Shown piece after piece: positions 1 to 64,000 of a DNA stretch of 64,000 nt. Location of the stretch: NCBI GenBank assembly GCA_031082225.1, contig JAVHLG010000013.1, positions 1 through 64,000 on the forward strand, written 5' to 3'. Below the pieces are notes generated by a model. It was not told the DNA's origin. It made no database searches and saw only the letters and a list, made by a program, of their open reading frames with translations. A program made the position numbers and the translations under genes. Each line of letters opens with the position of its first letter. Positions within the stretch are counted from its first letter, which is position 1. Origin of the DNA: Desulfovibrionaceae bacterium (lineage in GTDB: Bacteria > Desulfobacterota > Desulfovibrionia > Desulfovibrionales > Desulfovibrionaceae).

Positions 1-847
1 CCACATTCGGCAGGACCATCCCGGCCAGGATGCACCCCATGCCCGCCATCTGCCCCAGGGACACGACCTCGCCCAAAACCAGCCACGACATGGCCACGGT
101 GACCACCAGTTCCAGCGATGAAAAGATCGAGGCGTAGGCACTGCCGATGCGCGCCACCCCGGCGTACAGAAGCGGCATGGACAGGGCCGTGGGCACAAGC
201 CCGGCCAGGACCGCATAGCGCGCCTGCTCCGGGGTGTACGCCAGAACCGCCGCCGGGCCACGCATGGCCGCAAAGATCACCGCCGCCGCCACGAAGATGC
301 ACAGGGTGAACTCCATGGGGCTGTCGTTTTTGAGAAACCGTTGCAGCACGATGAGATTGCCCGAAAAAACCAGCATGGCCCCCAGCGAGGCCGCGATGCC
401 GGGAAGCGGCGCGGCCGTCTGGAATGCGTCCCAGGACACGAACATGCTTCCGGCCAAGACCAGCCCAAGCGAAATCACGAAATCGCGTCCGGCGTGGAAT
501 CCGAAAAAAATCCGCGACAACACCGCCACGGCCAGGGGATAGAAATACAGGATCAGGGAATTGGTGGCCGCCGGGATGTACGTCAGCGCGGTGACGAACA
601 AAAACGTCTGGGAACAGTTGAAAACCGGGGCCACGACCGCCGCCCGGAGCATGGTCCGCCGGGGAATGTGCAGCCGCCCCCGGTTTTTTACGAGCAGGAT
701 CACGGCCAGGATCACGGCCGCCACCGAAAACCGGCACATGAGCAAATCCAGGGGCATAAGCCCCGCCGCCATGCCCGACTTGAAGATGATCGGCCCCACG
801 CCGTAGCACACGGCCGACCCGAGTACGTAGAGCACCCCGCGAAGCAT
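1..847 (-). CDS. EamA/DMT-family membrane transporter (C-terminus cut by window edge)
   Basis: Reading the minus strand from the ATG at 847 gives an open frame to the window edge with no stop, so the C-terminus is missing. The translation is a run of hydrophobic helices separated by short basic loops, with two similar halves of about five helices each, which is the plan of the drug/metabolite transporter (EamA) family of inner-membrane exporters. A good ribosome site, AAGGAG, lies about 7 bases before the ATG. The start 'MLRGVLYVLGSAVCYG' is typical of the first helix of this family. The substrate cannot be told. It is divergent from the aminotransferase gene that follows. Family assignment is fairly sure; a specific role is not. 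Confidence 0.82.
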   Translation of the reverse strand, partial: MLRGVLYVLGSAVCYGVGPIIFKSGMAAGLMPLDLLMCRFSVAAVILAVILLVKNRGRLHIPRRTMLRAAVVAPVFNCSQTFLFVTALTYIPAATNSLILYFYPLAVAVLSRIFFGFHAGRDFVISLGLVLAGSMFVSWDAFQTAAPLPGIAASLGAMLVFSGNLIVLQRFLKNDSPMEFTLCIFVAAAVIFAAMRGPAAVLAYTPEQARYAVLAGLVPTALSMPLLYAGVARIGSAYASIFSSLELVVTVAMSWLVLGEVVSLGQMAGMGCILAGMVLPNV

Positions 848-1063
848 GGCCACGCTCCTTGCCGGGCCGTGGAAGCATCTTGACGCCCCGGGGCCACGGG
901 CATACCCAAGGCCACCCGGCGACGCAAGCCCGGACACGCTGACACGGCCGTTCCAACCGGCCACGGCAGGCGGCAACGCCCCGAACCCGCGACGGGATTC
1001 CAATGGGCGTGCGCCCTGTGGCCGCCGAAGGCTTCTCCCCCCCAAACCTAGAAGGACCAAGCC

Positions 1064-2230
1064 ATGCCCGCACCATCGCCCCGTTTCAGCCGCCGCGCCG
1101 GACGCATCAAAATATCGGCCACCAAGCTCATGCCCATGATCGCCGCCGAGGTGGGCGGCTGCGTGTCCCTGGGGCAGGGCGTGCCGTCTTTCGCCACCCC
1201 GGAATTCGTGGTGGACGCGGTCTGCGAGGCGCTTCGCCGCGACCCTGCCGCCGGGAAGTATTCCCTGCAACCGGGCCTGCCCGCCCTGCGCCAGGCCGTG
1301 GCCGGGCTTTTCGCCCGGGAAAAGGGCCTTGCCGCCGACCCCGACAGCGAAATCCTCATCTCCGTGGGGGCCATGGAGGCGCTTTTTGCGGCCATGCTGG
1401 TGCTCGTCGAGGACGGCGACGAGGTCATCGTGCCCGCGCCGTATTATCCCTCCCATGTGGAGCAGGTGCTCCTCTCCGGCGGCCGCCCGGTCTTCGTCCC
1501 CCTGCGCCCGGATTTCAGCCTGGACCCCGGGGCCGTGGCCCGGGCCGTGACGGACAAGACCCGGGCCGTCATCGTCACCTCGCCCCACAACCCCACGGGC
1601 GCGGTCTTTGCCGAGGCCGACCTGCGGGCCGTGGCCGGGATCGCCATCGCCCGCGACCTGACCGTGATCTGCGACGACACCTACGACAGCCTGGCCTACG
1701 ACGCCCCGGCCACAAGCCTGGCCTCGTTTCCCGAGCTTCGCGAGCGCATGGTGGCCGTGGGCAGCTTCTCCAAGCGGTTTGCGCTCACGGGCTGGCGCGT
1801 GGGCTATGCCTTTGCCCCGCGCCCCATCATGGACCAGATGCTCAAGGTCCACGACTGCGCCGCCATCTGCGCCCCCATGCCCGGCCAGATCGCGGCCCTG
1901 GCCGCACTGACCGGTCCCCGGGACGTCTTCGCCGGGTTCGCTGCGGCGCTTGCCGCCCGCCGCGACCTGGCCTGCCGCCGCCTGGACGCCCTTTCCGGGC
2001 ATCTCGCCTATGTGCGCCCGGCCGGGGCCTTCTACGTCATGGCCCGCTACCAGGACGACGCGCCGCCCATGGACATGGCCGTACGGCTCATCCGCGAGGC
2101 GCGCGTCATCACCATCCCGGGCGACGCCTTCGGCCCCGGGGGCGAAAATTCGCTTCGCCTGTCCTTCGGCGCCGATGAGGCCGAGCTTCATGAGGCCTTC
2201 GACCGCCTGGAACGCTTTTTCGGAAAATAG
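1064..2230 (+). CDS. Class I/II pyridoxal-phosphate aminotransferase
   Basis: A complete 388-residue fold-type I aminotransferase of the AspC/PatA group, cytosolic. The PLP-binding lysine is K237 in SFSKRFALTGWRVGY. Upstream, SPHNPTG carries the conserved Asn that contacts the cofactor, and the segment TVICDDTYDSL has the Asp that pairs with the pyridine nitrogen. A C-terminal Arg in 'SLRLSFG' fits the carboxylate-binding residue. Length is normal for the family (380-400). GAAGGA lies shortly before the ATG. The substrate is not evident: aspartate, aromatic or alanine donors are all possible. It stands alone between the divergent exporter gene and a thioredoxin-fold gene on the same strand. 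Confidence 0.9.
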   Translation: MPAPSPRFSRRAGRIKISATKLMPMIAAEVGGCVSLGQGVPSFATPEFVVDAVCEALRRDPAAGKYSLQPGLPALRQAVAGLFAREKGLAADPDSEILISVGAMEALFAAMLVLVEDGDEVIVPAPYYPSHVEQVLLSGGRPVFVPLRPDFSLDPGAVARAVTDKTRAVIVTSPHNPTGAVFAEADLRAVAGIAIARDLTVICDDTYDSLAYDAPATSLASFPELRERMVAVGSFSKRFALTGWRVGYAFAPRPIMDQMLKVHDCAAICAPMPGQIAALAALTGPRDVFAGFAAALAARRDLACRRLDALSGHLAYVRPAGAFYVMARYQDDAPPMDMAVRLIREARVITIPGDAFGPGGENSLRLSFGADEAELHEAFDRLERFFGK

Positions 2231-2304
2231 TTCTCCAGAACCGGCCGGACCCGGCCCCGCTCCTTGCCCAATGGCTGTCCATGCTTACCTGCTTGATGGC
2301 AACC

Positions 2305-2453
2305 GGCTGCCGATGACGTCGGCAGCCCGGAAAATCACGCACAGGTCGCGGCGAAGCCCGCATCGGAAGCGAGGGATTTTCGTGGCCTTCCGCCCGGCGG
2401 CGTGGCCGCCGCTTGCGGCGCATAAACCCGGCCTTTCGAGACCGGGGCCTTGC
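2305..2453 (+). repeat. Structured intergenic element, copy A
   Basis: This ~150-base stretch between two co-directional genes matches the stretch at 10097-10249. Shared blocks are ACAGGTCGCGGC, TTTTCGTG and TTCCGCCCGGCGGC...TGGCCGCCG. Between them sit stem-loops: GGCTGCCGA/TCGGCAGCC (2305-2313/2319-2327), a CGGCGG/CCGCCG hairpin around 2395-2411, and a CCCGG/CCGGG hairpin near 2428-2447. The first and last stems differ in sequence from copy B but pair in both copies. The element ends about 24 bases before the ATG at 2477. It may be a structured RNA in the leader, a terminator for the upstream gene, or a REP-like repeat. Confidence 0.6.
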
Positions 2454-2476
2454 CATCGATCAGACAAGGAGGACCC

Positions 2477-4570
2477 ATGGCCGCCGCAAACCGCCTCGCC
2501 GCCGAAAAAAGTCCCTATCTGCGCCAGCACGCCCACAACCCCGTGGACTGGTTCCCCTGGGGCGAGGCGGCCTTTGCCAGGGCTTCGGCCGAGGACAAGC
2601 CCGTTTTCCTGTCCATCGGCTATTCCACCTGCCACTGGTGCCACGTCATGGAGCGCGAGTCCTTCGAGGACGCGGAGGTGGCCCGGGCCCTGGCCGACGG
2701 CTTCGTGGCCGTGAAGGTGGACCGCGAGGAGCGCCCGGACGTGGACGCCGTGTACATGGCCGCCTGTCAGGCCCTGTCCGGCCGGGGCGGCTGGCCGCTG
2801 ACCATCCTCATGTTCCCGGACGGCCGTCCCTTTTTTGCCGCCACCTATCTTCCGAAACGCGGCCACCCCGGCCGCCCGGGCCTGCTGGACATCCTGGCCG
2901 CCGCCAGGGAGGCCTGGAACGCCCGGCGCGCGGAACTGGAAAACGCCACGGGCCGCATCCTGGACCATCTGCGCCAAAGCGCCACCGCCCAGGGGGACAT
3001 CCCAGGCCCGGGCGACATCCCCGGCCCGGACATCTTCAAAAAGGCCCTGGACCAGCTCGTCCGCGACTTCGACGCCGCTCGCGGCGGCTTCGGCCCGGCC
3101 CCCAAGTTTCCCTCGCCGCACATCCTGCTTTTTCTCATGGATCAGGCGACGCGCATCGGCGACGCCAGGCCCCTGGCCATGGCCCGGCGGACCCTTGAGG
3201 CCATGGCCCTGGGCGGCGTCACCGACCACGTGGGCCACGGTTCCCACCGCTATGCCACGGACGCCCAGTGGCTTGTGCCGCATTTCGAAAAGATGCTCTA
3301 CGACCAGGCCATGCTGCTTCTGGCCCAGGCCGAGATGTCCCGGGCCGCGCCGGACGACGCCTGCCGCGCCTTCCACGAAAAGGCCGCCCTTGATCTGGCG
3401 GGCTACATGGACCGCGCCCTGTCCGCGCCTGACGGCGGTTTCTTCACGGCCGAGGATGCCGATTCCGAGGGCGTGGAAGGAAAATTCTATGTCTGGACGG
3501 CCGACGAGGTTCGGGCCGCCCTGCCCCCGGACGATGCGGCATTGTTCATGGACCTCTTCAACATGACAGACGACGGCAACTTCCACGACGAGGCCACCCG
3601 GCAAAAGACCGGGGCCAACATCCCGCACCTCACCCGGCCCGTACGGGACTGGGCCATGGCCCGGGGTCTCGATCCCGACGCCACGGCCGCCCGGGTCGAG
3701 GCCATCCGCGTCCGCCTCTTCGCCGCGCGCGAGGCCCGCGTGCATCCCCACCGCGACGAAAAGATCCTGGCCGACGGCAACGGCCTGGCCATCGCCGCCC
3801 TGGCCCGGGCCGCCCGGCTCCTGGACCGCCCGGAGCTGGCCGAACGCGCCGCCCGGGCCGCCCGGTTCGTCATGACCGCCCTGCGCGACGGCAACGGCCG
3901 CCTGCTGCACCGCTTCTGCGACGGACAGGCCGCCGTGCCCGGATTCCTGGACGACTTTGCCTTTTTGGCCTGGGGCCTTTTGGAACTGCACCAGACCACC
4001 CTGGACCCGACCCATCTGGAGGCCGCCCTGGCCCTGGCCGACGACATCGTGTCCCGCTTCGCCGACCGGTCGCGCGGCGGCTTCTTCCTCACGGCGGACG
4101 ACGCCGAGTCCCTGGCGCTACGGCCCAAAGACCTCTTCGACGCCGCCGTGCCCTCGGGCAACGCCGTGGCCCTGTTCGTGCTGACCGCCCTGGGGCGGCT
4201 GGCCCATCGCCCGGACCTGGAAGACGCGGCCCGCACGGTCATCCCGGCCATTTCCCCCCTGGCCGCCGACTATCCCATGGGATTCGCGCACTTTTTGACC
4301 AGCCTGGCCTTCGCCGCCGGTCCGGACGTCCTGGCCACGGTCACCGGAGACCCGGACGCGGAGGATGCCAGGGCCTTCATATCCGCCCTGCGCCGGTCAG
4401 GCACGCCGGGATTGCTCGTCAACCTCGTGCCGGGGGCCGGACCGGCCCGGGTCAGCCTGTGCCGCGACATGGCCTGCCTGCCGCCCGCGGGGAGCGTTGA
4501 GGAGTTGGAGGGATTACTGGGAGAGGGGAAAAGTGGGGGCGCTGCACCCACGCCCCCGGCAGGGGCCTAA
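2477..4570 (+). CDS. DUF255 thioredoxin-fold protein (YyaL/SSP411 family)
   Basis: A 697-residue cytosolic protein. The N-terminus '[21 protein letters not shown]' opens a thioredoxin-like DUF255 domain with a CHWC active-site-like motif ([14 protein letters not shown]) in the first 60 residues. The rest is an (alpha/alpha)6 barrel like that of N-acylglucosamine epimerases, with [13 protein letters not shown] and [14 protein letters not shown] as family landmarks. The biochemical role of this family is not settled. The start at 2477 is chosen because AAGGAGG lies at 2466-2472; an in-frame ATG at 2450 lacks a ribosome site. Length is typical (650-700). A large minus-strand open frame across it is a codon-bias shadow. 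Confidence 0.9.
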
Positions 4571-4599
4571 GGCCCCTTGTACCCCGTGTCTCGTCGGTC

Positions 4600-4626
4600 T
4601 GTTCCGGACGCGATGCGTCCGGAACA
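4600..4626 (+). terminator. Perfect 12-bp hairpin after the DUF255 gene
   Basis: TGTTCCGGACGC at 4600-4611 pairs with GCGTCCGGAACA at 4615-4626 around a GAT loop, 30 bases after the stop codon. There is no T-run behind it, so it is either a weak terminator or an mRNA 3'-end stabiliser. Confidence 0.5.
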
Positions 4627-4929
4627 TGCGGGCGGAGGGATGGAAGTAGTCGGGACTGAATTTGTGCCAATTGCCCGGACATCAGGCGATTTGTGCGCAA
4701 TCACAATACTGTAACCAACTCAAGTGACCGGGCCATTGCCACAGTAAAAGTCTATAAAGTAATAATGTTCCGGGTAGTTCGTTTCTCAAAAACAATACTC
4801 TTCACCCTGTGAGCCTTTCACTCGTGTCATGACGTATTGCAAGATGAAATCAATACGGCCAATTTTGAACAATATTTTGTTTTTCAATGTGTTCCGTTGG
4901 TAACCTGCTATCCATATTGGTCGCACGCA
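4627..4929. other. AT-rich spacer without a visible gene
   Basis: Base composition drops sharply here compared with both neighbours. I see no open frame with a plausible start and ribosome site, and no RNA gene. It leads into two degenerate genes and looks like the edge of an acquired or decaying segment. Confidence 0.5.
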
Positions 4930-5315
4930 CTATTTTCCGATGCGAAACGCAAAAGGCTTCGTATCTATCAATCCTTCACCGTTTCCAGTAAAACCAGACG
5001 CGACAAAGGTAAAAGATCCCAACCGACCATCTTCGCAGACGACCGTTCCGTTTCCTTGGTTGTCGTCCGTGTTGATGTATTCGCCTTGGCAGGTCACGCC
5101 TTGGTTCGTCGTGAGGGTTAATATACCGCCGCCGCTCAAGTACGCCTTGGCCTTGCCGGTGAACGTCTCCGAGGTATTGTGGATTTCACCCTCGACAGTG
5201 AGATAATGGAAAGTATTGCATAAGCTCTATCTGTATATATAAAACTTGCAAACACAACAACAATCCATAGTGAAAAAAGATACGGAAGCGAAATACCTCT
5301 GCGTGACTGTTTCAT
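4930..5315 (-). pseudogene. Small secreted protein, frameshifted
   Basis: The ATG at 5315 has a GAGGAACG ribosome site and begins a signal peptide (MKQSRRGISLPYLFSLWIVV ... RAYA). Just after the cleavage site the frame runs off. One frame over, the remainder reads HYLTVEGEIHNTSETFTGKA, then a compact domain with Gly-rich strands, TCQGEY, GNGTVVCEDGRLGSF and a final FAFRIGK. That pattern of a C-x(n)-G-x-Y strand, GxGTxxCxDGRxGxF and a closing xFxFG strand is seen in small exported proteins of unknown function in proteobacteria. The second frame has an upstream TAG and no start of its own, so the gene is broken near 5205-5225 unless the base call is wrong. Its codon use is AT-richer than that of its neighbours. 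Confidence 0.6.
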
Positions 5316-5380
5316 ACGTTCCTCGATATTACACGTAACCGACAATTCATCATGGGCCTGCACGTCGCCTGACATATGAT

Positions 5381-5765
5381 TTACGCAATCAGCGTAAAAT
5401 GGTCCATCACTTTTACAAAGAAACGAGATTTTTCATCTACAACAGTGAACGGCACCCGTCGCAAGAAGTGACGATAAAAAAATACCAACTTTTTGGCAAG
5501 TGCCCTTATCCTTGTAGAAGCATGATGCCGCCAAAAGAAAGAACGGTTCGTCGGCATATTTGAATTCGGCATCGCTTTGACAGCTTCTTTGCTTGCACCA
5601 GGAAGGAGGATGCGCTTGCTTGTGCTTTTGCAAAGATCGACACGGATGGCGACATCGTGACTTCCATCCCAGAAAAACACTCACGCCGATGATCGCGTCG
5701 GAAATACCCTTGTCACGAGTTCCGATCAAGTCTTCAATCGTCCCCATATTTTTCATTTGCGTCAT
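5381..5765 (-). pseudogene. Possible frameshifted small gene, unknown function
   Basis: An ATG at 5765, behind AAGG, begins MTQMKNMGTIEDLIGTRDKG and continues to GISDAIIGVSVF. At a run of five T residues the plausible reading switches frame to FWDGSHDVAIRVDLCKSTSK and goes on as a basic protein to a stop at 5381. Staying in the first frame yields a Cys/Pro-rich tail that looks like an out-of-frame translation. I do not recognise the product. The composition is AT-rich like the neighbouring pseudogene. It could equally be non-coding; confidence is low. Confidence 0.3.
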
Positions 5766-5858
5766 TGAAAACATCCTTGTCAAGAATGCCCCTCCACCCG
5801 AAGCCCTTCCCCTCCCCATTCTCAGCACCTCCCGACACCTTCCCCCCCTCCAAACACA

Positions 5859-5935
5859 CTACAATTTTGTAGCCTTCCTTCTACGTTTTTGTTGTCGCAA
5901 AGCCCGTCCGAAAACGGACGATATCCTTTGATATC
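5859..5935. promoter_or_regulatory. Three palindromes upstream of the nif promoter
   Basis: Three perfect inverted repeats sit in the 90 bases before the sigma-54 promoter: CTACAA-TT-TTGTAG at 5859-5872, CGTCCG-AAAA-CGGACG at 5905-5920 and GATATC-CTTT-GATATC at 5920-5935. None matches the NifA activator site TGT-N10-ACA. They are candidate sites for another regulator, or for looping and bending. Their clustering just upstream of a sigma-54 promoter is the main argument for a function. Confidence 0.4.
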
Positions 5936-5950
5936 AGCGAGATAAGTGCA

Positions 5951-5966
5951 TGGCACGAGCCTTGTA
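5951..5966 (+). promoter_or_regulatory. Sigma-54 (-24/-12) promoter of nifENB
   Basis: TGGCACGAGCCTTGTA matches the RpoN consensus TGGCACG-N4-TTGCA with one change (TTGTA for TTGCA) and the correct GG-to-GT spacing of ten. It lies 50 bases before the nifE start codon. Nitrogen-fixation genes are classical RpoN targets, so an enhancer-binding activator such as NifA is expected, though no clear NifA site is visible nearby. Confidence 0.8.
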
Positions 5967-6015
5967 ATCCCCCTTCCGCATCCGGCCCGCCGAGACGGCC
6001 GGAAAGGGAGACCGC

Positions 6016-7416
6016 ATGGAACACGCCATCCTCGAAGAGCGCAAGGATCAGGTCCACGTCAAGGGCAGCGGGCCCTTCGCCATGGCCTGCAACCGCGACA
6101 GCCTGGCCGGGGCGGTAAGCCAGCGGGCCTGCGTGTTCTGCGGGTCGCGGGTGGTCCTCTACCCCATCGCCGACGCCCTGCATCTGGTGCACGGCCCCAT
6201 CGGCTGCGCGGTCTACACCTGGGACATCCGGGGGGCCCTGTCGTCCGGGCCGGAGTTGCACCGCCTCAGCTTCTCAACCGACCTCCAGGAACGCGACGTC
6301 ATTTTCGGCGGCGAAAAAAAGCTCAAGGCCGCCCTGCTCGAACTCATTGCCCGCCACAGCCCCAAGGCGGCCTTTGTCTACGCCACCTGCATCGTGGGCA
6401 TCATCGGCGACGACGTGGGCGCGGTGTGCCGCCAGGTGGCCGAGGAGACCGGCATCCCGGTCATCCCGGTGCAGTCGGAAGGCTTCAAGGGCAACAAGCG
6501 CGAGGGCTACATGGCCGCCTGCCGGGCCATGTTCCAACTCGTGGGCACGGGCGACGTGTCGGACGTGCCCAAGGTCAGCATCAACATCCTGGGGGATTTC
6601 AACCTGGCCGGGGAAATCTGGATCATCCGGGAATATTTCGAGCGCATGGGCGTGCACGTCGTGGCCAACATCACCGGCGACGGCCGGGTGGACGACATCC
6701 GCCGGGCGCACGGCGCGGGCTTGAACGTGGTGCAGTGTTCCGGGGCCACCATGGAGCTGGCCAGGATGCTCCAGGACACCTACGACATCCCGTTCATCCG
6801 GGCCTCGTACCTGGGCATCGAGGACATGGCCGACTCGCTCTACGCCGTGGCCGAACACTTCAAGGCCCGTGACCCGGGCATCGTGGCCCGCACCAAGGCC
6901 CTGGTGCGCGAGGAACTCTCCAAGCTTCTGCCCGAGCTCAAAAAGTACCGCAAGGCCCTGGAAGGCAAAAAGGCCGCCATCTACGTGGGCGGCGCGTTCA
7001 AGGCCTTTTCGCTGATCAAGGCCTTCAAGCACCTGGGCATGCGCGTGGTGCTGGTGGGTTCCCAGACCGGCACGGCGGAGGACTACGAGGAACTGGCCGC
7101 CATCTGCGACCCGGACACGGTCATCGTGGACGACTCCAACCCGCTCGAACTGTCGCATTTCATCAAGGAAAAAGACGTGGACGTGTTCGTGGGCGGCGTC
7201 AAGGAACGGCCCATCGCCTTCAAGCTCGGCGTCGGCTTTTGCGACCACAACCACGAGCGCAAGGAGGCCCTGGAAGGGTTCGTGGGCATGCTCAACTTCG
7301 CCAAGGAAATCCACGCCTCGGTCACAAGCCCGGTGTGGCGCTTCGTGCCCCGGCGCGAGATGCGGCCCGGGATTCCCACCGGGATGCCGCCCGAGGCACA
7401 GGAGGTCAGGTCATGA
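6016..7416 (+). CDS. nifE: Nitrogenase FeMo-cofactor scaffold subunit NifE
   Basis: NifE is the alpha-type subunit of the NifEN scaffold on which the NifB cofactor is matured to FeMo-co in the cytosol. The 466-residue protein has the nitrogenase component 1 fold. Its Cys residues at 39, 42, 64 (GPIGCAVYTWD) and 125 (ATCIVGIIGDDVG) sit where the P-cluster-like ligands of this family lie. The C-terminal GVGFCDHNHERKEALEGF and the lack of the catalytic His/Cys pattern of NifD favour NifE. A ribosome site (GGAAAGGGAG) precedes the ATG. It opens an operon with nifN (4-base overlap) and nifB and is preceded by a sigma-54 promoter. Confidence 0.95.
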   Translation: MEHAILEERKDQVHVKGSGPFAMACNRDSLAGAVSQRACVFCGSRVVLYPIADALHLVHGPIGCAVYTWDIRGALSSGPELHRLSFSTDLQERDVIFGGEKKLKAALLELIARHSPKAAFVYATCIVGIIGDDVGAVCRQVAEETGIPVIPVQSEGFKGNKREGYMAACRAMFQLVGTGDVSDVPKVSINILGDFNLAGEIWIIREYFERMGVHVVANITGDGRVDDIRRAHGAGLNVVQCSGATMELARMLQDTYDIPFIRASYLGIEDMADSLYAVAEHFKARDPGIVARTKALVREELSKLLPELKKYRKALEGKKAAIYVGGAFKAFSLIKAFKHLGMRVVLVGSQTGTAEDYEELAAICDPDTVIVDDSNPLELSHFIKEKDVDVFVGGVKERPIAFKLGVGFCDHNHERKEALEGFVGMLNFAKEIHASVTSPVWRFVPRREMRPGIPTGMPPEAQEVRS

Positions 7417-8768
7417 AAGACGCGCCCTTCGTCTCCACCACCAACGCCTGCAAGCTGTGTACGCCCTTGGGCGCGGCCCTGGCCTTCCGGGGCATCGAAG
7501 GGGCCATCCCCTTCCTGCACGGCTCCCAGGGCTGCGCCACCTACATGCGCCGCTACATCATCAGCCATTTCCGCGAGCCCATGGACATCGCCTCCTCGGC
7601 GCTGGGCGAAAAGCAGGCGGTCTTCGGCGGCGGCCCCAATCTCAAAAAGGGCATCTTAAATGTCATGGAGAAATACGGGGCGGCCGTGGTCGGCGTGGCC
7701 TCCACCTGCTTAACCGAGACCATCGGCGACGACGTGCCCCGGCTTTTATACGAATTCAGGAAGGAATTCGCGGACCTGCCCCTGCCCGAGATCGTCAGCG
7801 TCGCCACCCCCAGCTATTCCGGAACCCACATGGACGGCTGGCACGCCGCCGTGGCGGCCACGGCCGGACAACTGGCCGACCCCGAGGCCCCCAAGCACGA
7901 CGGCATCAACGTCCTGCCCGGGCTCATCTCCCCCGAGGACATCCGGCACTTGCGAGACATCTTCGAGGACTTCGGCCTCACCGCCACCATCCTGCCCGAC
8001 ATCTCGGACACCATGGATGGCCCGGCCCTGCTCGATTACGAGAAAATCCCCTCCGGCGGCACCCCGCTTGCGGACATTCATGCCATGTCCGGGGCCAGGG
8101 CCACCCTGGAATTCGGCCGCGTGCTGGGACTGGCCGAAAGCGCCGGGCATGTGCTGTCGCGCCGCTTCGGCGTGCCGTGCATCTCCCTGGGCCTGCCCAT
8201 GGGCATCCGCGAGACCGACGCCCTGTTTACGGCCCTGGAAGAGGTCTCTGGACGCCCTACGCCTAGCCGCTACGTCCGCGAACGCGGCCGCTACGTGGAC
8301 GCCCTGGTGGACGGCCACAAATACGTCTCGGGCAAGCGGGCCGTGGTCTACGGCGAGGAAGACCTGGTGGTCGGCCTGACCGCCTTTCTGGCCGAGATCG
8401 GCGTGCATCCGGTCCTGGTGGCCACAGGCGGCAGGGACAAGCGCCTAAAGGCCGCCATCGCCGAGGCCTGCGGCGACATGGTTCCCGAACTGCCGTCCAT
8501 CCGCGAGGGCGTGGATTTCTTCGACATCGCGGCCGAGGCCGGGGAGCTGTCCCCGGACCTGATGGTCGGCCACAGCAAGGGCTACCGCTACGCCCGGGAG
8601 TGGAACGTGCCGCTTATCCGGGTCGGCTTCCCCATCCATGACCGCTTCGGCGGCCAGCGCCTGCGCCATGTGGCCTACGGCGGGGCCCAGGCCATGTTCG
8701 ACCGCATCGTCAACGCCGTGCTTGGCCGCAAACAAGACGTCAGTCCCGTGGGCTACGGCTACCTGTAA
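7413..8768 (+). CDS. nifN: Nitrogenase FeMo-cofactor scaffold subunit NifN
   Basis: This is the beta-type partner of NifE, 451 residues. The start at 7413 is chosen because GGAGG lies 8 bases before it and the ATG overlaps the nifE stop codon (ATGA), which indicates coupled translation. Family landmarks are NACKLCTPLGAALAF with two N-terminal cysteines, FLHGSQGCATYMRRY, and STCLTETIGDDVPRL with the third ligand region. These match NifN rather than NifK, which is longer and carries a catalytic-site serine. The C-terminus ends VSPVGYGYL. Together with NifE it forms the assembly platform for the cofactor made by NifB, which is encoded 21 bases downstream. Confidence 0.94.
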   Translation: MKDAPFVSTTNACKLCTPLGAALAFRGIEGAIPFLHGSQGCATYMRRYIISHFREPMDIASSALGEKQAVFGGGPNLKKGILNVMEKYGAAVVGVASTCLTETIGDDVPRLLYEFRKEFADLPLPEIVSVATPSYSGTHMDGWHAAVAATAGQLADPEAPKHDGINVLPGLISPEDIRHLRDIFEDFGLTATILPDISDTMDGPALLDYEKIPSGGTPLADIHAMSGARATLEFGRVLGLAESAGHVLSRRFGVPCISLGLPMGIRETDALFTALEEVSGRPTPSRYVRERGRYVDALVDGHKYVSGKRAVVYGEEDLVVGLTAFLAEIGVHPVLVATGGRDKRLKAAIAEACGDMVPELPSIREGVDFFDIAAEAGELSPDLMVGHSKGYRYAREWNVPLIRVGFPIHDRFGGQRLRHVAYGGAQAMFDRIVNAVLGRKQDVSPVGYGYL

Positions 8769-8789
8769 CAAACCGCAAAGGAGCTTGCG

Positions 8790-10067
8790 ATGGATATCCA
8801 AAGGGATCTCTCCCGCCACCCCTGTTTCAACAAGGAAGCCTCGGGACAGTGCGGACGGGTGCATCTGCCCATAGCCCCCAAATGCAACATCAAGTGCAAC
8901 TACTGTGATCGCAAGCACGACTGCGTCAACGAGTCCCGGCCCGGCGTCTCCAGCGCCGTGCTCACACCGATTCAGGCCATGGCCTACATGGAAGAGGTGC
9001 TGGAAAAAGAGCCGCGCATCACCGTGGCCGGCATCGCCGGTCCCGGCGACCCCATGGCCAACTGGGCCGAGACGCACCACACCCTGCGGCTGCTCAAGGA
9101 ACGCTTCCCGCACCTGCTCTTTTGCCTGTCCTCCAACGGCCTGGCCCTGCCCGGCCATGTGGACGAGCTGGCCGAGGTCGGGGCCACCCACGTCACCGTG
9201 ACCATCAACGCCGTGGACCCGGACGTGGGCGAGAAGGTCTATTCCTGGGTGCGCGACGGCAAGCTTATCCTGCGCGGCCGGGCCGCGGCCGAGCTGCTCA
9301 TCTCCCGCCAGCTCGAATCCGTGCGGCTTTTGGCCGCCAAGGGCATCACCGTCAAGGTCAACACCATCGTTGTCCCGGGCGTCAACGACCACCACGTGGG
9401 CGAGATTTCCAAGACCGTGGCCGCGCTTGGCGCGAACATCCACAACATCATGGCCATGTTCCCCACGCCCAACACCCCTTTTGCGGAGATTCCCGAGCCC
9501 ACCAAGGACCAGATCGCCACCGCCAGACAGATCTCGGCCGCGTATCTGCCCCAGATGACCCACTGCCGCCGCTGCCGGGCCGACGCCGTGGGGCTTTTGT
9601 GTTCCGACCGCTCGGGGGAATTCAGCGACATGCTGCGGGCCTGCTCCAAGGTCGTGCCCGGGGCGGACGAGAGTCGGCCCTACGTGGCCGTGGCCACCCG
9701 CGAGGGCATGCTCATCAACCTGCACCTGGGCGAGGCCTGGGCCTTTCAGATCTACGGCAAAAACGAGGGCGGCATCTTTTTGGTGGAGGAGCGCGCCGCG
9801 CCCGAGCCCGGCGGCGGCCCGCGCCGCTGGGAGGAGCTGGCCCGGGTGCTCAAGGACTGCCGCGCCGTCTTGTGTTCGGCCTACGGCGAAACCCCGGCCA
9901 AGCTCCTCATGGAGCGCGGCATCATGGTCCACGGCTGCTCGGGCCTGGTGGAGGACGGGGTGGAGGAGATATTTGGAACCGGCGACCTGACCAGCCTCAA
10001 GTCGCGCCGCAAGGGCCTGTCCGGGGCCTGTCGGTGCAGCGGCGGCAGCGGCGAGGGATGTGGATGA
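8790..10067 (+). CDS. nifB: FeMo-cofactor core synthase NifB with C-terminal NifX-like domain
   Basis: NifB is a radical SAM enzyme that fuses [4Fe-4S] units with a carbide to make the NifB cofactor. The 425-residue protein has the SAM cluster motif C32-x3-C36-x2-C39 and nearby ligands C12 and C21. The radical SAM domain runs to about residue 285, where THCRRCRADAVGLL closes it. From about 305 (RPYVAVATREGMLINLHLGE) to about 405 lies a dinitrogenase-cofactor-binding domain like NifX/NafY, which may hold the product before delivery to NifEN. The tail GACRCSGGSGEGC is cysteine-rich. It is the last gene of the nifENB operon; no nifHDK genes follow in this window. Confidence 0.95.
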   Translation: MDIQRDLSRHPCFNKEASGQCGRVHLPIAPKCNIKCNYCDRKHDCVNESRPGVSSAVLTPIQAMAYMEEVLEKEPRITVAGIAGPGDPMANWAETHHTLRLLKERFPHLLFCLSSNGLALPGHVDELAEVGATHVTVTINAVDPDVGEKVYSWVRDGKLILRGRAAAELLISRQLESVRLLAAKGITVKVNTIVVPGVNDHHVGEISKTVAALGANIHNIMAMFPTPNTPFAEIPEPTKDQIATARQISAAYLPQMTHCRRCRADAVGLLCSDRSGEFSDMLRACSKVVPGADESRPYVAVATREGMLINLHLGEAWAFQIYGKNEGGIFLVEERAAPEPGGGPRRWEELARVLKDCRAVLCSAYGETPAKLLMERGIMVHGCSGLVEDGVEEIFGTGDLTSLKSRRKGLSGACRCSGGSGEGCG

Positions 10068-10096
10068 GACACGCAGAGGGGGAGTTCCCCTCTCTG

Positions 10097-10249
10097 CGAG
10101 ACTGTCGACAGTGTCGACAGTCTCGAAAAGCGCGAACAGGTCGCGGCTGCGCCGCGCCGTCAGTGAGCGGTTTTCGTGCCTTTCCGCCCGGCGGCTTGGC
10201 CGCCGACGGCGGCGCAACGTCCCGGTTTTGAAAAAACAGGGACGTTGCC
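10097..10249 (+). repeat. Structured intergenic element, copy B
   Basis: Partner of the element at 2305-2453. It begins 30 bases after nifB with a perfect 13-bp hairpin, CGAGACTGTCGAC (10097-10109) against GTCGACAGTCTCG (10113-10125). Then come ACAGGTCGCGGC, a CGCGGC-TGC-GCCGCG hairpin, TTTTCGTG, the CGGCGG/CCGCCG hairpin, and AACGTCCC/GGGACGTT around 10218-10247. Stem sequences differ from copy A at both ends, yet pairing is kept. The rest of the 385-base gap to uvrA is GC-rich, with no gene seen. Confidence 0.6.
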
Positions 10250-10452
10250 GTCCGAATGGGGAGGAGGCGTCGCCCCCTCCCCATGCCCCTCCTCTGACCG
10301 GGGGGAACCCATTCCCCCCCCCGGCTCCCCTGACCCCCCGTATCGTTTCCCCCCTTGCTTTTCGCCTCCAAGTCCTTATGTCAAAGCCCTTGCCGACAAT
10401 AAAGCCGCCTGTGCGGCAGGGCCGGGAGACCGGCCATTTTCTGGAGAAAAAC

Positions 10453-13221
10453 ATGTCCTTTTCGCCGGTTATCCATATCGAAGGCGCACGCCACCACAAT
10501 CTGAAGAACCTCACGCTGGACATCCCCCGCGACAGGCTGGTGGTCATCTGCGGCCCCAGCGGTTCGGGCAAGTCCACCCTGGCCTTCGACATCATCTACG
10601 CCGAGGGCCAGCGCCGCTACGTGGAGTCGCTGTCGGCCTACGCCCGCCAGTTTCTGCCCCAGCTCGACAAGCCCCAGGTGGACAAGATCGAGGGCCTGTC
10701 CCCGGCCATCTCCCTTGAGCAGCAGTCGGCCACCCGCAACCCGCGCTCCACCGTGGGCACCGTGACCGAGATCCACGATTTCCTGCGCGTGTTCTTCGCC
10801 CGCCTGGGCCGCCCCCACTGCCCCGGCTGCGGCCAGCCCATCCAGGCCCGCACCCTGGACGAGATCCTGGCCGACCTCATGGCCCTGCCCGAGGGCGCAA
10901 AGCTTTTGCTCATGGCCCCCCTGGTGGAGCACCAGAAGGGAACCCAGGCCGACCGCCTAAAAAAGCTGAAAAGCCAGGGCTTCGTCCGCGTGCGCGTGGA
11001 CGGCCAGGTCATGGGCCTGGACCCCCTGCCGGAACTGGAAAAAAACAAACGCCACAGCATCGAACTGGTGGTGGACCGGCTGGTGGTCAAGCCGGACATC
11101 CGCTCCCGGCTGGCCGACTCCGTGGAACTGGCCTTGAGCCATGGCCAGGGGCGGCTGGTGGTGGCCGTGCTCGCCGACAAAGACGCCAAGGCCCCGGCGG
11201 ATCGCAATTTTTCCACCCAAAGCTCGTGTCCGGACTGCAAGATCAGCGTGCCCAAGCCCACGCCGCAGCTTTTTTCCTTCAACGGCCCCCAGGGGGCCTG
11301 CCCCGCGTGCGGCGGCATCGGCGCCGTGGAATATTACGAACCCGCGCTTCTGGCCCCCAACAAGGGCCTGTCCCTGCGCCAGGGGGCTGTCCTGCCCTGG
11401 CGCGGCGACCGCGTGCTGGCCCGGCACGCCAAAGCCCTGGAGGCCCTGGGGGCGCGTCACGGCTTCGCTCTGGACACCCCGCTGGCGGCGTTTTCCCCCG
11501 AGGCCCTGCAGGCGCTCTTTTTCGGAGACACAGCGGACCGATTCGAGGGCGTGGTGAACCTTTTGGAAAAAGGACAGGCCTTCGGATCGATCTGGCGCGA
11601 CGAACTGTCGCGCTATCGCCAAAGCCGCCCCTGCCCGGCCTGCGGCGGGGCCCGGCTGCGGCCCGAGTCGCTGGCCGTGCGGGTCGGGGATCTGAACATC
11701 CACGAATTCTGCTCCCTGTCCATCGAGCGGGCCCTGGCCTGGCTTGGCGGGCTGTCGTTCACCGGGGCCTCGGCCGTGGTGGCCGTGCCGCTTTTAAAGG
11801 AGCTCACCCACCGCATGGCGTTTCTGGCCGGGGTGGGCCTGGACTACTTAAGCCTGGCCCGCAACATGGCCACCCTGTCCGGCGGCGAGGCCCAGCGCAT
11901 CCGGCTGGCCGGACAGCTCGGCTCGGGGCTGGTGGGCGTGACGTACGTCCTGGACGAACCGAGCATCGGCCTGCACCCGCGCGACAACGCCCGGCTCCTG
12001 GAAACGCTTCGCCGCCTGCAGGGCCGGGGCAACACGGTCCTGGTCGTCGAGCACGACGAGGCCACCATCAAAAGCGCCGACCACCTCATCGAGCTTGGGC
12101 CGGGCTCGGGCTGGCTGGGCGGCGAGATCGTCTACCAGGGCGACGTGGACGGCATGCTGGCGGACAAGGACTCGCTCACGGGCAAGTTTTTACGCGGCGA
12201 CATGGTCATCGCCCGGCCCGAGACGCGCCGCGCCCCCACCGGGCGTCTGACGCTCCGCGGGGCGCGCACCAACAACTTAAAAAACCTGGACTGCGCCATT
12301 CCCTTAGGCTGCCTGACCTGCGTCACCGGCGTGTCCGGCTCGGGCAAAAGCTCGCTGGTGATGGACACCCTGTACAAGCACCTGGCCCTGTCCCGGGGCA
12401 TCAAGGTGGACGCGCCGGGCGAGATCGGCGGCATCGAGGGCGCGGCGGCCATCGAAAAGATCGTGTCCATCGACCAGACGCCCATCGGCCGCACCCCGCG
12501 CTCCAACCCGGCCACCTACACCAAGGTCTTCGACGAGATACGAAACATCTTCGCGGCCACCAAGGACGCCCGCAAACGCGGCTACAAGCCGGGCCGCTTC
12601 AGCTTCAACGTCAGCGGCGGTCGCTGCGAGGCCTGCGGCGGCGACGGCCAGATACGGGTGGAGATGCATTTTCTGCCGGACATCTTCGTCACCTGCGAGG
12701 TCTGCGGCGGCCTGCGCTACAACCGCGAGACCCTGGAGGTCCAGTACAAGGGCCAAAACATCTCGCAGGTGCTGGACATGACCGTGCGCCAGGCCGGGGA
12801 TTTTTTCGAGAACTATCCGGCCTTGAAGCGCCGCCTGGATGTGCTGGGCGAGGTCGGGCTGGAATACCTGCGCCTGGGGCAGCCGGCCACCACGCTTTCG
12901 GGCGGCGAGGCGCAGCGCATCAAAATCTCGCGCGAACTCGGCAAGCGCAGCCTGCCGGGCACCCTGTACATCCTGGACGAACCCACCACGGGGCTGCACA
13001 TGGTGGAGGTGGGCAAGCTCATCGCCGTGCTGCAAAAGCTGGTGGATCGCGGGGCCAGCGTGGTGGTCATCGAGCACAACACCGACGTCATCATGGCTGC
13101 TGACCACGTCATCGACCTGGGCCCCGGCGGCGGCGAGGCCGGGGGGCGCATCGTGTCCCAGGGCACGCCCGAGGAGATCATGGCCGACCCGGAGTCGATC
13201 ACCGGGCGGTTTTTGGTGTAG
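10453..13221 (+). CDS. uvrA: Excinuclease ABC subunit A
   Basis: UvrA is the damage-sensing ATPase of nucleotide excision repair, acting with UvrB on DNA. The 922-residue product has two ABC ATPase modules. The first Walker A is GPSGSGKST at residues 34-42, the second is GVSGSGKSS, and both halves carry the signature LSGGEAQRI followed by a Walker B (LDEPS and LDEPT). Zinc-finger cysteine pairs are visible (CPGCG ... CPDC ... CPACGG, and CEACGG ... CEVCGG). An in-frame upstream extension to 10060 has no homology or ribosome site; the ATG at 10453 follows GGAGAAAAAC. Length is slightly under the usual 940. It appears monocistronic. Confidence 0.97.
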   Translation: MSFSPVIHIEGARHHNLKNLTLDIPRDRLVVICGPSGSGKSTLAFDIIYAEGQRRYVESLSAYARQFLPQLDKPQVDKIEGLSPAISLEQQSATRNPRSTVGTVTEIHDFLRVFFARLGRPHCPGCGQPIQARTLDEILADLMALPEGAKLLLMAPLVEHQKGTQADRLKKLKSQGFVRVRVDGQVMGLDPLPELEKNKRHSIELVVDRLVVKPDIRSRLADSVELALSHGQGRLVVAVLADKDAKAPADRNFSTQSSCPDCKISVPKPTPQLFSFNGPQGACPACGGIGAVEYYEPALLAPNKGLSLRQGAVLPWRGDRVLARHAKALEALGARHGFALDTPLAAFSPEALQALFFGDTADRFEGVVNLLEKGQAFGSIWRDELSRYRQSRPCPACGGARLRPESLAVRVGDLNIHEFCSLSIERALAWLGGLSFTGASAVVAVPLLKELTHRMAFLAGVGLDYLSLARNMATLSGGEAQRIRLAGQLGSGLVGVTYVLDEPSIGLHPRDNARLLETLRRLQGRGNTVLVVEHDEATIKSADHLIELGPGSGWLGGEIVYQGDVDGMLADKDSLTGKFLRGDMVIARPETRRAPTGRLTLRGARTNNLKNLDCAIPLGCLTCVTGVSGSGKSSLVMDTLYKHLALSRGIKVDAPGEIGGIEGAAAIEKIVSIDQTPIGRTPRSNPATYTKVFDEIRNIFAATKDARKRGYKPGRFSFNVSGGRCEACGGDGQIRVEMHFLPDIFVTCEVCGGLRYNRETLEVQYKGQNISQVLDMTVRQAGDFFENYPALKRRLDVLGEVGLEYLRLGQPATTLSGGEAQRIKISRELGKRSLPGTLYILDEPTTGLHMVEVGKLIAVLQKLVDRGASVVVIEHNTDVIMAADHVIDLGPGGGEAGGRIVSQGTPEEIMADPESITGRFLV

Positions 13222-13570
13222 GGGCGGCGGCGTGGGGGGTGTGAGGCGCGCGATGAGCGCGTTGGGTGCGTGGGATGCACGATGGTCGCGAGGGGTGAAC
13301 GGCGACAAGGGGGGTAAAGGAAGCCTCCGGCGGCCAAAGGGCTTCGCCCTTTGGAATCCCGTAATCGCTACGCGGGGAGAATGGTCTTTTCGCAGACCTC
13401 GCCCGACCGCACATGGGCCAGACTGGCCCGCAGCCGGGCCGGGGACGGCAGTGTCAGGTGAATACTGTCACTGTACATACTTTTTCCGTACATTCGGCAA
13501 GATACCCACAGAACAGGGATATCGGAGCTGATCTTCCAATCATGCAACCATCTACGTCTTTCTCTTTTTA
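13222..13570. other. Intergenic region with hairpin repeat
   Basis: There is no gene here. A perfect hairpin CCAAAGGGC-TTC-GCCCTTTGG lies at 13334-13354, preceded by CTCCGGCGG. Hairpins of this type are common intergenic repeats in GC-rich proteobacteria and could end uvrA transcription. Further on, CAGTG/CACTG and TGTAC/GTACA inverted repeats occur where composition falls towards AT, before the 3' end of the minus-strand sensor gene. Confidence 0.5.
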
Positions 13571-15187
13571 TTAAGGCGTGTCTCCTCCATCCACCTTAAC
13601 CTGATTGCGGCCGCAATTCTTTGCTTCGTACAAAGCTTTGTCACTTCGGCTGATAAAATCATCCACGGTTTCATTTTCAGCAAGTCGCCATTGGGCCACG
13701 CCTATACTGACTGTGAACAAAATTGTCTTTTGTTCATATAATGCAGGCGATTTTTCGACTTCTGCTCGTATTCTTTCAGCAATCAAGGCAGCATCTAAAG
13801 CAACCGTTTGAGGCAATAAAATGTTAAACTCTTCGCCACCCATCCGTCCAAGCCGATCTGTGAGACGAAGAGTTTTCTCGATGATTGACACAAAATGGCA
13901 AAGCACTTGATCTCCAGCAGGATGCCCATAATAATCGTTTATGCGCTTAAAGTGATCAATGTCGAGACTGAGCATGCTAAACGGAAATGCATGCCGAATC
14001 CCCCGCTGTCGTTCTGTCTCAAGCAATTCAAAGAAACTTCGGCGATTAGCACAGCCTGTCAATACATCCGTATGCGCCTGCAAAGCCAGACTTTTGTTAA
14101 GACATAGCAATTCTTGTCGGTGATGTGAAATAGAACGAAAATACAAAACAATTCCAGCAACAAGTAACAACGCAAGTATTCCCGCACAAGAAACCAATAC
14201 TGCCCACAAAATTCTTTCATTTTGAATATCTAGTATTTCTTTTAAATCACGGACCACATGAACCGTTACCGGCTCATCCTTGACGGAGAAATTTGCGTAA
14301 ATATATGGATACCCACTTTGATTCCATTTTATAACGTCCACGGCGCCATTGGGTTGCCACGGACTCAAACTTAACGTTTCAAAAGTCTTGTTCTTATATA
14401 TTTTTTCAACATCTTCTGCAGGCAATTTTAAGATTGCAGATTCTGGCAATGCTTTCATCAAAAGATCGGAATCTTTCGCCAGGACAACAACTCCATTTTC
14501 ATCTGTTATGAAGATGCCTTTATCTGGTATAAAATTTGTAAGATTATTGATATTGATCCTGGAGACGATCGCCCCAATAAATTGCCCAGACACCAACACG
14601 GGCTTCGAGTAGAACAACGCGCTTACGTTGTCTGTTCTACCGACTGCAAACTGTCGACCGTTCTTTCCTTGTTGGGCTGAGAGAAAATACTGACGATCAG
14701 AGTAGTTTACGCCGATGAAAATCGGGAATTCTGGCGGTTTCCCTGCCGCTACGCAATCACCAGCGGCATTAACGATGAAAAGTGTATGCAACTTAATTTC
14801 GCTGCGGATTTCATTCAGACGATGTGTCATGGCGCTAAGCTCTGGATCAGCAAGCCATAAGTCTCTTTTTTCATGAGTTTGCAAGGGTGAGAGGGTATTA
14901 TCCGTCATAAATCGAGCGAGCATTGACCCGACTGAAGGGTCCAAGGCCATGACAATGGGTATGCTTTGAACCTGGCTTAACCTTTGGTAGATATTCGTAG
15001 CAATAGTTTCCGCTGTTGATTTGGCAATATTGCGTTCACGATCGACAACAAGATCAATACGCTGCATTGCAAATATGCCTGAAGCAACCCATGTAGCGAC
15101 ACACCATGCAATGCATACCAAGGCAAGAACGATAGATCTCCAGGTCACTATCACTTTGCTATGCTTTCTCTTTTTTGACATGTACAT
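13571..15187 (-). CDS. Membrane sensor diguanylate cyclase (Cache-GGDEF)
   Basis: About 538 residues. A short basic N-terminus and a transmembrane helix (about 12-40) are followed by a ~290-residue periplasmic sensor of the double Cache type (FIVNAAGDCVAAG and GVNYSDRQYF are typical). A second helix lies near 325-350, then a GGDEF domain with the active GGEEF motif near residue 460 and LTGCANRR. It should make c-di-GMP in response to an external small molecule. There is no EAL domain. The start at 15187 (MYMSKK) is chosen over a TTG further upstream; an ATG two codons later is equally possible. The gene is clearly AT-richer than its surroundings, which suggests horizontal acquisition. Confidence 0.88.
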   Translation of the reverse strand: MYMSKKRKHSKVIVTWRSIVLALVCIAWCVATWVASGIFAMQRIDLVVDRERNIAKSTAETIATNIYQRLSQVQSIPIVMALDPSVGSMLARFMTDNTLSPLQTHEKRDLWLADPELSAMTHRLNEIRSEIKLHTLFIVNAAGDCVAAGKPPEFPIFIGVNYSDRQYFLSAQQGKNGRQFAVGRTDNVSALFYSKPVLVSGQFIGAIVSRININNLTNFIPDKGIFITDENGVVVLAKDSDLLMKALPESAILKLPAEDVEKIYKNKTFETLSLSPWQPNGAVDVIKWNQSGYPYIYANFSVKDEPVTVHVVRDLKEILDIQNERILWAVLVSCAGILALLLVAGIVLYFRSISHHRQELLCLNKSLALQAHTDVLTGCANRRSFFELLETERQRGIRHAFPFSMLSLDIDHFKRINDYYGHPAGDQVLCHFVSIIEKTLRLTDRLGRMGGEEFNILLPQTVALDAALIAERIRAEVEKSPALYEQKTILFTVSIGVAQWRLAENETVDDFISRSDKALYEAKNCGRNQVKVDGGDTP

Positions 15188-15257
15188 TTGTCGATATTCT
15201 TTTTTTGTTACGTGGAAGCTGCCTTGATTCAAAAGATTTTACATAATGCGTGACAAT

Positions 15258-15476
15258 TCATGCTGTTGATGAGCAGTTACGAAAACGTGCCACGCTGGCA
15301 CGCATTATGGAGTATTTGATAAATATTTGCAACGATTCCTTGGCGAATTTTACTATCGCTTCGATGGCCTTTCTGGCCTGGGCAAGTTTTTGATCGTCTG
15401 TTGCTGGCCTGTTCACGGTCAGACCCAATAACCTCTGCTGAGTCAAGAGGATAGCCGCGTTGCCATATATCAACAA
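15258..15476 (-). CDS. Doubtful small open frame, 72 residues
   Basis: This frame runs through LTVNRPATDDQKLAQARKAI and IVKFAKESLQIFIKYSIMR, which is moderately protein-like and helical. I recognise no family and see no convincing ribosome site. It lies in the AT-richer island between the sensor gene and a toxin remnant and may be debris of the same acquired segment. Confidence 0.22.
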   Translation of the reverse strand: MLIYGNAAILLTQQRLLGLTVNRPATDDQKLAQARKAIEAIVKFAKESLQIFIKYSIMRASVARFRNCSSTA

Positions 15477-15492
15477 ATACTTTGTCGCTTAT

Positions 15493-15691
15493 CTACCCAT
15501 ACACCTCCCTCCGATGCCCCACCAGCACCACCAGAACCGTGAACCGCTCATCCTGGATGTCGCACAAAATCCGGTAATCCCCGGCCCGGTAGCGCCACAG
15601 CCCCGCAAAGCGCGATCCCGTAAGCGGCTCCCCATTGCCGACAGGTCCGGGATTCCGGGCCGTCTTTCGCGCGGACGGGTCCGGTCTCAGG
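15493..15691 (-). pseudogene. Remnant of a RelE/ParE-family toxin
   Basis: Reading the minus strand to the TAG at 15493-15495 gives GEPLTGSRFAGLWRYRAGDY, then RILCDIQDERFTVLVV and GHRREVYG-stop. This is the C-terminal two-thirds of a RelE-type mRNA interferase: the LWRYRxGDYRxxCDI strand and the closing HRREVY are diagnostic. No start codon or N-terminal helices precede it. The preceding sequence is the 3' end of the exporter gene, whose stop is at 15695. No antitoxin is beside it. It is a truncated, presumably dead, toxin gene. Confidence 0.7.
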
Positions 15692-15694
15692 CGG

Positions 15695-16165
15695 TCACAG
15701 GGTCTTTTTCTGGATGCGCAGGCACAGGCTCGGCAGCACCAGCCCGAAGGCCAGGGCCATGAGGATGGTCAGCATGGTCAACAGGTCGTGCCAGGCCGCA
15801 AGAAAAATCGCCTGGTCCTTTTCCTGGACGAAGCGCAGAAAGCCCGTCATGGCCTGATAGGCGAAAACCCCGGGCACCATGGTGATGACCCCGGGGATGG
15901 AGAAGATGTGGGTGGGCAGGGTCGGCCGGTTGTGCGGCCAAAACGAGAAGGCGCTCACGGCCACCGAGGCGAAAAGCGTGGCCAGTTCCACCCCAACCCC
16001 AAAGGCCATGGCCAGGGTGCGCAGCGCCATCCCCAGCGCCCCGCAGGCCGCGCACCACAAGAGCGTATAGCGCGGGGTGTTAAACAGCACCGCGAATCCC
16101 GTGGCGGCCACGGCCCCGAAAAAGGCCTTGAGCGCCACGGTCGCGCCCAGGGCAAACATCACCAC
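15695..16165 (-). CDS. Threonine/serine exporter, ThrE C-terminal-domain subunit
   Basis: A 156-residue inner-membrane protein with about five hydrophobic helices, matching the short half (ThrE_2/DUF3815) of the split threonine/serine exporters. The segment PTHIFSIPGVITMVPGVFAY is the typical conserved core. It overlaps the 3' end of the larger subunit by 7 bases, so the two are co-translated and presumably form one transporter. The adjoining downstream sequence is a toxin remnant, so the insertion or deletion that truncated the toxin fell immediately after this gene's stop codon. Confidence 0.85.
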   Translation of the reverse strand: MVMFALGATVALKAFFGAVAATGFAVLFNTPRYTLLWCAACGALGMALRTLAMAFGVGVELATLFASVAVSAFSFWPHNRPTLPTHIFSIPGVITMVPGVFAYQAMTGFLRFVQEKDQAIFLAAWHDLLTMLTILMALAFGLVLPSLCLRIQKKTL

Positions 16166-17022
16166 AGCCCCTTGAGCGAAAGCGCCAGCACCATGCCCGC
16201 CGACAGGGCCAGGATCATCATGAGCCCCATCACGGCCCGGGTCAGCCCCACCGTGACATATCCCCGGATGAACTCCTCAAAGGCGTCGATCAGCGGCACC
16301 CCCGGAACGAGAAACAGCACCGCCGCCATCTCCGCATACTGCCTATCCGGCAAAAACTCGGACAAGACCAGGGCGGCATACGTGGCCACAAAGGAACTGA
16401 CGCTAAAGACCAGCACCACGTTGAAGCGCATCCCCACCAGGGTGAAGCGGGTCTGGCAGCCCAGGAAGGCCGCGACGGCGGTGACCAGGAAGGCCGCCGG
16501 TCCGCCGCCGAAGATCACGGCGAAGGCGCCGCAGGCCAGGGCGGCGCAGGCGGCGGCGAGGGTGCGGGGATAGATGTGGCCCGTGCGCCGGATGGCCTCC
16601 ACCTTGGCCCGCAAGGCGTCCGGAGTGAAGCGTCCCCGGTGGGCCTTCTTGGCCAGGCGGTAGACCGCGGCGATCTTGTTGAAGTCCACGCCGTGGCCGT
16701 CGATGCTCTGGACCTGGGTCATGACCTCGCCCTGGTGCGCCACGGTGACCAGAAGCGCGTTGTGGGCCACCAGGATGTGGATGTGGTCGAGGGCGTGGCC
16801 GCGCAGCATGCTGGCGATGGCGCGGCGCACCTTGTCGATCTCGCCGCCCGAGGCGAACATGACCGCCCCGGCCCGGATGGCCGGGGTCAGGGCCTTTTCC
16901 AGGCTGGCGTGCTCGTGGGAGGCGTGCGTTGGCCTGCCGACGGGACTGCTGGCTTGCGTCCGCTTCTTAAGGCTGGCGTGCTCGCGGGGGTCGTGCGACC
17001 GGGTTCGGCTGGCGTCGTCCAT
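16159..17022 (-). CDS. Threonine/serine exporter, ThrE N-terminal-domain subunit
   Basis: A 287-residue protein. After a low-complexity N-terminus, a cytoplasmic ThrE_1/DUF1212 domain (about 45-160; IRAGAVMFASGGEIDKVRRA) leads to four to five membrane helices with FLVPGVPLIDAFEEFIRGY as family landmark. It should export threonine/serine or related amino acids together with the smaller subunit encoded next. The first 45 residues contain a duplicated segment (EHASLKK ... EHASLEK), mirrored by a DNA repeat of about 28 bases near 16903 and 16969, and there is no clear ribosome site, so the true start may lie further in. Confidence 0.82.
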   Translation of the reverse strand: MDDASRTRSHDPREHASLKKRTQASSPVGRPTHASHEHASLEKALTPAIRAGAVMFASGGEIDKVRRAIASMLRGHALDHIHILVAHNALLVTVAHQGEVMTQVQSIDGHGVDFNKIAAVYRLAKKAHRGRFTPDALRAKVEAIRRTGHIYPRTLAAACAALACGAFAVIFGGGPAAFLVTAVAAFLGCQTRFTLVGMRFNVVLVFSVSSFVATYAALVLSEFLPDRQYAEMAAVLFLVPGVPLIDAFEEFIRGYVTVGLTRAVMGLMMILALSAGMVLALSLKGLW

Positions 17023-17058
17023 GGGTGCAGGCCTACGACGAAACGGCCCGGCGTGTCA

Positions 17059-17535
17059 TCAGAAGACCACCCGCCGGAAGGCCGGAAGGAGCCGGTAGCG
17101 CAAAAGCCGCCCGGCCGCGATGCCAAGGAGCACGCCAGCGGTGTTGGCGGCCATGTCCCCAAGCGAGGCCATGCGGCCCGGAACGTAGCCCTGGGCGTAT
17201 TCCAGGGCGCAGCCCAGGACGATCATGGACAACGACGCCGCAAGCCCCACCCGTTTGCGGGCGAACCCGAAACACGGCAGGAACGCCAGCCAGGCATATC
17301 CGGCCATGTGGTACAGCTTGTCGATGTCGGGGTAGTCGCCGGGCATGTCCACGTCCGGCAAAAGCGACAGGTAGACCACCGCCGCCATGGACGCCGCCCA
17401 CAGGGCCAGGGCGGCCACGATCAACGGGCGTCCCAGGCTCCCGTCGCAACGGGCGAAGCACGACCAGCGGCCGCTCATGCGCCCCGCCCGACTGGCGCGA
17501 TCATCCCCATGAACATGCCCCACCCCCGGCATCAT
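17059..17535 (-). CDS. VanZ-family membrane protein
   Basis: A 158-residue protein with four predicted helices and the VanZ-like motif set: YPDIDKLYHMAGYAWLAFLP (helix 2 with the D-K-x-x-H pattern), LEYAQGYVPGRMASLGDMAAN and a final helix. VanZ-like proteins are small integral membrane proteins; apart from teicoplanin resistance in enterococci their role is mostly unknown. The start may be the ATG at 17478 (MSGRW) rather than 17535. It lies 36 bases upstream of the exporter gene on the same strand and is probably in the same operon. Confidence 0.75.
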   Translation of the reverse strand: MMPGVGHVHGDDRASRAGRMSGRWSCFARCDGSLGRPLIVAALALWAASMAAVVYLSLLPDVDMPGDYPDIDKLYHMAGYAWLAFLPCFGFARKRVGLAASLSMIVLGCALEYAQGYVPGRMASLGDMAANTAGVLLGIAAGRLLRYRLLPAFRRVVF

Positions 17536-17597
17536 CTTTCCCGCCGACGTTCACGCCGCGCCCCCGTGCCCCGCCATAAGTTTTTCAAGGGGGGTCC

Positions 17598-17629
17598 GGG
17601 GGGAAACTTTTTTCAAAAAGTTTCCCCCC
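17598..17629 (-). terminator. Perfect 15-bp hairpin after htpX
   Basis: GGGGGGAAACTTTTT pairs perfectly with AAAAAGTTTCCCCCC around a two-base loop, 38 bases after the htpX stop. It looks like an intrinsic terminator and is nearly the same as the hairpin at 34148-34180, so it belongs to a repeated terminator-like family. Confidence 0.7.
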
Positions 17630-17666
17630 GGCCACCGGAGGTTCCCCGCTTCTTGTGTTCCCAATC

Positions 17667-18518
17667 CTATCTCCCCGCCATCTCGCGCAGGCGGCGGATG
17701 CGTTCGGCCGTGGGCGGATGGGTGCTGAACCAGTTGGCGGCCGCCCCGGCGGAAAAGGGGCTGATGATGAACATGTTTTCCGTGGCCGGATTGGCCCCCT
17801 GCATGGGGATCTGTTTGGCGTAGCCCTCGATCTTGGACAGGGCCGAGGCCAGGGCCAGGGGCTGGCCGGAGATCTGCGCCCCGGTGGCGTCGGCTAGGTA
17901 TTCCCGGGAGCGCGAGATGGCCATCTGGATGAGCGAGGCGGCGATGGGGGCCAATATGGCCAGGGCGATGGCCGCCAGGGGGTTGGAGCCACCCTCCTCG
18001 TTATTGCGGGAGCCGCCGAAGATGGCCGCCCATTGCAGCATGTTGGCCAGCATCATGACCACCCCGCCGAGCACGGCGGCCACGGTCTGCACCAGGATGT
18101 CCCGGTTTTTGACGTGCCCCAGTTCGTGGGCCAGCACCCCGCGCAGTTCCTCGGGGGACAGAAGGCGCATGATCCCGGCCGTCACGGCCACCACGCCGTG
18201 CTCCGGATTGCGGCCCGTGGCGAAGGCGTTGGGGGCCTCCTGGGGGATGAGATAGATCTTTGGCTTGGGGATGCCCGCGTTATGGGCCAGTTCCCCGACC
18301 ATGGCGTGCAGGCCCGGGGAGTCCTGGGGGGACAGCTCCCTGGCCCGGTACATGGACAACACGATCTTGTCCGAAAACCAGTAGCTGCCCACGTTCATGA
18401 CCAGGGCGAAGACAAAGGCGATATACAGGCCGCCCCGTCCGCCCATGGCCTGCCCGATGAAGAGCACCAGGGCAGTGAGAAGCCCCAGAAGGAGCGCGGT
18501 CTTGAGTTGGCTGGTCAT
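17667..18518 (-). CDS. htpX: Membrane zinc metalloprotease HtpX
   Basis: HtpX is an M48 metalloprotease of the inner membrane that degrades misfolded membrane proteins. The 283-residue product has two N-terminal helices, the zinc site HELGH in LRGVLAHELGHVKNRD near residue 130, and a later Glu ligand in SREYLADATGAQ. The PNAFATGRNPEHG segment is also typical. The start at 18518 follows AAGGTGA; the frame extends upstream to 18593 without a ribosome site. A 10-bp inverted repeat lies in the leader at 18554-18583 and could be regulatory. It is transcribed alone, ending at the hairpin at 17598. Confidence 0.93.
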   Translation of the reverse strand: MTSQLKTALLLGLLTALVLFIGQAMGGRGGLYIAFVFALVMNVGSYWFSDKIVLSMYRARELSPQDSPGLHAMVGELAHNAGIPKPKIYLIPQEAPNAFATGRNPEHGVVAVTAGIMRLLSPEELRGVLAHELGHVKNRDILVQTVAAVLGGVVMMLANMLQWAAIFGGSRNNEEGGSNPLAAIALAILAPIAASLIQMAISRSREYLADATGAQISGQPLALASALSKIEGYAKQIPMQGANPATENMFIISPFSAGAAANWFSTHPPTAERIRRLREMAGR

Positions 18519-19302
18519 GGTTTCACCTTGGGGGGTTCGATGCAGACGCAAGACCTCGTCCCGGCCGGGAGGTCGGGACGAGGTCCGGTTCAAGACGTAT
18601 GGAACTCTGTTTCGCTCACTCGTTGACTGGACGCCAAAACCAGGGCCGCTTTGTTACGACAGGTTTCGGAAGTGTGTCAGGTCAATTTCCTCGGGTCCAG
18701 GGAGGCGGCTTTCTCCCACCGGCTCGTCCTTTGAGGGACATCCGGCCGGTCTTCGGTCCGGATCGACCGGTGGGTGCGGCCTCGCCGCTGGCGGGCTTCC
18801 CCGCCTTTGCCGCGCCGTCATGCGTCCCGGCGCGCCGTGGGGCGACTCGTTTCGCCGATATGGGAGCGCGAATTCGTCGCAGCTGTCCTCCTTCTCCTCG
18901 GTTCGAAACGGGACCGGTCATTTCGGCCTTATCATGGAAATAAGTCGGCGTCGGGGATTGTAAAGCCCCCGGCAAATTTTTTCCCGCACAATCCCTCGTC
19001 CCCCCCGGTCCGAGGTCCGCGCGGAGGATGCCGGGAAAAACCGTCTCGAACCCCTTGCCAAACCGGCCCGGCGTTTATAGTGTCTCTCCCCCGTCACCCG
19101 TTTCTGGCGGATACGGGTCCGGGGAAGACCGATTCATCTCCGGAGTGGGCAACGTCCGCCGGGTCCGTCGTTTGGGGACAACTGGCGACACTCGTTTCGT
19201 TTTCCGGGCAGGGCTCCTTGCGAAGGACGCGCCGATCCCGCAACCACCCGCCGTTTGCAGCTTTTTCGTGTCGCGCCTTCGGCATCAGAGGATTTGGAAA
19301 CT
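18519..19302. other. Long intergenic region with leader hairpin
   Basis: This 784-base gap between divergent genes holds no recognisable protein or tRNA gene. CCTCGTCCCG (18554-18563) pairs with CGGGACGAGG (18574-18583) in the htpX leader. GGGATTGT near 18954 and ACAATCCC near 18990 could form a long-range stem. All open frames here look like GC-rich shadows. Its length would allow a small RNA. Confidence 0.45.
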
Positions 19303-19542
19303 ATGCGCTTTGCGATTCATCGAAGCATCGGCTCACCCTCGATGTACCTGTTCACGAGGAAAAAAAGCGAGATCCCCGAGCTCCCTCCGGACATCGCGGC
19401 CCAGCTTGGCGACGTCAAGTACCTGCGCATGTCCCGGGACCGCGCCGAGGAAACGCCCACCCTGGCCCGGGCCATGGACGACATCGTGCGGGGCGTGGTC
19501 TCCATGGGCTATCACGTCATGGACTGGACCGACCGCGATTAG
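19303..19542 (+). CDS. Small conserved-looking protein, unknown function
   Basis: A 79-residue acidic protein starting MRFAIHRSIGSPSMYLFTRK, with a central acidic and leucine-rich part (EIPELPPDIAAQLGDVKYL) and ending YHVMDWTDRD. The ATG at 19303 follows GAGG about 14 bases upstream. Codon use is coding-like. I do not recognise the family; there are no membrane segments or cysteines. It sits 57 bases before ribF on the same strand and may be cotranscribed. Confidence 0.6.
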   Translation: MRFAIHRSIGSPSMYLFTRKKSEIPELPPDIAAQLGDVKYLRMSRDRAEETPTLARAMDDIVRGVVSMGYHVMDWTDRD

Positions 19543-19599
19543 CCCCTCGGCCTGCTTGAGGCCGCTCTTTTTTAAGCCGCCATCGCCAAGGATGTGGCC

Positions 19600-20544
19600 A
19601 TGATTGTTGTCCGCAGCATCGAAGACATCCGCGACGCCCTCACCGACACCTGCCTGACCATCGGCAATTTCGACGGCGTGCACATGGGCCACGCCCGGCT
19701 GCTGCGCCGGGTCCGGGATCGCGCCGCGGCCACGGGCATGCTCAGCCTGGCCGTGACCTTCGACCCCCATCCCCGGCGTGTGCTCCTGGAAAAAAACGAT
19801 CCGCCCCTTTTGACCCTGACCGAACAGAAACTGGAACTTCTGGATCAAAGCGGGGTCCAGGTGACCGTGCTTCTGCCCTTCACCAAGGCCCTGGCCGCCC
19901 TGGCCCCTGAAGACTTCGTGCGCGAACAGCTGGTGGTCGGCCTGTGCATGCGGGAGATGATCATCGGCTACGACTACGCCTTCGGCAAGGGCCGCAGGGG
20001 CAATTTCGAGCTTCTGACCGCCCTTGGCGTGAAATACGGATTTTGCGTGGAACGCCTGGAGCCGGTCATCATCGACGGCGCGGTGGTCAGCTCCACCCGC
20101 ATCCGGGACATGGTCCAGGCCGGGGACGTCTGGGAGGCCAGGCCCCTTCTGGGCCGCTTCTACCAGGTGCGCGGCACGGTGGTGCGCGGCCGCGACCGGG
20201 GCGGGCGGCTTCTCGGCTTTCCCACGGCCAATCTGGCCCCGGCCGACGAACTGGTCCCCAAGCCAGGGGTCTATGCCGTGTGGGTGGACATCGGGGCGCG
20301 CATCCTTCCCGGCGTGACCAACATCGGCTACAATCCCACCTTCGGCAACGGCGTGCTTTCCATCGAGGTCCACCTCCTGGATTTTTCCGGCGACCTTTAC
20401 GGCCAGCCCATCCGGGTGCATTTCGTGCAGCGCCTGCGGTCCGAGCGCAAATTTTCCGGCGTCGAGGAGCTTGCCGCCCGCATCCGCGAGGACATCCGCA
20501 TCGGCCGCCGCATCCTGGCCACGCCCGAAGCCCGCATCGCCTGA
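19600..20544 (+). CDS. ribF: Bifunctional riboflavin kinase / FAD synthetase
   Basis: RibF converts riboflavin to FMN and FMN to FAD in the cytosol. The N-terminal FAD synthetase (nucleotidyltransferase) domain has TIGNFDGVHMGHARLL with the GNFDGVHxGH motif near residue 20, and SSTRIRDMVQAGD. The C-terminal riboflavin kinase domain has GRLLGFPTANL and GVTNIGYNPTFG, ending at 314 residues. The ATG at 19600 is chosen because AAGGA lies 7 bases before it; a GTG two codons earlier is too close to the ribosome site. A short leader frame and a ClC channel gene follow on the same strand. Confidence 0.95.
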   Translation: MIVVRSIEDIRDALTDTCLTIGNFDGVHMGHARLLRRVRDRAAATGMLSLAVTFDPHPRRVLLEKNDPPLLTLTEQKLELLDQSGVQVTVLLPFTKALAALAPEDFVREQLVVGLCMREMIIGYDYAFGKGRRGNFELLTALGVKYGFCVERLEPVIIDGAVVSSTRIRDMVQAGDVWEARPLLGRFYQVRGTVVRGRDRGGRLLGFPTANLAPADELVPKPGVYAVWVDIGARILPGVTNIGYNPTFGNGVLSIEVHLLDFSGDLYGQPIRVHFVQRLRSERKFSGVEELAARIREDIRIGRRILATPEARIA

Positions 20545-20561
20545 CGCCCAAGGGGAACGCC

Positions 20562-20585
20562 ATGACACCCCCGTTTCGGCCATGA
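20562..20585 (+). CDS. Seven-codon leader frame coupled to the ClC gene
   Basis: AAGGGG at 20550-20555 precedes an ATG at 20562. The frame reads M-T-P-P-F-R-P and stops at 20583-20585, where the TGA overlaps the ATG of the ClC gene (ATGA). The ClC start has no ribosome site of its own. The arrangement suggests that ribosomes finishing this tiny frame restart on the channel gene. Two consecutive proline codons could slow translation. Confidence 0.45.
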   Translation: MTPPFRP

Positions 20586-22414
20586 ACGTCACCCGGCAAA
20601 CCAGGCCCCGGCGGGGTTCCCTGCCCCGTTTAAGGATCCTGCTGCGCCGTCTGCGCCGCGCCGCCTCGGTGCGCCGCCTGATCCTGGGACTCGTGGCCGG
20701 AATCGCCTCCGGGCTCCTGGCCAGCGCCTTTTTCGCCAGCCTTGAGGGCCTGCGGCAACTCTATCTGGTGGCCACGGTAGGCATCCATCTGCTCTCGCCG
20801 GGCGGCGACCATTTCTTCCATGCCCTGCCCGGGGACTACCGGCCCTGGCTGCTGCCCCTGGGCCTGGGCTTCGTTGGCCTTTTCACCGGCTATGTCTTCA
20901 CCCGGCTGATCCCCGAATCCCTGGGCTCGGGCACCGACGGCACCGACGCCATGATCAAGGCCTTCCACCGCCACGGCGGCATCATCCGGCCCCGGGTGTT
21001 TTTTTTGCGCGCGGCAGGGGCCATATTGACCATGTCCGCCGGGGGCAGCGCCGGAAGCGAAGGCCCCATGTCCCAGCTCGGCGGCGGCATGGGGGCCTAT
21101 CTGGCCCAGCGCCTTAAGCTCTCGGCCAGGGAACGGCGCATCCTGCTTTTGGCCGGGGCGGCCGGGGGGCTGGGGGCCATCTTCCGGGCCCCCCTGGGCG
21201 GGGCGCTCACGGCGGTGGAGGTCATCTACCGCGAGGACTTCGAGGCCGAGGCCGTGTTGCCCGCCGTGGTCTCGTCGGTTGCCGCCTATACCATCTTCAC
21301 GCTTTTTTTCGGATCCGGGGCCATCTTCACCGTCCCCAGCTACCACTTCCACGACGTGCGGGAACTGCCCCTGTACGCCCTGCTGGCGGTTTTTTGCTCC
21401 GGCGCGGCCTGGGTCTATCTGCGCAGCTTCTTTTTCATGAAACACCGGGTCTTCGAGGCCCTGCAAACCCGTCTGGGGCTGCCGCTGACGGCGGCCCTGG
21501 GCGGCGTGGGCATGGGCGTCCTGGGGATCGTCTTCCCCCAGACGCTCAGTTCCGGATACGGCTGGGTGGAAAAGGCCATCCTGGGGGATCTGGGAGCGGC
21601 CTTTTTGCTGGCCCTTTTTCTGGGCAAGACCCTGGCCACGTCCCTGACCATCGGCTCGGGCCTAAGCGGCGGCATGTTCGCGCCCACGCTGTTCGCCGGG
21701 GCTGCGGCCGGGGGCATCGTGGGCCAGCTCGGGCATCGCCTGTGGCCGGAGGTGGTGGCCACGCCGGGCAGCTACACCCTGGTGGGCATGGCGGCCTTTT
21801 TCTCGGGGGTGGCGGGCGCGCCCGTGGGGCCTTTGATCATGGTCTGCGAGATCACCCAGGGCTACGGCCTTCTGGCGCCGCTGATGCTGTGCTCGGCCCT
21901 GTGCATGGTTTTTTGCCGCCGGGTGAAGCTCTACGAAAACCAGATGGACAACAAATTCGAATCCCCGGCCCACCTGGGCGACGCCACGGTGAACATCCTG
22001 GAGGAGTTGCGGGTGGAGGACTTCTACCGGCCCGGGAAGGTCACCATCCTGGAGGAGGGCGTGACCCTCAAGGCCATAACGGACATCATCGCCGGGACCA
22101 CCCAGACCACCTTTCCGGTCAGGAACGCGGACGGACGCCTGACAGGCCTGCTGACGGTGCAGGACGTGCGCAACGTGCTTTTCGAAAACACGCTCTTCGA
22201 GCTGGTTGTGGCCCGCGATCTGGCCAGGACGGCGGCGACGCTGACCCCGGACGCCAGCCTGTACGATGCGCTTTTGCTTTTCGTGGACCAGAATCTGGCC
22301 CAGATCCCCGTGGTGGACCCGGAAAACCAGGACGAGGTTCTGGGGCTGCTGGGCCGCGAAAACGTCTTTGCCGCCTATTCCGCGACGCTCAAAGAGATCA
22401 AAGCGGAGGCGTAG
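20582..22414 (+). CDS. ClC-family chloride channel/antiporter with C-terminal CBS pair
   Basis: A 610-residue inner-membrane protein. The ClC core (about residues 30-450) shows GSAGSEGP in place of the usual GSGxGxEGP selectivity loop, AGAAGGLGAIFRAPLGGAL with the conserved gating-region glutamate shortly after (EVIYRED), and GLSGGMFAPTLFAGAA, the G-x-F-x-P motif. Two CBS domains (about 480-600) follow and may sense adenosine nucleotides. Whether it is a channel or a proton antiporter cannot be told. The preceding in-frame codons lack a start, so the ATG at 20582, overlapping a seven-codon leader frame, is taken. The last 17 bases overlap the 3' end of the convergent aldolase gene. Confidence 0.9.
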   Translation: MNVTRQTRPRRGSLPRLRILLRRLRRAASVRRLILGLVAGIASGLLASAFFASLEGLRQLYLVATVGIHLLSPGGDHFFHALPGDYRPWLLPLGLGFVGLFTGYVFTRLIPESLGSGTDGTDAMIKAFHRHGGIIRPRVFFLRAAGAILTMSAGGSAGSEGPMSQLGGGMGAYLAQRLKLSARERRILLLAGAAGGLGAIFRAPLGGALTAVEVIYREDFEAEAVLPAVVSSVAAYTIFTLFFGSGAIFTVPSYHFHDVRELPLYALLAVFCSGAAWVYLRSFFFMKHRVFEALQTRLGLPLTAALGGVGMGVLGIVFPQTLSSGYGWVEKAILGDLGAAFLLALFLGKTLATSLTIGSGLSGGMFAPTLFAGAAAGGIVGQLGHRLWPEVVATPGSYTLVGMAAFFSGVAGAPVGPLIMVCEITQGYGLLAPLMLCSALCMVFCRRVKLYENQMDNKFESPAHLGDATVNILEELRVEDFYRPGKVTILEEGVTLKAITDIIAGTTQTTFPVRNADGRLTGLLTVQDVRNVLFENTLFELVVARDLARTAATLTPDASLYDALLLFVDQNLAQIPVVDPENQDEVLGLLGRENVFAAYSATLKEIKAEA

Positions 22415-23198
22415 CCCCCTCCACTCCGGGGGCCATGCCCCGCTCCCCATGCACCGCCTCCACAAGCCTGGCCAGCGCCTCGCGGGGATCGGCCTGCTGC
22501 AGGACGTTTCGTCCCACGCAGGTTCCGGCCGCTCCGGCGGCCAGGGCCTGCCCGACCATGGCCAGAAAGCTGGTGAAATCCGGCCGGCTGGGTCCGCCGG
22601 TGACCAGCACCGGGGGGCTCACGGCCTCGCAGGCGCGGGAAAAGCTTTTGGCGTCGCCGGAATAGGGCACGCCCACGATATCCGCGCCAAGCTCGGCCCC
22701 GAGCCGGATGCAATGACAGATGAGGCTGGGGTCCATCTCGTTGACGATGCGCTCGCCCTTGGGCTGGATGATGGCCAGGATCGGCACGCCCAGGTTGTGG
22801 GCGTCGTCGCAGGCCAGCCCCAGGTCGGCCAGCATGCGGTCCTCCAGGTCGTTGGCCATGTTGACCTGCACGGCCACCATGTCCGCGCCCAGGCGCACCG
22901 CCTCGTGGGTCGAACACACCAGGCTTCGGGCATAGGGCGGCACGGCGTGCCGGGTGCCGCCGGAAAGCTGGCCGACCACCTGGATGGCCGCCGGGACGTC
23001 GGCCAGAGAGGTCCGCAGCGGCCCCTTGTTGAGCACGATCCCCTGTACGGGAAAATCCCGGATCATGGCCAAAATCCCGGGGATGTCCTCAATGCCCGGC
23101 AGCATGCCCTCGCCCACCCCGTGGTCCAGGGGCAGAAGCACCGTACGGCCGCTTTCCGGATCAAAAAGCCTGCTCACCTTGCGCGCACAACCGATCAT
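22398..23198 (-). CDS. DhnA-type class I aldolase (FBP aldolase / ADH synthase family)
   Basis: A 266-residue TIM-barrel aldolase. Landmarks are VLLPLDHGVGEGMLPGIEDI at the N-terminus, LNKGPLR, and IIQPKGERI with the likely Schiff-base lysine, then GVPYSGDAKSF and a phosphate loop VLVTGGPS. In sulfate reducers and archaea members make fructose 1,6-bisphosphate or 2-amino-3,7-dideoxyheptulosonate for aromatic synthesis; sequence alone does not decide. The start at 23198 follows AAAGGACG and lies one base after the stop of the upstream cyclase gene, so the two are in one operon. No aroB-like partner is adjacent. Confidence 0.83.
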   Translation of the reverse strand: MIGCARKVSRLFDPESGRTVLLPLDHGVGEGMLPGIEDIPGILAMIRDFPVQGIVLNKGPLRTSLADVPAAIQVVGQLSGGTRHAVPPYARSLVCSTHEAVRLGADMVAVQVNMANDLEDRMLADLGLACDDAHNLGVPILAIIQPKGERIVNEMDPSLICHCIRLGAELGADIVGVPYSGDAKSFSRACEAVSPPVLVTGGPSRPDFTSFLAMVGQALAAGAAGTCVGRNVLQQADPREALARLVEAVHGERGMAPGVEGATPPL

Positions 23199-23199
23199 A

Positions 23200-24675
23200 T
23201 CACGTCCTTTCCCTGTCTGTTGCTGCCGGGGCGTCGGCATCGGCCTCGCTGCGACCACCGCCGGGGGTCTTGCGACGCGCCGGGCCCGGCGTACGATTCG
23301 CACCCGTTTCAAACTGGACGACCCTGTTTTTGCCCTCGGCCTTGGCCCGGTACAGGGCCTCATCGGCGATGCGCAGCAGCGCGTCCGGGTCCATGCCGCA
23401 GGTCCAGCCGCCATGCTGCGACGTCCCGGAATGCGCCGTGGCCAGCCCCACGCTGACCGTCAGGGACAGCCTCCCGGCCGTCGTCTCGGCCCCGGCCTCG
23501 GCCACGGCCCGTACCAGCCGTTCACACGCCAACCTGGCCATCTCCGGGTCCGTCTCGGTCAGGATAAGTCCAAACTCCTCGCCGCCAAGGCGTCCGAAGA
23601 CGTCGCTGGCGCGCAGGACGCCGCCGATGGTCGCGGCCAGATTCCGCAACACCTCGTCCCCCACGGCGTGTCCGTAAGTATCATTGATCCGCTTGAAATT
23701 ATCAATGTCCAGCATGCCCAGGGACACATGGCGGCCGTAGCGCTCGCAGCGCTCCAACTCCCCATGCAAAAGCTCCAAAAAACGCCTGCGGTTGTGGATG
23801 CCCGTGAGTTCGTCCGTGGCCGCCAGGCGCACCAACGACGCCTCAACCGCCTTCAGGCGGCTTATGTCCACCATGGCCCCATGATAGCTCACGGGACGCC
23901 CGGCCTCGTCGCGCTCAAGCGCGATGGAGGCGGACAGGTGGCGCACGCCCCCCTCCGGGGAGATGATGCGGAATTCGAAATCCTCCGGATGCTTCTGATC
24001 GCGCACCCTCCCCAACACCGCGTCCACCAGGTCGCGGTCTTCGGGATGCACGGCCCGCAGAAACGTCTCAAAATCCGGAGAACGGGCATTGGGCGGCAGG
24101 CCGATCATGCGGAACAATTCGTCCGACCAGTACCCCTGGCCCGTGTCCAGATCGCGTTCGAAGCTGCCCACCCGGGCCAGTTGCTGGGCCTGATTGAGGC
24201 GCATTTCGTTCTGGATCAGGGACTGTTCGGCCAGCTTGCGGTCGGTGATGGGCAGGTGGGAGACGATGACCCCGCTTATGCGGCCGTCCAGGACCAGGGG
24301 CGTGGCCGCAAGCAAAAACCAGCGTTTTTCCGTGGGCGAATGGCAGGGATATTCCAGGGAGAAGCGTTCCCGGCGGCCCGCCAGCACATCCCGGATGCCT
24401 TCGGCCGCCTTGTCGGCGTCCCTGGCGTCCGAGCCGGACGCCCCCTGGCACGCCGCGAAATAATCCACTCCGGTGAACCGGCATGCCCCGCACATCCCGT
24501 TCTCCCGGGAGAACCGCTCCCACCCGGCGTTGACCTCCAGGATGCGGCCCGCCTCGTCCAGGATCGCCACCTGGCCGGGATAGCCGTCGAACACGGCCTT
24601 GTACCGCTCGCACTGCCGGGATGATGAAATGGCTTGACCCTGCCCCTGCGCCGTGCCGCTTTCCTCTCCGGTCAT
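23200..24675 (-). CDS. PAS-GGDEF diguanylate cyclase
   Basis: A 491-residue protein without membrane helices. Two PAS domains (about 20-150 and 165-285; the second contains RVGSFERDLDTGQGYWSDEL and a PAC-like tail) precede a GGDEF domain with GGEEF at 364-368 and LTGIHNRRRF. It should synthesise c-di-GMP in response to a cytosolic or redox signal. Cysteines in the first PAS domain (NGMCGACRFTG) could sense redox or bind metal. The C-terminal ~35 residues are disordered and basic. It lies between the methyltransferase gene and the aldolase, in one minus-strand operon. Confidence 0.9.
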   Translation of the reverse strand: MTGEESGTAQGQGQAISSSRQCERYKAVFDGYPGQVAILDEAGRILEVNAGWERFSRENGMCGACRFTGVDYFAACQGASGSDARDADKAAEGIRDVLAGRRERFSLEYPCHSPTEKRWFLLAATPLVLDGRISGVIVSHLPITDRKLAEQSLIQNEMRLNQAQQLARVGSFERDLDTGQGYWSDELFRMIGLPPNARSPDFETFLRAVHPEDRDLVDAVLGRVRDQKHPEDFEFRIISPEGGVRHLSASIALERDEAGRPVSYHGAMVDISRLKAVEASLVRLAATDELTGIHNRRRFLELLHGELERCERYGRHVSLGMLDIDNFKRINDTYGHAVGDEVLRNLAATIGGVLRASDVFGRLGGEEFGLILTETDPEMARLACERLVRAVAEAGAETTAGRLSLTVSVGLATAHSGTSQHGGWTCGMDPDALLRIADEALYRAKAEGKNRVVQFETGANRTPGPARRKTPGGGRSEADADAPAATDRERT

Positions 24676-24729
24676 GGGTTCCGCCTTGCAAGAGGTGCAG
24701 ACCGCAGGAAACGCGACGCGGCCGGAATA

Positions 24730-26151
24730 TCAGGCTCTCTCGGACCACAGGGCGCGATTGCCCTTGCAACGGATGAATCCCAGGGGCAGTTCCTTGTAAT
24801 ACAACCCGCAGCGTTTGGACAAAACGCCCGTCTCCAGGCTGCGCCCGGCCAAAAGATCAGCCAGCTCGGCCGGATTCTCCACCCGGAGCCCGGGAACGCC
24901 GCCCTCGCCCGCCGCCCCCAGAAGCAGCCGGGCCCGGGCGTTGGGCCGAAACGCCCCGCCCTTGACCAGGCCCACAAAAAAACCCTTGTACCGAAGCCCC
25001 TGCCCGGTGAAAGGATGTGCTCCCTGGGCAATGAAATAAATCCGATCTGCGAAGCGGCAAGCCTGTCCCGGGCCAAGCGCCTCGAAATGCAGCCCTTCGG
25101 TCCCGGGGAATTCCCCCGGGCGTATTTCCTCAAAGCCCTGGCCAACTGTGGCGCTCCCCTTCTCGCGCCCCCTGCGGCGACCCTGGCTGCGCCCCTTCTC
25201 CCGGCCGGTACGCGGTTTTTCCTCCCCGCCGCCCTGCGGTTCGGCGGCAGCGGCAGCGGGAATGGCCTGGTCCTCCCGGGGCGTGCCCGGCCTGGTCAGG
25301 CAGGCCAGAAAAAAACCCTGTCCGCCGTGGAGCGCCGGGTCCACCCGGAGCACCCCGGGAAGCGACGTGGGCTCCGCGGCCGTGCCCGGCGGCGGATCAA
25401 GGGGAACCAGTACCAGGGGCAGGCTGTCCAGGGCCCGGCGCACCTGATCCTCGTTTTCGGCTGGGTTGGTGGTGCAGGTGGAATACAGGAGCCTGCCCCC
25501 CGGGGCCAGAAGGGACGCGGCCGTGGCCAAAAGCCTGTGTTGCAGGGAGAGAAGCGGCGCCACCTTGTCCTGGCGCCACAGGGTGAGCACCTTGGGATTT
25601 TTGGCCGCCGTGCCCCAGCCGCTGCAGGGCGGATCGAGCAGGATATGCCGGAAGCCCCCCTGCGGCAGAAACGGCGACAGGTCGGGCTCGCCGCAGGTGG
25701 CCACATTGGACAGGTTCAGGCGGGAGAGGTTGCGCCGCAGGGTGCTCAGGCGGTCCGGGGTGGGCTCGTTGCCAAGGACGAATCCCGTCGGCCCCACAAG
25801 CTGGGCCAGAAAGCCGGTCTTGCCGCCGGGACTGGCGCACATGTCCAGGACCGAGGCGGCAGGCGGCGGATCAAGGCACACCGGGGGCAGCATGGAGGAG
25901 CGGTCCTGGATGTAGATGAGCCCGAAGGCGGCGGCCAGGCTGGCCCCCAGGGGAAACGGCTCGGCCGCAAGCCTGCGGCAGCGGGGGGAAAAGGGCTCGG
26001 GCGTGAAGCGAAACCCCTGGACGGCGAGCAGATCCTCCACCAGGGGGATTTCCCAGTCCCGGCACACCAGCCGAAACGAGCGCGGCCCGGCGGCGGCCCG
26101 GCGGTCCGGGCGGCCCGTCACATCGGATGCATCAGGGGAAGAGGCAGGCAT
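24730..26151 (-). CDS. RsmB/NOP-family RNA (cytosine-C5) methyltransferase
   Basis: A 473-residue SAM-dependent methyltransferase of the NOL1/NOP2/Sun type, probably acting on 16S rRNA like RsmF. The SAM-binding motif is DMCASPGGKTGFLAQL (near 110), with catalytic-region cysteines in LLDPPCSGWG and LLYSTCTTNPAENED. A long basic linker (about 300-350, rich in Arg/Lys/Gly) leads to a C-terminal domain resembling the PUA-like end of RsmF (FIAQGAHPF, LYYKELPLGFIRCKGN). There is a short gap to the PAS-GGDEF gene. It is divergent from the DedA gene across 126 bases that must hold both promoters. Confidence 0.88.
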   Translation of the reverse strand: MPASSPDASDVTGRPDRRAAAGPRSFRLVCRDWEIPLVEDLLAVQGFRFTPEPFSPRCRRLAAEPFPLGASLAAAFGLIYIQDRSSMLPPVCLDPPPAASVLDMCASPGGKTGFLAQLVGPTGFVLGNEPTPDRLSTLRRNLSRLNLSNVATCGEPDLSPFLPQGGFRHILLDPPCSGWGTAAKNPKVLTLWRQDKVAPLLSLQHRLLATAASLLAPGGRLLYSTCTTNPAENEDQVRRALDSLPLVLVPLDPPPGTAAEPTSLPGVLRVDPALHGGQGFFLACLTRPGTPREDQAIPAAAAAEPQGGGEEKPRTGREKGRSQGRRRGREKGSATVGQGFEEIRPGEFPGTEGLHFEALGPGQACRFADRIYFIAQGAHPFTGQGLRYKGFFVGLVKGGAFRPNARARLLLGAAGEGGVPGLRVENPAELADLLAGRSLETGVLSKRCGLYYKELPLGFIRCKGNRALWSERA

Positions 26152-26277
26152 GGACGCAGTGTACGTGGAAGGCCGGACAAGGGGAAGTCCGCCGAAAAGG
26201 CTTGCCTTCCGGCCCGCCGTTTTTTAGGGAAAGGCCCGACGCGACACCTCCCCTTTTCCCCAACAAGGCAGCCCTGC

Positions 26278-26931
26278 ATGGAACTCTTGACCACCTTATT
26301 CGATTTCGTCCTGCATGTGGACCGGCATCTGGCCGAAATCGTGGGGCAATACGGCGCCTGGACGTACATGATCCTTTTTTGCATCATTTTTCTGGAGACC
26401 GGCTTCGTGGTCACCCCGTTTCTGCCCGGCGACTCCCTGCTGTTCGCGGCCGGGGCCCTGGCCGGGGCCGAAATCATGGATCCCTGGCTGCTCAACGGGC
26501 TTTTGATCGTGGCGGCCATCACCGGGGACAACACCAACTATTGGATCGGGAGGCTGGTGGGACCAGCGGTCTTTGAGCGGGAGAGCCGGTTCATCAACAG
26601 AAAATACCTGGACAAGGCCCACGGCTTCTACGAGCGCCACGGCGGCAAGACCATCGTCATCGCCCGGTTTCTGCCCATCATCCGGACGTTCGCCCCCTTC
26701 GTGGCCGGCGTGGCGCGCATGGACTACCGCCATTTCCTGGCCTGCAGCATCGCCGGGGGCGTCTTGTGGATCACCTTTTTCACCTGGGCCGGATATTTTT
26801 TCGGCAACATGCCCTTTGTGCGCAAAAACTTCAGCGTGGTCATCCTGGCCATCATCGTCATCTCGGTCATGCCCGGGGTCATCGAATTTGTACGCGCCAG
26901 GCGCGCCGCCGCCCGGCAGCGGGCTTCCTGA
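26278..26931 (+). CDS. DedA-family membrane protein
   Basis: A 217-residue inner-membrane protein of the DedA (SNARE-associated) family, thought to move lipids or couple to proton gradients. Typical segments are FLETGFVVTPFLPGDSLLFA with the conserved E and F/Y-x-P-x-x-P-G-D motif, GDNTNYWIGR, and RFLPIIRTFAPFVAGVARM with the two key arginines, followed by two helices. The ATG at 26278 follows CAAGG; the frame is open far upstream only because of GC bias. A repeat copy and an intrinsic terminator follow. Confidence 0.92.
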   Translation: MELLTTLFDFVLHVDRHLAEIVGQYGAWTYMILFCIIFLETGFVVTPFLPGDSLLFAAGALAGAEIMDPWLLNGLLIVAAITGDNTNYWIGRLVGPAVFERESRFINRKYLDKAHGFYERHGGKTIVIARFLPIIRTFAPFVAGVARMDYRHFLACSIAGGVLWITFFTWAGYFFGNMPFVRKNFSVVILAIIVISVMPGVIEFVRARRAAARQRAS

Positions 26932-26935
26932 GTTT

Positions 26936-27033
26936 TGCGTCCGGTACTTACCGTTATGGTTTGGCAAGCAGCAACACCTTGAATGTATGATTTTTATTCA
27001 CAAAAAAACAAAAGTGTTTTTTTGTGAACGCCA
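26936..27033 (+). repeat. ~95-base repeat, left copy
   Basis: This starts just after the DedA stop. The core CCGTTATGGTTT, then CAACACCTTGAATGTATGAT, ends in an AT hairpin CACAAAAAAACA/TGTTTTTTTGTG. An inverted copy lies at 30744-30839. The two differ at scattered positions and in the hairpin, so they are old or evolving copies. They enclose a glycosidase gene and an FG-GAP gene. Confidence 0.75.
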
Positions 27034-27075
27034 CACTCGCCCAGCCTGAGCCCCCCGGCATCCTGAAATCCCTGT

Positions 27076-27111
27076 GGGTCTGTCCGGCCTCCCGGCCGGG
27101 CAGACCCTTTT
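27076..27111 (+). terminator. Intrinsic terminator downstream of DedA
   Basis: GGGTCTG (27076-27082) pairs with CAGACCC (27101-27107), with a further GC-rich stem inside, and is followed by TTTT. It ends transcripts from the plus-strand DedA gene and lies just before the 3' end of the minus-strand glycosidase. Confidence 0.75.
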
Positions 27112-27126
27112 CATGCGGCCCCGGAC

Positions 27127-28752
27127 TCACGACCCCGCTGACGGTGCCGCATCCCCTCCCGCCCGCTCAAATCCCCGTCTGGGCGGCCAGGGAATGTCCA
27201 AAACCGTCAGGGACACGGCAGGCAGGCGCACCCGGGCCCTGCCCCCAGAAAACCGCACGGCCCCGCCCGGGGCCAGAACCGGCGACAGATCGTCCGGGCC
27301 CTTGCCGCGCCACACCAGCCGGTCGGCCCGGGCATCGTGCAGACCGGCCACGGAAAGCTCGATCTCCCGGGCCGTGTCCTTGTTGAGGCAAAAGACCGTC
27401 AGCCGCCCGGCCCGGCGGTCCACCGCGGCGAAGACCGGAACGTCCCCGGGCCCGCTCGTCGCGACCGGCCCGTCGCCCAGACGCCCGGCCACAAGCGACA
27501 GGGCCGTGCCCGTGGGCAGGGGCTGGTTCCCCGCGTCCAGGCCGTCCCACAATTCCGGCCTGACGGCGTTTTCCATCCACCGCGTGGCCCAGATCTGGAC
27601 CGTGTCCACCCGGGGATCGCAGACCCCCTGCCAGAGCATGTCCAGAAGCACCAGGGCATGCCCCAGGCTGTTTTCGTGTTTCCAGCCGTCGTTTCGGGGA
27701 TGGCCGTGCCAGTCGGCGGAGTTGATTTCCGTGAGCAGATAGCGCAGCCGACCGGCCAGCCCGGGCGGGCCGAAATCCCGGGCCGCCGCGTCGATCTGGG
27801 CCACCCCGTCCATGCGCACCGGGTTGGTGCGGTAATAGTCGTAGCCGAACCACTGCAGGCACGGATATTCATGCACGGACACGAAATCGATGTCGTTCCC
27901 GGCGATTTCAAAAACCGTCTTCCACCAGGGGGCGAAGCTTCCGGCCTTTTCGTCGTAGGCCCCCACGGCGTCGCGCAGGACCGGGCCGTTGGCCCCTATC
28001 TGTATGGAAGGATCCACAGCCTTCATGGCCCGGGAAAAGAGCACCAGATCCCGGGCGTAATCCTCGGCCCGGCAGCCGCCGTCGTAGGTGTCCAGATAGC
28101 TTTCGTTGCCGATCTCGAAATATTTGACGCCGTATTTTTTCTCCAGATTGGCGTAGCGCACCCAGGCCACGGCCGCCGCCAAAAGGTCTTCGCGGACGGG
28201 GACCGCGCCTCCGGGAGTGGGTGGCCGAAAGGCCGCATCGTGAGCCACCACCAGGACCGGTTCGGCCGGGACGCTGCGGCACAGGGCCATGAACTCGTCG
28301 AAATCCAGGGGGTTGGCGACGTACGCGTCCTTTCCCGGATCATACACCCGGGCGTCGTTGCTGGGCCACTCCTGGGGGCCGCGCCGGGCCAGATTGGGGT
28401 GCGGCCCGGCATAGGGCGGCGCGCTCCAAAAGGTCACGTCGGACTTGGCCCCGCCCGGGTAGCGCAGGGTTCCCGCCCCCATGGCCCGCAGGGTCTCGGC
28501 CAGGGGCCTGGCCCCGGGGCGGTTGGCGTCGTCGTCCAGGAGATAGTTGAGGTTGATGCCGGTCAGGCGCCGTATGCGGGCCGGATCGTCGGCGCGCAGG
28601 GCCGTCCCGGGATCCACGGACAGCCGGGCCACGCCGGGGACCGGGGGAGCGGCGGGGGCGGCGGGCGCGCAGACCGCAAAACAGGCGAAACATGCGGCGA
28701 CAAGAAACATGCGTCCCCACCATGCGGCGGGGGTACAGGCAAAACGGGTCAT
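27127..28752 (-). CDS. Secreted glycoside hydrolase, arabinofuranosidase-like (clan GH-A)
   Basis: A 541-residue protein with a signal peptide (MTRFACTPAAWWGRMFLVAA, Ala-rich cleavage region near 33). The (beta/alpha)8 domain shows LRYPGGAKSD near the start, KYFEIGNESYLDTYDGG with the acid/base Glu of the N-E motif, and LLTEINSADWHGHP with a likely nucleophile Glu. These fit GH51/GH79-like enzymes such as alpha-L-arabinofuranosidase; the exact substrate is open. A C-terminal beta domain (about 400-510) follows. It is divergent from the FG-GAP gene and both are enclosed by inverted repeats. A secreted glycosidase is unusual in a sulfate reducer. Confidence 0.78.
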   Translation of the reverse strand: MTRFACTPAAWWGRMFLVAACFACFAVCAPAAPAAPPVPGVARLSVDPGTALRADDPARIRRLTGINLNYLLDDDANRPGARPLAETLRAMGAGTLRYPGGAKSDVTFWSAPPYAGPHPNLARRGPQEWPSNDARVYDPGKDAYVANPLDFDEFMALCRSVPAEPVLVVAHDAAFRPPTPGGAVPVREDLLAAAVAWVRYANLEKKYGVKYFEIGNESYLDTYDGGCRAEDYARDLVLFSRAMKAVDPSIQIGANGPVLRDAVGAYDEKAGSFAPWWKTVFEIAGNDIDFVSVHEYPCLQWFGYDYYRTNPVRMDGVAQIDAAARDFGPPGLAGRLRYLLTEINSADWHGHPRNDGWKHENSLGHALVLLDMLWQGVCDPRVDTVQIWATRWMENAVRPELWDGLDAGNQPLPTGTALSLVAGRLGDGPVATSGPGDVPVFAAVDRRAGRLTVFCLNKDTAREIELSVAGLHDARADRLVWRGKGPDDLSPVLAPGGAVRFSGGRARVRLPAVSLTVLDIPWPPRRGFERAGGDAAPSAGS

Positions 28753-29067
28753 GGAACAATCCTTGAAAGACGGATAGACTGGGGATGGCTGATTATCAAC
28801 GGGGGGCTTCTAATCGCAAATCCGGCCCGCTGCAAGCACCGGAACATGTCGATTTCATGAAAAAAATGGCCCGGAGCGTGTTGTGCAAAAATGTCCCGCC
28901 GCTATGTGCAAGAGCCCGGACATGTGCACATCTCTTCACTTGATACGCGCCAGCGTTGATAGTATTGCGATGGCCGCGTCACGGGAAAGTCGAACGACTC
29001 AACGCGTTATCGTCGTCCGTCGTTTCCCGGCAAACACTGGCCCCGACCGGGGCCCGGAGGAATCCGA
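28753..29067. other. Divergent promoter region
   Basis: This 315-base region lies between divergent genes and must hold two promoters. It is less GC-rich than the genes. Short repeats of TGTGCA (near 28880, 28908 and 28924) are visible. I could not assign a sigma factor class, and there is no open frame of note. Confidence 0.4.
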
Positions 29068-30741
29068 ATGACCCAGTCCAAACTGTATCTGCCCATTGCC
29101 CTGGCGCTTGTGCTGCTTGTTCCGGCGCTCGGGCACACCCAGACGAAAACCTTCGCCGTGACCCAGTTCACGGTGCACGGCCCCGACAAGTATCAGTACC
29201 TCAAGCAGGGCATCCAAAGCATGGTCGTCTCCCGCCTGAGTTGGCCCGGGAGGCTCCAGGCCATGGACGCGACCAAGGTTGACGCGGCCCAGCCCGCGCC
29301 GCCCGCCTCCGAGGCCGAGGCCCTGGCGCTCCTCAAAAAGCTCCACGCCGACTACATCGTCTACGGCAGCCTGACCATCGCCGGGGAAGAGGCCAGCCTG
29401 GACATGCATTTCCTCGACGCCGCCGGGAAATCCTGGCCCAAGGCCGTGCAGGCCAAACTCGCCAATCTGGTTCCCGCCATGGAGAAGGCCGTCAAGGAGG
29501 CCGGGGCTGAAATCTTCCAGCGTCCGCCAAGCCCCTCCCAGGCTGCCGGCGCAGGCCCCGGCGGCAAGACGCCCCTGCCGCCCAACGCCGCATTTCTGGC
29601 CAGCCAGGCCGACAATGACTCACAGAAAAGCTACCTGAACCCCAACTTCCGGTATGCCGGACCGACCCAGACCCCCGGCGTCTGGCGCAGCCAGGCCCTG
29701 CCCTACGCCTCGTCCGGAATCGCCGTGGGCGACGTCACCGGCGACGGGAAAAACGAGATCGTGGTCCTCGGCACGGCGAGCGTGGAGGTGTTCCGCTATA
29801 CCAACGAGCAGCTCGTTCCCGTGGCCAAATACGAACCGCCCACCAACTTCCAACTGCTCAACGTCAGCACCTTCGACATCAACGGCGACGGCAGCGCGGA
29901 GATCATCGTTTCCGCCAGATACTTCAAGGAACCCCGGTCGTTTGTGCTGGAGCATGTCGGCGGCAAGCTCGAACTCAAGCACCGCGACATCGCCCTGTAC
30001 CTGAACGTGGCCACCCTCCCGCCCGACTTCACGCGCGCCCTGGTGGGTTCGCGTCCCGATCCCCGGGAGGTGTTCACCCGGGGCGTGTCCCAGGTCTCCT
30101 TCAATGGCGGCCAGGCCGTGATGGGCAGCACCATCTCGCTGCCCAAGAAGGCCAATGCCTTCAACTTCGCGTTTCTGCCTGAAAAGGCCGGCTATCGGGT
30201 GATCCTGGCCGAAGACGACCATCTGGGGGTGTACTCCGCCAAGGGCGAACGCGTGGCCCTCACCGAAGAGGAATACGCCGGATCCGGCATCGGGGTCGAA
30301 CACGATCCCATGATGGCCCCCATGGATCGTCCGCGCAACGACTACCTGTGGCTTTACTATTACATCCCGCTGCCGATTCTGGTGGCCAACCTGGACACCG
30401 ACCCGCACCACGAGATACTGGTCAGCCGCAACATCTCCGTGGCCGCCCAGTTCTTCGAAAACTACCGGTCGTTTTCCCAGGGTGAGATCCACGCCCTGTA
30501 TTGGGACGGCGTGGGCCTCAACCTCAAGTGGAAGACCCGGCGCATCAAGGGCACCATCACCGGCTATGCCCTGGCCGACATCTACAACGACGGGAAGCCG
30601 CAGTTGGTGGTCGCCCTGAACACCTGGCCCGGGGCCATGGGCGTGATGAACCGCAAGACCGTGATCATGGCCTACAGCCTGGACACCGAGGGCGCGGGCA
30701 GCGCCGGAACGGAATACGGAAACGTGCAGGACATCGACTAG
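29068..30741 (+). CDS. Exported FG-GAP/VCBS repeat protein with LpoB/TolB-like N-terminal domain
   Basis: A 557-residue protein with a signal peptide (MTQSKLYLPIALALVLLVPA, cleavage near GHTQ). Residues about 25-150 resemble the domain of TolB/CsgG/LpoB-type envelope proteins (FAVTQFTVHGPDKYQYLKQG, then DYIVYGSL). From about 200 a beta-propeller of FG-GAP type carries calcium-loop motifs DVTGDGKNEIVVL, DINGDGSAEIIVS, DTDPHHEILVS and DIYNDGKPQLVVA. It probably acts in the periplasm or on the outer membrane, perhaps binding an envelope partner or polysaccharide. GGAGGA precedes the ATG. It stands alone, with hairpins downstream. Confidence 0.8.
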   Translation: MTQSKLYLPIALALVLLVPALGHTQTKTFAVTQFTVHGPDKYQYLKQGIQSMVVSRLSWPGRLQAMDATKVDAAQPAPPASEAEALALLKKLHADYIVYGSLTIAGEEASLDMHFLDAAGKSWPKAVQAKLANLVPAMEKAVKEAGAEIFQRPPSPSQAAGAGPGGKTPLPPNAAFLASQADNDSQKSYLNPNFRYAGPTQTPGVWRSQALPYASSGIAVGDVTGDGKNEIVVLGTASVEVFRYTNEQLVPVAKYEPPTNFQLLNVSTFDINGDGSAEIIVSARYFKEPRSFVLEHVGGKLELKHRDIALYLNVATLPPDFTRALVGSRPDPREVFTRGVSQVSFNGGQAVMGSTISLPKKANAFNFAFLPEKAGYRVILAEDDHLGVYSAKGERVALTEEEYAGSGIGVEHDPMMAPMDRPRNDYLWLYYYIPLPILVANLDTDPHHEILVSRNISVAAQFFENYRSFSQGEIHALYWDGVGLNLKWKTRRIKGTITGYALADIYNDGKPQLVVALNTWPGAMGVMNRKTVIMAYSLDTEGAGSAGTEYGNVQDID

Positions 30742-30743
30742 TG

Positions 30744-30839
30744 CGGCGTACACAAAAAAGCATTTTTGTTTTTTGTGGAAAAATCATACATTCAAGGTGT
30801 TGCCGTTTGTTAAACCATAACGGGAATTCCCGAACGCGA
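30744..30839 (-). repeat. ~95-base repeat, right copy (inverted)
   Basis: Reverse complement of the repeat at 26936-27033. It starts just after the FG-GAP stop with the AT hairpin CACAAAAAAGCA/TTGTTTTTTGTG, then ATCATACATTCAAGGTGTTG and AAACCATAACGG. Its position directly behind a stop codon mirrors the left copy. Confidence 0.75.
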
Positions 30840-30859
30840 CACTAGCCTGGAAAACCCCT

Positions 30860-30919
30860 GGACGGCCGCTTTCCGCCGTCCGCAACGCAGCACAAGGCCG
30901 TCCCCCCGGGGACGGCCTT
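30860..30919 (+). terminator. Two GC hairpins after the FG-GAP gene
   Basis: GGACGGC/GCCGTCC (30860-30881) is followed by a perfect 12-bp hairpin AAGGCCGTCCCC/GGGGACGGCCTT (30894-30919). The stems share the sequence GGACGGC, so alternative pairing between them is possible. They probably end transcription before the permease genes, or attenuate them. Confidence 0.55.
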
Positions 30920-31056
30920 GCCCTGTCCCGGCCGGGCCGGGCGTGTGGCGCGGCCCTTTCCCAAAAACATCCAATCGCAAGCGGCGTGCGCTTGCCGGAT
31001 GGGCGCGACGCCCCGCCTTCGCCCCATCTGGCCACGCCCGGGGAGCCGTTTTTCCG

Positions 31057-31929
31057 GTGGTCATCCAGTATCTGGCGCAAATCGTGAATTCCGGTCTGGC
31101 CCTGGGCGCGGTCTACGGGCTCATGGCCATCGGGTTCGCCCTTATCTTCAATTCCAGCCGCCTGATCAATTTCGCCCAGGGGGAACTGCTGCTTATCGGC
31201 GGCCTGACCCTGCACAGCCTGACCCAGGCCCTGCACCTGCCGCCCCTGGCGGCCCTGGCCGCCGCCGCGATCTTCGGCTATCTCCTCGGGCACGCCCTGT
31301 ACGCCTCGACCCTGGGCGTCTCCATCAACGCCTCGCCCCTGCGCCAACTGATGCTCACCGTGGCCGCCAGCCTGTGCTGGCAGGGCGTGGCCATCGTGGT
31401 CTGGGGCAAAAACCCCGTCATGCTGCCCCAACTCCTGCCCCTGCCGCCCGTGCGCCTGGGGCTTGTGTTTCTCAGCCAGGACACGCTCACGGCCCTGGTC
31501 CTGGCCCTGGCCAGCGTCTTTTTCCTGTCGGCCTTTTTAAGCAGCACCCGGACCGGACGGGCCATCCGGGCCGTGTCCATGAATCCCGTGGCCGCACGGC
31601 TGCAGGGCATCCGCCCCGGGCAGTGTCACGCCCTGTCCTTCGCCCTGGCCGGGGTGTTGGCGGCCATGGCCGCCATGGCCGTGGGCCCCCAGACCATGCT
31701 GCGCTACGACATGGGCCTGGGCCTTGGACTCAAGGGCTTCGTGGCCGCCACCATCGGCGGCTACGCCTCGGTGCCCCGGGTCTTTCTGGGCGGCGTGGCC
31801 CTGGGGCTGGCCGAGGCCGCCCTGGTGCTGCTGCTGTCCGGGGAACTCAAGGAAACCGTCACCTACATCCTGCTCATCGGCCTTCTGGTCCTGGCCCCCG
31901 GGAAGCAGGAAACGGCGCACCCGGCATGA
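31057..31929 (+). CDS. Branched-chain amino acid-type ABC permease, LivH family
   Basis: A 290-residue inner-membrane permease. The start is taken as GTG at 31057 (VVIQYLAQIVNSGLALGAVY), with GGGGAG 11 bases upstream; upstream in-frame sequence is not protein-like. Typical LivH features are YGLMAIGFALIFNSSRLINF, AQGELLLIGG, and the cytoplasmic ATPase-contact loop RTGRAIRAVSMNPVAARLQG. It overlaps the next gene by four bases (ATGA). It pairs with the LivM-type permease and the binding protein that follow; the ATPase genes livG/livF are absent here. Confidence 0.87.
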   Translation: MVIQYLAQIVNSGLALGAVYGLMAIGFALIFNSSRLINFAQGELLLIGGLTLHSLTQALHLPPLAALAAAAIFGYLLGHALYASTLGVSINASPLRQLMLTVAASLCWQGVAIVVWGKNPVMLPQLLPLPPVRLGLVFLSQDTLTALVLALASVFFLSAFLSSTRTGRAIRAVSMNPVAARLQGIRPGQCHALSFALAGVLAAMAAMAVGPQTMLRYDMGLGLGLKGFVAATIGGYASVPRVFLGGVALGLAEAALVLLLSGELKETVTYILLIGLLVLAPGKQETAHPA

Positions 31930-32897
31930 CCCTCGCCATCACCAAAGGCGCCCGCAACGCCCTGGTTTTTTTTGCGATCCTCGCGACGGTGGGTTTTTTT
32001 CTTCCCGACTACCGGCTTCTGGTGGTCAACCAGCACCTGTTTTTGGCCTTAAACGTCCTGGCGCTGAATTTCTGTCTCGGGCTGGGCGGCCAGATATCCC
32101 TGGCCCAGGGCGGGATGGCCGGGATCGGGGCCTACGCCTCGGTGATCGCCCATAGCCATTTTCCCCAGGCCTCGGTGATCGTGGTTCCGGTCGTGGTGCT
32201 TGCCGCCTTCGGCTTCGCGGCGGCCGTCAGCCGTCCCATGGAGCGGCTGGGCGAGGGTTTTCTGGCCATGGCCACGCTCGGCGTGTCGCTGATCTTCACC
32301 AACGTGGTGCTGACCATGGGCGAGGTCACCGGCGGTTCCGCGGGGCTCATGGTGGATTCCCGGCTGTATGTGCCCGGCCTGGGGGAGCTGTCTGGAGACC
32401 GGACTTTCTTTTTTCTGTTTTTGTCGGTGATGGCCTGCGGCTGCTGGATGTTCGCGGCCCTCAAGGACAGCCGTCCGGGCCGGGCGCTTCTGGCCTGCAA
32501 GGACGATCCCCTGGCCGCGTCGAGCTGCGGCATCGACCGGGCCGCCCTGCGCTCCCTGTCCTTCGGCCTGGGGGGGGCCGTTTCGGCCATGGCCGGGGTG
32601 CTGCACGCCCACTACGGCGGCTTCATCAACCCCGAGCAGTTCAGCCTGGAGCTGTCGCTCAAGGCCCTGCTGTTTCTGGTCATCGGCGGGCCGGGCAACC
32701 TTGTGCGGCCCCTGGCGGCGGTCATGATCCTGGAGACCGTCATGTCCGGCATGCAGTTTCTGGGCGAGGCCCGCACCCTGGCCCACGGCCTGTTGCTCAC
32801 CGCCGCCCTGCTGGCGGGATACTGGCGCTCGATACGGCCCATCCCGATGTTGACCATCGCCGCACGATCTGTTGCCCCAGGCCGCAAACCCATGTAA
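31926..32897 (+). CDS. Branched-chain amino acid-type ABC permease, LivM family
   Basis: A 323-residue permease with about eight to ten helices. LivM landmarks are ALNVLALNFCLGLGGQISLA, AQGGMAGIGAYASV, FLAMATLGVSLIFTN and the loop DSRPGRALLACKDDPLAASS, which docks the ATPase. GLFHAHYGGFINPEQFSL is the expected region, here read as VLHAHYGGFINPEQFSL. The final ~25 residues are an extra tail. Its start overlaps the LivH stop, so the two subunits are made in equal amounts. With the binding protein it would import hydrophobic amino acids, short amides or urea; the sequence does not say which. Confidence 0.88.
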   Translation: MTLAITKGARNALVFFAILATVGFFLPDYRLLVVNQHLFLALNVLALNFCLGLGGQISLAQGGMAGIGAYASVIAHSHFPQASVIVVPVVVLAAFGFAAAVSRPMERLGEGFLAMATLGVSLIFTNVVLTMGEVTGGSAGLMVDSRLYVPGLGELSGDRTFFFLFLSVMACGCWMFAALKDSRPGRALLACKDDPLAASSCGIDRAALRSLSFGLGGAVSAMAGVLHAHYGGFINPEQFSLELSLKALLFLVIGGPGNLVRPLAAVMILETVMSGMQFLGEARTLAHGLLLTAALLAGYWRSIRPIPMLTIAARSVAPGRKPM

Positions 32898-32947
32898 CAC
32901 CCTCCCTGCGCCCGTTTCCGGCGACATCCTTCCCGGAGGTTCCCGCC

Positions 32948-34120
32948 ATGTTCCCCCGCATCCTGATCGTTCTGGCTGTTTTATTCCTGTGTGGCACACC
33001 GGCCCTGGCCGCCGAGGCCACCGGCGACCCCATCCTGGTGGGCGGCCTTTTCGCCCAGTCCGGCCCGGCCGCCTTCGTGGGCACCCCCAGCCGTCTGGTG
33101 GCGGAGATGACCGTCAATAAAATCAACGCCGCCGGGGGCATCCTCGGACGCCCCCTCAAACTCATCATCCACGACACCGAATCCAACCCCGACGTGGCCC
33201 TGCGCCTGGCCCGCCAGCTCGTGGAGGCCGAAAACGTCCTGGCCATCATCGGCCCCACCTCCACCGGCGAAGGTCTGGCCGTGAAAAAATACACCGAAGA
33301 GAAAAAGGTGCCGACCATCATGACCGTGGGCGGCGATCCGGTCATCGCCGGGGGCAACTTCGGCCCCTTCACCTGGACCTTCAAGACCCCCCAGCGCACC
33401 TCCACGGCCGTGGAAAAGATCTACGACCACCTCAAGGCCAAGGGCGTCACCTCCCTGGCGGTCATGACCGCCAAGGACGCCTTCGGCCAGGACGGCCTCA
33501 ACCACCTGAAAAACCTGGCCGGAAAATACGGCATGGAGATCATGGCCGAGGAAACCTTCGACCCCAAGGGCACCGACTTCTCGGCCCAGGCCTTCAAGCT
33601 GGCCACGGCCTCGCCCAAGGCGGTCATCATCTGGACCATCGGCCCGGCCGGGGCCATCGCCGCCAAAAACTTCGCCGCCCTGCCCGGAAACAAGCCCCTG
33701 GTGGTGGAGTGCCACGGCCAGCCCGGGCCGGAATTCCTGCAACTGGCCGGGCCCGCCGCTGAAGGCGTGATCATGCCCGCCACCAAGCTCATGGCCCCGG
33801 ACTCCCTGCCCGCCGCAGACCCCCAGGCCGCCGTGGTCAAGGCGTTTATCGCCGACTACGACAAGGAAGGCATCCAGGCCAAGTTCCCCTTGAACACCCA
33901 TTCGGGCTATGCCTACGACGCCCTGATCCTGCTTCAGGCCGGACTCCAGAAGGCGGGCAAGGCCGATCCCGCCGCCCTGCGCGACGCCCTGGAGTCCCTC
34001 ACGGGCGTGGTGGGCGTCTCGGGCGTGTTCACCATCACCCCCGAAGACCATAACGGCCTGACCACCGACTCCATGGTCATGCTCGAAGTCAAAGACGGCG
34101 CCTACGCCGTGGCGAAATAG
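32948..34120 (+). CDS. Periplasmic substrate-binding protein, LivK/amide-urea type
   Basis: A 390-residue type I periplasmic binding protein. The signal peptide MFPRILIVLAVLFLCGTPAL is followed by AAEATGDPILVGG. Typical features are AEMTVNKINAAGGILGRPLK, HDTESNPDVALRLARQLVE, IGPTSTGEGLAV and a C-terminal GVSGVFTITPEDHNGL. It delivers ligand to the LivH/LivM permeases encoded just upstream. GGAGG lies 10 bases before the ATG. A hairpin terminator follows at 34148. An ATPase must be supplied from another locus. Confidence 0.9.
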   Translation: MFPRILIVLAVLFLCGTPALAAEATGDPILVGGLFAQSGPAAFVGTPSRLVAEMTVNKINAAGGILGRPLKLIIHDTESNPDVALRLARQLVEAENVLAIIGPTSTGEGLAVKKYTEEKKVPTIMTVGGDPVIAGGNFGPFTWTFKTPQRTSTAVEKIYDHLKAKGVTSLAVMTAKDAFGQDGLNHLKNLAGKYGMEIMAEETFDPKGTDFSAQAFKLATASPKAVIIWTIGPAGAIAAKNFAALPGNKPLVVECHGQPGPEFLQLAGPAAEGVIMPATKLMAPDSLPAADPQAAVVKAFIADYDKEGIQAKFPLNTHSGYAYDALILLQAGLQKAGKADPAALRDALESLTGVVGVSGVFTITPEDHNGLTTDSMVMLEVKDGAYAVAK

Positions 34121-34147
34121 AGACGAACAGGGGAGAAAGAGAATATC

Positions 34148-34180
34148 GGGGGGAACCTTTTTTCAAAAAAGGCTCCCCCC
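34148..34180 (+). terminator. Hairpin terminator after the binding-protein gene
   Basis: GGGGGGAACCTTTTTT pairs with AAAAAAGGCTCCCCCC around a single base, with one mismatch. It is the same design as the hairpin at 17598-17629, which suggests a repeated terminator family in this genome. Confidence 0.7.
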
Positions 34181-34228
34181 GAACCCCCTTCCCAATAACG
34201 TTGGCGGGGGGTGGGAGTGGAACGCAGG

Positions 34229-35227
34229 ATGGGGGAGAAGGTTGCGCTGGTGGGCGTGGAGCAGTCCGAGGCGGGAAGAAAGCTTGTGGATTTCATCAAA
34301 CGCCGGGCCGGGAAAGACGTCCCCACCTCCGCCGTCATGCGCTGGATCCGCACCGGACAGGTGCGGTTGGACGGCCGCCGCGCCGGGCCCTATGACCGGG
34401 TGGCGGGCGGACAGACGGTCCGCATCCCGCCGTTTCGCCCGGGGGAGAAAGGGACCGGGGAACACGGCATGGCGCATGGCCCGGACGCCTTGCCGTTGCC
34501 GCCGGTGGTCTTCGAGGGCGACGGCCTCATGGTCCTGGCCAAGCCCGCCGGGCTCCCCGTACAACCCGGCACGGGCCATGCCGATTCCGTCCAGACCCGT
34601 CTGGCCGCCGCCTATTCCGATGCGGCCTTCATCCCGGCTCCGGTCCACCGCCTGGACAAGGACACCACCGGACTGCTTGTCGTCGCCGCCACCCACCACG
34701 CCGCCCGGGCGGCCTCCGAGGCCTTTCGCACGGCGGGCGTAAAAAAGGACTATCTGGCCTGGGTGCACGGGACATGGCGGCTGTGCGCCCTGGGGGAGAC
34801 CATCCCCCTGTGCGACCGGCTGGCCAAGACCGGCCCGGCCGGACGCGAAAAGGTGCACTCTGGGCAGGCGGCCGGGCATGAGGCCCTGGCCCTGGCCACG
34901 CCCCTTGTGGCGACCCCTGAGCGGTCGCTTGTGCGGCTGCGGCTTGTGACCGGCAAGACCCACCAGCTTCGGGTCCAACTGGCCTCCCGGGGACACCCGA
35001 TCCTGGGCGACGCCAAATACGGCCCGCCCGGCCAGGGGCATGGCGGCGGTCTGTGCCTGCACTGCTGGCGCATGGCCCTTTTGGGCATGTCCTTCGAATT
35101 GCCGCCGCCCTGGGATGGTGAACTGGCCGTGCCGCCCGAGGCGCTTACGACCCTCGCGAAAATGACGGGGGATGGCGGAGAAATCGGCGATCCTGACCCT
35201 ACAACAAAATCCGGTAGTCGATTTTGA
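34229..35227 (+). CDS. RluA-family pseudouridine synthase
   Basis: A 332-residue enzyme that converts uridine to pseudouridine in rRNA or tRNA. An N-terminal S4-like RNA-binding domain (about 10-75; KLVDFIKRRAGKDVPTSAVM, GQVRLDGRRAG) precedes the catalytic domain with PVHRLDKDTTGLLVVA carrying the active-site aspartate. LRLVTGKTHQLRVQLASRGH and GDAKYG are also typical. RluC-like versus RluD-like specificity is unclear. The ATG at 34229 follows GGGAG; a GTG at 34211 is possible. The 3' end overlaps the convergent antitoxin gene by 29 bases. A second RluA-type enzyme is fused to CoaE at 45736-47484. Confidence 0.9.
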   Translation: MGEKVALVGVEQSEAGRKLVDFIKRRAGKDVPTSAVMRWIRTGQVRLDGRRAGPYDRVAGGQTVRIPPFRPGEKGTGEHGMAHGPDALPLPPVVFEGDGLMVLAKPAGLPVQPGTGHADSVQTRLAAAYSDAAFIPAPVHRLDKDTTGLLVVAATHHAARAASEAFRTAGVKKDYLAWVHGTWRLCALGETIPLCDRLAKTGPAGREKVHSGQAAGHEALALATPLVATPERSLVRLRLVTGKTHQLRVQLASRGHPILGDAKYGPPGQGHGGGLCLHCWRMALLGMSFELPPPWDGELAVPPEALTTLAKMTGDGGEIGDPDPTTKSGSRF

Positions 35228-35555
35228 GAACCTCGGCCAACCGTCTGGCGCGCTCCTTGCCGATGGGCATACGGCCGTTTTCCATGGACGAGATGTGTCC
35301 CTGGGGGATGCCCGTCAGCGCGGCCAGGGCCTTCTGGGTCAGGCCCTCCTTGCCCCTGGCCCCGCGCAGGGCCACGGCCCACTCCGCACCCCCCCGGTAC
35401 TGCGGAAACAGTTCCCGCCAGGGGACGGGCTCGGAGACCTCGGCCAGGCCGAGATCCTGCGCCATCCGGGCCAGCTTGCGCATCTTCCCGGCCGGGCCGG
35501 AAAACCGCAGTTCCATGATCGCTTCAGTAGGGGGCTTTTTCGTGGGTTCCAACAT
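35199..35555 (-). CDS. XRE-family antitoxin (HigA-like)
   Basis: A 118-residue protein with a C-terminal helix-turn-helix (LTQKALAALTGIPQGHISSM, about 73-92) and a variable N-terminal part that would cover the toxin. It follows the toxin gene, the order seen in higBA-type modules. GGAGGTGACCT directly precedes the ATG at 35555, inside the toxin's last codons, giving a 32-base overlap. An ATG at 35516, seven bases after the toxin stop, is the alternative start. It is expected to bind the toxin and repress the operon. Confidence 0.8.
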   Translation of the reverse strand: MLEPTKKPPTEAIMELRFSGPAGKMRKLARMAQDLGLAEVSEPVPWRELFPQYRGGAEWAVALRGARGKEGLTQKALAALTGIPQGHISSMENGRMPIGKERARRLAEVLKIDYRILL

Positions 35556-35802
35556 AGGTCACCTCCACCAGCCGGACCGTTCCGTCCGCCTCTTCCCATA
35601 CGGCCACATACGTGGGACGTCCTTTCTTGATGTGGCAATGATGCCGCCTTGGCCCAAGCTTGCCGTAGTTCGGCCAGTTCCCCCGGATGGGTCCGGCCTG
35701 CTCCATCTCCAAAAGCAGGGCGAACAGCCGTTCCCGAACCCTTTCGGGCAGCCTCTCCACCTGCCTGCGAACCCCTTTGGCGGCCGTCACCGACCAGTTC
35801 AT
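35524..35802 (-). CDS. RelE/HigB-family toxin
   Basis: A 92-residue basic protein. It begins MNWSVTAAKGVRRQVERLPE, then has a helical hairpin (RVRERLFALLLEMEQAGPIR), HHCHIKKGRPTYVAVWEEAD and VRLVEVTYVGTHEKAPY. This is the RelE-superfold plan of ribosome-dependent mRNA interferases, with the His/Lys/Arg-rich strand as the likely active surface. The antitoxin gene overlaps its 3' end. Together they form a complete type II module, unlike the toxin remnant at 15493. Confidence 0.8.
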   Translation of the reverse strand: MNWSVTAAKGVRRQVERLPERVRERLFALLLEMEQAGPIRGNWPNYGKLGPRRHHCHIKKGRPTYVAVWEEADGTVRLVEVTYVGTHEKAPY

Positions 35803-35903
35803 GACCGACAGGATATACCACCCAATAGAATATCGTCAAGACGCCGAAGAGACGGCGCTCGCCAGCGCCTCGCCGCGTTTCGCGGCCAACGCCACGGGAT
35901 GCC

Positions 35904-36824
35904 ATGACCATCCCCGTCTTTTTCCACCGCGTGCCGGACTACGAGCCTCGCCGCATGGAGCGGGCCGTGGCCGAACTCCTCTCGGCCGCCGGGTTTCGTC
36001 CGGCCCCGGGAACCCGGGTGCTGGTCAAGCCCAACCTGGTGGCCCCCAGGCGCACGCATCTGTCCTGCACGCATCCGGCCGTGGTCCGGGCCGCCTGCGA
36101 CTATCTGCTGTCCTGCGAGGCGCTCGTGACCGTGGGCGACTCCCCGGCCTTTGGCACGGCCCGGGTGGTGGCCCGGATCTGCGGCCTGACCCGGGCCCTG
36201 GCCGACCTGCCCGTGGCCGTGGCGGACTTCACCCGCCCCCGGCCCGTGCCCCTGTCCTTTGGCGGGAGCATCGGCGTGGCCTCCCAGGCCTTGGACGCCG
36301 ACCTCATCCTGAACGTGCCGCGCCTGAAGGTGCACGACCAGATGGGCATGACCGGCGCGGTGAAAAACACCTTCGGCTGCGTGGCCGGGTCGCGCAAGGC
36401 CCTGGCCCACCAGATCCACGGCGAACGCGGCAACCGCTTCCCGCGCCTGATCCTGGACGTCATGGCCGCCCTGCCGCCGCTTTTCCATCTTCTGGACGGC
36501 GGCACGGCCATGCACCGCCACGGCCCCATCGGCGGCGACCCCTTCCCCCTGGGACTCCTGGCCGCATCGCACCAGGCCGTGGCCCTGGACACGGCCGTGA
36601 GCGGACTGCTGGGGATGTCCCCGGAACTGGTCCCCCTGTGGCGCGAGGCCCAGGCCTTGGGCCTGCCCGGATCGAGCCCCGGGGACATCACGTATCCCCT
36701 GCTGACCCCGGCGGATTTCGAGGCCTCGGGCTTTGTCGCGCCAACGACGCTGATCCCCGTGGCCTTCCGTCCCTGGCGCTTCGCCGTCGGCCGCATCAAA
36801 AGCCTTTTGACGCGGTTTCATTGA
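35904..36824 (+). CDS. DUF362-domain protein
   Basis: A 306-residue cytosolic protein of the DUF362 family: RVLVKPNLVAPRRTHLSCTH at the front, VTVGDSPAFGTARVV, DADLILNVPRLKVHDQMGMT and GAVKNTFGCVAG. DUF362 proteins often carry a C-terminal 4Fe-4S ferredoxin domain; this one does not, having only the core. The biochemical role is unknown, though many occur in anaerobes near Fe-S or cofactor genes. The ribosome site is weak (GGGA). It is 36 bases upstream of hypF on the same strand and probably cotranscribed. Confidence 0.8.
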   Translation: MTIPVFFHRVPDYEPRRMERAVAELLSAAGFRPAPGTRVLVKPNLVAPRRTHLSCTHPAVVRAACDYLLSCEALVTVGDSPAFGTARVVARICGLTRALADLPVAVADFTRPRPVPLSFGGSIGVASQALDADLILNVPRLKVHDQMGMTGAVKNTFGCVAGSRKALAHQIHGERGNRFPRLILDVMAALPPLFHLLDGGTAMHRHGPIGGDPFPLGLLAASHQAVALDTAVSGLLGMSPELVPLWREAQALGLPGSSPGDITYPLLTPADFEASGFVAPTTLIPVAFRPWRFAVGRIKSLLTRFH

Positions 36825-36859
36825 CATCTTCGGATTCCTCGCTACCCTCTCAAAAAGCC

Positions 36860-39247
36860 ATGGAACACACCCTTCGCCGCCGCATCACCGTGACCGGACA
36901 GGTCCAGGGCGTCGGTTTTCGACCCTTCATCTACCGCCTGGCCCTGGAATGGGGGCTTGGCGGCGAGGTGCGAAACACCCCCGAGGGCGTGGTCATCGAG
37001 ATTCAGGGCCCCCCCGCCGCCGTGGACGGCTTCGGCCGCGATCTCACGGGAAAACTCCCCCCCCTGGCCCGCATCCTGACCATCGACGGGCAGGACATGG
37101 CCGCCGTTTTGGGCCAACCCGCCTTCGCCATCCGCGAAAGCGCCCCGGGTGTCGGCCATAACGTGCTCATAAGCCCGGACGTGGCCACCTGCCCGGCCTG
37201 CCTGGCGGACATGGCCGACCCGGCCAACCGTCGCCACGGCTATCCCTTCACCAACTGCACCGACTGCGGCCCGCGCTACACCATCACCCGCTCCATCCCC
37301 TACGACCGGGCCTCCACGTCCATGGCCTGCTTTCCCCTGTGCCCGGACTGCGCGGCCGAATACGCCGATCCCCTGGACCGCCGCTTCCACGCCCAGCCCA
37401 ACGCCTGCCCGGTCTGCGGCCCCCAGGTCCGGCTCACGGACGCCTCGGGCGCGACCCTGGCCGAGGGCGACCCCGCCCTGGCCCGGCTTGCCCGGGAACT
37501 GGCCGCCGGGCGCATGGCGGCCATCAAGGGCCTGGGCGGATTCCATCTGGCCTGCGACGCCGCCAGCGACGCGGCCGTGGGGGAACTGCGCCGCCGCAAG
37601 AACCGGCCTGCCAAGCCGTTTGCGGTCATGGTTCCGGACCTGGCCGCCGTCAGGCGGCTGGCCGCGCCCGGGGCCGTCACCGCCCAGGCGGCATCCCTTC
37701 TGACCGGGAACGTCCGTCCCATCGTGCTTTTGCCCACCCGACCGGACGGCCCCCTGTCCGCCCTGATCGGCCCGGACACTTTGGAGACCGGGGTCATGCT
37801 GCCCTATACGCCCCTGCATCATGCGCTTTTCGGGCATCTGGCCCGCGAGATCGGACCTGACCGCCTCCCGGCCCTGGTCATGACCTCGGGCAACGCCGGG
37901 GGCGACCCCATCTGCCTGGGCAACCGCGAGGCCTTGCGGCGTCTGTCCGGCATCGCGGACCTCTTTTTGCTGCACAACCGGGACATCCTGGTGCGCACGG
38001 ACGATTCCGTGGTCCGGCCGATCCCCCCCGGGCCCTTGGCCGAGACCTCCCCCGGCCTCCGGGAGGAGGCCCGGGCCGCGCCCCCCGTCCAATTCCTGCG
38101 CCGGGCCCGGGGCTACGTCCCCTCGCCCGTCCGGCTGCCGGTGACCGGCCCCTGCGTGCTGGGAACCGGCCCGCATCTGAAATGCACCCTGTGCCTGACC
38201 AAGGCCGACCAGGCCTTCGTCAGCCAGCACATCGGGGACATGGAGAACCTCGCCACCCTGGCCTTTTACCGGGAGATGCTGACCCACCTCCAGGACATCC
38301 TGCGCGTGACCCCGACCCGGGTGGTCTGCGACCTGCACCCGGATTACCTGACCACCCGGCTGGCCGAGGAGGAACTGGGGATTCCGGTCATCCGGTTGCA
38401 GCACCACTACGCCCACATCCATGCCGTGCTGGCCGAATGCGGCCACGGCCCGGACGCCGGGCCGGTGATCGGCCTGGCCCTGGACGGCACGGGCTACGGC
38501 GAGGGCGGCGTCCTGTGGGGCGGGGAATGCCTGTATGTGGACCCGGCGGGCCCGGTCCACGAACGCCTGGGGCACCTCTCCCCCATGCGCCTGCCCGGAG
38601 GCGAGGCGGCCATCCGCCATCCCTGGCGCATCGCCATGGGCCTGCTCGCCGACGTGGGCCTGGACGCCGCCCGGTTCCGGCCGCCCTGGCTGCCCGCCGA
38701 GGAACGCGCGGCGGCCCTGGTTTGGCAGATGCTGGAAAAAAACTGCAACTGCCCCCTCTCCACGAGCCTGGGCAGGCTTTTCGACGCGGTGAGCGCCCTG
38801 TGCGGGGCCTGCCTGCATGTGGACCACGAGGGCCAGGCGGCCATCCGGCTGGAGACGATCCAGGACATGGCCGAGACCACGGGCTATGACTGCCCGGTGC
38901 AGGCCGGGGCCTCCCCGGCCGTGCTCGACTCCCGGACGCTTTTCGCCTGCGCGGCCGCGGATCTGGCCCGGGGCGTTTCCCCCGGGGCGGTCAGCCGCCG
39001 TTTCCACCTGGGACTCCTGGACGGACTGACGGAACTGGCCGCGACCATGGCCGCCTGGCGCGGCACGCCCCGGGTGGCCTTAAGCGGCGGCTGCCTGCTC
39101 AACCGGACCCTCTCCCGGGAATTGCCGGACAGGCTGCGCGCGCGCGGGCTTATGCCCATGACCCATCGGCTGCTGCCCCCAGGGGATGGCTGCATCAGCC
39201 TGGGGCAGGCCGCCTATGGCCTGGCGGTCATGGCGGCATCGGTCTGA
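36860..39247 (+). CDS. hypF: Carbamoyltransferase HypF (NiFe-hydrogenase maturation)
   Basis: HypF makes the carbamoyl group passed to HypE as precursor of the cyanide ligands of NiFe hydrogenases. Order in the 795 residues: acylphosphatase-like domain (about 8-95; GQVQGVGFRPFIYRLA), two C4 zinc fingers (about 110-185; CPACLADM ... CTDCGPRYT and CPLCPDCA ... CPVCGP), a YrdC domain (about 200-380; GGFHLACDA, RPAKPFAVMV), and a Kae1-like carbamoyltransferase domain with HHYAHIHAVLAECG and LALDGTGYGEGG. The true start is the ATG at 36860 although the frame is open from 35687. No other hyp genes lie here. It follows the DUF362 gene. Confidence 0.96.
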   Translation: MEHTLRRRITVTGQVQGVGFRPFIYRLALEWGLGGEVRNTPEGVVIEIQGPPAAVDGFGRDLTGKLPPLARILTIDGQDMAAVLGQPAFAIRESAPGVGHNVLISPDVATCPACLADMADPANRRHGYPFTNCTDCGPRYTITRSIPYDRASTSMACFPLCPDCAAEYADPLDRRFHAQPNACPVCGPQVRLTDASGATLAEGDPALARLARELAAGRMAAIKGLGGFHLACDAASDAAVGELRRRKNRPAKPFAVMVPDLAAVRRLAAPGAVTAQAASLLTGNVRPIVLLPTRPDGPLSALIGPDTLETGVMLPYTPLHHALFGHLAREIGPDRLPALVMTSGNAGGDPICLGNREALRRLSGIADLFLLHNRDILVRTDDSVVRPIPPGPLAETSPGLREEARAAPPVQFLRRARGYVPSPVRLPVTGPCVLGTGPHLKCTLCLTKADQAFVSQHIGDMENLATLAFYREMLTHLQDILRVTPTRVVCDLHPDYLTTRLAEEELGIPVIRLQHHYAHIHAVLAECGHGPDAGPVIGLALDGTGYGEGGVLWGGECLYVDPAGPVHERLGHLSPMRLPGGEAAIRHPWRIAMGLLADVGLDAARFRPPWLPAEERAAALVWQMLEKNCNCPLSTSLGRLFDAVSALCGACLHVDHEGQAAIRLETIQDMAETTGYDCPVQAGASPAVLDSRTLFACAAADLARGVSPGAVSRRFHLGLLDGLTELAATMAAWRGTPRVALSGGCLLNRTLSRELPDRLRARGLMPMTHRLLPPGDGCISLGQAAYGLAVMAASV

Positions 39248-39762
39248 GGCGAAAATCCATACTAAAAAACTCTCTTTTTTTTTGTTGACGATTTCCCGGA
39301 TTCACCATAGGGGAGCACCTTCTTCCCGATCCGGCGCACGATGAGCCCGGAACATGGACGCGGGTCAGCCAGGAATGGAAAAATCATTTTTTTTTCAAAA
39401 TGATCCCCATTCATAGCCCTTGTCGCCGAAAACAGGAAACACTATCGACCCAGGCCTGATGCGGTTGCACGGCGCAGGGACGTGAAAAACAGTATATGCC
39501 CCATGGCTCTTCCGATTCCCGATGCTGAAAATTTATTTTGGCAAGCGCGCAATGACTTTGCAACTCTGCTTGACGAAATGACTTTTTTTGGTTCAACATC
39601 GATTTGACGCGTTTTTCTGCGGATCATGTCTACCCTGTATCCTAACGATCCGATACTGGCTCACATATCCTCGCTGGCAAGCCGTTATGAAGATTTTGCA
39701 ATCGTTTTGTGCAACACAACCCCATGTCACTTAACCTATAACAGGAAAAGCGGGAAACAATC
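39248..39762. other. AT-rich regulatory region before the CI-like repressor
   Basis: No gene is seen in this 515-base region. An AT hairpin ATCATTTT/AAAATGAT lies at 39383-39404. TTGACG at 39604 may be a -35 box, with only weak -10 candidates behind it. Composition is far richer in AT than the neighbours, as also before the related regulator at 44579. Confidence 0.45.
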
Positions 39763-40464
39763 ATGACGTATCAAGACTCCGATTCCGGATACAATACATT
39801 CGAAGAGGCTTTTGAGCGGATCAAAAAGTCCACCGGCCTTCGCACCCAGGTGGAGGTGGCCAAACTTCTGGACATCCGCCAGTCGAGCATTTCCGACGCC
39901 AAGCGCCGCAAGTCCATCCCGGACGGATGGCTCATCAAGCTCTACCAGCTCTACGGGCTCAATCCCAACTGGATCCTCGACGGCGAGCAGCCCCAGTTCC
40001 TGGGCGACCGCAAGGGCGGGGCCCTGGCGGTCATGGAGTCCTCGGAGGGCTACGGCGCCCGCAAGCCCAAGCACCACAGCGTGCCCGTCTGCGCCATGAC
40101 CCTGCCCGAGGATGCCGAGGGCGGCTTTGTGGAGACGCCGGTGGAGACCATCACCATCGCCGACAAGTTTTACCGTCCGTCCCTTTTGGTGGTGCGCATG
40201 GACGAGGAGCACATGGAGCCCCTGATCCGCCGGGGGGCCTATGTGGGCATCGACAAGGACCGCAAGACCATCCGTTCCGGCGGCATCTACGCCCTGGATC
40301 TGCCCGTGGAGGGCATGGTCGTCAAACGCGTCAACTACGACGCGGAAAACGCCAAGCTGATCCTGCGCTCGGAGAATCCGGCCCACGAGGACCAGCAGAT
40401 TCCGGCCGAAGACGGGGCTTCCCGGGTGATCGGCCGGGTGGCCTGGGTGCTTCAGGAACTCTAA
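39763..40464 (+). CDS. CI-like repressor: HTH plus S24 domain lacking the catalytic serine
   Basis: A 233-residue regulator. Residues about 12-70 are a phage CI-type helix-turn-helix (TQVEVAKLLDIRQSSISDAK, then SIPDGWLIKLYQLYGLNPNW). The C-terminal half (about 105-233) is a LexA/CI S24-like fold with MEPLIRRGAYVGIDKDRKTI and VEGMVVKRV. The active-site position of the usual GDSMEP motif reads EEHMEP, so the catalytic serine is replaced by histidine, while the lysine is kept; self-cleavage should not occur. It probably controls nearby genes through dimerisation or ligand binding. A strong terminator follows, then the flx-type operon. A paralogue without HTH lies at 44579-45001. Confidence 0.88.
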   Translation: MTYQDSDSGYNTFEEAFERIKKSTGLRTQVEVAKLLDIRQSSISDAKRRKSIPDGWLIKLYQLYGLNPNWILDGEQPQFLGDRKGGALAVMESSEGYGARKPKHHSVPVCAMTLPEDAEGGFVETPVETITIADKFYRPSLLVVRMDEEHMEPLIRRGAYVGIDKDRKTIRSGGIYALDLPVEGMVVKRVNYDAENAKLILRSENPAHEDQQIPAEDGASRVIGRVAWVLQEL

Positions 40465-40488
40465 GCCGGAGCCGTCATCGACTCCTTC

Positions 40489-40519
40489 GGGCCGCGCCAT
40501 CCCGCGCGGCCCTTTTTTT
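40489..40519 (+). terminator. Strong intrinsic terminator after the repressor gene
   Basis: GGGCCGCGC (40489-40497) pairs perfectly with GCGCGGCCC (40504-40512) around CATCCC and is followed by seven T residues. It separates the repressor transcript from the downstream flx operon. Confidence 0.9.
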
Positions 40520-40685
40520 CGCCTGCCGCATGCCACGGACCAGGGAAAAAGGCGCTGACCGGGTGTACAAGCAGGATCGGTCGTGCTAGGATGGCAGACC
40601 TCAGTGATCGGATCCCGTCCCGGTGTGCAGCCATGCCTTCCATCGGCCGCCCCGGAACGGACACGGCGGGAGTAGAAGACGCTTC

Positions 40686-41129
40686 ATGGCCAGCCCCAAA
40701 ACCTACCGGCCCAACATCGTGGCCTTTTTCTGTCGATGGTGTTCCTACGGGGCGGCCGATCTGGCCGGTTCTCTGCGCCTGCGCTATCCCGTGGACATCC
40801 GCATCGTCCGCGTGCCCTGCTCGGGCAGCATCAGCCCCCAGTACCTGCTCTACGCCCTTCTGCAGGGGGCGGACGGCGTCTGGGTCTCGGGATGCCATCC
40901 CGGCGACTGTCATTACCGCATCGGCAACATGCACGCCCGACGCCGCCTGACCCTGTTCCACAACCTGCTGGACTATGTAGGCATTGAGCGCGCCCGCCTG
41001 CTCTTCACCTGGATTGCGGCCTCCGAGGCGCACAAGCTGCAACGGGAGGCCGAGGCCTTCGTGACGGCCGTCGCCGCCCTGGGACCGGCCAGACGCCTGG
41101 TCAAGAGTCTGGAGACCTGCATTTTATGA
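40686..41129 (+). CDS. MvhD-like iron-sulfur subunit (FlxD)
   Basis: A 147-residue protein of the MvhD/hydrogenase iron-sulfur subunit family, which passes electrons between a flavin/Fe-S module and HdrA in methanogens and sulfate reducers. The conserved cysteines are in IVAFFCRWCSYGAADLAG, RVPCSGSISPQYL and GVWVSGCHPGDCHYRIGNMH, ligands of a [2Fe-2S] cluster. ATG 40686 is taken because the upstream frame is not protein-like. The stop overlaps the next start (ATGA). It is the first gene of the operon; in D. vulgaris the MvhD-type gene is grouped with flxABC and hdrABC. No hdr genes are in this window. Confidence 0.85.
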   Translation: MASPKTYRPNIVAFFCRWCSYGAADLAGSLRLRYPVDIRIVRVPCSGSISPQYLLYALLQGADGVWVSGCHPGDCHYRIGNMHARRRLTLFHNLLDYVGIERARLLFTWIAASEAHKLQREAEAFVTAVAALGPARRLVKSLETCIL

Positions 41130-42076
41130 ACGCCTACGCCCGCCGTATCCGGGAAATCGCCCGCAGGCTGCTCAGCGAAAAGGCCGTGGACGCGGTGGCA
41201 GGCTACCGGGCCGGAACCGTGCCCATGCGCGCCCGTCCCTTTGTCGCCCGCACCCCGGCCGAGGCCGGGGAACTGACCTGGACGGGATTTTGCGTGGGCA
41301 ATCTGGCCAAGCTGGCCATCGGCCTCCCGGGCCGGGTGGCGGTATGCGCCCAGGGCTGCATCAGCCGCAACCTGGTGGGGATTGTGCGGGAAAACCGTCT
41401 GGCGCGGGAAAACCTGACGGTCATCGGCGTGCCCTGCCTGGGCATGCTCGACGCCAGAAAGATCCTGGCCAAGGTGGGCGGACGCATGGTCACGGGAGTT
41501 CGCGAGGAGGGTGACGCTGTCACCGCCACGGGCGCGGACTTCGAGGAGACCTTCGCCCGGGGCGACGTCAAGCGCGACACCTGTCTCACCTGCCGACATC
41601 GCAACCCCGTGCTTGTTGACGAGGTCGTGGCCGACCCCGTGCCCGAGACCGGCGGCGGCGACGGCGACCGGATCATCGAACTGTGGGAACGCAAAAAACC
41701 CGATGCCCGCTTCGAACTGTTCACCCGGACCTTCCGCGACTGTATCCGCTGTTATGCCTGCCGGGACGTCTGTCCCCTGTGCCACTGCGCCACCTGCTTC
41801 GTGGACCGCTCCCGGCCCCAGTGGCTGGGCAAGACCCAGGACGAGCCCGACGTTTTGACCTACCACCTGCTGCGGGCCTTCCACTGCGCCGGGCGCTGCA
41901 CGGACTGCGGGGCCTGCGAATCGGCCTGCCCCCTGGGCATCCCCATGCGGCGGCTCACGGCCAAACTCGAATCCGACGCCAGGCGGCTTTTTGGTCACGA
42001 GGCGTCCCTGTCCCTGGACGCCAAGCCCGCCCTGGCCGTCTTTTCCCCTGACGACCCGGACGAGGTCTTTTCCTGA
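41126..42076 (+). CDS. 4Fe-4S dicluster oxidoreductase subunit (FlxC-like)
   Basis: A 316-residue cytosolic protein. The N-terminal ~190 residues hold CAQGCISRN, VIGVPCLGML and DTCLTCRHRNP, like the N-terminal part of coenzyme F420 hydrogenase beta/FlxC-type proteins. Two ferredoxin-like motifs follow: CIRCYACRDVCPLCHCATC (about 205-223) and CTDCGACESACP (about 259-270). It should wire electrons between the flavin subunit and the MvhD-like subunit. It overlaps the flxD-like gene by four bases and is 11 bases from the next gene. Confidence 0.78.
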   Translation: MNAYARRIREIARRLLSEKAVDAVAGYRAGTVPMRARPFVARTPAEAGELTWTGFCVGNLAKLAIGLPGRVAVCAQGCISRNLVGIVRENRLARENLTVIGVPCLGMLDARKILAKVGGRMVTGVREEGDAVTATGADFEETFARGDVKRDTCLTCRHRNPVLVDEVVADPVPETGGGDGDRIIELWERKKPDARFELFTRTFRDCIRCYACRDVCPLCHCATCFVDRSRPQWLGKTQDEPDVLTYHLLRAFHCAGRCTDCGACESACPLGIPMRRLTAKLESDARRLFGHEASLSLDAKPALAVFSPDDPDEVFS

Positions 42077-42087
42077 CGGGAGCCGCC

Positions 42088-43206
42088 ATGTACGACGCCA
42101 TGATCTTTTCCCGCCTGGACCTGCCCCGGGTCATCGCCGCCTGGAGCGCGGGCCGGGCGGTCTATGTTCCGACAACCGCCGGGGGGAACACCACCCTCGC
42201 CCCCTTCGATCCGGAGCGCGGCCTGTCCCTGGACTACGGCAACACCACCCTGTCGCCCAAGGCGTTTTTGTTTCCCCAGACCGAATGTCTGCTGCGTTTC
42301 GCCACCTGCGGGCAGGACGCCGCCCTGGCCGTGGCCGAACCCCAGGGCACGCAAAAACGGTTGCTCTTCGGCATCCGCCCCTGCGACGCGGCGGCCTTCG
42401 CCCTCCTGGACGCGGTTTTTTGCCAGGACGCACACAGCACAGATCCGTCCTGGGTCTCCCGCCGGGAGCGCACGATCCTGGTGGGCCTGGGGTGCAACAC
42501 CCCGGACGCCGCCTGTTTCTGCACCGCCATGGGCTCGGGCCCCCACCATCCCCGGGGCCTGGACATCCTGGCCGCCGACCTTGGCGACGAGGTGCTGCTT
42601 ACGCCGGTCACGGACCGGGGCCGGGCCCTGCTTGCCGAGGCCGCATCCATCGTCCCCGGAATCCCGGCCAGGGGCGAACGCGGCGGGACGGCGCTTGGCC
42701 GGGCCGCGACCCTGCGCATCAACGCCGAGGCGGTCATGGCCAGATCCCCCTTTGCCGGTCTGACCCTTGAGGCCGTGGCCCGGCGCAGTCAGCGCACGGT
42801 GCACGCCCTGGGCATCTGGCCCGCCATCGCCGAAACCTGCCTGAACTGCGGGGTGTGCACGTTTGCCTGCCCCACCTGCCACTGTTTCGACATCCAGGAC
42901 GAGACCAAGGGGGCCTCGGGACGGCGGGTGCGCAACTGGGACACCTGCATGTCCTGGCTTTTTACGGCCCATGCCTCGGGGCACAACCCGCGCCCCACCA
43001 AGGTGGAGCGGGTGCGGCAACGTTTCATGCACAAATTCAAATATATGCCCATGAACCTTGGGGGACGGCCGGGATGCGTGGGCTGCGGCCGTTGCGTACG
43101 CCAGTGTCCGGTGAACATCGACATCCGCGAGGTGCTGCGGACCCTGGACATGGCCTGTCGGGCCGCGCCGCCCTCGGGAGCGCCCCGGGCCGAGGCGGAC
43201 TCATGA
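42088..43206 (+). CDS. 4Fe-4S dicluster subunit (FlxB/AsrA/HydB-like)
   Basis: A 372-residue iron-sulfur protein resembling the beta subunits of sulfhydrogenases and anaerobic sulfite reductase subunit A. The N-terminal domain contains LLFGIRPCDAAAFALLDAVF, which is characteristic of that family. Two C-terminal [4Fe-4S] motifs are CLNCGVCTFACPTCHC (about 251-266) and CVGCGRCVRQCP (about 331-342). GGGAG precedes the ATG. It is coupled to the flavin subunit by a four-base overlap. It would accept electrons from the FAD/NAD(P)H subunit encoded next. Confidence 0.83.
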   Translation: MYDAMIFSRLDLPRVIAAWSAGRAVYVPTTAGGNTTLAPFDPERGLSLDYGNTTLSPKAFLFPQTECLLRFATCGQDAALAVAEPQGTQKRLLFGIRPCDAAAFALLDAVFCQDAHSTDPSWVSRRERTILVGLGCNTPDAACFCTAMGSGPHHPRGLDILAADLGDEVLLTPVTDRGRALLAEAASIVPGIPARGERGGTALGRAATLRINAEAVMARSPFAGLTLEAVARRSQRTVHALGIWPAIAETCLNCGVCTFACPTCHCFDIQDETKGASGRRVRNWDTCMSWLFTAHASGHNPRPTKVERVRQRFMHKFKYMPMNLGGRPGCVGCGRCVRQCPVNIDIREVLRTLDMACRAAPPSGAPRAEADS

Positions 43207-44048
43207 ACGAAAAAAATCCCTATCTGCCCTATCCCGTGCGTCTGGTCGAGGCCCGGTTCGACACCCCGGACACAAGCCTGCGCACCCTGCGGGTGGCCTT
43301 CGAAGATCCGGCCCATGCGGCCGGTTTCGCCTACCGGCCGGGACAGTTCGCGGAACTGTCCGTGACCGGTCGCGGCGAAGCGCCCATCGGCATCGCCTCC
43401 AGCCCCACGGAAGGCGACGAACTGCTCTTCACCGTAAGCCGGATGGGCGTGGTCACCACGGCCCTGCACGAATTGTCGCCCGGCGACCGCCTGGGGGTGC
43501 GCGGCCCCCTGGGCAACGGCTATCCCCTGGCGGACCTTGCCGGGAAGGACATCGTGGTGGTGGCCGGGGGCTATGCCGTGACCACCCTGCGCAGCGCCAT
43601 GATCTGGCTGCTCGACCCGGCCAACCGTGCCCGCTACGGGCGCATCACCTTCGTCTACGGGGCCCGGTCGCCCGAGCTGTTGCTCTATCCGGAGACCTGG
43701 CGGCAGTGGATGGGGCGATCCGACGTGGACTGCCGGGTGACCATCGACAACGCCTGCGAGGGCTGGGACTGCCTGGTGGGTTTCGTGCCCCGGGTGCTCA
43801 AGGAACTGGCCCCCTCCCCGGAGGGCGCGGCGGCCCTGGTGTGCGGACCGCCGGCCATGATCCGCTTCAGCCTGCCGGTCTTCGAGGATCTGGGCTGGCA
43901 ACCGGAGCAGATATTCATGAGCCTGGAAAACCGCATGAAATGCGGCATCGGCATCTGCGGCCGGTGCAACGTGGGCAACCGCTACGTGTGCAAGCACGGC
44001 CCGGTGTTTTCCAAGGCCGAACTGGACCGCCTGCCTGCGGAATACTGA
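43203..44048 (+). CDS. FAD/NAD(P)-binding reductase subunit (FlxA/AsrB/HydG-like)
   Basis: A 281-residue ferredoxin-NADP reductase-type flavoprotein. FAD binding: YRPGQFAELSVTG and PIGIASSPTEGD; NAD(P)-binding: VVVAGGYAVTTLRSAMIWL and LVCGPPAMIRFSL. The C-terminal MKCGIGICGRCNVGNRYVCK supplies four cysteines for a [2Fe-2S] cluster. It should oxidise NAD(P)H and feed the Fe-S subunits encoded upstream. The ATG overlaps the preceding stop. It is the last gene of a D-C-B-A ordered operon; the known Desulfovibrio locus also carries hdrABC, absent here. Confidence 0.88.
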   Translation: MNEKNPYLPYPVRLVEARFDTPDTSLRTLRVAFEDPAHAAGFAYRPGQFAELSVTGRGEAPIGIASSPTEGDELLFTVSRMGVVTTALHELSPGDRLGVRGPLGNGYPLADLAGKDIVVVAGGYAVTTLRSAMIWLLDPANRARYGRITFVYGARSPELLLYPETWRQWMGRSDVDCRVTIDNACEGWDCLVGFVPRVLKELAPSPEGAAALVCGPPAMIRFSLPVFEDLGWQPEQIFMSLENRMKCGIGICGRCNVGNRYVCKHGPVFSKAELDRLPAEY

Positions 44049-44578
44049 TTCTCCGGCGTCGGCCGCCTCACGCCCGGCGCATATCCTCGCCATTTCGGCC
44101 CGGTCCCCTTCGCTTGGGCGATGCCGCGTTTCTTCGCCATCCCGATCATCCCCGGTCCCGGTACGGGGCGGCCATGCGCCGCGCCGAGCGCCGCCTTCCC
44201 GGCCAGCCAGCAAGCCGCAGATCCAACATCCTGATATGTTGTTATTTTTCTGAAACGATTCCGCACCTCCCGCCTTCGTCGGACCTCCCTGTCCACCCGT
44301 GTGTCACAAACAGCCCCTTGCTTCATTCGTATATTCTATTCTTTCCATGCCTATACCGCTTCACGCCGTCTATTTTGGTTCTTGCATCCTATTATCGGTT
44401 GTTCTATCAATATTTCTATATCTAAATATACATTTATAATTGCAATTTTTCGATATTGAGATTAGGTAAGACGAACATGCAGGCCGCGTGAAACACCCTG
44501 CCGCCCCCTGACGGCAAGTCCGCCCCATACCTATTTTAAGCCCGGAAGCCCCGCCGGGTCCGCAAGGAGTCATGCCCC
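44049..44578. other. Intergenic region with strongly AT-rich core
   Basis: No gene is seen. From about 44300 to 44470 the sequence is very AT-rich, with ATATTTCTATATCTAAATAT and TTGCAATTTTTCGATATTGA, suitable for a promoter and a DNA-bending or nucleoid-protein site. It leads into the HTH-less regulator gene. No terminator with a T-run is evident after the flx operon. Confidence 0.45.
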
Positions 44579-45001
44579 ATGCCGCCGTCCCGAAACCGAG
44601 AAGAGCCCGGCGTCTCGCGCATCCTTCCCGTCTGCCTGGCGGGCGTCGAGTCCGGATGCGTGCTGGACGTCATCTGCTCCGAGGACATGGCCATCCCCGA
44701 ACCCTTTTGGGACAAGGATCTATTGGTGGTGCGCATGGACGGCGACGGGATGGCCCCGGTCATCCGCCGGGGGGCCTATGTGGGCCTGGACCGCACCCGC
44801 AAGGGCATCCGGTCCGGCTGGATGTATGGGGTCATGGTCCCGGTGGAGGGGCTGGTGATCAAGCGGGCCATGGTGGATCTGGAGACCCGGCGGGTGATCC
44901 TGGCCGACGGACAGGACAAGCAGCCCCCCTACTGCTTCGCGCCCGAGGAGTTCCGGCGTCGCGTGGTGGGCCGGGTGGCCTGGGTCTTCCAGGAATTCTG
45001 A
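44579..45001 (+). CDS. HTH-less S24-type domain protein, paralogue of the CI-like repressor
   Basis: A 140-residue protein matching only the C-terminal half of the regulator at 39763-40464: LLVVRMD, then MAPVIRRGAYVGLDRTRKGI, PVEGLVIKRA and VVGRVAWVFQEF align along the whole length. The catalytic-serine position reads DGDGMAP, so glycine replaces serine; the lysine is kept. Without a DNA-binding domain and without protease residues it most likely works by pairing with its paralogue, for example as an anti-repressor or ligand sensor; this is inference. AAGGAGT lies 8 bases before the ATG. It converges on the rhomboid gene with a 3-base gap. Confidence 0.85.
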   Translation: MPPSRNREEPGVSRILPVCLAGVESGCVLDVICSEDMAIPEPFWDKDLLVVRMDGDGMAPVIRRGAYVGLDRTRKGIRSGWMYGVMVPVEGLVIKRAMVDLETRRVILADGQDKQPPYCFAPEEFRRRVVGRVAWVFQEF

Positions 45002-45004
45002 TCC

Positions 45005-45739
45005 TCAGACTGGCCGATCCGGATCCTCGTAGCGCCCCTCGTCGGGCCGCCAGCAGTAGCGGCAGCGCCTTGGCCCGACAACCCGCATGATGAGGTATCC
45101 GGCCACAAAGCCGCCCACATGGGCGAAAAAGGCCACCGAGGCGCTCTTCCCGGCGTCCAGGGAGTTGGAGAGCCCGGAAAACAGTTGGATGAAGAACCAG
45201 ATGCCCAGAAACGCCGTGGCCGGAAGCTCCGTGATAAACGGAATAAAGACGATGGGGATCAGCGTCACCACCCGGGCGTGGGGGAAAAGCCGGAAATAGG
45301 CCCCCATGACCCCGGCCACGGCCCCCGAGGCCCCGATGACCGGCACCGTCGACGCCGGATGGAAAAGGATGTGGGTGCACAGGGCGGCCACCCCGCAGAC
45401 CAGATAGAAAACCACAAACCAGGCATGCCCCAGCACGTCCTCCACGTTGTCCGCAAAGACCCAGAACACCCACATGTTAAGCAGAAAATGCAGCCAGCCG
45501 CCGTGCAAAAACATGTAGGTGACGAAGCTCTCAAGCCCTCCCTCAGGAAATCCGGCCTGGGCCGCAAAGGACGGATTGGTGAACCGGGCCGGGACCACCC
45601 CGTAGAGGTGGAAAAAGACGTCCAGAATCCGGTCCGGCAGCGACAATTCATAGAAAAAAAGCAGCGTGTTCAGGACGATGATGGTCCAGGTGACCAGGGG
45701 GGCGCGCTCCCGGGGAATGTTGTCGCGAAGCGGGATCAT
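45005..45739 (-). CDS. Rhomboid-family intramembrane serine protease
   Basis: A 244-residue protein with about seven helices. The catalytic serine is in VIGASGAVAGVMGAYF (GASG) and the histidine in AFFAHVGGFVAGYL. LHGGWLHFLLNMWVFWVFAD is the conserved L1/TM2 region. The C-terminal tail has a CRYC pair that could bind metal. It overlaps the stop of the upstream RluD-CoaE gene by four bases (ATGA) and ends the minus-strand operon kinase-uspA-rluD/coaE-rhomboid. Confidence 0.92.
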   Translation of the reverse strand: MIPLRDNIPRERAPLVTWTIIVLNTLLFFYELSLPDRILDVFFHLYGVVPARFTNPSFAAQAGFPEGGLESFVTYMFLHGGWLHFLLNMWVFWVFADNVEDVLGHAWFVVFYLVCGVAALCTHILFHPASTVPVIGASGAVAGVMGAYFRLFPHARVVTLIPIVFIPFITELPATAFLGIWFFIQLFSGLSNSLDAGKSASVAFFAHVGGFVAGYLIMRVVGPRRCRYCWRPDEGRYEDPDRPV

Positions 45740-47484
45740 CTCGCGGCCGCCGACGTGTGGCCGCGCCGGAGACGGGCCGGGGCATAACCCGCTTCAGCCA
45801 GATCGGCGGCCATCTCCCGCATGGTCCTCCGACGCAGGCCGCCCAGCCGTTCCAGGAGTTCCCCGGCCTGCCGCTGCAGGTCCGCCAGGTCCCCCCGGTT
45901 GTCGATCACCATATGGCAGTGGGCCAGTTTTTTCTCCTCGGGCCACTGCCCGGCCTCCAGGCGCGCCGCCACCTCTCCGGTCCAGCCCGGACGCGCGGCC
46001 AGGGCCGCCTCCCGGGACGCGGCGTCCCTGGAGACGCCCACAATCACGTCGAAATCCCCGGTCTGATGCCAGCGGGCCTCGAAAAGAAGCGGCGTCTCGG
46101 CAAAGACCGCCCGGGCCTGCCGGTTCGCCGCCGCAAAGGCGGCATAGGCATATCCCACCAGCGGATGCACCATGTCCATGAGTTCCCGGCGAAAGGATTC
46201 CGAGGCAGCCACGGCCGAGCGCAAGGCGTCCTTGTCGATTTCGCGGCCCGAGGCGGCAAGGAACCGGTCGCCGTAGCGTCTGGCCAGAAGCTCCACCGCC
46301 TCCCCTCCCGGGGCATATAGGGCGGCCACGGCGGCGTCGGCGGAAAACACCGGGCATCCGGCAGCGGCCAAAAAGCCAAGGAGCGTGGATTTGCCGCTTC
46401 CCGGCGCGCCCACCACCCCCACCCGCTGGGTCCGCCGGGCCATGAAAAGCGGCATGCGCCAGAAGTCAGGCGGCGGCGGCAACTGAAAGGACATGGGCTG
46501 ACCGGTTACGGGATGCGGAAAGGCCAGCCGCCAGGCATGCAGCATCTGCCGACGGCACAGCCTTGCCGCTGCCCCGGCCTCGCGCCGGAAGGCCGCAGCC
46601 TGGGCCGGGCCGTACACCGCGTCGCCAAGGAGCGGATGGCCCAGGGCGGCCATATGCACCCGGATCTGATGCGTACGGCCGGTTTCGATGTCCACCTCGA
46701 CCAGGGCGGTCCGGCGGCCGGGATCGGCCCACACCGTGCGGTAGGAACTTTTGGCCGCCCGGCCGCCTTTTTTCACCACGGCCATCCTGACCTTGCTGGA
46801 TGGATCGCGGCCGATGGGCAGGGCGACCACCCCCTGGGGGGGGTCGGGCAGGCCATGCACCAGGGCCAGATAGGTCTTCGCCACCCGCCGCTCGGCGAAA
46901 CTCGCGGTCAGAGCCAGCCGGGCGGTCTCGGTGCGGGCGACCGCCACAAGCCCCGAGGTGTCCTTGTCCAGGCGGTGCACGATGCCCGGACGCAGTCCCC
47001 CCATGTCGGCCATTTCCGGAAAATGATGGGCCAGAAGGTGCACCAGGGTGCCGTCCGGCCGCCCGGGCGCGGGGTGCACGGTGAGCCCGGCGGGCTTGTC
47101 CAGAACCGCCAGATGGGCGTCGGCGAAGACCACGGTCAACGCGCCGGACTCCGGCAGGACGCCGACTGCAGGCATGTCCGGGGACAGGGTCAGGCGCTCC
47201 CCGCCGCGCAGACGCTGCCCGGGCTTGCGGCAGACCTGGCCGTCCACCGTGGCCCGGCCGGTTTTTATCCAGTCCTGAAGGCGGGCCCGGGTCGGGCCGC
47301 CCGCCCCGAGATGGCCTTGCCAGACGGCATCCAGGCGTCCGGCCTCAGGGGCTGCGAGGGACAGGGGGCTTGCGGCGGACGCCCCGGACGCGTCCGGAAA
47401 CCCGGACGCCCCGGGTCTCTCTCCCTGCCCATCCCGGGCCGCAACGACATCCGGGTTCCCGTCCCCTGTCCGGCTTGGCCTCAC
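45736..47484 (-). CDS. Fused RluA-type pseudouridine synthase and dephospho-CoA kinase (CoaE)
   Basis: About 582 residues in one frame. Residues about 50-340 are an RluD-like enzyme: RLDAVWQGHL, an S4 domain, LDKPAGLTVHPAPG, GIVHRLDKDTSGLVAVAR with the catalytic aspartate, and GRTHQIRVHMAALGHPLLGD. From about 350 a CoaE domain begins: VGVVGAPGSGKSTLLGF (P-loop near 358), AGCPVFSADAAVAALY, the ATP-lid region and VIDNRGDLADLQ. CoaE makes coenzyme A from dephospho-CoA. The likely start is GTG at 47484, overlapping the uspA stop (GTGA); the frame is open further upstream inside uspA. The join has no stop or frameshift. Confidence 0.85.
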   Translation of the reverse strand: MRPSRTGDGNPDVVAARDGQGERPGASGFPDASGASAASPLSLAAPEAGRLDAVWQGHLGAGGPTRARLQDWIKTGRATVDGQVCRKPGQRLRGGERLTLSPDMPAVGVLPESGALTVVFADAHLAVLDKPAGLTVHPAPGRPDGTLVHLLAHHFPEMADMGGLRPGIVHRLDKDTSGLVAVARTETARLALTASFAERRVAKTYLALVHGLPDPPQGVVALPIGRDPSSKVRMAVVKKGGRAAKSSYRTVWADPGRRTALVEVDIETGRTHQIRVHMAALGHPLLGDAVYGPAQAAAFRREAGAAARLCRRQMLHAWRLAFPHPVTGQPMSFQLPPPPDFWRMPLFMARRTQRVGVVGAPGSGKSTLLGFLAAAGCPVFSADAAVAALYAPGGEAVELLARRYGDRFLAASGREIDKDALRSAVAASESFRRELMDMVHPLVGYAYAAFAAANRQARAVFAETPLLFEARWHQTGDFDVIVGVSRDAASREAALAARPGWTGEVAARLEAGQWPEEKKLAHCHMVIDNRGDLADLQRQAGELLERLGGLRRRTMREMAADLAEAGYAPARLRRGHTSAAAR

Positions 47485-47933
47485 CCCACCACCCACACGG
47501 TGAAATCCTTGGCGTGCCGGGCCACCCGGGCGGAAATGCTGCCCAGCAAAAACTCCTCGGCCTTGGACAGGCCCCGGCGGCCCACGGCCACGGCGCCGCA
47601 TCCGCACTCCTCACGCACGGCCAGGATGGTTCCGGCCACGTCCATGTCCAGGCAGGACATGGTCCGGGTTCCGATGACGGCAGCCTCCACCCCCTTGCCC
47701 AGCAGGGCCTCCCGGGCCGTGTCCAGGGCCTGTGCGGCGTCCCGGGCGCGCCGGTCCCGTTCGGCCTGATACAGGGCCGGATCGGGAAAGATGTCCCGAT
47801 CCGGGGGCACCAGCACCGCCACCAGTTCGATGTGAAAACCAGGGCCGCCACTGGCCACCGCACCGACGTAGTCCGCCGCGCGCAGGGAATTCTGCGATCC
47901 GTCCACGGCCAGCAGGATATGCTTCTCGTTCAT
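47481..47933 (-). CDS. Universal stress protein, UspA family
   Basis: A 150-residue UspA-fold protein: HILLAVDGSQNSLRAADYV at the start and CGAVAVGRRGLSKAEEFLLG with the G-x-R/G-x9-G-S ATP-binding pattern (GRRGLSKAEEFLLGSIS) near the end. It probably binds ATP. CGGGAGGGG lies close before the ATG. Twelve bases separate it from the kinase-like gene upstream and its stop overlaps the GTG of the RluD-CoaE fusion, so all are in one operon. Confidence 0.9.
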   Translation of the reverse strand: MNEKHILLAVDGSQNSLRAADYVGAVASGGPGFHIELVAVLVPPDRDIFPDPALYQAERDRRARDAAQALDTAREALLGKGVEAAVIGTRTMSCLDMDVAGTILAVREECGCGAVAVGRRGLSKAEEFLLGSISARVARHAKDFTVWVVG

Positions 47934-47945
47934 GACCCCTCCCGC

Positions 47946-48908
47946 TTATGCGGCCCGCAGCCGGTCCAGGCAGGGCCGCAGATCGTCCAAAAGTTCCCGG
48001 GCGGATTCGTAATACACCTCGCTGCCCACGGCGTAGTGCTGCAACACCCGGCACAATGGCCCGGGGATATAGGGAAAAAGCTTTTCCAGGTTCATGATCC
48101 GGTAGCGGTACATGACCGAATAGTCTTCCGGGGCCACCCGGGACAAAAGCTCTCGGCCGTCCGGGGTCTCGGCCAGGCTCTGGGCGGTGTGGATGCCCTT
48201 GCCGACCAGAAACAGCAGGATGTTGCCCAGGCCAAAGACATCCACGCCGAAGGGGTTGGCTGATCCGTCAAAGGTGTAATCGAAGTCGATCCACACGTAG
48301 CGGCCGGTGTCGTAGTGGCGAAACAGGTGGTCGCGCCGGATGTCGCCATGGCGCTCCCCCTTGGCGTGCAAAAAGGCAATGGCCTCGCAGGCGTCGATAA
48401 AGTTGGCCAAAACGCCGGGAAAATGTTCGGCGAAATAGGTGCGGTGGTCGCAGTCGATGGCGTCCACGGCCAGATCCAGGCGCTTGCCGAACACCACCTC
48501 AATGACCCGGACGTTGTTCCCCGCGCTGTCCGGCAGGGAAAAGCCCTGCATGAACCGGGGGTCGCCCCGGGTCAGATCCAGGATGCGGGCCTCCTTTTCC
48601 GGACTGCGGTAACAGGGTACCTCCATGTCCCCGATCTTCATGTTGAACCGTTCATGGAAAACCAGCTTGAGGATGCGCTTCTCGCCGGATTCCAGTTCCG
48701 TGCAGCGCTTGACCCAGAACTTGGGATCCTCCATGCCGAAACGCCGCTCGGCCTCGTCACGCAGCACCAGATAGTGACGGCCGCCCAGGGCGATGACGTC
48801 GCCGTATCCGATGTTCATGAATTCCGTGGTGTCCTGGTAGACCGAGCCATAGCTTTGCAGCGAGGACTTTGCCTGATATCGTTCGACGAGTTCCCTGACG
48901 GTGACCAT
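47946..48908 (-). CDS. Protein-kinase-fold protein
   Basis: A 320-residue protein. After an N-terminal 90 residues, the kinase-like core shows ILKLVFHERFN (likely ATP-lysine strand), AFLHAKGERHGDIRRDHLF (catalytic loop H-G-D in place of H-R-D) near residue 190 and YVWIDFDYTF (D-F-D in place of D-F-G) near 207. The pattern resembles small-molecule kinases and atypical Ser/Thr kinases; activity is plausible because the key aspartates are present. It heads an operon with uspA, rluD-coaE and the rhomboid gene, and is divergent from the alcohol dehydrogenase. Confidence 0.72.
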   Translation of the reverse strand: MVTVRELVERYQAKSSLQSYGSVYQDTTEFMNIGYGDVIALGGRHYLVLRDEAERRFGMEDPKFWVKRCTELESGEKRILKLVFHERFNMKIGDMEVPCYRSPEKEARILDLTRGDPRFMQGFSLPDSAGNNVRVIEVVFGKRLDLAVDAIDCDHRTYFAEHFPGVLANFIDACEAIAFLHAKGERHGDIRRDHLFRHYDTGRYVWIDFDYTFDGSANPFGVDVFGLGNILLFLVGKGIHTAQSLAETPDGRELLSRVAPEDYSVMYRYRIMNLEKLFPYIPGPLCRVLQHYAVGSEVYYESARELLDDLRPCLDRLRAA

Positions 48909-49053
48909 ACGGCCCTCCCACGGCGTCCGTGCGCCTGGCCTGCGTCATGCCCGGGCGGACCGGGCGCTTCATGAGGCAGCCTTTCCTCATGGGTATATTT
49001 TTTCACCGCCGGGAAAGCAATCCCGGCCAAACGTCGAGAAACGGAGGTGGTGC

Positions 49054-50019
49054 ATGCGTGCGGTCGCTTTCTCGGGGCAAGACCAATGCCTCACGGATCG
49101 GGAAAAGCCCGAACCCCGGCCGGGCCAGGCCCTGATCCGGATCGTTATGGCCGGCATCTGCAATACGGATGTGGAACTGGCCAAGGGCTACATGGGCTTT
49201 TCCGGGGTGCCTGGACATGAGTTCGTGGGGGTGGTGGAGGCCGCGCCCGACGCCCCGCAGTGGATCGGCAGGCGTGTGGCGGCGGACATCAACTGGGGCT
49301 GCGGGGCCTGCCCCGTCTGCCTGACCACGGGTTCCCGCCACTGCCCCAACCGGACCACCCTGGGCATTGCCGGATGGGACGGGGCCTTCGCCCAGTGGCT
49401 CGTGGCCCCGACCGTCAATCTGCACGCCGTTCCGGACGCGGTGTCCGACCGGGAGGCGGTCTTCGCCGAACCCCTGGCGGCGGCCCTGGAGGTGTCCCAG
49501 CAGGTCCACCTGACGGCCAAAACCAGGCTGGCGGTCCTGGGCGACGGCAAGCTCGGGATGCTCATCGCCTGCGCCCTGCGCCACGTCTGCCCCGGGATCG
49601 TGCTCATCGGCAAGCACGCCCACAAGCTGGACATGGCCTCCCGCCAGGGCGTGTCCACCCGGCTTCTGGCGGACCAGGAGGAACGCCGGGAACGCTTCGA
49701 CGTGGTGGTGGAGGCCACGGGCCGGGAGGACGGCCTGGCCCGGGCCATGGATCTGGTCCGGCCCGAGGGGATGATCGTGGCCAAGACCACGGTGGCCGGG
49801 ACCACGCCCCTGAATCTGTCCAGACTGGTGGTGGACGAGATCAGCCTGGTGGGGTCGCGGTGCGGGGACATGGCCCTGGCCCTGCATTATCTGAAAGAGC
49901 GGCTGGTGGACGTGACCCCGCTGATCGAGGCCGAATACGATCTGGAGGATTTCCCGGCAGCCTTTGCCCGGGCCTGCCGCCCCGGGGCCGGGAAGATCCT
50001 GCTGCGCATCGGATCCTAG
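49054..50019 (+). CDS. Zinc-dependent medium-chain alcohol dehydrogenase
   Basis: A 321-residue MDR-family oxidoreductase. Catalytic zinc ligands are C36, H55 and E56 (GICNTD and GHEFVG). Structural zinc ligands are C83, C86, C89 and C97 in GCGACPVCLTTGSRHC. The nucleotide-binding site is LAVLGDGKLGMLIACAL. The substrate is unknown; sorbitol/threonine dehydrogenase-like enzymes are the nearest type. The ATG at 49054 follows GGAGG; 153 upstream in-frame bases are not coding. A bidirectional hairpin separates it from the convergent outer-membrane gene. Confidence 0.92.
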   Translation: MRAVAFSGQDQCLTDREKPEPRPGQALIRIVMAGICNTDVELAKGYMGFSGVPGHEFVGVVEAAPDAPQWIGRRVAADINWGCGACPVCLTTGSRHCPNRTTLGIAGWDGAFAQWLVAPTVNLHAVPDAVSDREAVFAEPLAAALEVSQQVHLTAKTRLAVLGDGKLGMLIACALRHVCPGIVLIGKHAHKLDMASRQGVSTRLLADQEERRERFDVVVEATGREDGLARAMDLVRPEGMIVAKTTVAGTTPLNLSRLVVDEISLVGSRCGDMALALHYLKERLVDVTPLIEAEYDLEDFPAAFARACRPGAGKILLRIGS

Positions 50020-50039
50020 GCCCTGCCCCCCGACGAAAA

Positions 50040-50068
50040 ACGCCCGCCTCCTGTGGGGAGACGGGCGT
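50040..50068. terminator. Bidirectional terminator between convergent genes
   Basis: ACGCCCG (50040-50046) pairs with CGGGCGT (50062-50068), with an inner CTCC/GGAG stem. Read on the minus strand the stem is followed by TTTTTC, so it terminates the outer-membrane gene; it can also end the dehydrogenase transcript. Confidence 0.8.
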
Positions 50069-50091
50069 CTGATGGTCGCAACCCGCGTCAA

Positions 50092-50700
50092 CTAGAAGCT
50101 GATGCGCAGACCGGCGTGGCCGCCGAAGGCGTCGATGCCGGTGTTGGTGAAGCCGATGCGCTGATACCGGCCGGTCAGGTCGAAGCTCACGGACTCGGAC
50201 AGGTTGACGGCCAGACCGAGATCCACGGGCAGGGTCCAGTGGTTGTAATCACCCTGGCTGCCGTTCTGCCAGGCCGGGGTGCGCTCGTCGGTGAACAGGC
50301 CGCCTAAGCCGGTGCCCAAAAACAGGGCGAAGCCATCCTGGTGGATCGGGTAGTACCGGACCAGGAAGTTGGTGCCGAACCCGTTGACGTTGCCGTGGAA
50401 CTTGCGGCCGCCGCCGTAGTAGGAGATCACGTCGTCGGCGGTGTCGCTCTGGTTGATGTTGTAGTACAGAAATTCAGCGCCCAGGGACAACCCGTCGATG
50501 ACGAAGTAGCCCGCGCTGGCGCCGGCGGTGAAAATGGTGTTCACGCCCTTTTGCGCGGCGCCGTAAATACCGGCCTCCGGCGTGACGTGAAACGTCCCCT
50601 GGGCGGCCACGTCGGCGGCCTGGGCCGGACGCTGGGCCATCACCAGGCACAGGGCCAACGCAAAGGCCACGACGGACATCGTCCGAATCGATCTCTTCAT
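50092..50700 (-). CDS. Outer-membrane beta-barrel protein
   Basis: A 202-residue protein with a signal peptide (MKRSIRTMSVVAFALALCLV ... AQAA). Alternating strands, aromatic girdle residues (YFVIDGLSLGAEFLYYN, NFLVRYYPIHQDGFALFLG) and a final GGHAGLRISF with C-terminal Phe fit an eight-stranded OmpA/OmpW/PagP-size barrel inserted by BAM. The function is unknown. Ribosome site AGGAGG precedes the ATG. The promoter region carries a nested palindrome (50766-50813). Confidence 0.83.
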   Translation of the reverse strand: MKRSIRTMSVVAFALALCLVMAQRPAQAADVAAQGTFHVTPEAGIYGAAQKGVNTIFTAGASAGYFVIDGLSLGAEFLYYNINQSDTADDVISYYGGGRKFHGNVNGFGTNFLVRYYPIHQDGFALFLGTGLGGLFTDERTPAWQNGSQGDYNHWTLPVDLGLAVNLSESVSFDLTGRYQRIGFTNTGIDAFGGHAGLRISF

Positions 50701-50765
50701 ATCCGTTCCTCCTTGCTTGCCAGTTCTTTTCCGGCCACGGGCTTATGAGCGGATGACCGCTCCAT

Positions 50766-50813
50766 GTCCGGAAATGCCAGTTTCCATATGGCATACCTAT
50801 GCCTTTTCCGGAC
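50766..50813. promoter_or_regulatory. Nested palindromes upstream of the barrel gene
   Basis: GTCCGGAAA (50766-50774) and TTTCCGGAC (50805-50813) form an outer inverted repeat. Inside, GGCATA-CC-TATGCC (50790-50803) is a perfect 14-base palindrome. The site lies 66-113 bases before the barrel start codon and is a strong operator candidate for that gene. Confidence 0.5.
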
Positions 50814-50942
50814 GATTGGCTAGTGCCCCTGTGCAGAAATAATCATGACCCGGGCGCGCTCCGGCAACAGACCTCCGACGCCTCCCCGCCGGGGGAAAAG
50901 CTTGCCGCCGACGCCCCGGCCGTGGCCGAGGGGTCGTTGGCC

Positions 50943-51260
50943 TCACATCGGCTGGCAATCCTCGCGGCGGGACAGGATCTCGATGCGACACCCAGCCCGG
51001 GTCAACATTTCCATCAGGGCGTCAATGGTGAACTTCTCCACCTTGCCGCACACCGCGTCGCTGACGCGCGGCTGGCTGACGCCCATGAGCCTGGCGGCCC
51101 GGCCCTGGGTCAGCCCCCGGTCCTGGATGATGTCGTGGATGATCGACACCAGCCGTTTTTTGATGACCGTCTTTCCGGCAAGGGCATCATCCGACGGCGC
51201 CCCGTTGCCCGCTCCCCCGGGAAACGCATCCACAGCCATGGATACGGATGCCTGACACAT
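50943..51260 (-). CDS. Orphan XRE-family HTH protein
   Basis: A 105-residue protein. The HTH is DRGLTQGRAARLMGVSQPRV (about 57-76), followed by SDAVCGKVEKFTIDALMEML and a short C-terminal tail with RIEIL. This is the compact XRE antitoxin type often paired with small toxins. No toxin gene is visible on either side: 540 bases upstream are non-coding and a barrel gene lies downstream. The start at 51260 follows AAGGAGAAC; the longer frame upstream is not coding. It may be a solitary repressor or an antitoxin that lost its partner. Confidence 0.8.
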   Translation of the reverse strand: MCQASVSMAVDAFPGGAGNGAPSDDALAGKTVIKKRLVSIIHDIIQDRGLTQGRAARLMGVSQPRVSDAVCGKVEKFTIDALMEMLTRAGCRIEILSRREDCQPM

Positions 51261-51799
51261 GTTGTTCTCCTTGCAGCCTCCCGTTTTTCCCACCTGATAC
51301 GCGCCGGACCATCCCGTCCATGACCGCGCATCACGCGTCGGCGAACTCCTGCGGAAGGGGAAAAAATCCGTTCTTTCCGGGACTGATACCATTATTTTCC
51401 CTTTTCTCCACCCTAAAAGACGTATTTTTCCATAAACGGCGTGAATCGCCCCATGAAAGGCGGGGGCCTTTGGAGTCCCACGGGCGTCATCTGTCGCCAT
51501 GGCCGAAAGGGACGTCCAGGGGATCCTGCCATGCGGCGTCTGAAGCGGAGAGGAACCGGCCCGGATCAAGGGGGACCGGAACGCTCCCCCTTTCTCGGGG
51601 CATGCACGGGGGCGGGAAAGGTCGCGTCGTCAGGAAGGCGGGAAAGTCGTCCCGGGCGGGCCGTCATCCCGCAACCGGCCTTCAGCCATGGTCAGCCTGA
51701 TGTCTTGATCTCGATATCCGCAGACTCGGATGTTGCGGCGCGCAGGTTGAAAGACGTATATTTTCGAAAACATCCTCGCCTGTTTCAGGGGACGCGCCG
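51261..51799. other. Intergenic region with a short direct repeat
   Basis: No gene is seen. AAAAGACGTATTTTTCCATAA (near 51416-51436) and GAAAGACGTATATTTTCGAAA (near 51750-51770) are similar 22-base blocks 334 bases apart and may be promoter or operator copies. Confidence 0.35.
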
Positions 51800-51952
51800 C
51801 TAGGGCGTCCCAAGAAACGAGCGGTAGATGAGGCGTTCATACACGGCGCACATGCGCCTTGCCTGGGATTTGGTCATACCGAAGTCCATAAGACGACAGT
51901 ACATATGCACGGGATTGAGCAGATGCTGGAGTGAATTCTTGAGCCAGTTCAT
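51800..51952 (-). CDS. Small basic protein of 50 residues
   Basis: It starts MNWLKNSLQHLLNPVHMYCR at an ATG with GGAGG 8 bases upstream and ends YERLIYRSFLGTP. The protein is basic and helical, with two cysteines and a GMTKSQARRMCAVYERLIYR segment that could form a helical pair. It resembles small Desulfovibrio proteins with a HxYCRLxDxGMxKxxAxxxCxVYER pattern as I recall them; the function is unknown. It stands alone. Confidence 0.62.
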   Translation of the reverse strand: MNWLKNSLQHLLNPVHMYCRLMDFGMTKSQARRMCAVYERLIYRSFLGTP

Positions 51953-52169
51953 GGCGATGCCTCCGACCCGGCCGGATCGACCCCAACGGCGGATCCGCCT
52001 TTGCTGAAAATCCATGCAAGGCTCGTTCCCGAGACGTGGCCTCCGTACGCCCTGCGGCCATCGCCGCCTCGTGGTCCTTGCAACTTTCTTATCGGACATT
52101 TTCCAAGAGACTTAATCGCCCGCCGGACGACCGGACAGGCTCGGGAAGAGTCGGGCGCACCACGCAAAA

Positions 52170-52200
52170 CGCCCCGCGCCGAGAATGTCGGCGCGGGGCG
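52170..52200 (-). terminator. Strong terminator after the ferredoxin gene
   Basis: CGCCCCGCGCCGA and TCGGCGCGGGGCG form a perfect 13-bp stem with a five-base loop. Read on the minus strand it is followed by TTTT. It lies 21 bases after the ferredoxin stop. Confidence 0.88.
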
Positions 52201-52221
52201 GCAAGAAGCGCTTCCAGCGTG

Positions 52222-52416
<195 letters not shown>

Positions 52417-52509
52417 TTAGGTTTTTTGACCCCATACCTGGTCTCTCGGGGGTTCGGCCGGGTCTGCGGCCACGGGGAGTCCGTATCCCGCTCCCCGGTC
52501 GCAACACTA

Positions 52510-52525
52510 TCAAATCGCGATTTGA
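52510..52525. promoter_or_regulatory. Perfect 16-base palindrome between divergent genes
   Basis: TCAAATCGCGATTTGA is fully self-complementary and lies in the 315-base region between the ferredoxin gene and the CBS-GGDEF gene. It is a strong candidate operator for a dimeric regulator acting on one or both. The rest of the 52405-52719 gap shows no gene; a short CCTAAGAATCCTGAGG near 52588 is a second imperfect dyad. Confidence 0.55.
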
Positions 52526-52719
52526 GTACGGTTTTTGAGGACGCGGCGCAACAAAAAAAGTGCCGCCCCGCAATGATCCCCCTATCCCTAAGAATCCTGA
52601 GGATTTTCGGAATCACCACTAAAAATCGCGCGTGAATGTTCTTTTGATCCATGTTACGGGATCGTCACGCTTTTCACGTTCGCAAAGCCGAACCCCAAAA
52701 GCCGCACCCGGAGTTGCGC

Positions 52720-54447
52720 ATGGCTGTTCTCAAACGCAGGATCAAGGAAATCTGTTCACCCCTGGTGGTGGGCGTGCACCCCGATTCTCCGACGACCGAG
52801 GCCATCGCGCTCATGCGCGACCACAACATTTCAAGCATCCTGATCGTGGTCAATGACCGCCCCGAAGGCATCTTCACGGAACGCGCCGTGGTCCGTTTCG
52901 CAGCCACCCGGGGCCTGGACTTTTCCGGTCAGGCCATCCGCCGTCTCATGAGCTCCCCGGTCCTGTCGGTCACGGGCGACACCTTCATCCACGAGGCCCT
53001 AAACCTCATGGCCCACAGCAAGGTGCGCCACCTGGTGGTCAAGGACGCCTCCGGACGGGCGACGGGGATGCTCACCCAGACCAATCTGATCGAAAATCTC
53101 GGCCATGACTTTTTCATGGAAGTCAAACGCATCGACCAGATCATGTCCCGCATCGTCTTCACCGTCTCCCCGGAGCTGCCCTTCGAACGGGCCCTGGCGG
53201 AAATGGCCGACAAGTCCCTGAGCTGTCTGGTGGTGGCCGAGGGCGAAACGCCCATCGGCATCCTCACCGAGCGGGACGTCCTGCGCCTCGCCGCACAGGG
53301 CCGGGTTCCCGAGGGATTCAGTGTGGGCCAGGCCATGCGCCGTCCGATCCTGTCCGTGACCCCGTCCACGTCCGTGTCCCAGGCTGCGGCCCTGATGCGC
53401 GAGCGCAAGGTCAGACGGCTTGTGGTGACCAACGGCCATACGCGCATCCAGGGTCTGGTCACCCAGTCCAACATGGTCAAGGCCCTGGAAAACAGCTACA
53501 TCCAGACATTGAAGGAGGTCATCAGGGACAAGGAGGTGGAACTGATGGCCGCCTATCGCAACCTCAGGGAAAAGACCGTCTACCTGGACAGCATCATGCG
53601 TTCGGCCATGGACATGGGCATCGTGGCCGCGAACATCGATTTCTGCATCAATTACTACAACCCGACCGCAGAGCGCCTGCTCAACGTCCCGGGCCGGGAG
53701 GCCGTGGGCAAGCACATCTGGGAGGTGCACCAGATGGCCGGAGTGCCCCTGGAACGCCTGTCCAAGGGATTTCAGGCCATCCATAACAACGTCGCCCACA
53801 CCTTTCCCATCAAACGTCCCGGCCCCGAAGGTCTGCGACACCTTGAGGCCCAGGTCTCGGGCATCCGGGACGAGCAGGACCGCTTAAGCGGGTACGTGCT
53901 CATGCTGCGCGACGTGACCGAACGCGTCAAGGCCGAGGAGATCATCCGGCATCTGGCCTACCACGACCCTCTGACCGACCTGCCCAACCGGACCCTCTTC
54001 CACGACCGCCTGGATGTGGAGCTCAAGCGATCCAAGCGCAACAACTCCCAACTGGCCGTGGTGGTCGTGGACCTGGACCGCTTCAAGGAGGTCAACGACA
54101 CCATGGGACACCTGGCCGGAGACGAGCTGCTGCGGCATCTGGCCGAACGATTCCGGCAGGGCCTGCGCGACAGCGACACCGTGGCCCGCATTGGCGGCGA
54201 CGAGTTCACCTTCCTTCTCCCGGACCTGGAGGGCAGGGAGTACGCCATGGGTGTTGTGGCCAAAATCCGGAACATGGTGGAAGAGGCCTTCACCATCGAG
54301 GGACGCCGGATCCGCCTGACCGCCAGCATGGGGCTGGCCATGTGTCCCGACGATGGCGACGACCCCGAGACCCTGTTCCGCAAGGCCGACGACGACATGT
54401 ACCGCAACAAGCGCGACGAGTGCGGAAAACCCGTGAGGACGTCATGA
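52720..54447 (+). CDS. CBS-PAS-GGDEF diguanylate cyclase
   Basis: A 575-residue soluble protein. Four CBS motifs (two Bateman modules, about 10-135 and 145-270: HNISSILIVVNDRPEGIFTE, SKVRHLVVKDASGRATGMLT, GILTERDVLRLA, KVRRLVVTNG) bind adenosine-type ligands. A PAS domain (about 295-410) precedes GGDEF at 492-496 with DPLTDLPNRTLFHDRL. It should couple energy charge or SAM/ATP level to c-di-GMP synthesis. The start at 52720 follows GGAG; an ATG at 52651 has no ribosome site. The stop overlaps the start of the next c-di-GMP gene (ATGA). Confidence 0.9.
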   Translation: MAVLKRRIKEICSPLVVGVHPDSPTTEAIALMRDHNISSILIVVNDRPEGIFTERAVVRFAATRGLDFSGQAIRRLMSSPVLSVTGDTFIHEALNLMAHSKVRHLVVKDASGRATGMLTQTNLIENLGHDFFMEVKRIDQIMSRIVFTVSPELPFERALAEMADKSLSCLVVAEGETPIGILTERDVLRLAAQGRVPEGFSVGQAMRRPILSVTPSTSVSQAAALMRERKVRRLVVTNGHTRIQGLVTQSNMVKALENSYIQTLKEVIRDKEVELMAAYRNLREKTVYLDSIMRSAMDMGIVAANIDFCINYYNPTAERLLNVPGREAVGKHIWEVHQMAGVPLERLSKGFQAIHNNVAHTFPIKRPGPEGLRHLEAQVSGIRDEQDRLSGYVLMLRDVTERVKAEEIIRHLAYHDPLTDLPNRTLFHDRLDVELKRSKRNNSQLAVVVVDLDRFKEVNDTMGHLAGDELLRHLAERFRQGLRDSDTVARIGGDEFTFLLPDLEGREYAMGVVAKIRNMVEEAFTIEGRRIRLTASMGLAMCPDDGDDPETLFRKADDDMYRNKRDECGKPVRTS

Positions 54448-56186
54448 ACAGCGACTATTCCGGCTGCTCCCCGGCACGGGCCGTGTCTTCCGCCACCCTC
54501 CTGGACCTGCTGCACAGCCTGCCCGAGCCGGTCCTCTTCCTCGACGCCTCAGGCCTGCTGATCGCGGCCAACGCCGCCTGTGCGGACCTTTCCCCGCGCG
54601 GCGCGACAGCCTTTTCACCTGGAACGGACTTTCGCCGCGTCTGCGCCGCCCTTTTCCCGCCCGCCCTGGCCGCCGCCGCCGCACTCGGCGTAACCGAGGT
54701 GGTCTCCGGACGCCGGAACGTGTTCGTCGCCGAAACCTGCATCAGCCGCAGGGAGCAGCACCTCTGGTTCTCCCTGCGGGCCGTCCGGACGCAGGATCCC
54801 GGCATGCACACGGTGGTCTCCCTGACGGACATCACCAGGCAGAAACACCTGGAGGAACACCTCCAGCACGACGCCTTCCACGACACCCTGACGGGACTCT
54901 TCAACCGGGCCTATTTCATAGGCCGCCTGGAACGGGCCATCAACCGGTGCAAGACGGACCCCGCGCGCCAGTTCGCGGTGCTGTATCTGGACATCGACCG
55001 CTTCAAGCTGGTCAACAAGACCTTTGGCCACGTCACCGGCGACCGGCTGCTCATGGTGGCCGCCAACCGCCTGCTCAAGGCGGCCGGGGAAAGGGACACC
55101 CTGGCCCGCTTCGGCGGGGACGAGTTCGCCGTGCTGGTGGACGAGGCGGCAGGCCCGGACGAGGCTGCCGCCGCTGCGGAGCGCATCATTTTCCGGCTTA
55201 CGCCGCCGTTCACCCTGCGCAAGCAGCAGATCTCGGTCACCGTCAGCATCGGCGTGGTGCTTGGCACGTCCGCCTATTCCCACCCCGACGACATCCTGCG
55301 CGACGCCGACACCGCCATGTACAGCTCCAAGGAGCACGGCGGCAACCACTTCACCCTGTTCGAATCGGGCATGCGGGTGAGCACGGCGCGGCGCATGGAA
55401 ATGGAGCTCGACCTGTGCACGGCCCTGCAATCCGGTGAAATCACGGTCTATTACCAGCCCATCGTCTCCCTTCTCTCCGGACGGATCACCGGGTTCGAGG
55501 CCCTGGCCCGGTGGCGGCATCCGCGATACGGCATGATCCCCCCCCTGGAATTCATCCCCGTGGCCGAGGAGACGAACCTCATCAACGTGCTCGGGGAACT
55601 GGTCCTGCGCCGGGCCTGTGAGCAGCTCACGGACTTGTCAAAAAAATTTCCCGATGCCGCAGGCATGTGCATGAACGTCAACATTTCGGCGCGGCAGTTC
55701 CGGCAGCCCGACTTTGCGGAGGGCATCCGCCGCATCCTGGCCGAGACCGGGGTCGCGCCAGGGCGTCTGTGCCTGGAGGTGACGGAAAGCATGCTCCTGG
55801 AGGATGCCGCATCTTCCGTGACCACCATGCGCGCCCTCAAGGATCTGGGCATCAAGGTGGTCATCGACGACTTCGGCACGGGATATTCGTCCCTCAGCTA
55901 TCTCCAGCGTTTTCCCTTCGACTCCCTGAAGGTGGACCGCTCCTTTGTCTGTTCCATGACCGAGACCCGGCAGAACCGGGAAATCATCCGGACCATCATC
56001 GCCATGGCCGAGAATCTGGGACTGAAGGTGGTGGCGGAGGGAGTGGAGATGGCCGAGCATCGGGACATGCTGATGGCGCTTCGGTGCGAGTTCGCCCAGG
56101 GGTTTCTTTTTTCCGAGCCCCTGGACGCTGAGCGGCTGGAGACCTTTCTGGAGAACCGGGCGGGGGACATGGCCCCGCCGTCCTGA
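54444..56186 (+). CDS. PAS-GGDEF-EAL c-di-GMP protein
   Basis: A 580-residue protein: PAS (about 20-145), GGDEF at 224-228 (RFGGDEFAVLVDEA), EAL at 352-354 (ITGFEALARWRHP), and the phosphodiesterase metal site D475/D476 in IDDFGTGYSSLSYLQRFPFD with LKVDRSF after it. Both catalytic domains keep their key residues, so it may make and destroy c-di-GMP, most often as a phosphodiesterase with a regulatory GGDEF. Translation is coupled to the upstream cyclase by a four-base overlap with GAGGA before the ATG. Opposing activities in one operon suggest tight local control. Confidence 0.92.
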   Translation: MNSDYSGCSPARAVSSATLLDLLHSLPEPVLFLDASGLLIAANAACADLSPRGATAFSPGTDFRRVCAALFPPALAAAAALGVTEVVSGRRNVFVAETCISRREQHLWFSLRAVRTQDPGMHTVVSLTDITRQKHLEEHLQHDAFHDTLTGLFNRAYFIGRLERAINRCKTDPARQFAVLYLDIDRFKLVNKTFGHVTGDRLLMVAANRLLKAAGERDTLARFGGDEFAVLVDEAAGPDEAAAAAERIIFRLTPPFTLRKQQISVTVSIGVVLGTSAYSHPDDILRDADTAMYSSKEHGGNHFTLFESGMRVSTARRMEMELDLCTALQSGEITVYYQPIVSLLSGRITGFEALARWRHPRYGMIPPLEFIPVAEETNLINVLGELVLRRACEQLTDLSKKFPDAAGMCMNVNISARQFRQPDFAEGIRRILAETGVAPGRLCLEVTESMLLEDAASSVTTMRALKDLGIKVVIDDFGTGYSSLSYLQRFPFDSLKVDRSFVCSMTETRQNREIIRTIIAMAENLGLKVVAEGVEMAEHRDMLMALRCEFAQGFLFSEPLDAERLETFLENRAGDMAPPS

Positions 56187-56508
56187 CGCGTGACCGGGCG
56201 GGCTTTGCCCCGGCGGCTTGTCATCCGGGGTAGTAAGAAAAAAGTTTCCTCGCGGGACGGCAAAAAAAGATCTGCCTCGCGTTGTCGCCGGGCACCCGGC
56301 CGTGTTCCTTTTTCATTCTCCGGAACCTCTTTTACGCGTGGCAAATCTTGACGTTGCGCCTCGTTGCGCGGGTATGATGGATTCGGTTTATTTTTTTCCA
56401 CCCTCCGTTGGGGTTTTTCCCTATTTCCCAAGGGAAACCCGCGTTTCCCTTACGTATTGTAAATAACCATTCCCGACTGGTTGTAAAGATCTGCGGCCCG
56501 CGGCAGGT
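56187..56508. other. Intergenic region with a hairpin
   Basis: No gene is seen. AAGGGAAAC (56430-56438) pairs perfectly with GTTTCCCTT (56443-56451). It lies between convergent genes and may end either transcript, though there is no clear T-run. Composition is lower in GC around 56330-56470. Confidence 0.45.
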
Positions 56509-59500
56509 TCAGGTGCCCGGCGGCCGCGTCCGGCTGGCCTGCTGCATCTGCCTGGTGGTGATGTGGATGTTGTCCTGAAAAAGGGCCTCCTTGGGGTTGC
56601 AGCGATAGGCCTCCTCAAACCAGGGCAGGGACTCCTTGATATGGCCCAGGGTATTCAGGGCCAGACCGATGTTGTTGTAGGCGGCGCAGTAGTCCGGACA
56701 CTCCTGAACCACCTTGCGGTAGTCGCGCACGGCCCCGGCCAGATCCCCCTTGGCCCGCAGCTTTTCGGCCTGGGCGAAGGTTCCGGCGCAGACGGCGGGA
56801 TCATTCCGGGCGGGGCCGTCCCCGGCCGGAGGCTTTGCCGCAAGCCGCCTGGTCAGGGCCACGTTGTCTGCAAAAAGCTTCGCCGAAGGATCGCATTTGC
56901 GGGCCTCCTCGAACCAGGGCAGGGATTCCCGGGCGTAGCCCAGGGTGTACAGCGACGCCCCGATGTTGTTGTAGGCCGTGCAATAATCCGGACACGAGAT
57001 CACGATGTCCTGATAGTCCTTGATGGCCGCCGCATGCTCGCCCTTGGCCCGGCGTCCGTCCGCCCGGCGGAACAATTCGTCGCAGCGGGCCTTGCGGTCA
57101 CCGGCAGGCGGGGCCTGGTCCGCGTGTCCGCCGGGGGCGGTCCCGGTCCGGGTCGCCTGGGCGGAAGCGGCCCTGGCCAGCCCGGCCTTGGCGGCCCGGG
57201 TCAGTTCTTTGGCCTTGCGGTCGTCGGCGGCCGAGACGCCCGCCCCGGCCTCAAGGCCGGACAAGGCGGCCAGGGTTCCTGAAAAATCCCCCCGGGACAG
57301 CCTGTCCGCCGCCTCGGCCAGGGCCGTGGCGGCCTTGTGCCGCGACGATCCGGCCATCTCGGCGATCCGGGCCTTCTGGGCCGCCAGGGGCGGATAGCCC
57401 GGGGCCTTGGCCGCTGCGGCACGCAGGGTTTCCAGGGCCTTGTCGTAGCGGCCCGAGGCGGCAAGCCCTTCGGCCAGACGCATGGCCCCGCGCGTCTCCT
57501 CGCGCAGGGCCGCCAGCCGGACGCGCTCCGTCTTGGCGAAGCCGTCGCCCGGATCCAGGGCCAGGATGCTCTCCACTCCGGCCAGGGCCGCGTCCAGGTC
57601 GCCCGCTGCGGCCTCCTGGCGGGCCTTGGCCGTCAGGTCGCGGATGCGTCCGGCCCGGTTCCTGCGTTCGCCCACGGCCGTCTCGATCTGGCCCAGGGCA
57701 GGATAGGCCGGATTGATCTTTTTGGCCTGGGCCACGGCCTCCAGGGCCTCGTCGGGATGATTCTGGGCCAGAAGGGCCCTGGCCTGGTCCACGTTTTTGA
57801 GCACCATCTCCCGGGCCTGGGCCGTCTGAAGACTGGCGGCGCGCGCCCCGGCATGTTCGGGATCGACCTTGAGGATGTCCGAGAGGGACGACAGGGCGGC
57901 GTCCATGTCCCCGGCGCTCCACTGCTCCCGGGCCTTGGCCAGGAGCTGGTCCGCCTGCCAGGCGCTCTCCCGGCGTCTGGCCACGGCGGCGTCCATTTCC
58001 CGGAAGGGGGCGAATTTTTCATTGATGCCCCTGACCCCGGCCAGGGCGGCGGCGGCGCTTTCGAACTGCTTTTTATCCAGAAACGTCCGGGCTTCCTTGA
58101 GCCCGGCAATGATTTTGTCCCGGCCGTCCACCATGCGGGCCCGCTGGGCCTGGGCCGCCTCGTGTCCCGGGTCCAGGGACAGGGCGGACTGGACGTCGCG
58201 CACGGCGGCCTCCACGTTTCCCGCGTCCCAGGCCTGCCCTGAGGAGGCCAGCAGGCCGTCCACCCTGGCCAGCACCTCCTGGCGTTCCCGCATGCGCCGA
58301 TCCACGGCGACGATGCCGCCATACTGCCCGTTGATGCGCCCGGCCTCGTCCAAAAGCCCGGCCGTCTGCACGAACTCGTCACGCGACAGGTGCTCCCCGG
58401 CCCGGGTCAGGATGTCCAGCAGCCGTTCCCGTTCAGCGGCCAGACGGCGGTATTCCCCGACTGCGTCCACGCTTTTGGGGTTCATGGCCGCTGCCTTGGC
58501 CGCCGTATCAAGGGCCTGCTCCACCTCGCCCCTGGTCCACAGCCTGACCGCCTCGGCCGTGAGCCTGGCGGTTTGGGCCGCGTTTTGCCTGGCCTGCTCC
58601 ATGTCCGCCCTGGAGACGGTCACGGCGAATTCGCCCTCGCCCGTGCCGACCACAAGACCCCGGCTGTCCCGAACCTCCACCACGGCCCGGTGTCGGCCCA
58701 CGCGCTCGCAGACGACCTTGACCTGCCGTCCGGACTCCTCCGATTCCAGCCGGGTTCCCGGGGGCAGACGCCAGGCGAAGGACAGGGGAGGATTGCCGGG
58801 CATGGGACTTATGTCCGCACGCAGCAGCAGCGTGCCGCCCTCCGGCACGGCGTCGACCTCCTCGGGACCGGTCCCGTCCTTCCAGATCACGGGCTTTGGG
58901 CCTAAAAGCCCCTTGTTGGAGATCTCAACAGGAAAGCGCCTGGCCGCGACGTCCGCCGCCGCCCGGCCCAGATCCTTTCCGGCCAGAGGCATGCGGGCCG
59001 AGACGGCCACCTCGATGGGCGTGTCGTCATGCAGGTAAAACGTGATCTCTTTTTCGCCCACGCCAAGCAGCGTGGCGTTTCTGGGCAGGGCCGCCCAGCG
59101 GAAATCCACATCCTCGCGCACCGGGAAATCCCTGACCGAGGCCCGTATCTCCTCGCCCACCCGGGGTTCCCGGGGATTGATGGACAGCCTGAACAACGGC
59201 CCCGACACCTCGAGCTCCAGGGCCTCGGACACGGCCACGGGTTCCAGCAACCCGTCCACCGGGGCCAGGGCCGTCACCCAGACCTTCTGCCGCCCCGGGC
59301 GGGTGAAGACCGCCGTGTTGCCGCTTGGCCCCTCGGGATCCAGGAATTTGGCCCCGGCGTCGGATTCCCAGCGGAAGACATGGCCCTTGGGCGAGGCGGG
59401 TTCGTCGCCCGCAAAGACCGCCACCGCAAACGAGACAGCCCCGCCGGTACGCACGACGCCGGACAGGGGCGCGGTTTTCTTGAGCTCCAGGCGCAACGGG

Positions 59501-59769
59501 CCCATTCGGGCGGGCTGCGCCTGGGCCACCGGCACGGCGGCCTCCGGGGCGTCGCCCGAGGGCGCGGCCAGGACGGGCGCAACCCCTGGATCCCCGTTCG
59601 GAGCGGAGACGGCCGCACCCGCCAGGAGAAGCCCCACGAGCAGGCTCACGCCGAGGCACGCCGCCAGACTGGTCCAGAATCCCGCCCCCCCGGTGCGGGA
59701 AAGGGACGGATCCATGACCGAGGGCGGCGTCCGCAGACGCGGTGGTGGCAGGGGCGTTGGGGTGTACAT
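56509..59769 (-). CDS. Large membrane-anchored repeat protein (Ig/PKD-like plus TPR)
   Basis: 1086 residues. A proline-rich cytoplasmic start and one transmembrane helix (about 32-52) anchor it. Beta-rich segments of PKD/Ig-like character follow (about 85-395; FRWESDAGAKFLDPEGPSGN, FAWRLPPGTRLESEESG). Then come five to six helical repeats of about 70-75 residues with the theme AALSLDPGHEAAQAQRARMV, DILKVDPEHAGARAAS, ESILALDPGDGFAKTE. The end is two nearly identical TPR units (CPDYCTAYNNIGASLYTLGY and CPDYCAAYNNIGLALNTLGH). It may be a periplasmic scaffold. I do not know a named family. Neither start (59769 or 59715) has a good ribosome site. Confidence 0.72.
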   Translation of the reverse strand: MYTPTPLPPPRLRTPPSVMDPSLSRTGGAGFWTSLAACLGVSLLVGLLLAGAAVSAPNGDPGVAPVLAAPSGDAPEAAVPVAQAQPARMGPLRLELKKTAPLSGVVRTGGAVSFAVAVFAGDEPASPKGHVFRWESDAGAKFLDPEGPSGNTAVFTRPGRQKVWVTALAPVDGLLEPVAVSEALELEVSGPLFRLSINPREPRVGEEIRASVRDFPVREDVDFRWAALPRNATLLGVGEKEITFYLHDDTPIEVAVSARMPLAGKDLGRAAADVAARRFPVEISNKGLLGPKPVIWKDGTGPEEVDAVPEGGTLLLRADISPMPGNPPLSFAWRLPPGTRLESEESGRQVKVVCERVGRHRAVVEVRDSRGLVVGTGEGEFAVTVSRADMEQARQNAAQTARLTAEAVRLWTRGEVEQALDTAAKAAAMNPKSVDAVGEYRRLAAERERLLDILTRAGEHLSRDEFVQTAGLLDEAGRINGQYGGIVAVDRRMRERQEVLARVDGLLASSGQAWDAGNVEAAVRDVQSALSLDPGHEAAQAQRARMVDGRDKIIAGLKEARTFLDKKQFESAAAALAGVRGINEKFAPFREMDAAVARRRESAWQADQLLAKAREQWSAGDMDAALSSLSDILKVDPEHAGARAASLQTAQAREMVLKNVDQARALLAQNHPDEALEAVAQAKKINPAYPALGQIETAVGERRNRAGRIRDLTAKARQEAAAGDLDAALAGVESILALDPGDGFAKTERVRLAALREETRGAMRLAEGLAASGRYDKALETLRAAAAKAPGYPPLAAQKARIAEMAGSSRHKAATALAEAADRLSRGDFSGTLAALSGLEAGAGVSAADDRKAKELTRAAKAGLARAASAQATRTGTAPGGHADQAPPAGDRKARCDELFRRADGRRAKGEHAAAIKDYQDIVISCPDYCTAYNNIGASLYTLGYARESLPWFEEARKCDPSAKLFADNVALTRRLAAKPPAGDGPARNDPAVCAGTFAQAEKLRAKGDLAGAVRDYRKVVQECPDYCAAYNNIGLALNTLGHIKESLPWFEEAYRCNPKEALFQDNIHITTRQMQQASRTRPPGT

Positions 59770-59939
59770 GGTTTATGGAGAATGAAGCAGAATTCATGCC
59801 AGCCAGGCGATCCCGTCCGGGTTTTCCCACGGGACCGGCATGGGCCTAAACCTTTCGGCGTCTCCGCCGATAGCGCAAGTGAGACCCGGATGCTGGATGC
59901 GTTCGGGCATGGCTTGGAACAGGGAGGTTATTTGAAAAC

Positions 59940-60239
59940 ATGAAACTGGAACAAAGCATCACCGTCAACGGGAAGGAGTTGCCGATCGTCCAGATCCGGG
60001 ACGCGCTTCACGCCGAGGCCCTGGCCGAGGCGCTGCTCCAGGAACGGGACACGGCCGTCGTACTGTTATCCCACCTTTTACCGCTGCACTTTGACAACGA
60101 ACGCGCCAGACGCTTCCACAGCCTGCGTGAGATGGAACCCATCCCGTCGGCCGAGATTCTGGCCAATGTTCCCAAACACAAACTACGCCTGCGCAAGCAT
60201 CTGGTATTCTGGGAATTTTATCAATCCCGCCAGAATTAA
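59940..60239 (+). CDS. Hypothetical protein, 99 residues
   Basis: It starts MKLEQSITVNGKELPIVQIR with GGGAGG 12 bases upstream and ends LRKHLVFWEFYQSRQN. The protein is mainly helical, without membrane helices or signal peptide; a central ERDTAVVLLSHLLPLHFDNE could be a coiled or docking helix. No family is recognised. It is divergent from the repeat protein and followed by a small exported protein gene. Confidence 0.6.
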   Translation: MKLEQSITVNGKELPIVQIRDALHAEALAEALLQERDTAVVLLSHLLPLHFDNERARRFHSLREMEPIPSAEILANVPKHKLRLRKHLVFWEFYQSRQN

Positions 60240-60384
60240 ACAACCCGCCAGGGGCCTGGGAGAGGGCTTCAGACCCCTGGCGAAACATGCTCCCCCCTTG
60301 CTTTTCCTTCCATTTTCCCGAAAAAGGGTGCTCCGCCAATCCGCCGTGACAGGGGGTCGGCGAGACCATTTGAGGAGAATGCCC

Positions 60385-60756
60385 ATGAAACGTGGCGTAT
60401 GCGTCGTGTCGGCCTGCTGTCTCGTCCTGGCCCTTGTGACGGGGGCCCTGGCCCAGGTGGTCTACCCGCCGCTTCTGGAGGCCGAGGCAGGCCTGTGCCC
60501 CGGCTGCAGCGTGACCATGGCCATCAAGGACGGGAACACCCTCCAGACCATGCTCCAGTCCGCCGAACCCACAGACACGATCCTGGCCTTTTACCGGGAG
60601 GCCCTGACCGCCAAGGGATGGACCGTGGCGCATGAAATGGCCATGGACCAGGCCAAGTCCCTGTCCTTTGAACGGGGCGGGGCCAACCTGGCCGTGGCCG
60701 CCATGCCCCAGGAAGAAGGCAAGACCTTCGTCACCCTGATTATGGAAACCCCGTAA
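60385..60756 (+). CDS. Small exported protein, unknown function
   Basis: 123 residues. The signal peptide MKRGVCVVSACCLVLALVTG is cleaved near ALAQ. The mature part has GLCPGCSVTMAIKDG with a C-x-x-C pair, an alpha/beta pattern (TILAFYREALTAKGWTVAHE) and a C-terminal strand FVTLIMETP, like the small alpha/beta fold seen in periplasmic stress or lipoprotein domains. GAGGAG lies 7 bases before the ATG at 60385, better spaced than the ATG at 60379. It could sit in the periplasm as a redox or metal-binding protein; this is inference. Confidence 0.65.
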   Translation: MKRGVCVVSACCLVLALVTGALAQVVYPPLLEAEAGLCPGCSVTMAIKDGNTLQTMLQSAEPTDTILAFYREALTAKGWTVAHEMAMDQAKSLSFERGGANLAVAAMPQEEGKTFVTLIMETP

Positions 60757-60970
60757 TCCCTTGCCGCCTTGCGCTTACGCCCGAGGTTCGCGCGGATGTT
60801 GCGGAAAGCCTGAACGCCCTTTTTGCCTGAAGGCCTGCGGCGCTCGGTAGAGGAGCCTAAGACGAAGTTTTTAGGGCAGCGGCCGCCATGAACGGCAACG
60901 AACCGGACACCCGGGACGGCCACTGGCCGCCCCGGGGTTTTCGGCAGGGGAACAGACGCATCGGCCCGGA

Positions 60971-62041
60971 TCAGGACAGGCCGAGATCCTTTTTGAGATA
61001 TTCGAAGTCGATGTTGGCGCTCACCAGTTGCGCGCCCTGGCGGATCTTGATCTCGTCGCGCAGTTTGTGGCGCATGAGCAGGGCCTCCATCTTCTTGGCC
61101 ACGGAATAGGTGTCCTCGCGGACCACGATGATGGGGATCTCCAGCACCTCGGAGCGGGTCAGGATGATGTCGTTGGGATAGAGGTTGCCCGTGAGCACCA
61201 GACAGGGGCTGTCCCCCTCCAGGGCCACGAGTTGGACGTCGGACCGGTCGCCGCCCACGATGATGGCCGAGTTTTTGTGCTTGCGAAAATGGGTCATGAA
61301 GTTTTCCACCTGCATGGTGCCGATGAGAAAACTCTCCACGATGCGGTCGGCCTTGTGGTGGGAGGCGATGACCTTGCCCCCCAGGCGCTCGGCCAGGTCG
61401 GCGACCTTGATGGCCCCCATGAGGGGATCCTTGGGGATGACCCCCAAGACCTTGATGCCCCGGCGCTCCAGGAAGGGGGCGATGAGCGTGTGGGTCTCGT
61501 CCATGAAATTTGGGGGGATGTCGTTGATGATGACGCCCAAAAGGTGCTCGCCCAGGGTCTCGCGCAGGATCAGCAGATAGTCGTAATTGAGTTCCTTGGA
61601 ATACCGGTCGATGACCACCGTGCGCAGTCCGAGTTCCTTCACCACCCGGATGCCGTCGGTGTTGCAATATTTCCCGGAGTACATGCCGCCCGAGCCGGCC
61701 ACGATGGTCACGTCCTTGTCCTGGCTGACGGCCTCGTAGGCGGTCCTGATGGCCCCCATGTGGTCGGGCGGGTCCGATGCGGCGCTGAAGGCGTTGATCC
61801 GGAAATCGTGGGTCACAAGGACGGGCGTGAGCACTTCGGGCGGCTGGGCGGCGCCCAGAATCTTTTGTACGAAATAGGCGTCCTCGTCCCACATCCGGCC
61901 GTCGATCTCCTTGGGCATGGCCCCCACGGGCTTGATGTAGCCGACCCTGAGCCCCTCTTTCTGCAACCTGAGCCCAAGGCCCATGACCACCATGTTCTTC
62001 CCGGAATATCCGGCGGTGGACCCCACATAAATTCCGGCCAT
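60971..62041 (-). CDS. BioD-like/DRTGG-domain protein (phosphotransacetylase N-terminal-type)
   Basis: A 356-residue cytosolic protein. The N-terminal half is a P-loop BioD/CobQ-type fold with an atypical Walker A, GSTAGYSGKNMVVMGLGL. The C-terminal half is a DRTGG domain (about 215-325) with FRKHKNSAIIVGGDRSD and LTGNLYPNDIILTRSEV. This pair is the N-terminal regulatory region of long phosphotransacetylases (Pta), here without the catalytic part. AGGAGG precedes the ATG at 62041; the frame runs far upstream without coding sense. No pta or ackA is adjacent. It may regulate acetyl-phosphate metabolism as a separate subunit. Confidence 0.85.
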   Translation of the reverse strand: MAGIYVGSTAGYSGKNMVVMGLGLRLQKEGLRVGYIKPVGAMPKEIDGRMWDEDAYFVQKILGAAQPPEVLTPVLVTHDFRINAFSAASDPPDHMGAIRTAYEAVSQDKDVTIVAGSGGMYSGKYCNTDGIRVVKELGLRTVVIDRYSKELNYDYLLILRETLGEHLLGVIINDIPPNFMDETHTLIAPFLERRGIKVLGVIPKDPLMGAIKVADLAERLGGKVIASHHKADRIVESFLIGTMQVENFMTHFRKHKNSAIIVGGDRSDVQLVALEGDSPCLVLTGNLYPNDIILTRSEVLEIPIIVVREDTYSVAKKMEALLMRHKLRDEIKIRQGAQLVSANIDFEYLKKDLGLS

Positions 62042-62471
62042 GTTCGTTCCTCCTGCTGGCGTTAACCGGACGCTTCGGGCGCTGACGCCGAGAGCATCCA
62101 TACCGCGTGGACCGGGGATGGGCAAGAACGGCCTTGCTGTTTTACCCTGGAACAGGGGAGGAATTTCCAGGGGGGGCGGCCCGGGCCCGACTTGGAAAGT
62201 TCGCCAAGACCCTGTAAGACGGACGCCGACCCTGCGGAACGTCGTGTGGCCGCACCTCCCGCGACGCCGCACCTCGCCCGGCCTGGGGATGAGACGCCCC
62301 GGGGGGAACGCCGGAAAAATTTTCCCCACGGCGTTTGGCGTCTGGGCATGAATCCGTCCGGGCCGCCTTTTTTGGCCGCAGGCCGTCACGAAAATCCGGC
62401 ATCCGGGGCCGCCGTTTCCCGGGGCGGCCCGCCCCAAGCGGCCGGACCGCTTCTCAACCAAGGTTTGCACC
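62042..62471. other. Divergent intergenic region, no gene seen
   Basis: 430 bases between the BioD-DRTGG gene and rnc. It is GC-rich with several short dyads (for example CCGGGGCCGCCGTTTCCCGG near 62404) but no open frame with start and ribosome site. It must hold both promoters. Confidence 0.4.
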
Positions 62472-63173
62472 ATGAAGGACGCTTTGAGGAAACTCCAAAC
62501 AGACATCGGCCACGTTTTTTCGGACCTGGCGCTCCTGGAAACGGCCCTGACCCACAGCTCCCACGCCAACGAATCGGCAAACCCCGCCGAGCACAACGAA
62601 CGCCTGGAATTTTTAGGCGACGCGGTTCTCGAACTGTGCGTCTCCGAGGAACTCTTTGTGCGGTTTCCCCAGGCCACGGAAGGGGCCCTGACGCTTTTGC
62701 GCTCGAAGCTGGTCAGCGAACCGGCCCTGGCGGAACTGGCCCGGACCTGTGACCTCGACCGGTGCCTCCGGCTGGGAAAGGGAGAGGAGAGTCAGGGAGG
62801 ACGGCAGCGGGCCTCGCTTTTAAGCGACGCCCTGGAGGCGGTTTTCGCGGCGGTGTTTCTGGACGGGGGCTTCGATGCCGCGCGACGTTCCATCCGCAAG
62901 GTCTTCGCCGACATGTGGCCCGAGTCCCTGGTGGAACCCAAGTCCAAGGACTACAAAAGCCGCCTTCAGGAACTGACCCAGAAGCGATTCAAGGCCAGAC
63001 CCGTGTATGCCCTGGCCGACAGCCGGGGACCGGAGCATGAAAAGATGTTCGAGGTGCGCCTGACCCTGCCGGACGGCCACGCGGTCACGGCCTCGGGATC
63101 GAGCGTCAAAAAGGCCGAGCAGCAGGCCGCCAGAAAGGCCCTGGGCGATATCCGGGATGCCCTTGACCCGTGA
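62472..63173 (+). CDS. rnc: Ribonuclease III
   Basis: RNase III cuts double-stranded RNA in rRNA and mRNA maturation. The 233-residue protein has the catalytic signature [12 protein letters not shown] at residues 43-54, the second acidic site [16 protein letters not shown] (around 117-132), and a C-terminal dsRNA-binding domain (about 158-228; [31 protein letters not shown]). AAGG lies 8 bases before the ATG. The last four codons, L-D-P-stop, form the first bases of a 62-base tandem repeat, and a strong terminator follows. Confidence 0.97.
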
Positions 63174-63310
63174 ACCCCTTTCCGACAGGGAAGCCGATCC
63201 CGGCGACGCAATGGACCGTTTGTCTTGACCCGTGAAACCCGTTCCGACGGGGAAGCCGGTCCCGGCGACGGAGAGGACCGTTCGTCTTGACCCGGAAACC
63301 CTTTCCGACC
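63162..63310 (+). repeat. 62-base tandem repeat at the 3' end of rnc
   Basis: CTTGACCCG occurs at 63162, 63224 and 63286, an exact 62-base period. Units one and two are full copies (63162-63223 and 63224-63285) with about a dozen differences; the third is partial and runs into the terminator. Each unit includes TTCCGAC-GGGAAGCCG and CCCGGCGACG. The first unit covers the rnc stop codon, so the repeat grew from the gene's own end or inserted there. Confidence 0.85.
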
Positions 63311-63354
63311 AGGGAGGGATCCCCATGATCCCCTCCTCCCTGGTCGTTTTTTTT
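63306..63354 (+). terminator. Strong intrinsic terminator of rnc
   Basis: CGACCAGGGAGG (63306-63317) pairs perfectly with CCTCCCTGGTCG (63335-63346), followed by eight T residues. It ends the rnc transcript and lies 70 bases before the 3' end of the convergent flagellin gene. Confidence 0.95.
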
Positions 63355-63424
63355 CCAATGCGCCGACTCTTGGCCCCCGGCCGTCTTTCAGGCCGCGAGG
63401 GGAGCGTCGGACTCATGACGGCGG

Positions 63425-64000
63425 TTATCCGCCGATAAGCTGCATGGCCAGCTTGGGCAGCGAGTTGGCCTGGGCCAGCATGGCCACTGCGGCCTGGGTG
63501 AGAATCTGCTCCCGCACGAACTCGGTCATCTCCGCCGCCACATCCACGTCGGAAATGCGCGACTCGGCGGCCTGCAGGTTCTCGGACTGGATCTGGAGGT
63601 TGGAGATGGTGTTCTCCAGCCGGTTCTGCAAGGCGCCCAGGTTGGCCCGGATCTTGTCCTTGGAGATGATGGCCTGGTTGATCATGTCCAGACTGAGCTG
63701 CGCGGCCTGCTGGGTGGAGATGCTGTTGCCGGCCTGCAGGCCCAGCCCGAAGGCGGAGGCCGTGCTGTTGCCGATCTGGATGTAATAGTAGTCCTCGGCG
63801 CTGGAGTTCCCGGTCCCGAAATGGATCTTCAACCGACCCACCGGGGTCAGGCCCGAGCCGTCGTGCGTGGCGGACGAAAGATTGCCGTTTAAGAGATAGA
63901 TGCCATTGAAGTCCGTGGCCAGGGCGATTCGGGTGATTTCCGAGGCCATTGCCTGATATTCGGAATCGATGATCATGCGCTGGTCGGAGTTGTAGGTGCC
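63425..64000 (-). CDS. Flagellin, C-terminal part (N-terminus beyond window)
   Basis: The frame enters from the right edge and reads GTYNSDQRMIIDSEYQAMAS, so the gene continues beyond position 64000. Typical flagellin features are FNGIYLLNG, a short variable D2/D3-like part, and the conserved C-terminal D1/D0 region: LGALQNRLENTISNLQIQSE, ESRISDVDVAAEMTEFVREQ and ILTQAAVAMLAQANSLPKLA. It is the filament protein exported by the flagellar type III system. The promoter, likely sigma-28 or sigma-54, lies outside. Confidence 0.95.
   Translation of the reverse strand, partial: GTYNSDQRMIIDSEYQAMASEITRIALATDFNGIYLLNGNLSSATHDGSGLTPVGRLKIHFGTGNSSAEDYYYIQIGNSTASAFGLGLQAGNSISTQQAAQLSLDMINQAIISKDKIRANLGALQNRLENTISNLQIQSENLQAAESRISDVDVAAEMTEFVREQILTQAAVAMLAQANSLPKLAMQLIGG

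Follow-up and report, generated by a model that had tools for sequence, protein, structure and literature searches.

The flxDCBA operon described here lies between two regulators of the S24 type that are members of an older regulator family, and the best reading makes it a passenger there. The upstream regulator, S24-A, belongs to an old Desulfovibrionaceae family of non-phage repressors with a CI/LexA fold, most of which no longer cleave themselves. We consider it probable that S24-A is a non-cleaving housekeeping repressor resembling phage 186 CI, that the downstream S24-B, which lacks a helix-turn-helix (HTH), is a possible mixed-dimer partner, and that flx is a passenger cassette with its own promoter.

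Layout of the hypF-rhomboid locus

The window, by which we mean the whole 64,000-nucleotide stretch of DNA analysed, comes from genome G000; G069 and G041 are the other two of the three genomes that represent the genus. Coordinates are those of the whole window unless another locus is named, and its main features are as follows.

36860..39247, + strand: hypF, left neighbour of S24-A; conserved in the genus, Solidesulfovibrio and Fundidesulfovibrio
39557..39577, + strand: S24-A promoter element TTTGCAACTCNNCTTGACGAA; conserved, with a -35-like TTGACG
39763..40464, + strand: S24-A, CI/LexA-like repressor (PF07022 HTH and PF00717 S24); Ser changed to His150, Lys188 kept
40489..40519, + strand: intrinsic terminator after S24-A, 9 G-C pairs and 7 T (stem-loop 40489-40512)
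40564..40592, + strand: flx promoter-like site TGTACA-17-TAGGAT, spotted by eye with 8/12 consensus matches; conserved in G069
40686..41129, + strand: flxD, MvhD/FlpD-like
41126..42076, + strand: flxC, 4Fe-4S protein
42088..43206, + strand: flxB, 4Fe-4S protein, sulfhydrogenase beta-like
43203..44048, + strand: flxA, FAD/NAD oxidoreductase, sulfhydrogenase gamma-like
44579..45001, + strand: S24-B, S24 paralogue without an HTH; Gly57 in place of Ser, Lys95 kept
45005..45739, - strand: rhomboid protease gene, to the right of the S24 array; a conserved neighbour

All four flx subunits are present in D-C-B-A order (40686-44048), with profile matches to FlpD/MvhD, 4Fe-4S and sulfhydrogenase beta/gamma-type proteins, and position 40686 is most likely the start of flxD. 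The original prediction placed S24 regulators on both sides of flxDCBA, and the open reading frames, strands and coordinates bear this out, as does the same order in G069; since the arrangement recurs in this second species, it is not due to chance. The word 'immediately' used for this flanking needs refining: the left gap measures 221 bp and contains a strong intrinsic terminator, and the right gap measures 530 bp. Further upstream, a small HTH_3 protein and an ORF that looks RelE-like by eye form a toxin-antitoxin-like pair (35199-35802, - strand), which is conserved in position across the three species, at 81-84% identity.

Catalytic state and fold of S24-A and S24-B

S24-A matches the Pfam families Peptidase_S24 (PF00717, E 2e-12) and Phage_CI_repr (PF07022, E 3e-5) and the PHROG transcriptional repressor family phrog_4 (E 1e-29). 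S24-B matches PF00717 alone, just above the cut-off (E 4e-5), and no HTH remnant was seen upstream of it in the three forward frames. The description of a CI-like repressor with an HTH-less paralogue is therefore correct. By alignment, the position of the catalytic serine is taken by His150 in S24-A (EEHMEP) and by Gly57 in S24-B (DGDGMAP), again as predicted, while the catalytic lysine is kept in both (K188 and K95, respectively). Judging from the change to His150, S24-A should be unable to cleave itself, in line with the earlier expectation, and no Ala-Gly or Cys-Gly cleavage site was seen by eye in its linker (residues 80-125). S24-B retains the S24 core and the C-terminal GRVAWVFQEF strand. 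A contig search with S24-B as query gave no match.

The AlphaFold model of S24-A (pLDDT 86.6) finds its best full-length Foldseek matches in phage 186 CI and LexA, and also matches the UmuD' fold. The model of S24-B, built from 14 sequences, has a pLDDT of 40, too low to be informative.

The S24 pair encloses different genes in different species

In G069 the gene order is that of the window, including S24-A, flxDCBA and S24-B. G041 also carries both S24 genes (88% identity for S24-A and 58% for S24-B) within the same flanks, namely the relBE/xre pair, DUF362, hypF, the rhomboid gene and rluD/coaE, and between the two S24 genes it has a YheO-type regulator, an NhaC-type antiporter, MmgE/PrpD and RidA. 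This yheO-nhaC-prpD-ridA cassette (L063 7993-11926) has 55% GC against 67% around it, and the flx genes of G041 are found ~230 kb from the S24 pair, in a canonical adh-hdrA-flx operon. The S24-A/S24-B pair is thus fixed between hypF and rhomboid in the genus and the genes that it encloses vary by species, which argues that flx arrived as a cassette and came to lie between two S24 genes. His150 is present in all three species, also in G041 where flx is missing from the locus, so the change from Ser to His is not tied to flx.

The G041 cassette, occupying the position of flx between the same S24 genes, marks this interval as a possible insertion hot spot. That the interval is a landing site for foreign cassettes, with the S24 genes persisting through a history of their own, is a reading to which we give nearly even weight: two unrelated cassettes are found in the same place among three species, one of them of clearly different GC, and in Solidesulfovibrio the hypF-rhomboid interval holds two to four adjacent S24 genes and no insert. 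However, the GC of flx is host-like and the genus is represented by three genomes only. The landing-site reading is compatible with a housekeeping repressor next to a passenger cassette, and both may hold.

A repressor family conserved across Desulfovibrionaceae

Of the 149 sampled Desulfovibrionaceae genomes, 145 carry relatives of S24-A, and the contigs matched in the S24-A alignment scan belong to Desulfovibrio, Nitratidesulfovibrio, Pseudodesulfovibrio, Humidesulfovibrio, Fundidesulfovibrio, Solidesulfovibrio and others; outside the Desulfovibrionaceae only weak relatives were found. Among 99 S24-bearing loci, the neighbours include hflK/hflC (53), panB (37), hypF (19) and flx (2), and 78 further loci with organism names, drawn partly from the same genomes as the 99, have hflC in 47 cases and flx in none. 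S24-A does not mark a prophage immunity region, as its family sits beside the chromosomal genes hypF, hflKC, panB and rhomboid in many genera. The commonest neighbours, hflK-hflC and panB, lie on opposite sides of the regulator gene, and the order hflK-hflC-[S24 repressor]-panB is widespread in Desulfovibrionaceae.

The HTH residues QSSISDAK do not vary among 54 sequences, whose overall identity to S24-A falls as low as 31%. The catalytic positions vary widely. In an alignment of 134 sequences, the residue at the Ser position is S in 46, G in 40, A in 16, N in 13, D in 10, H in 7, T in 1 and C in 1, and that at the Lys position is K in 66 and R in 67; both Ser and Lys are kept in 23 of the 134, some of which may still cleave. 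On the tree, at least 22 changes of the Ser state and at least 14 of the Lys state are needed, and the loss of Ser or Lys is family-wide and recurrent. Such a range of Ser, Gly, Ala, Asn, Asp and His at the cleavage site of one family amounts to a natural experiment in how an SOS-type repressor gains independence from RecA.

A literature search found no published study of an S24 regulator in Desulfovibrio. A near-universal regulator with an invariant DNA-reading helix is a gap in the regulatory map of the best-studied sulfate reducers.

Some S24 regulators also occur as divergently transcribed pairs (L072 8613-10335, L073 8150-9819, L098 4016-5750 and L099 6412-8147); in these, one partner resembles S24-A in having His at the Ser position, yet belongs to a different subfamily.

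HTH-less S24 neighbours and the role of S24-B

HTH-less S24 genes are not confined to the genus. Solidesulfovibrio has HTH-less genes encoding ~122-164 aa and, besides these, longer S24 genes whose N-terminal part has ceased to match any HTH model. An identity of S24-B with the HTH-less third gene of Solidesulfovibrio was rejected, as the clades do not join (AU p 0.001), and an origin of S24-B by duplication of S24-A within the genus was not rejected (AU p 0.39). Since S24-B stands apart from the Solidesulfovibrio genes, the HTH was lost beside S24-A more than once. Repeated HTH-less or HTH-degenerate S24 neighbours agree with partner control in general, and their recurrence is the best hint of a useful partner that cannot bind DNA, with relics of tandem duplication as another possible source. 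The combination of family-wide loss of self-cleavage and repeated HTH-less neighbours is what we consider worth following.

What would S24-B do? Because it keeps the dimer-forming domain without DNA binding, titration of S24-A through mixed dimers would be its most likely role, if it has any. It may instead be a relic, left by duplication of an S24 gene, that drifts without a partner role after loss of the HTH. The dN/dS of S24-B is 0.41-0.45, which indicates weaker selection than the 0.06-0.10 of S24-A (strong selection), and relative to dS it evolves ~7 times faster than S24-A in the comparison of G000 with G069, which a decaying gene would fit too. Its Pfam score is weak, and its orthologues are confined to the genus, at 70% and 58% identity. 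Nonetheless, the open frame is retained in all three species, dN/dS stays below 1 with a conserved core, the upstream region is conserved in G069, and HTH-less neighbours arose independently elsewhere, and we regard a mere relic as unlikely. A cleavage-free hetero-dimer switch might operate throughout the Desulfovibrionaceae, in which a near-universal chromosomal CI-like regulator that lost self-cleavage repeatedly is joined by repeatedly evolved, DNA-binding-dead sisters built on the SOS/phage repressor fold; we put this forward as a tentative idea.

Taking S24-A as a non-cleaving housekeeping repressor, the following mechanism can be proposed. S24-A would act as a stable dimeric repressor that recognizes one operator throughout the family and regulates itself along with other targets. 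By analogy with the action of Tum on 186 CI, it may be released by a protein partner or a ligand on the S24 domain, and release would not proceed via RecA-stimulated cleavage. S24-B, if active, would supply a dimer-forming domain devoid of DNA binding. The flx genes would be transcribed from their own promoter, as suggested by the upstream sequence.

Transcription signals and the regulation of flx

The terminator stem-loop after S24-A persists in G069 with an altered sequence, and the flx promoter-like site lies ~50 bp past the terminator; it is a weak pair that the consensus scan missed (threshold 9/12). Taken together, the terminator and the conserved promoter-like site before flxD suggest that flx is probably a separate transcription unit. 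The TTTGCAACTCNNCTTGACGAA element has no second match in the window and is unique to S24-A in this genome, and no motif common to the regions upstream of S24-A, flxD and S24-B rose above the shuffled level.

An operator search upstream of 127 S24 genes (exact palindromes, k-mers and partial EM) returned only -35/-10-like words. TGCAA-N5-TTGCA and TGCAA-N7-TTGCA, seen near S24-A and between divergent S24 pairs, were rejected as operators, as they occur at chance frequency in the window, and genome-wide TGCAA-N7-TTGCA is no commoner than its control. These upstream, window and genome-wide motif searches identified no target gene or operator of S24-A. Upstream of S24-B, the stretch 44200-44460 is AT-rich (44% GC against 65% for the window), and its upstream blocks are conserved in part among the species of the genus, those conserved in G069 being TAATTGCAATT and CGATATT.

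The original prediction went further and suggested ligand- or partner-controlled regulation of the operon, for example with release of the repressor through heterodimers. As a dedicated flx switch, S24-A would repress flxDCBA and S24-B would relieve the repression via heterodimers, here and in G069. This could draw on the bracketing retained in two species, on the S24 core, lysine and C-terminal strand that S24-B keeps, and on the promoter-like site of flxD as a target, yet we find it improbable, as flx adjoins a gene of the S24-A family in two of the 99 fetched loci (and none of the 78 named ones) and is absent from all others, the G041 pair with the same His150 encloses unrelated genes, a conserved promoter-like site of its own precedes flx, after a terminator, the three upstream regions share no motif above shuffled sequence, and the TTTGCAACTCNNCTTGACGAA element is confined to S24-A in this genome. 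Synteny in relatives, chosen beforehand as the refuting test, likewise places the regulators mostly apart from flx, at ~230 kb in G041. The case of G041, a sister species in which this pair has unrelated genes between its members, calls for caution in inferring regulation from a single neighbourhood.

Relation to known systems

Phage 186 CI, which is switched off by the antirepressor Tum (PMC7708051; PMC3121763), has the nearest full-length fold to S24-A and shares its HTH family PF07022. It is a repressor inactivated by a partner, and release of S24-A by a partner may be envisaged by analogy. In contrast to 186 CI, S24-A is chromosomal and conserved across a bacterial family, the two share ~17% identity in the fold alignment, and no Tum-like gene was noticed beside S24-A.

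The LexA of Synechocystis PCC 6803, in which Ser is replaced by Asp, is non-cleavable and thought to serve non-SOS functions (PMC3091678). Like S24-A it is an S24 repressor without the catalytic serine, and Asp is also found at this position in the S24-A of Solidesulfovibrio. However, its DNA-binding domain is of the LexA type whereas that of S24-A is of the CI type, and in the family described here the loss occurred many times. Compared with the self-cleaving LexA, CI and UmuD proteins (MEROPS S24), both S24-A and S24-B have the fold domain and the lysine without the catalytic serine. UmuD retains the Ser/Lys dyad and cleaves itself. It resembles S24-B in being an S24 domain without an HTH, but S24-B has Gly at the Ser position and no umuC among its neighbours.

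For flx, clusters of the adh-hdrA-flx type are known from D. vulgaris and S. fructosivorans (PMC10084766). In content and order, flxDCBA in the window equals the operon that G069 and G041 carry next to adh and an HdrA-like gene, and agrees with FlxABCD-HdrABC of Desulfovibrio vulgaris; unlike these, the window copy has no adjoining hdrABC or adh, and its FlxC is just 56-60% identical to the canonical copies. By search, the G000 genome lacks the canonical adh-hdrA-flx operon of G069 and G041, and the window copy is its sole close FlxC/FlxB. An HdrA-like gene of ~1000 codons is found in all three genomes (G000:C60:16345-19371, G069:C1:599502-602528 and G041:C1:2161075-2164086) and contains a single in-frame TGA in each, which makes it a candidate selenoprotein gene.
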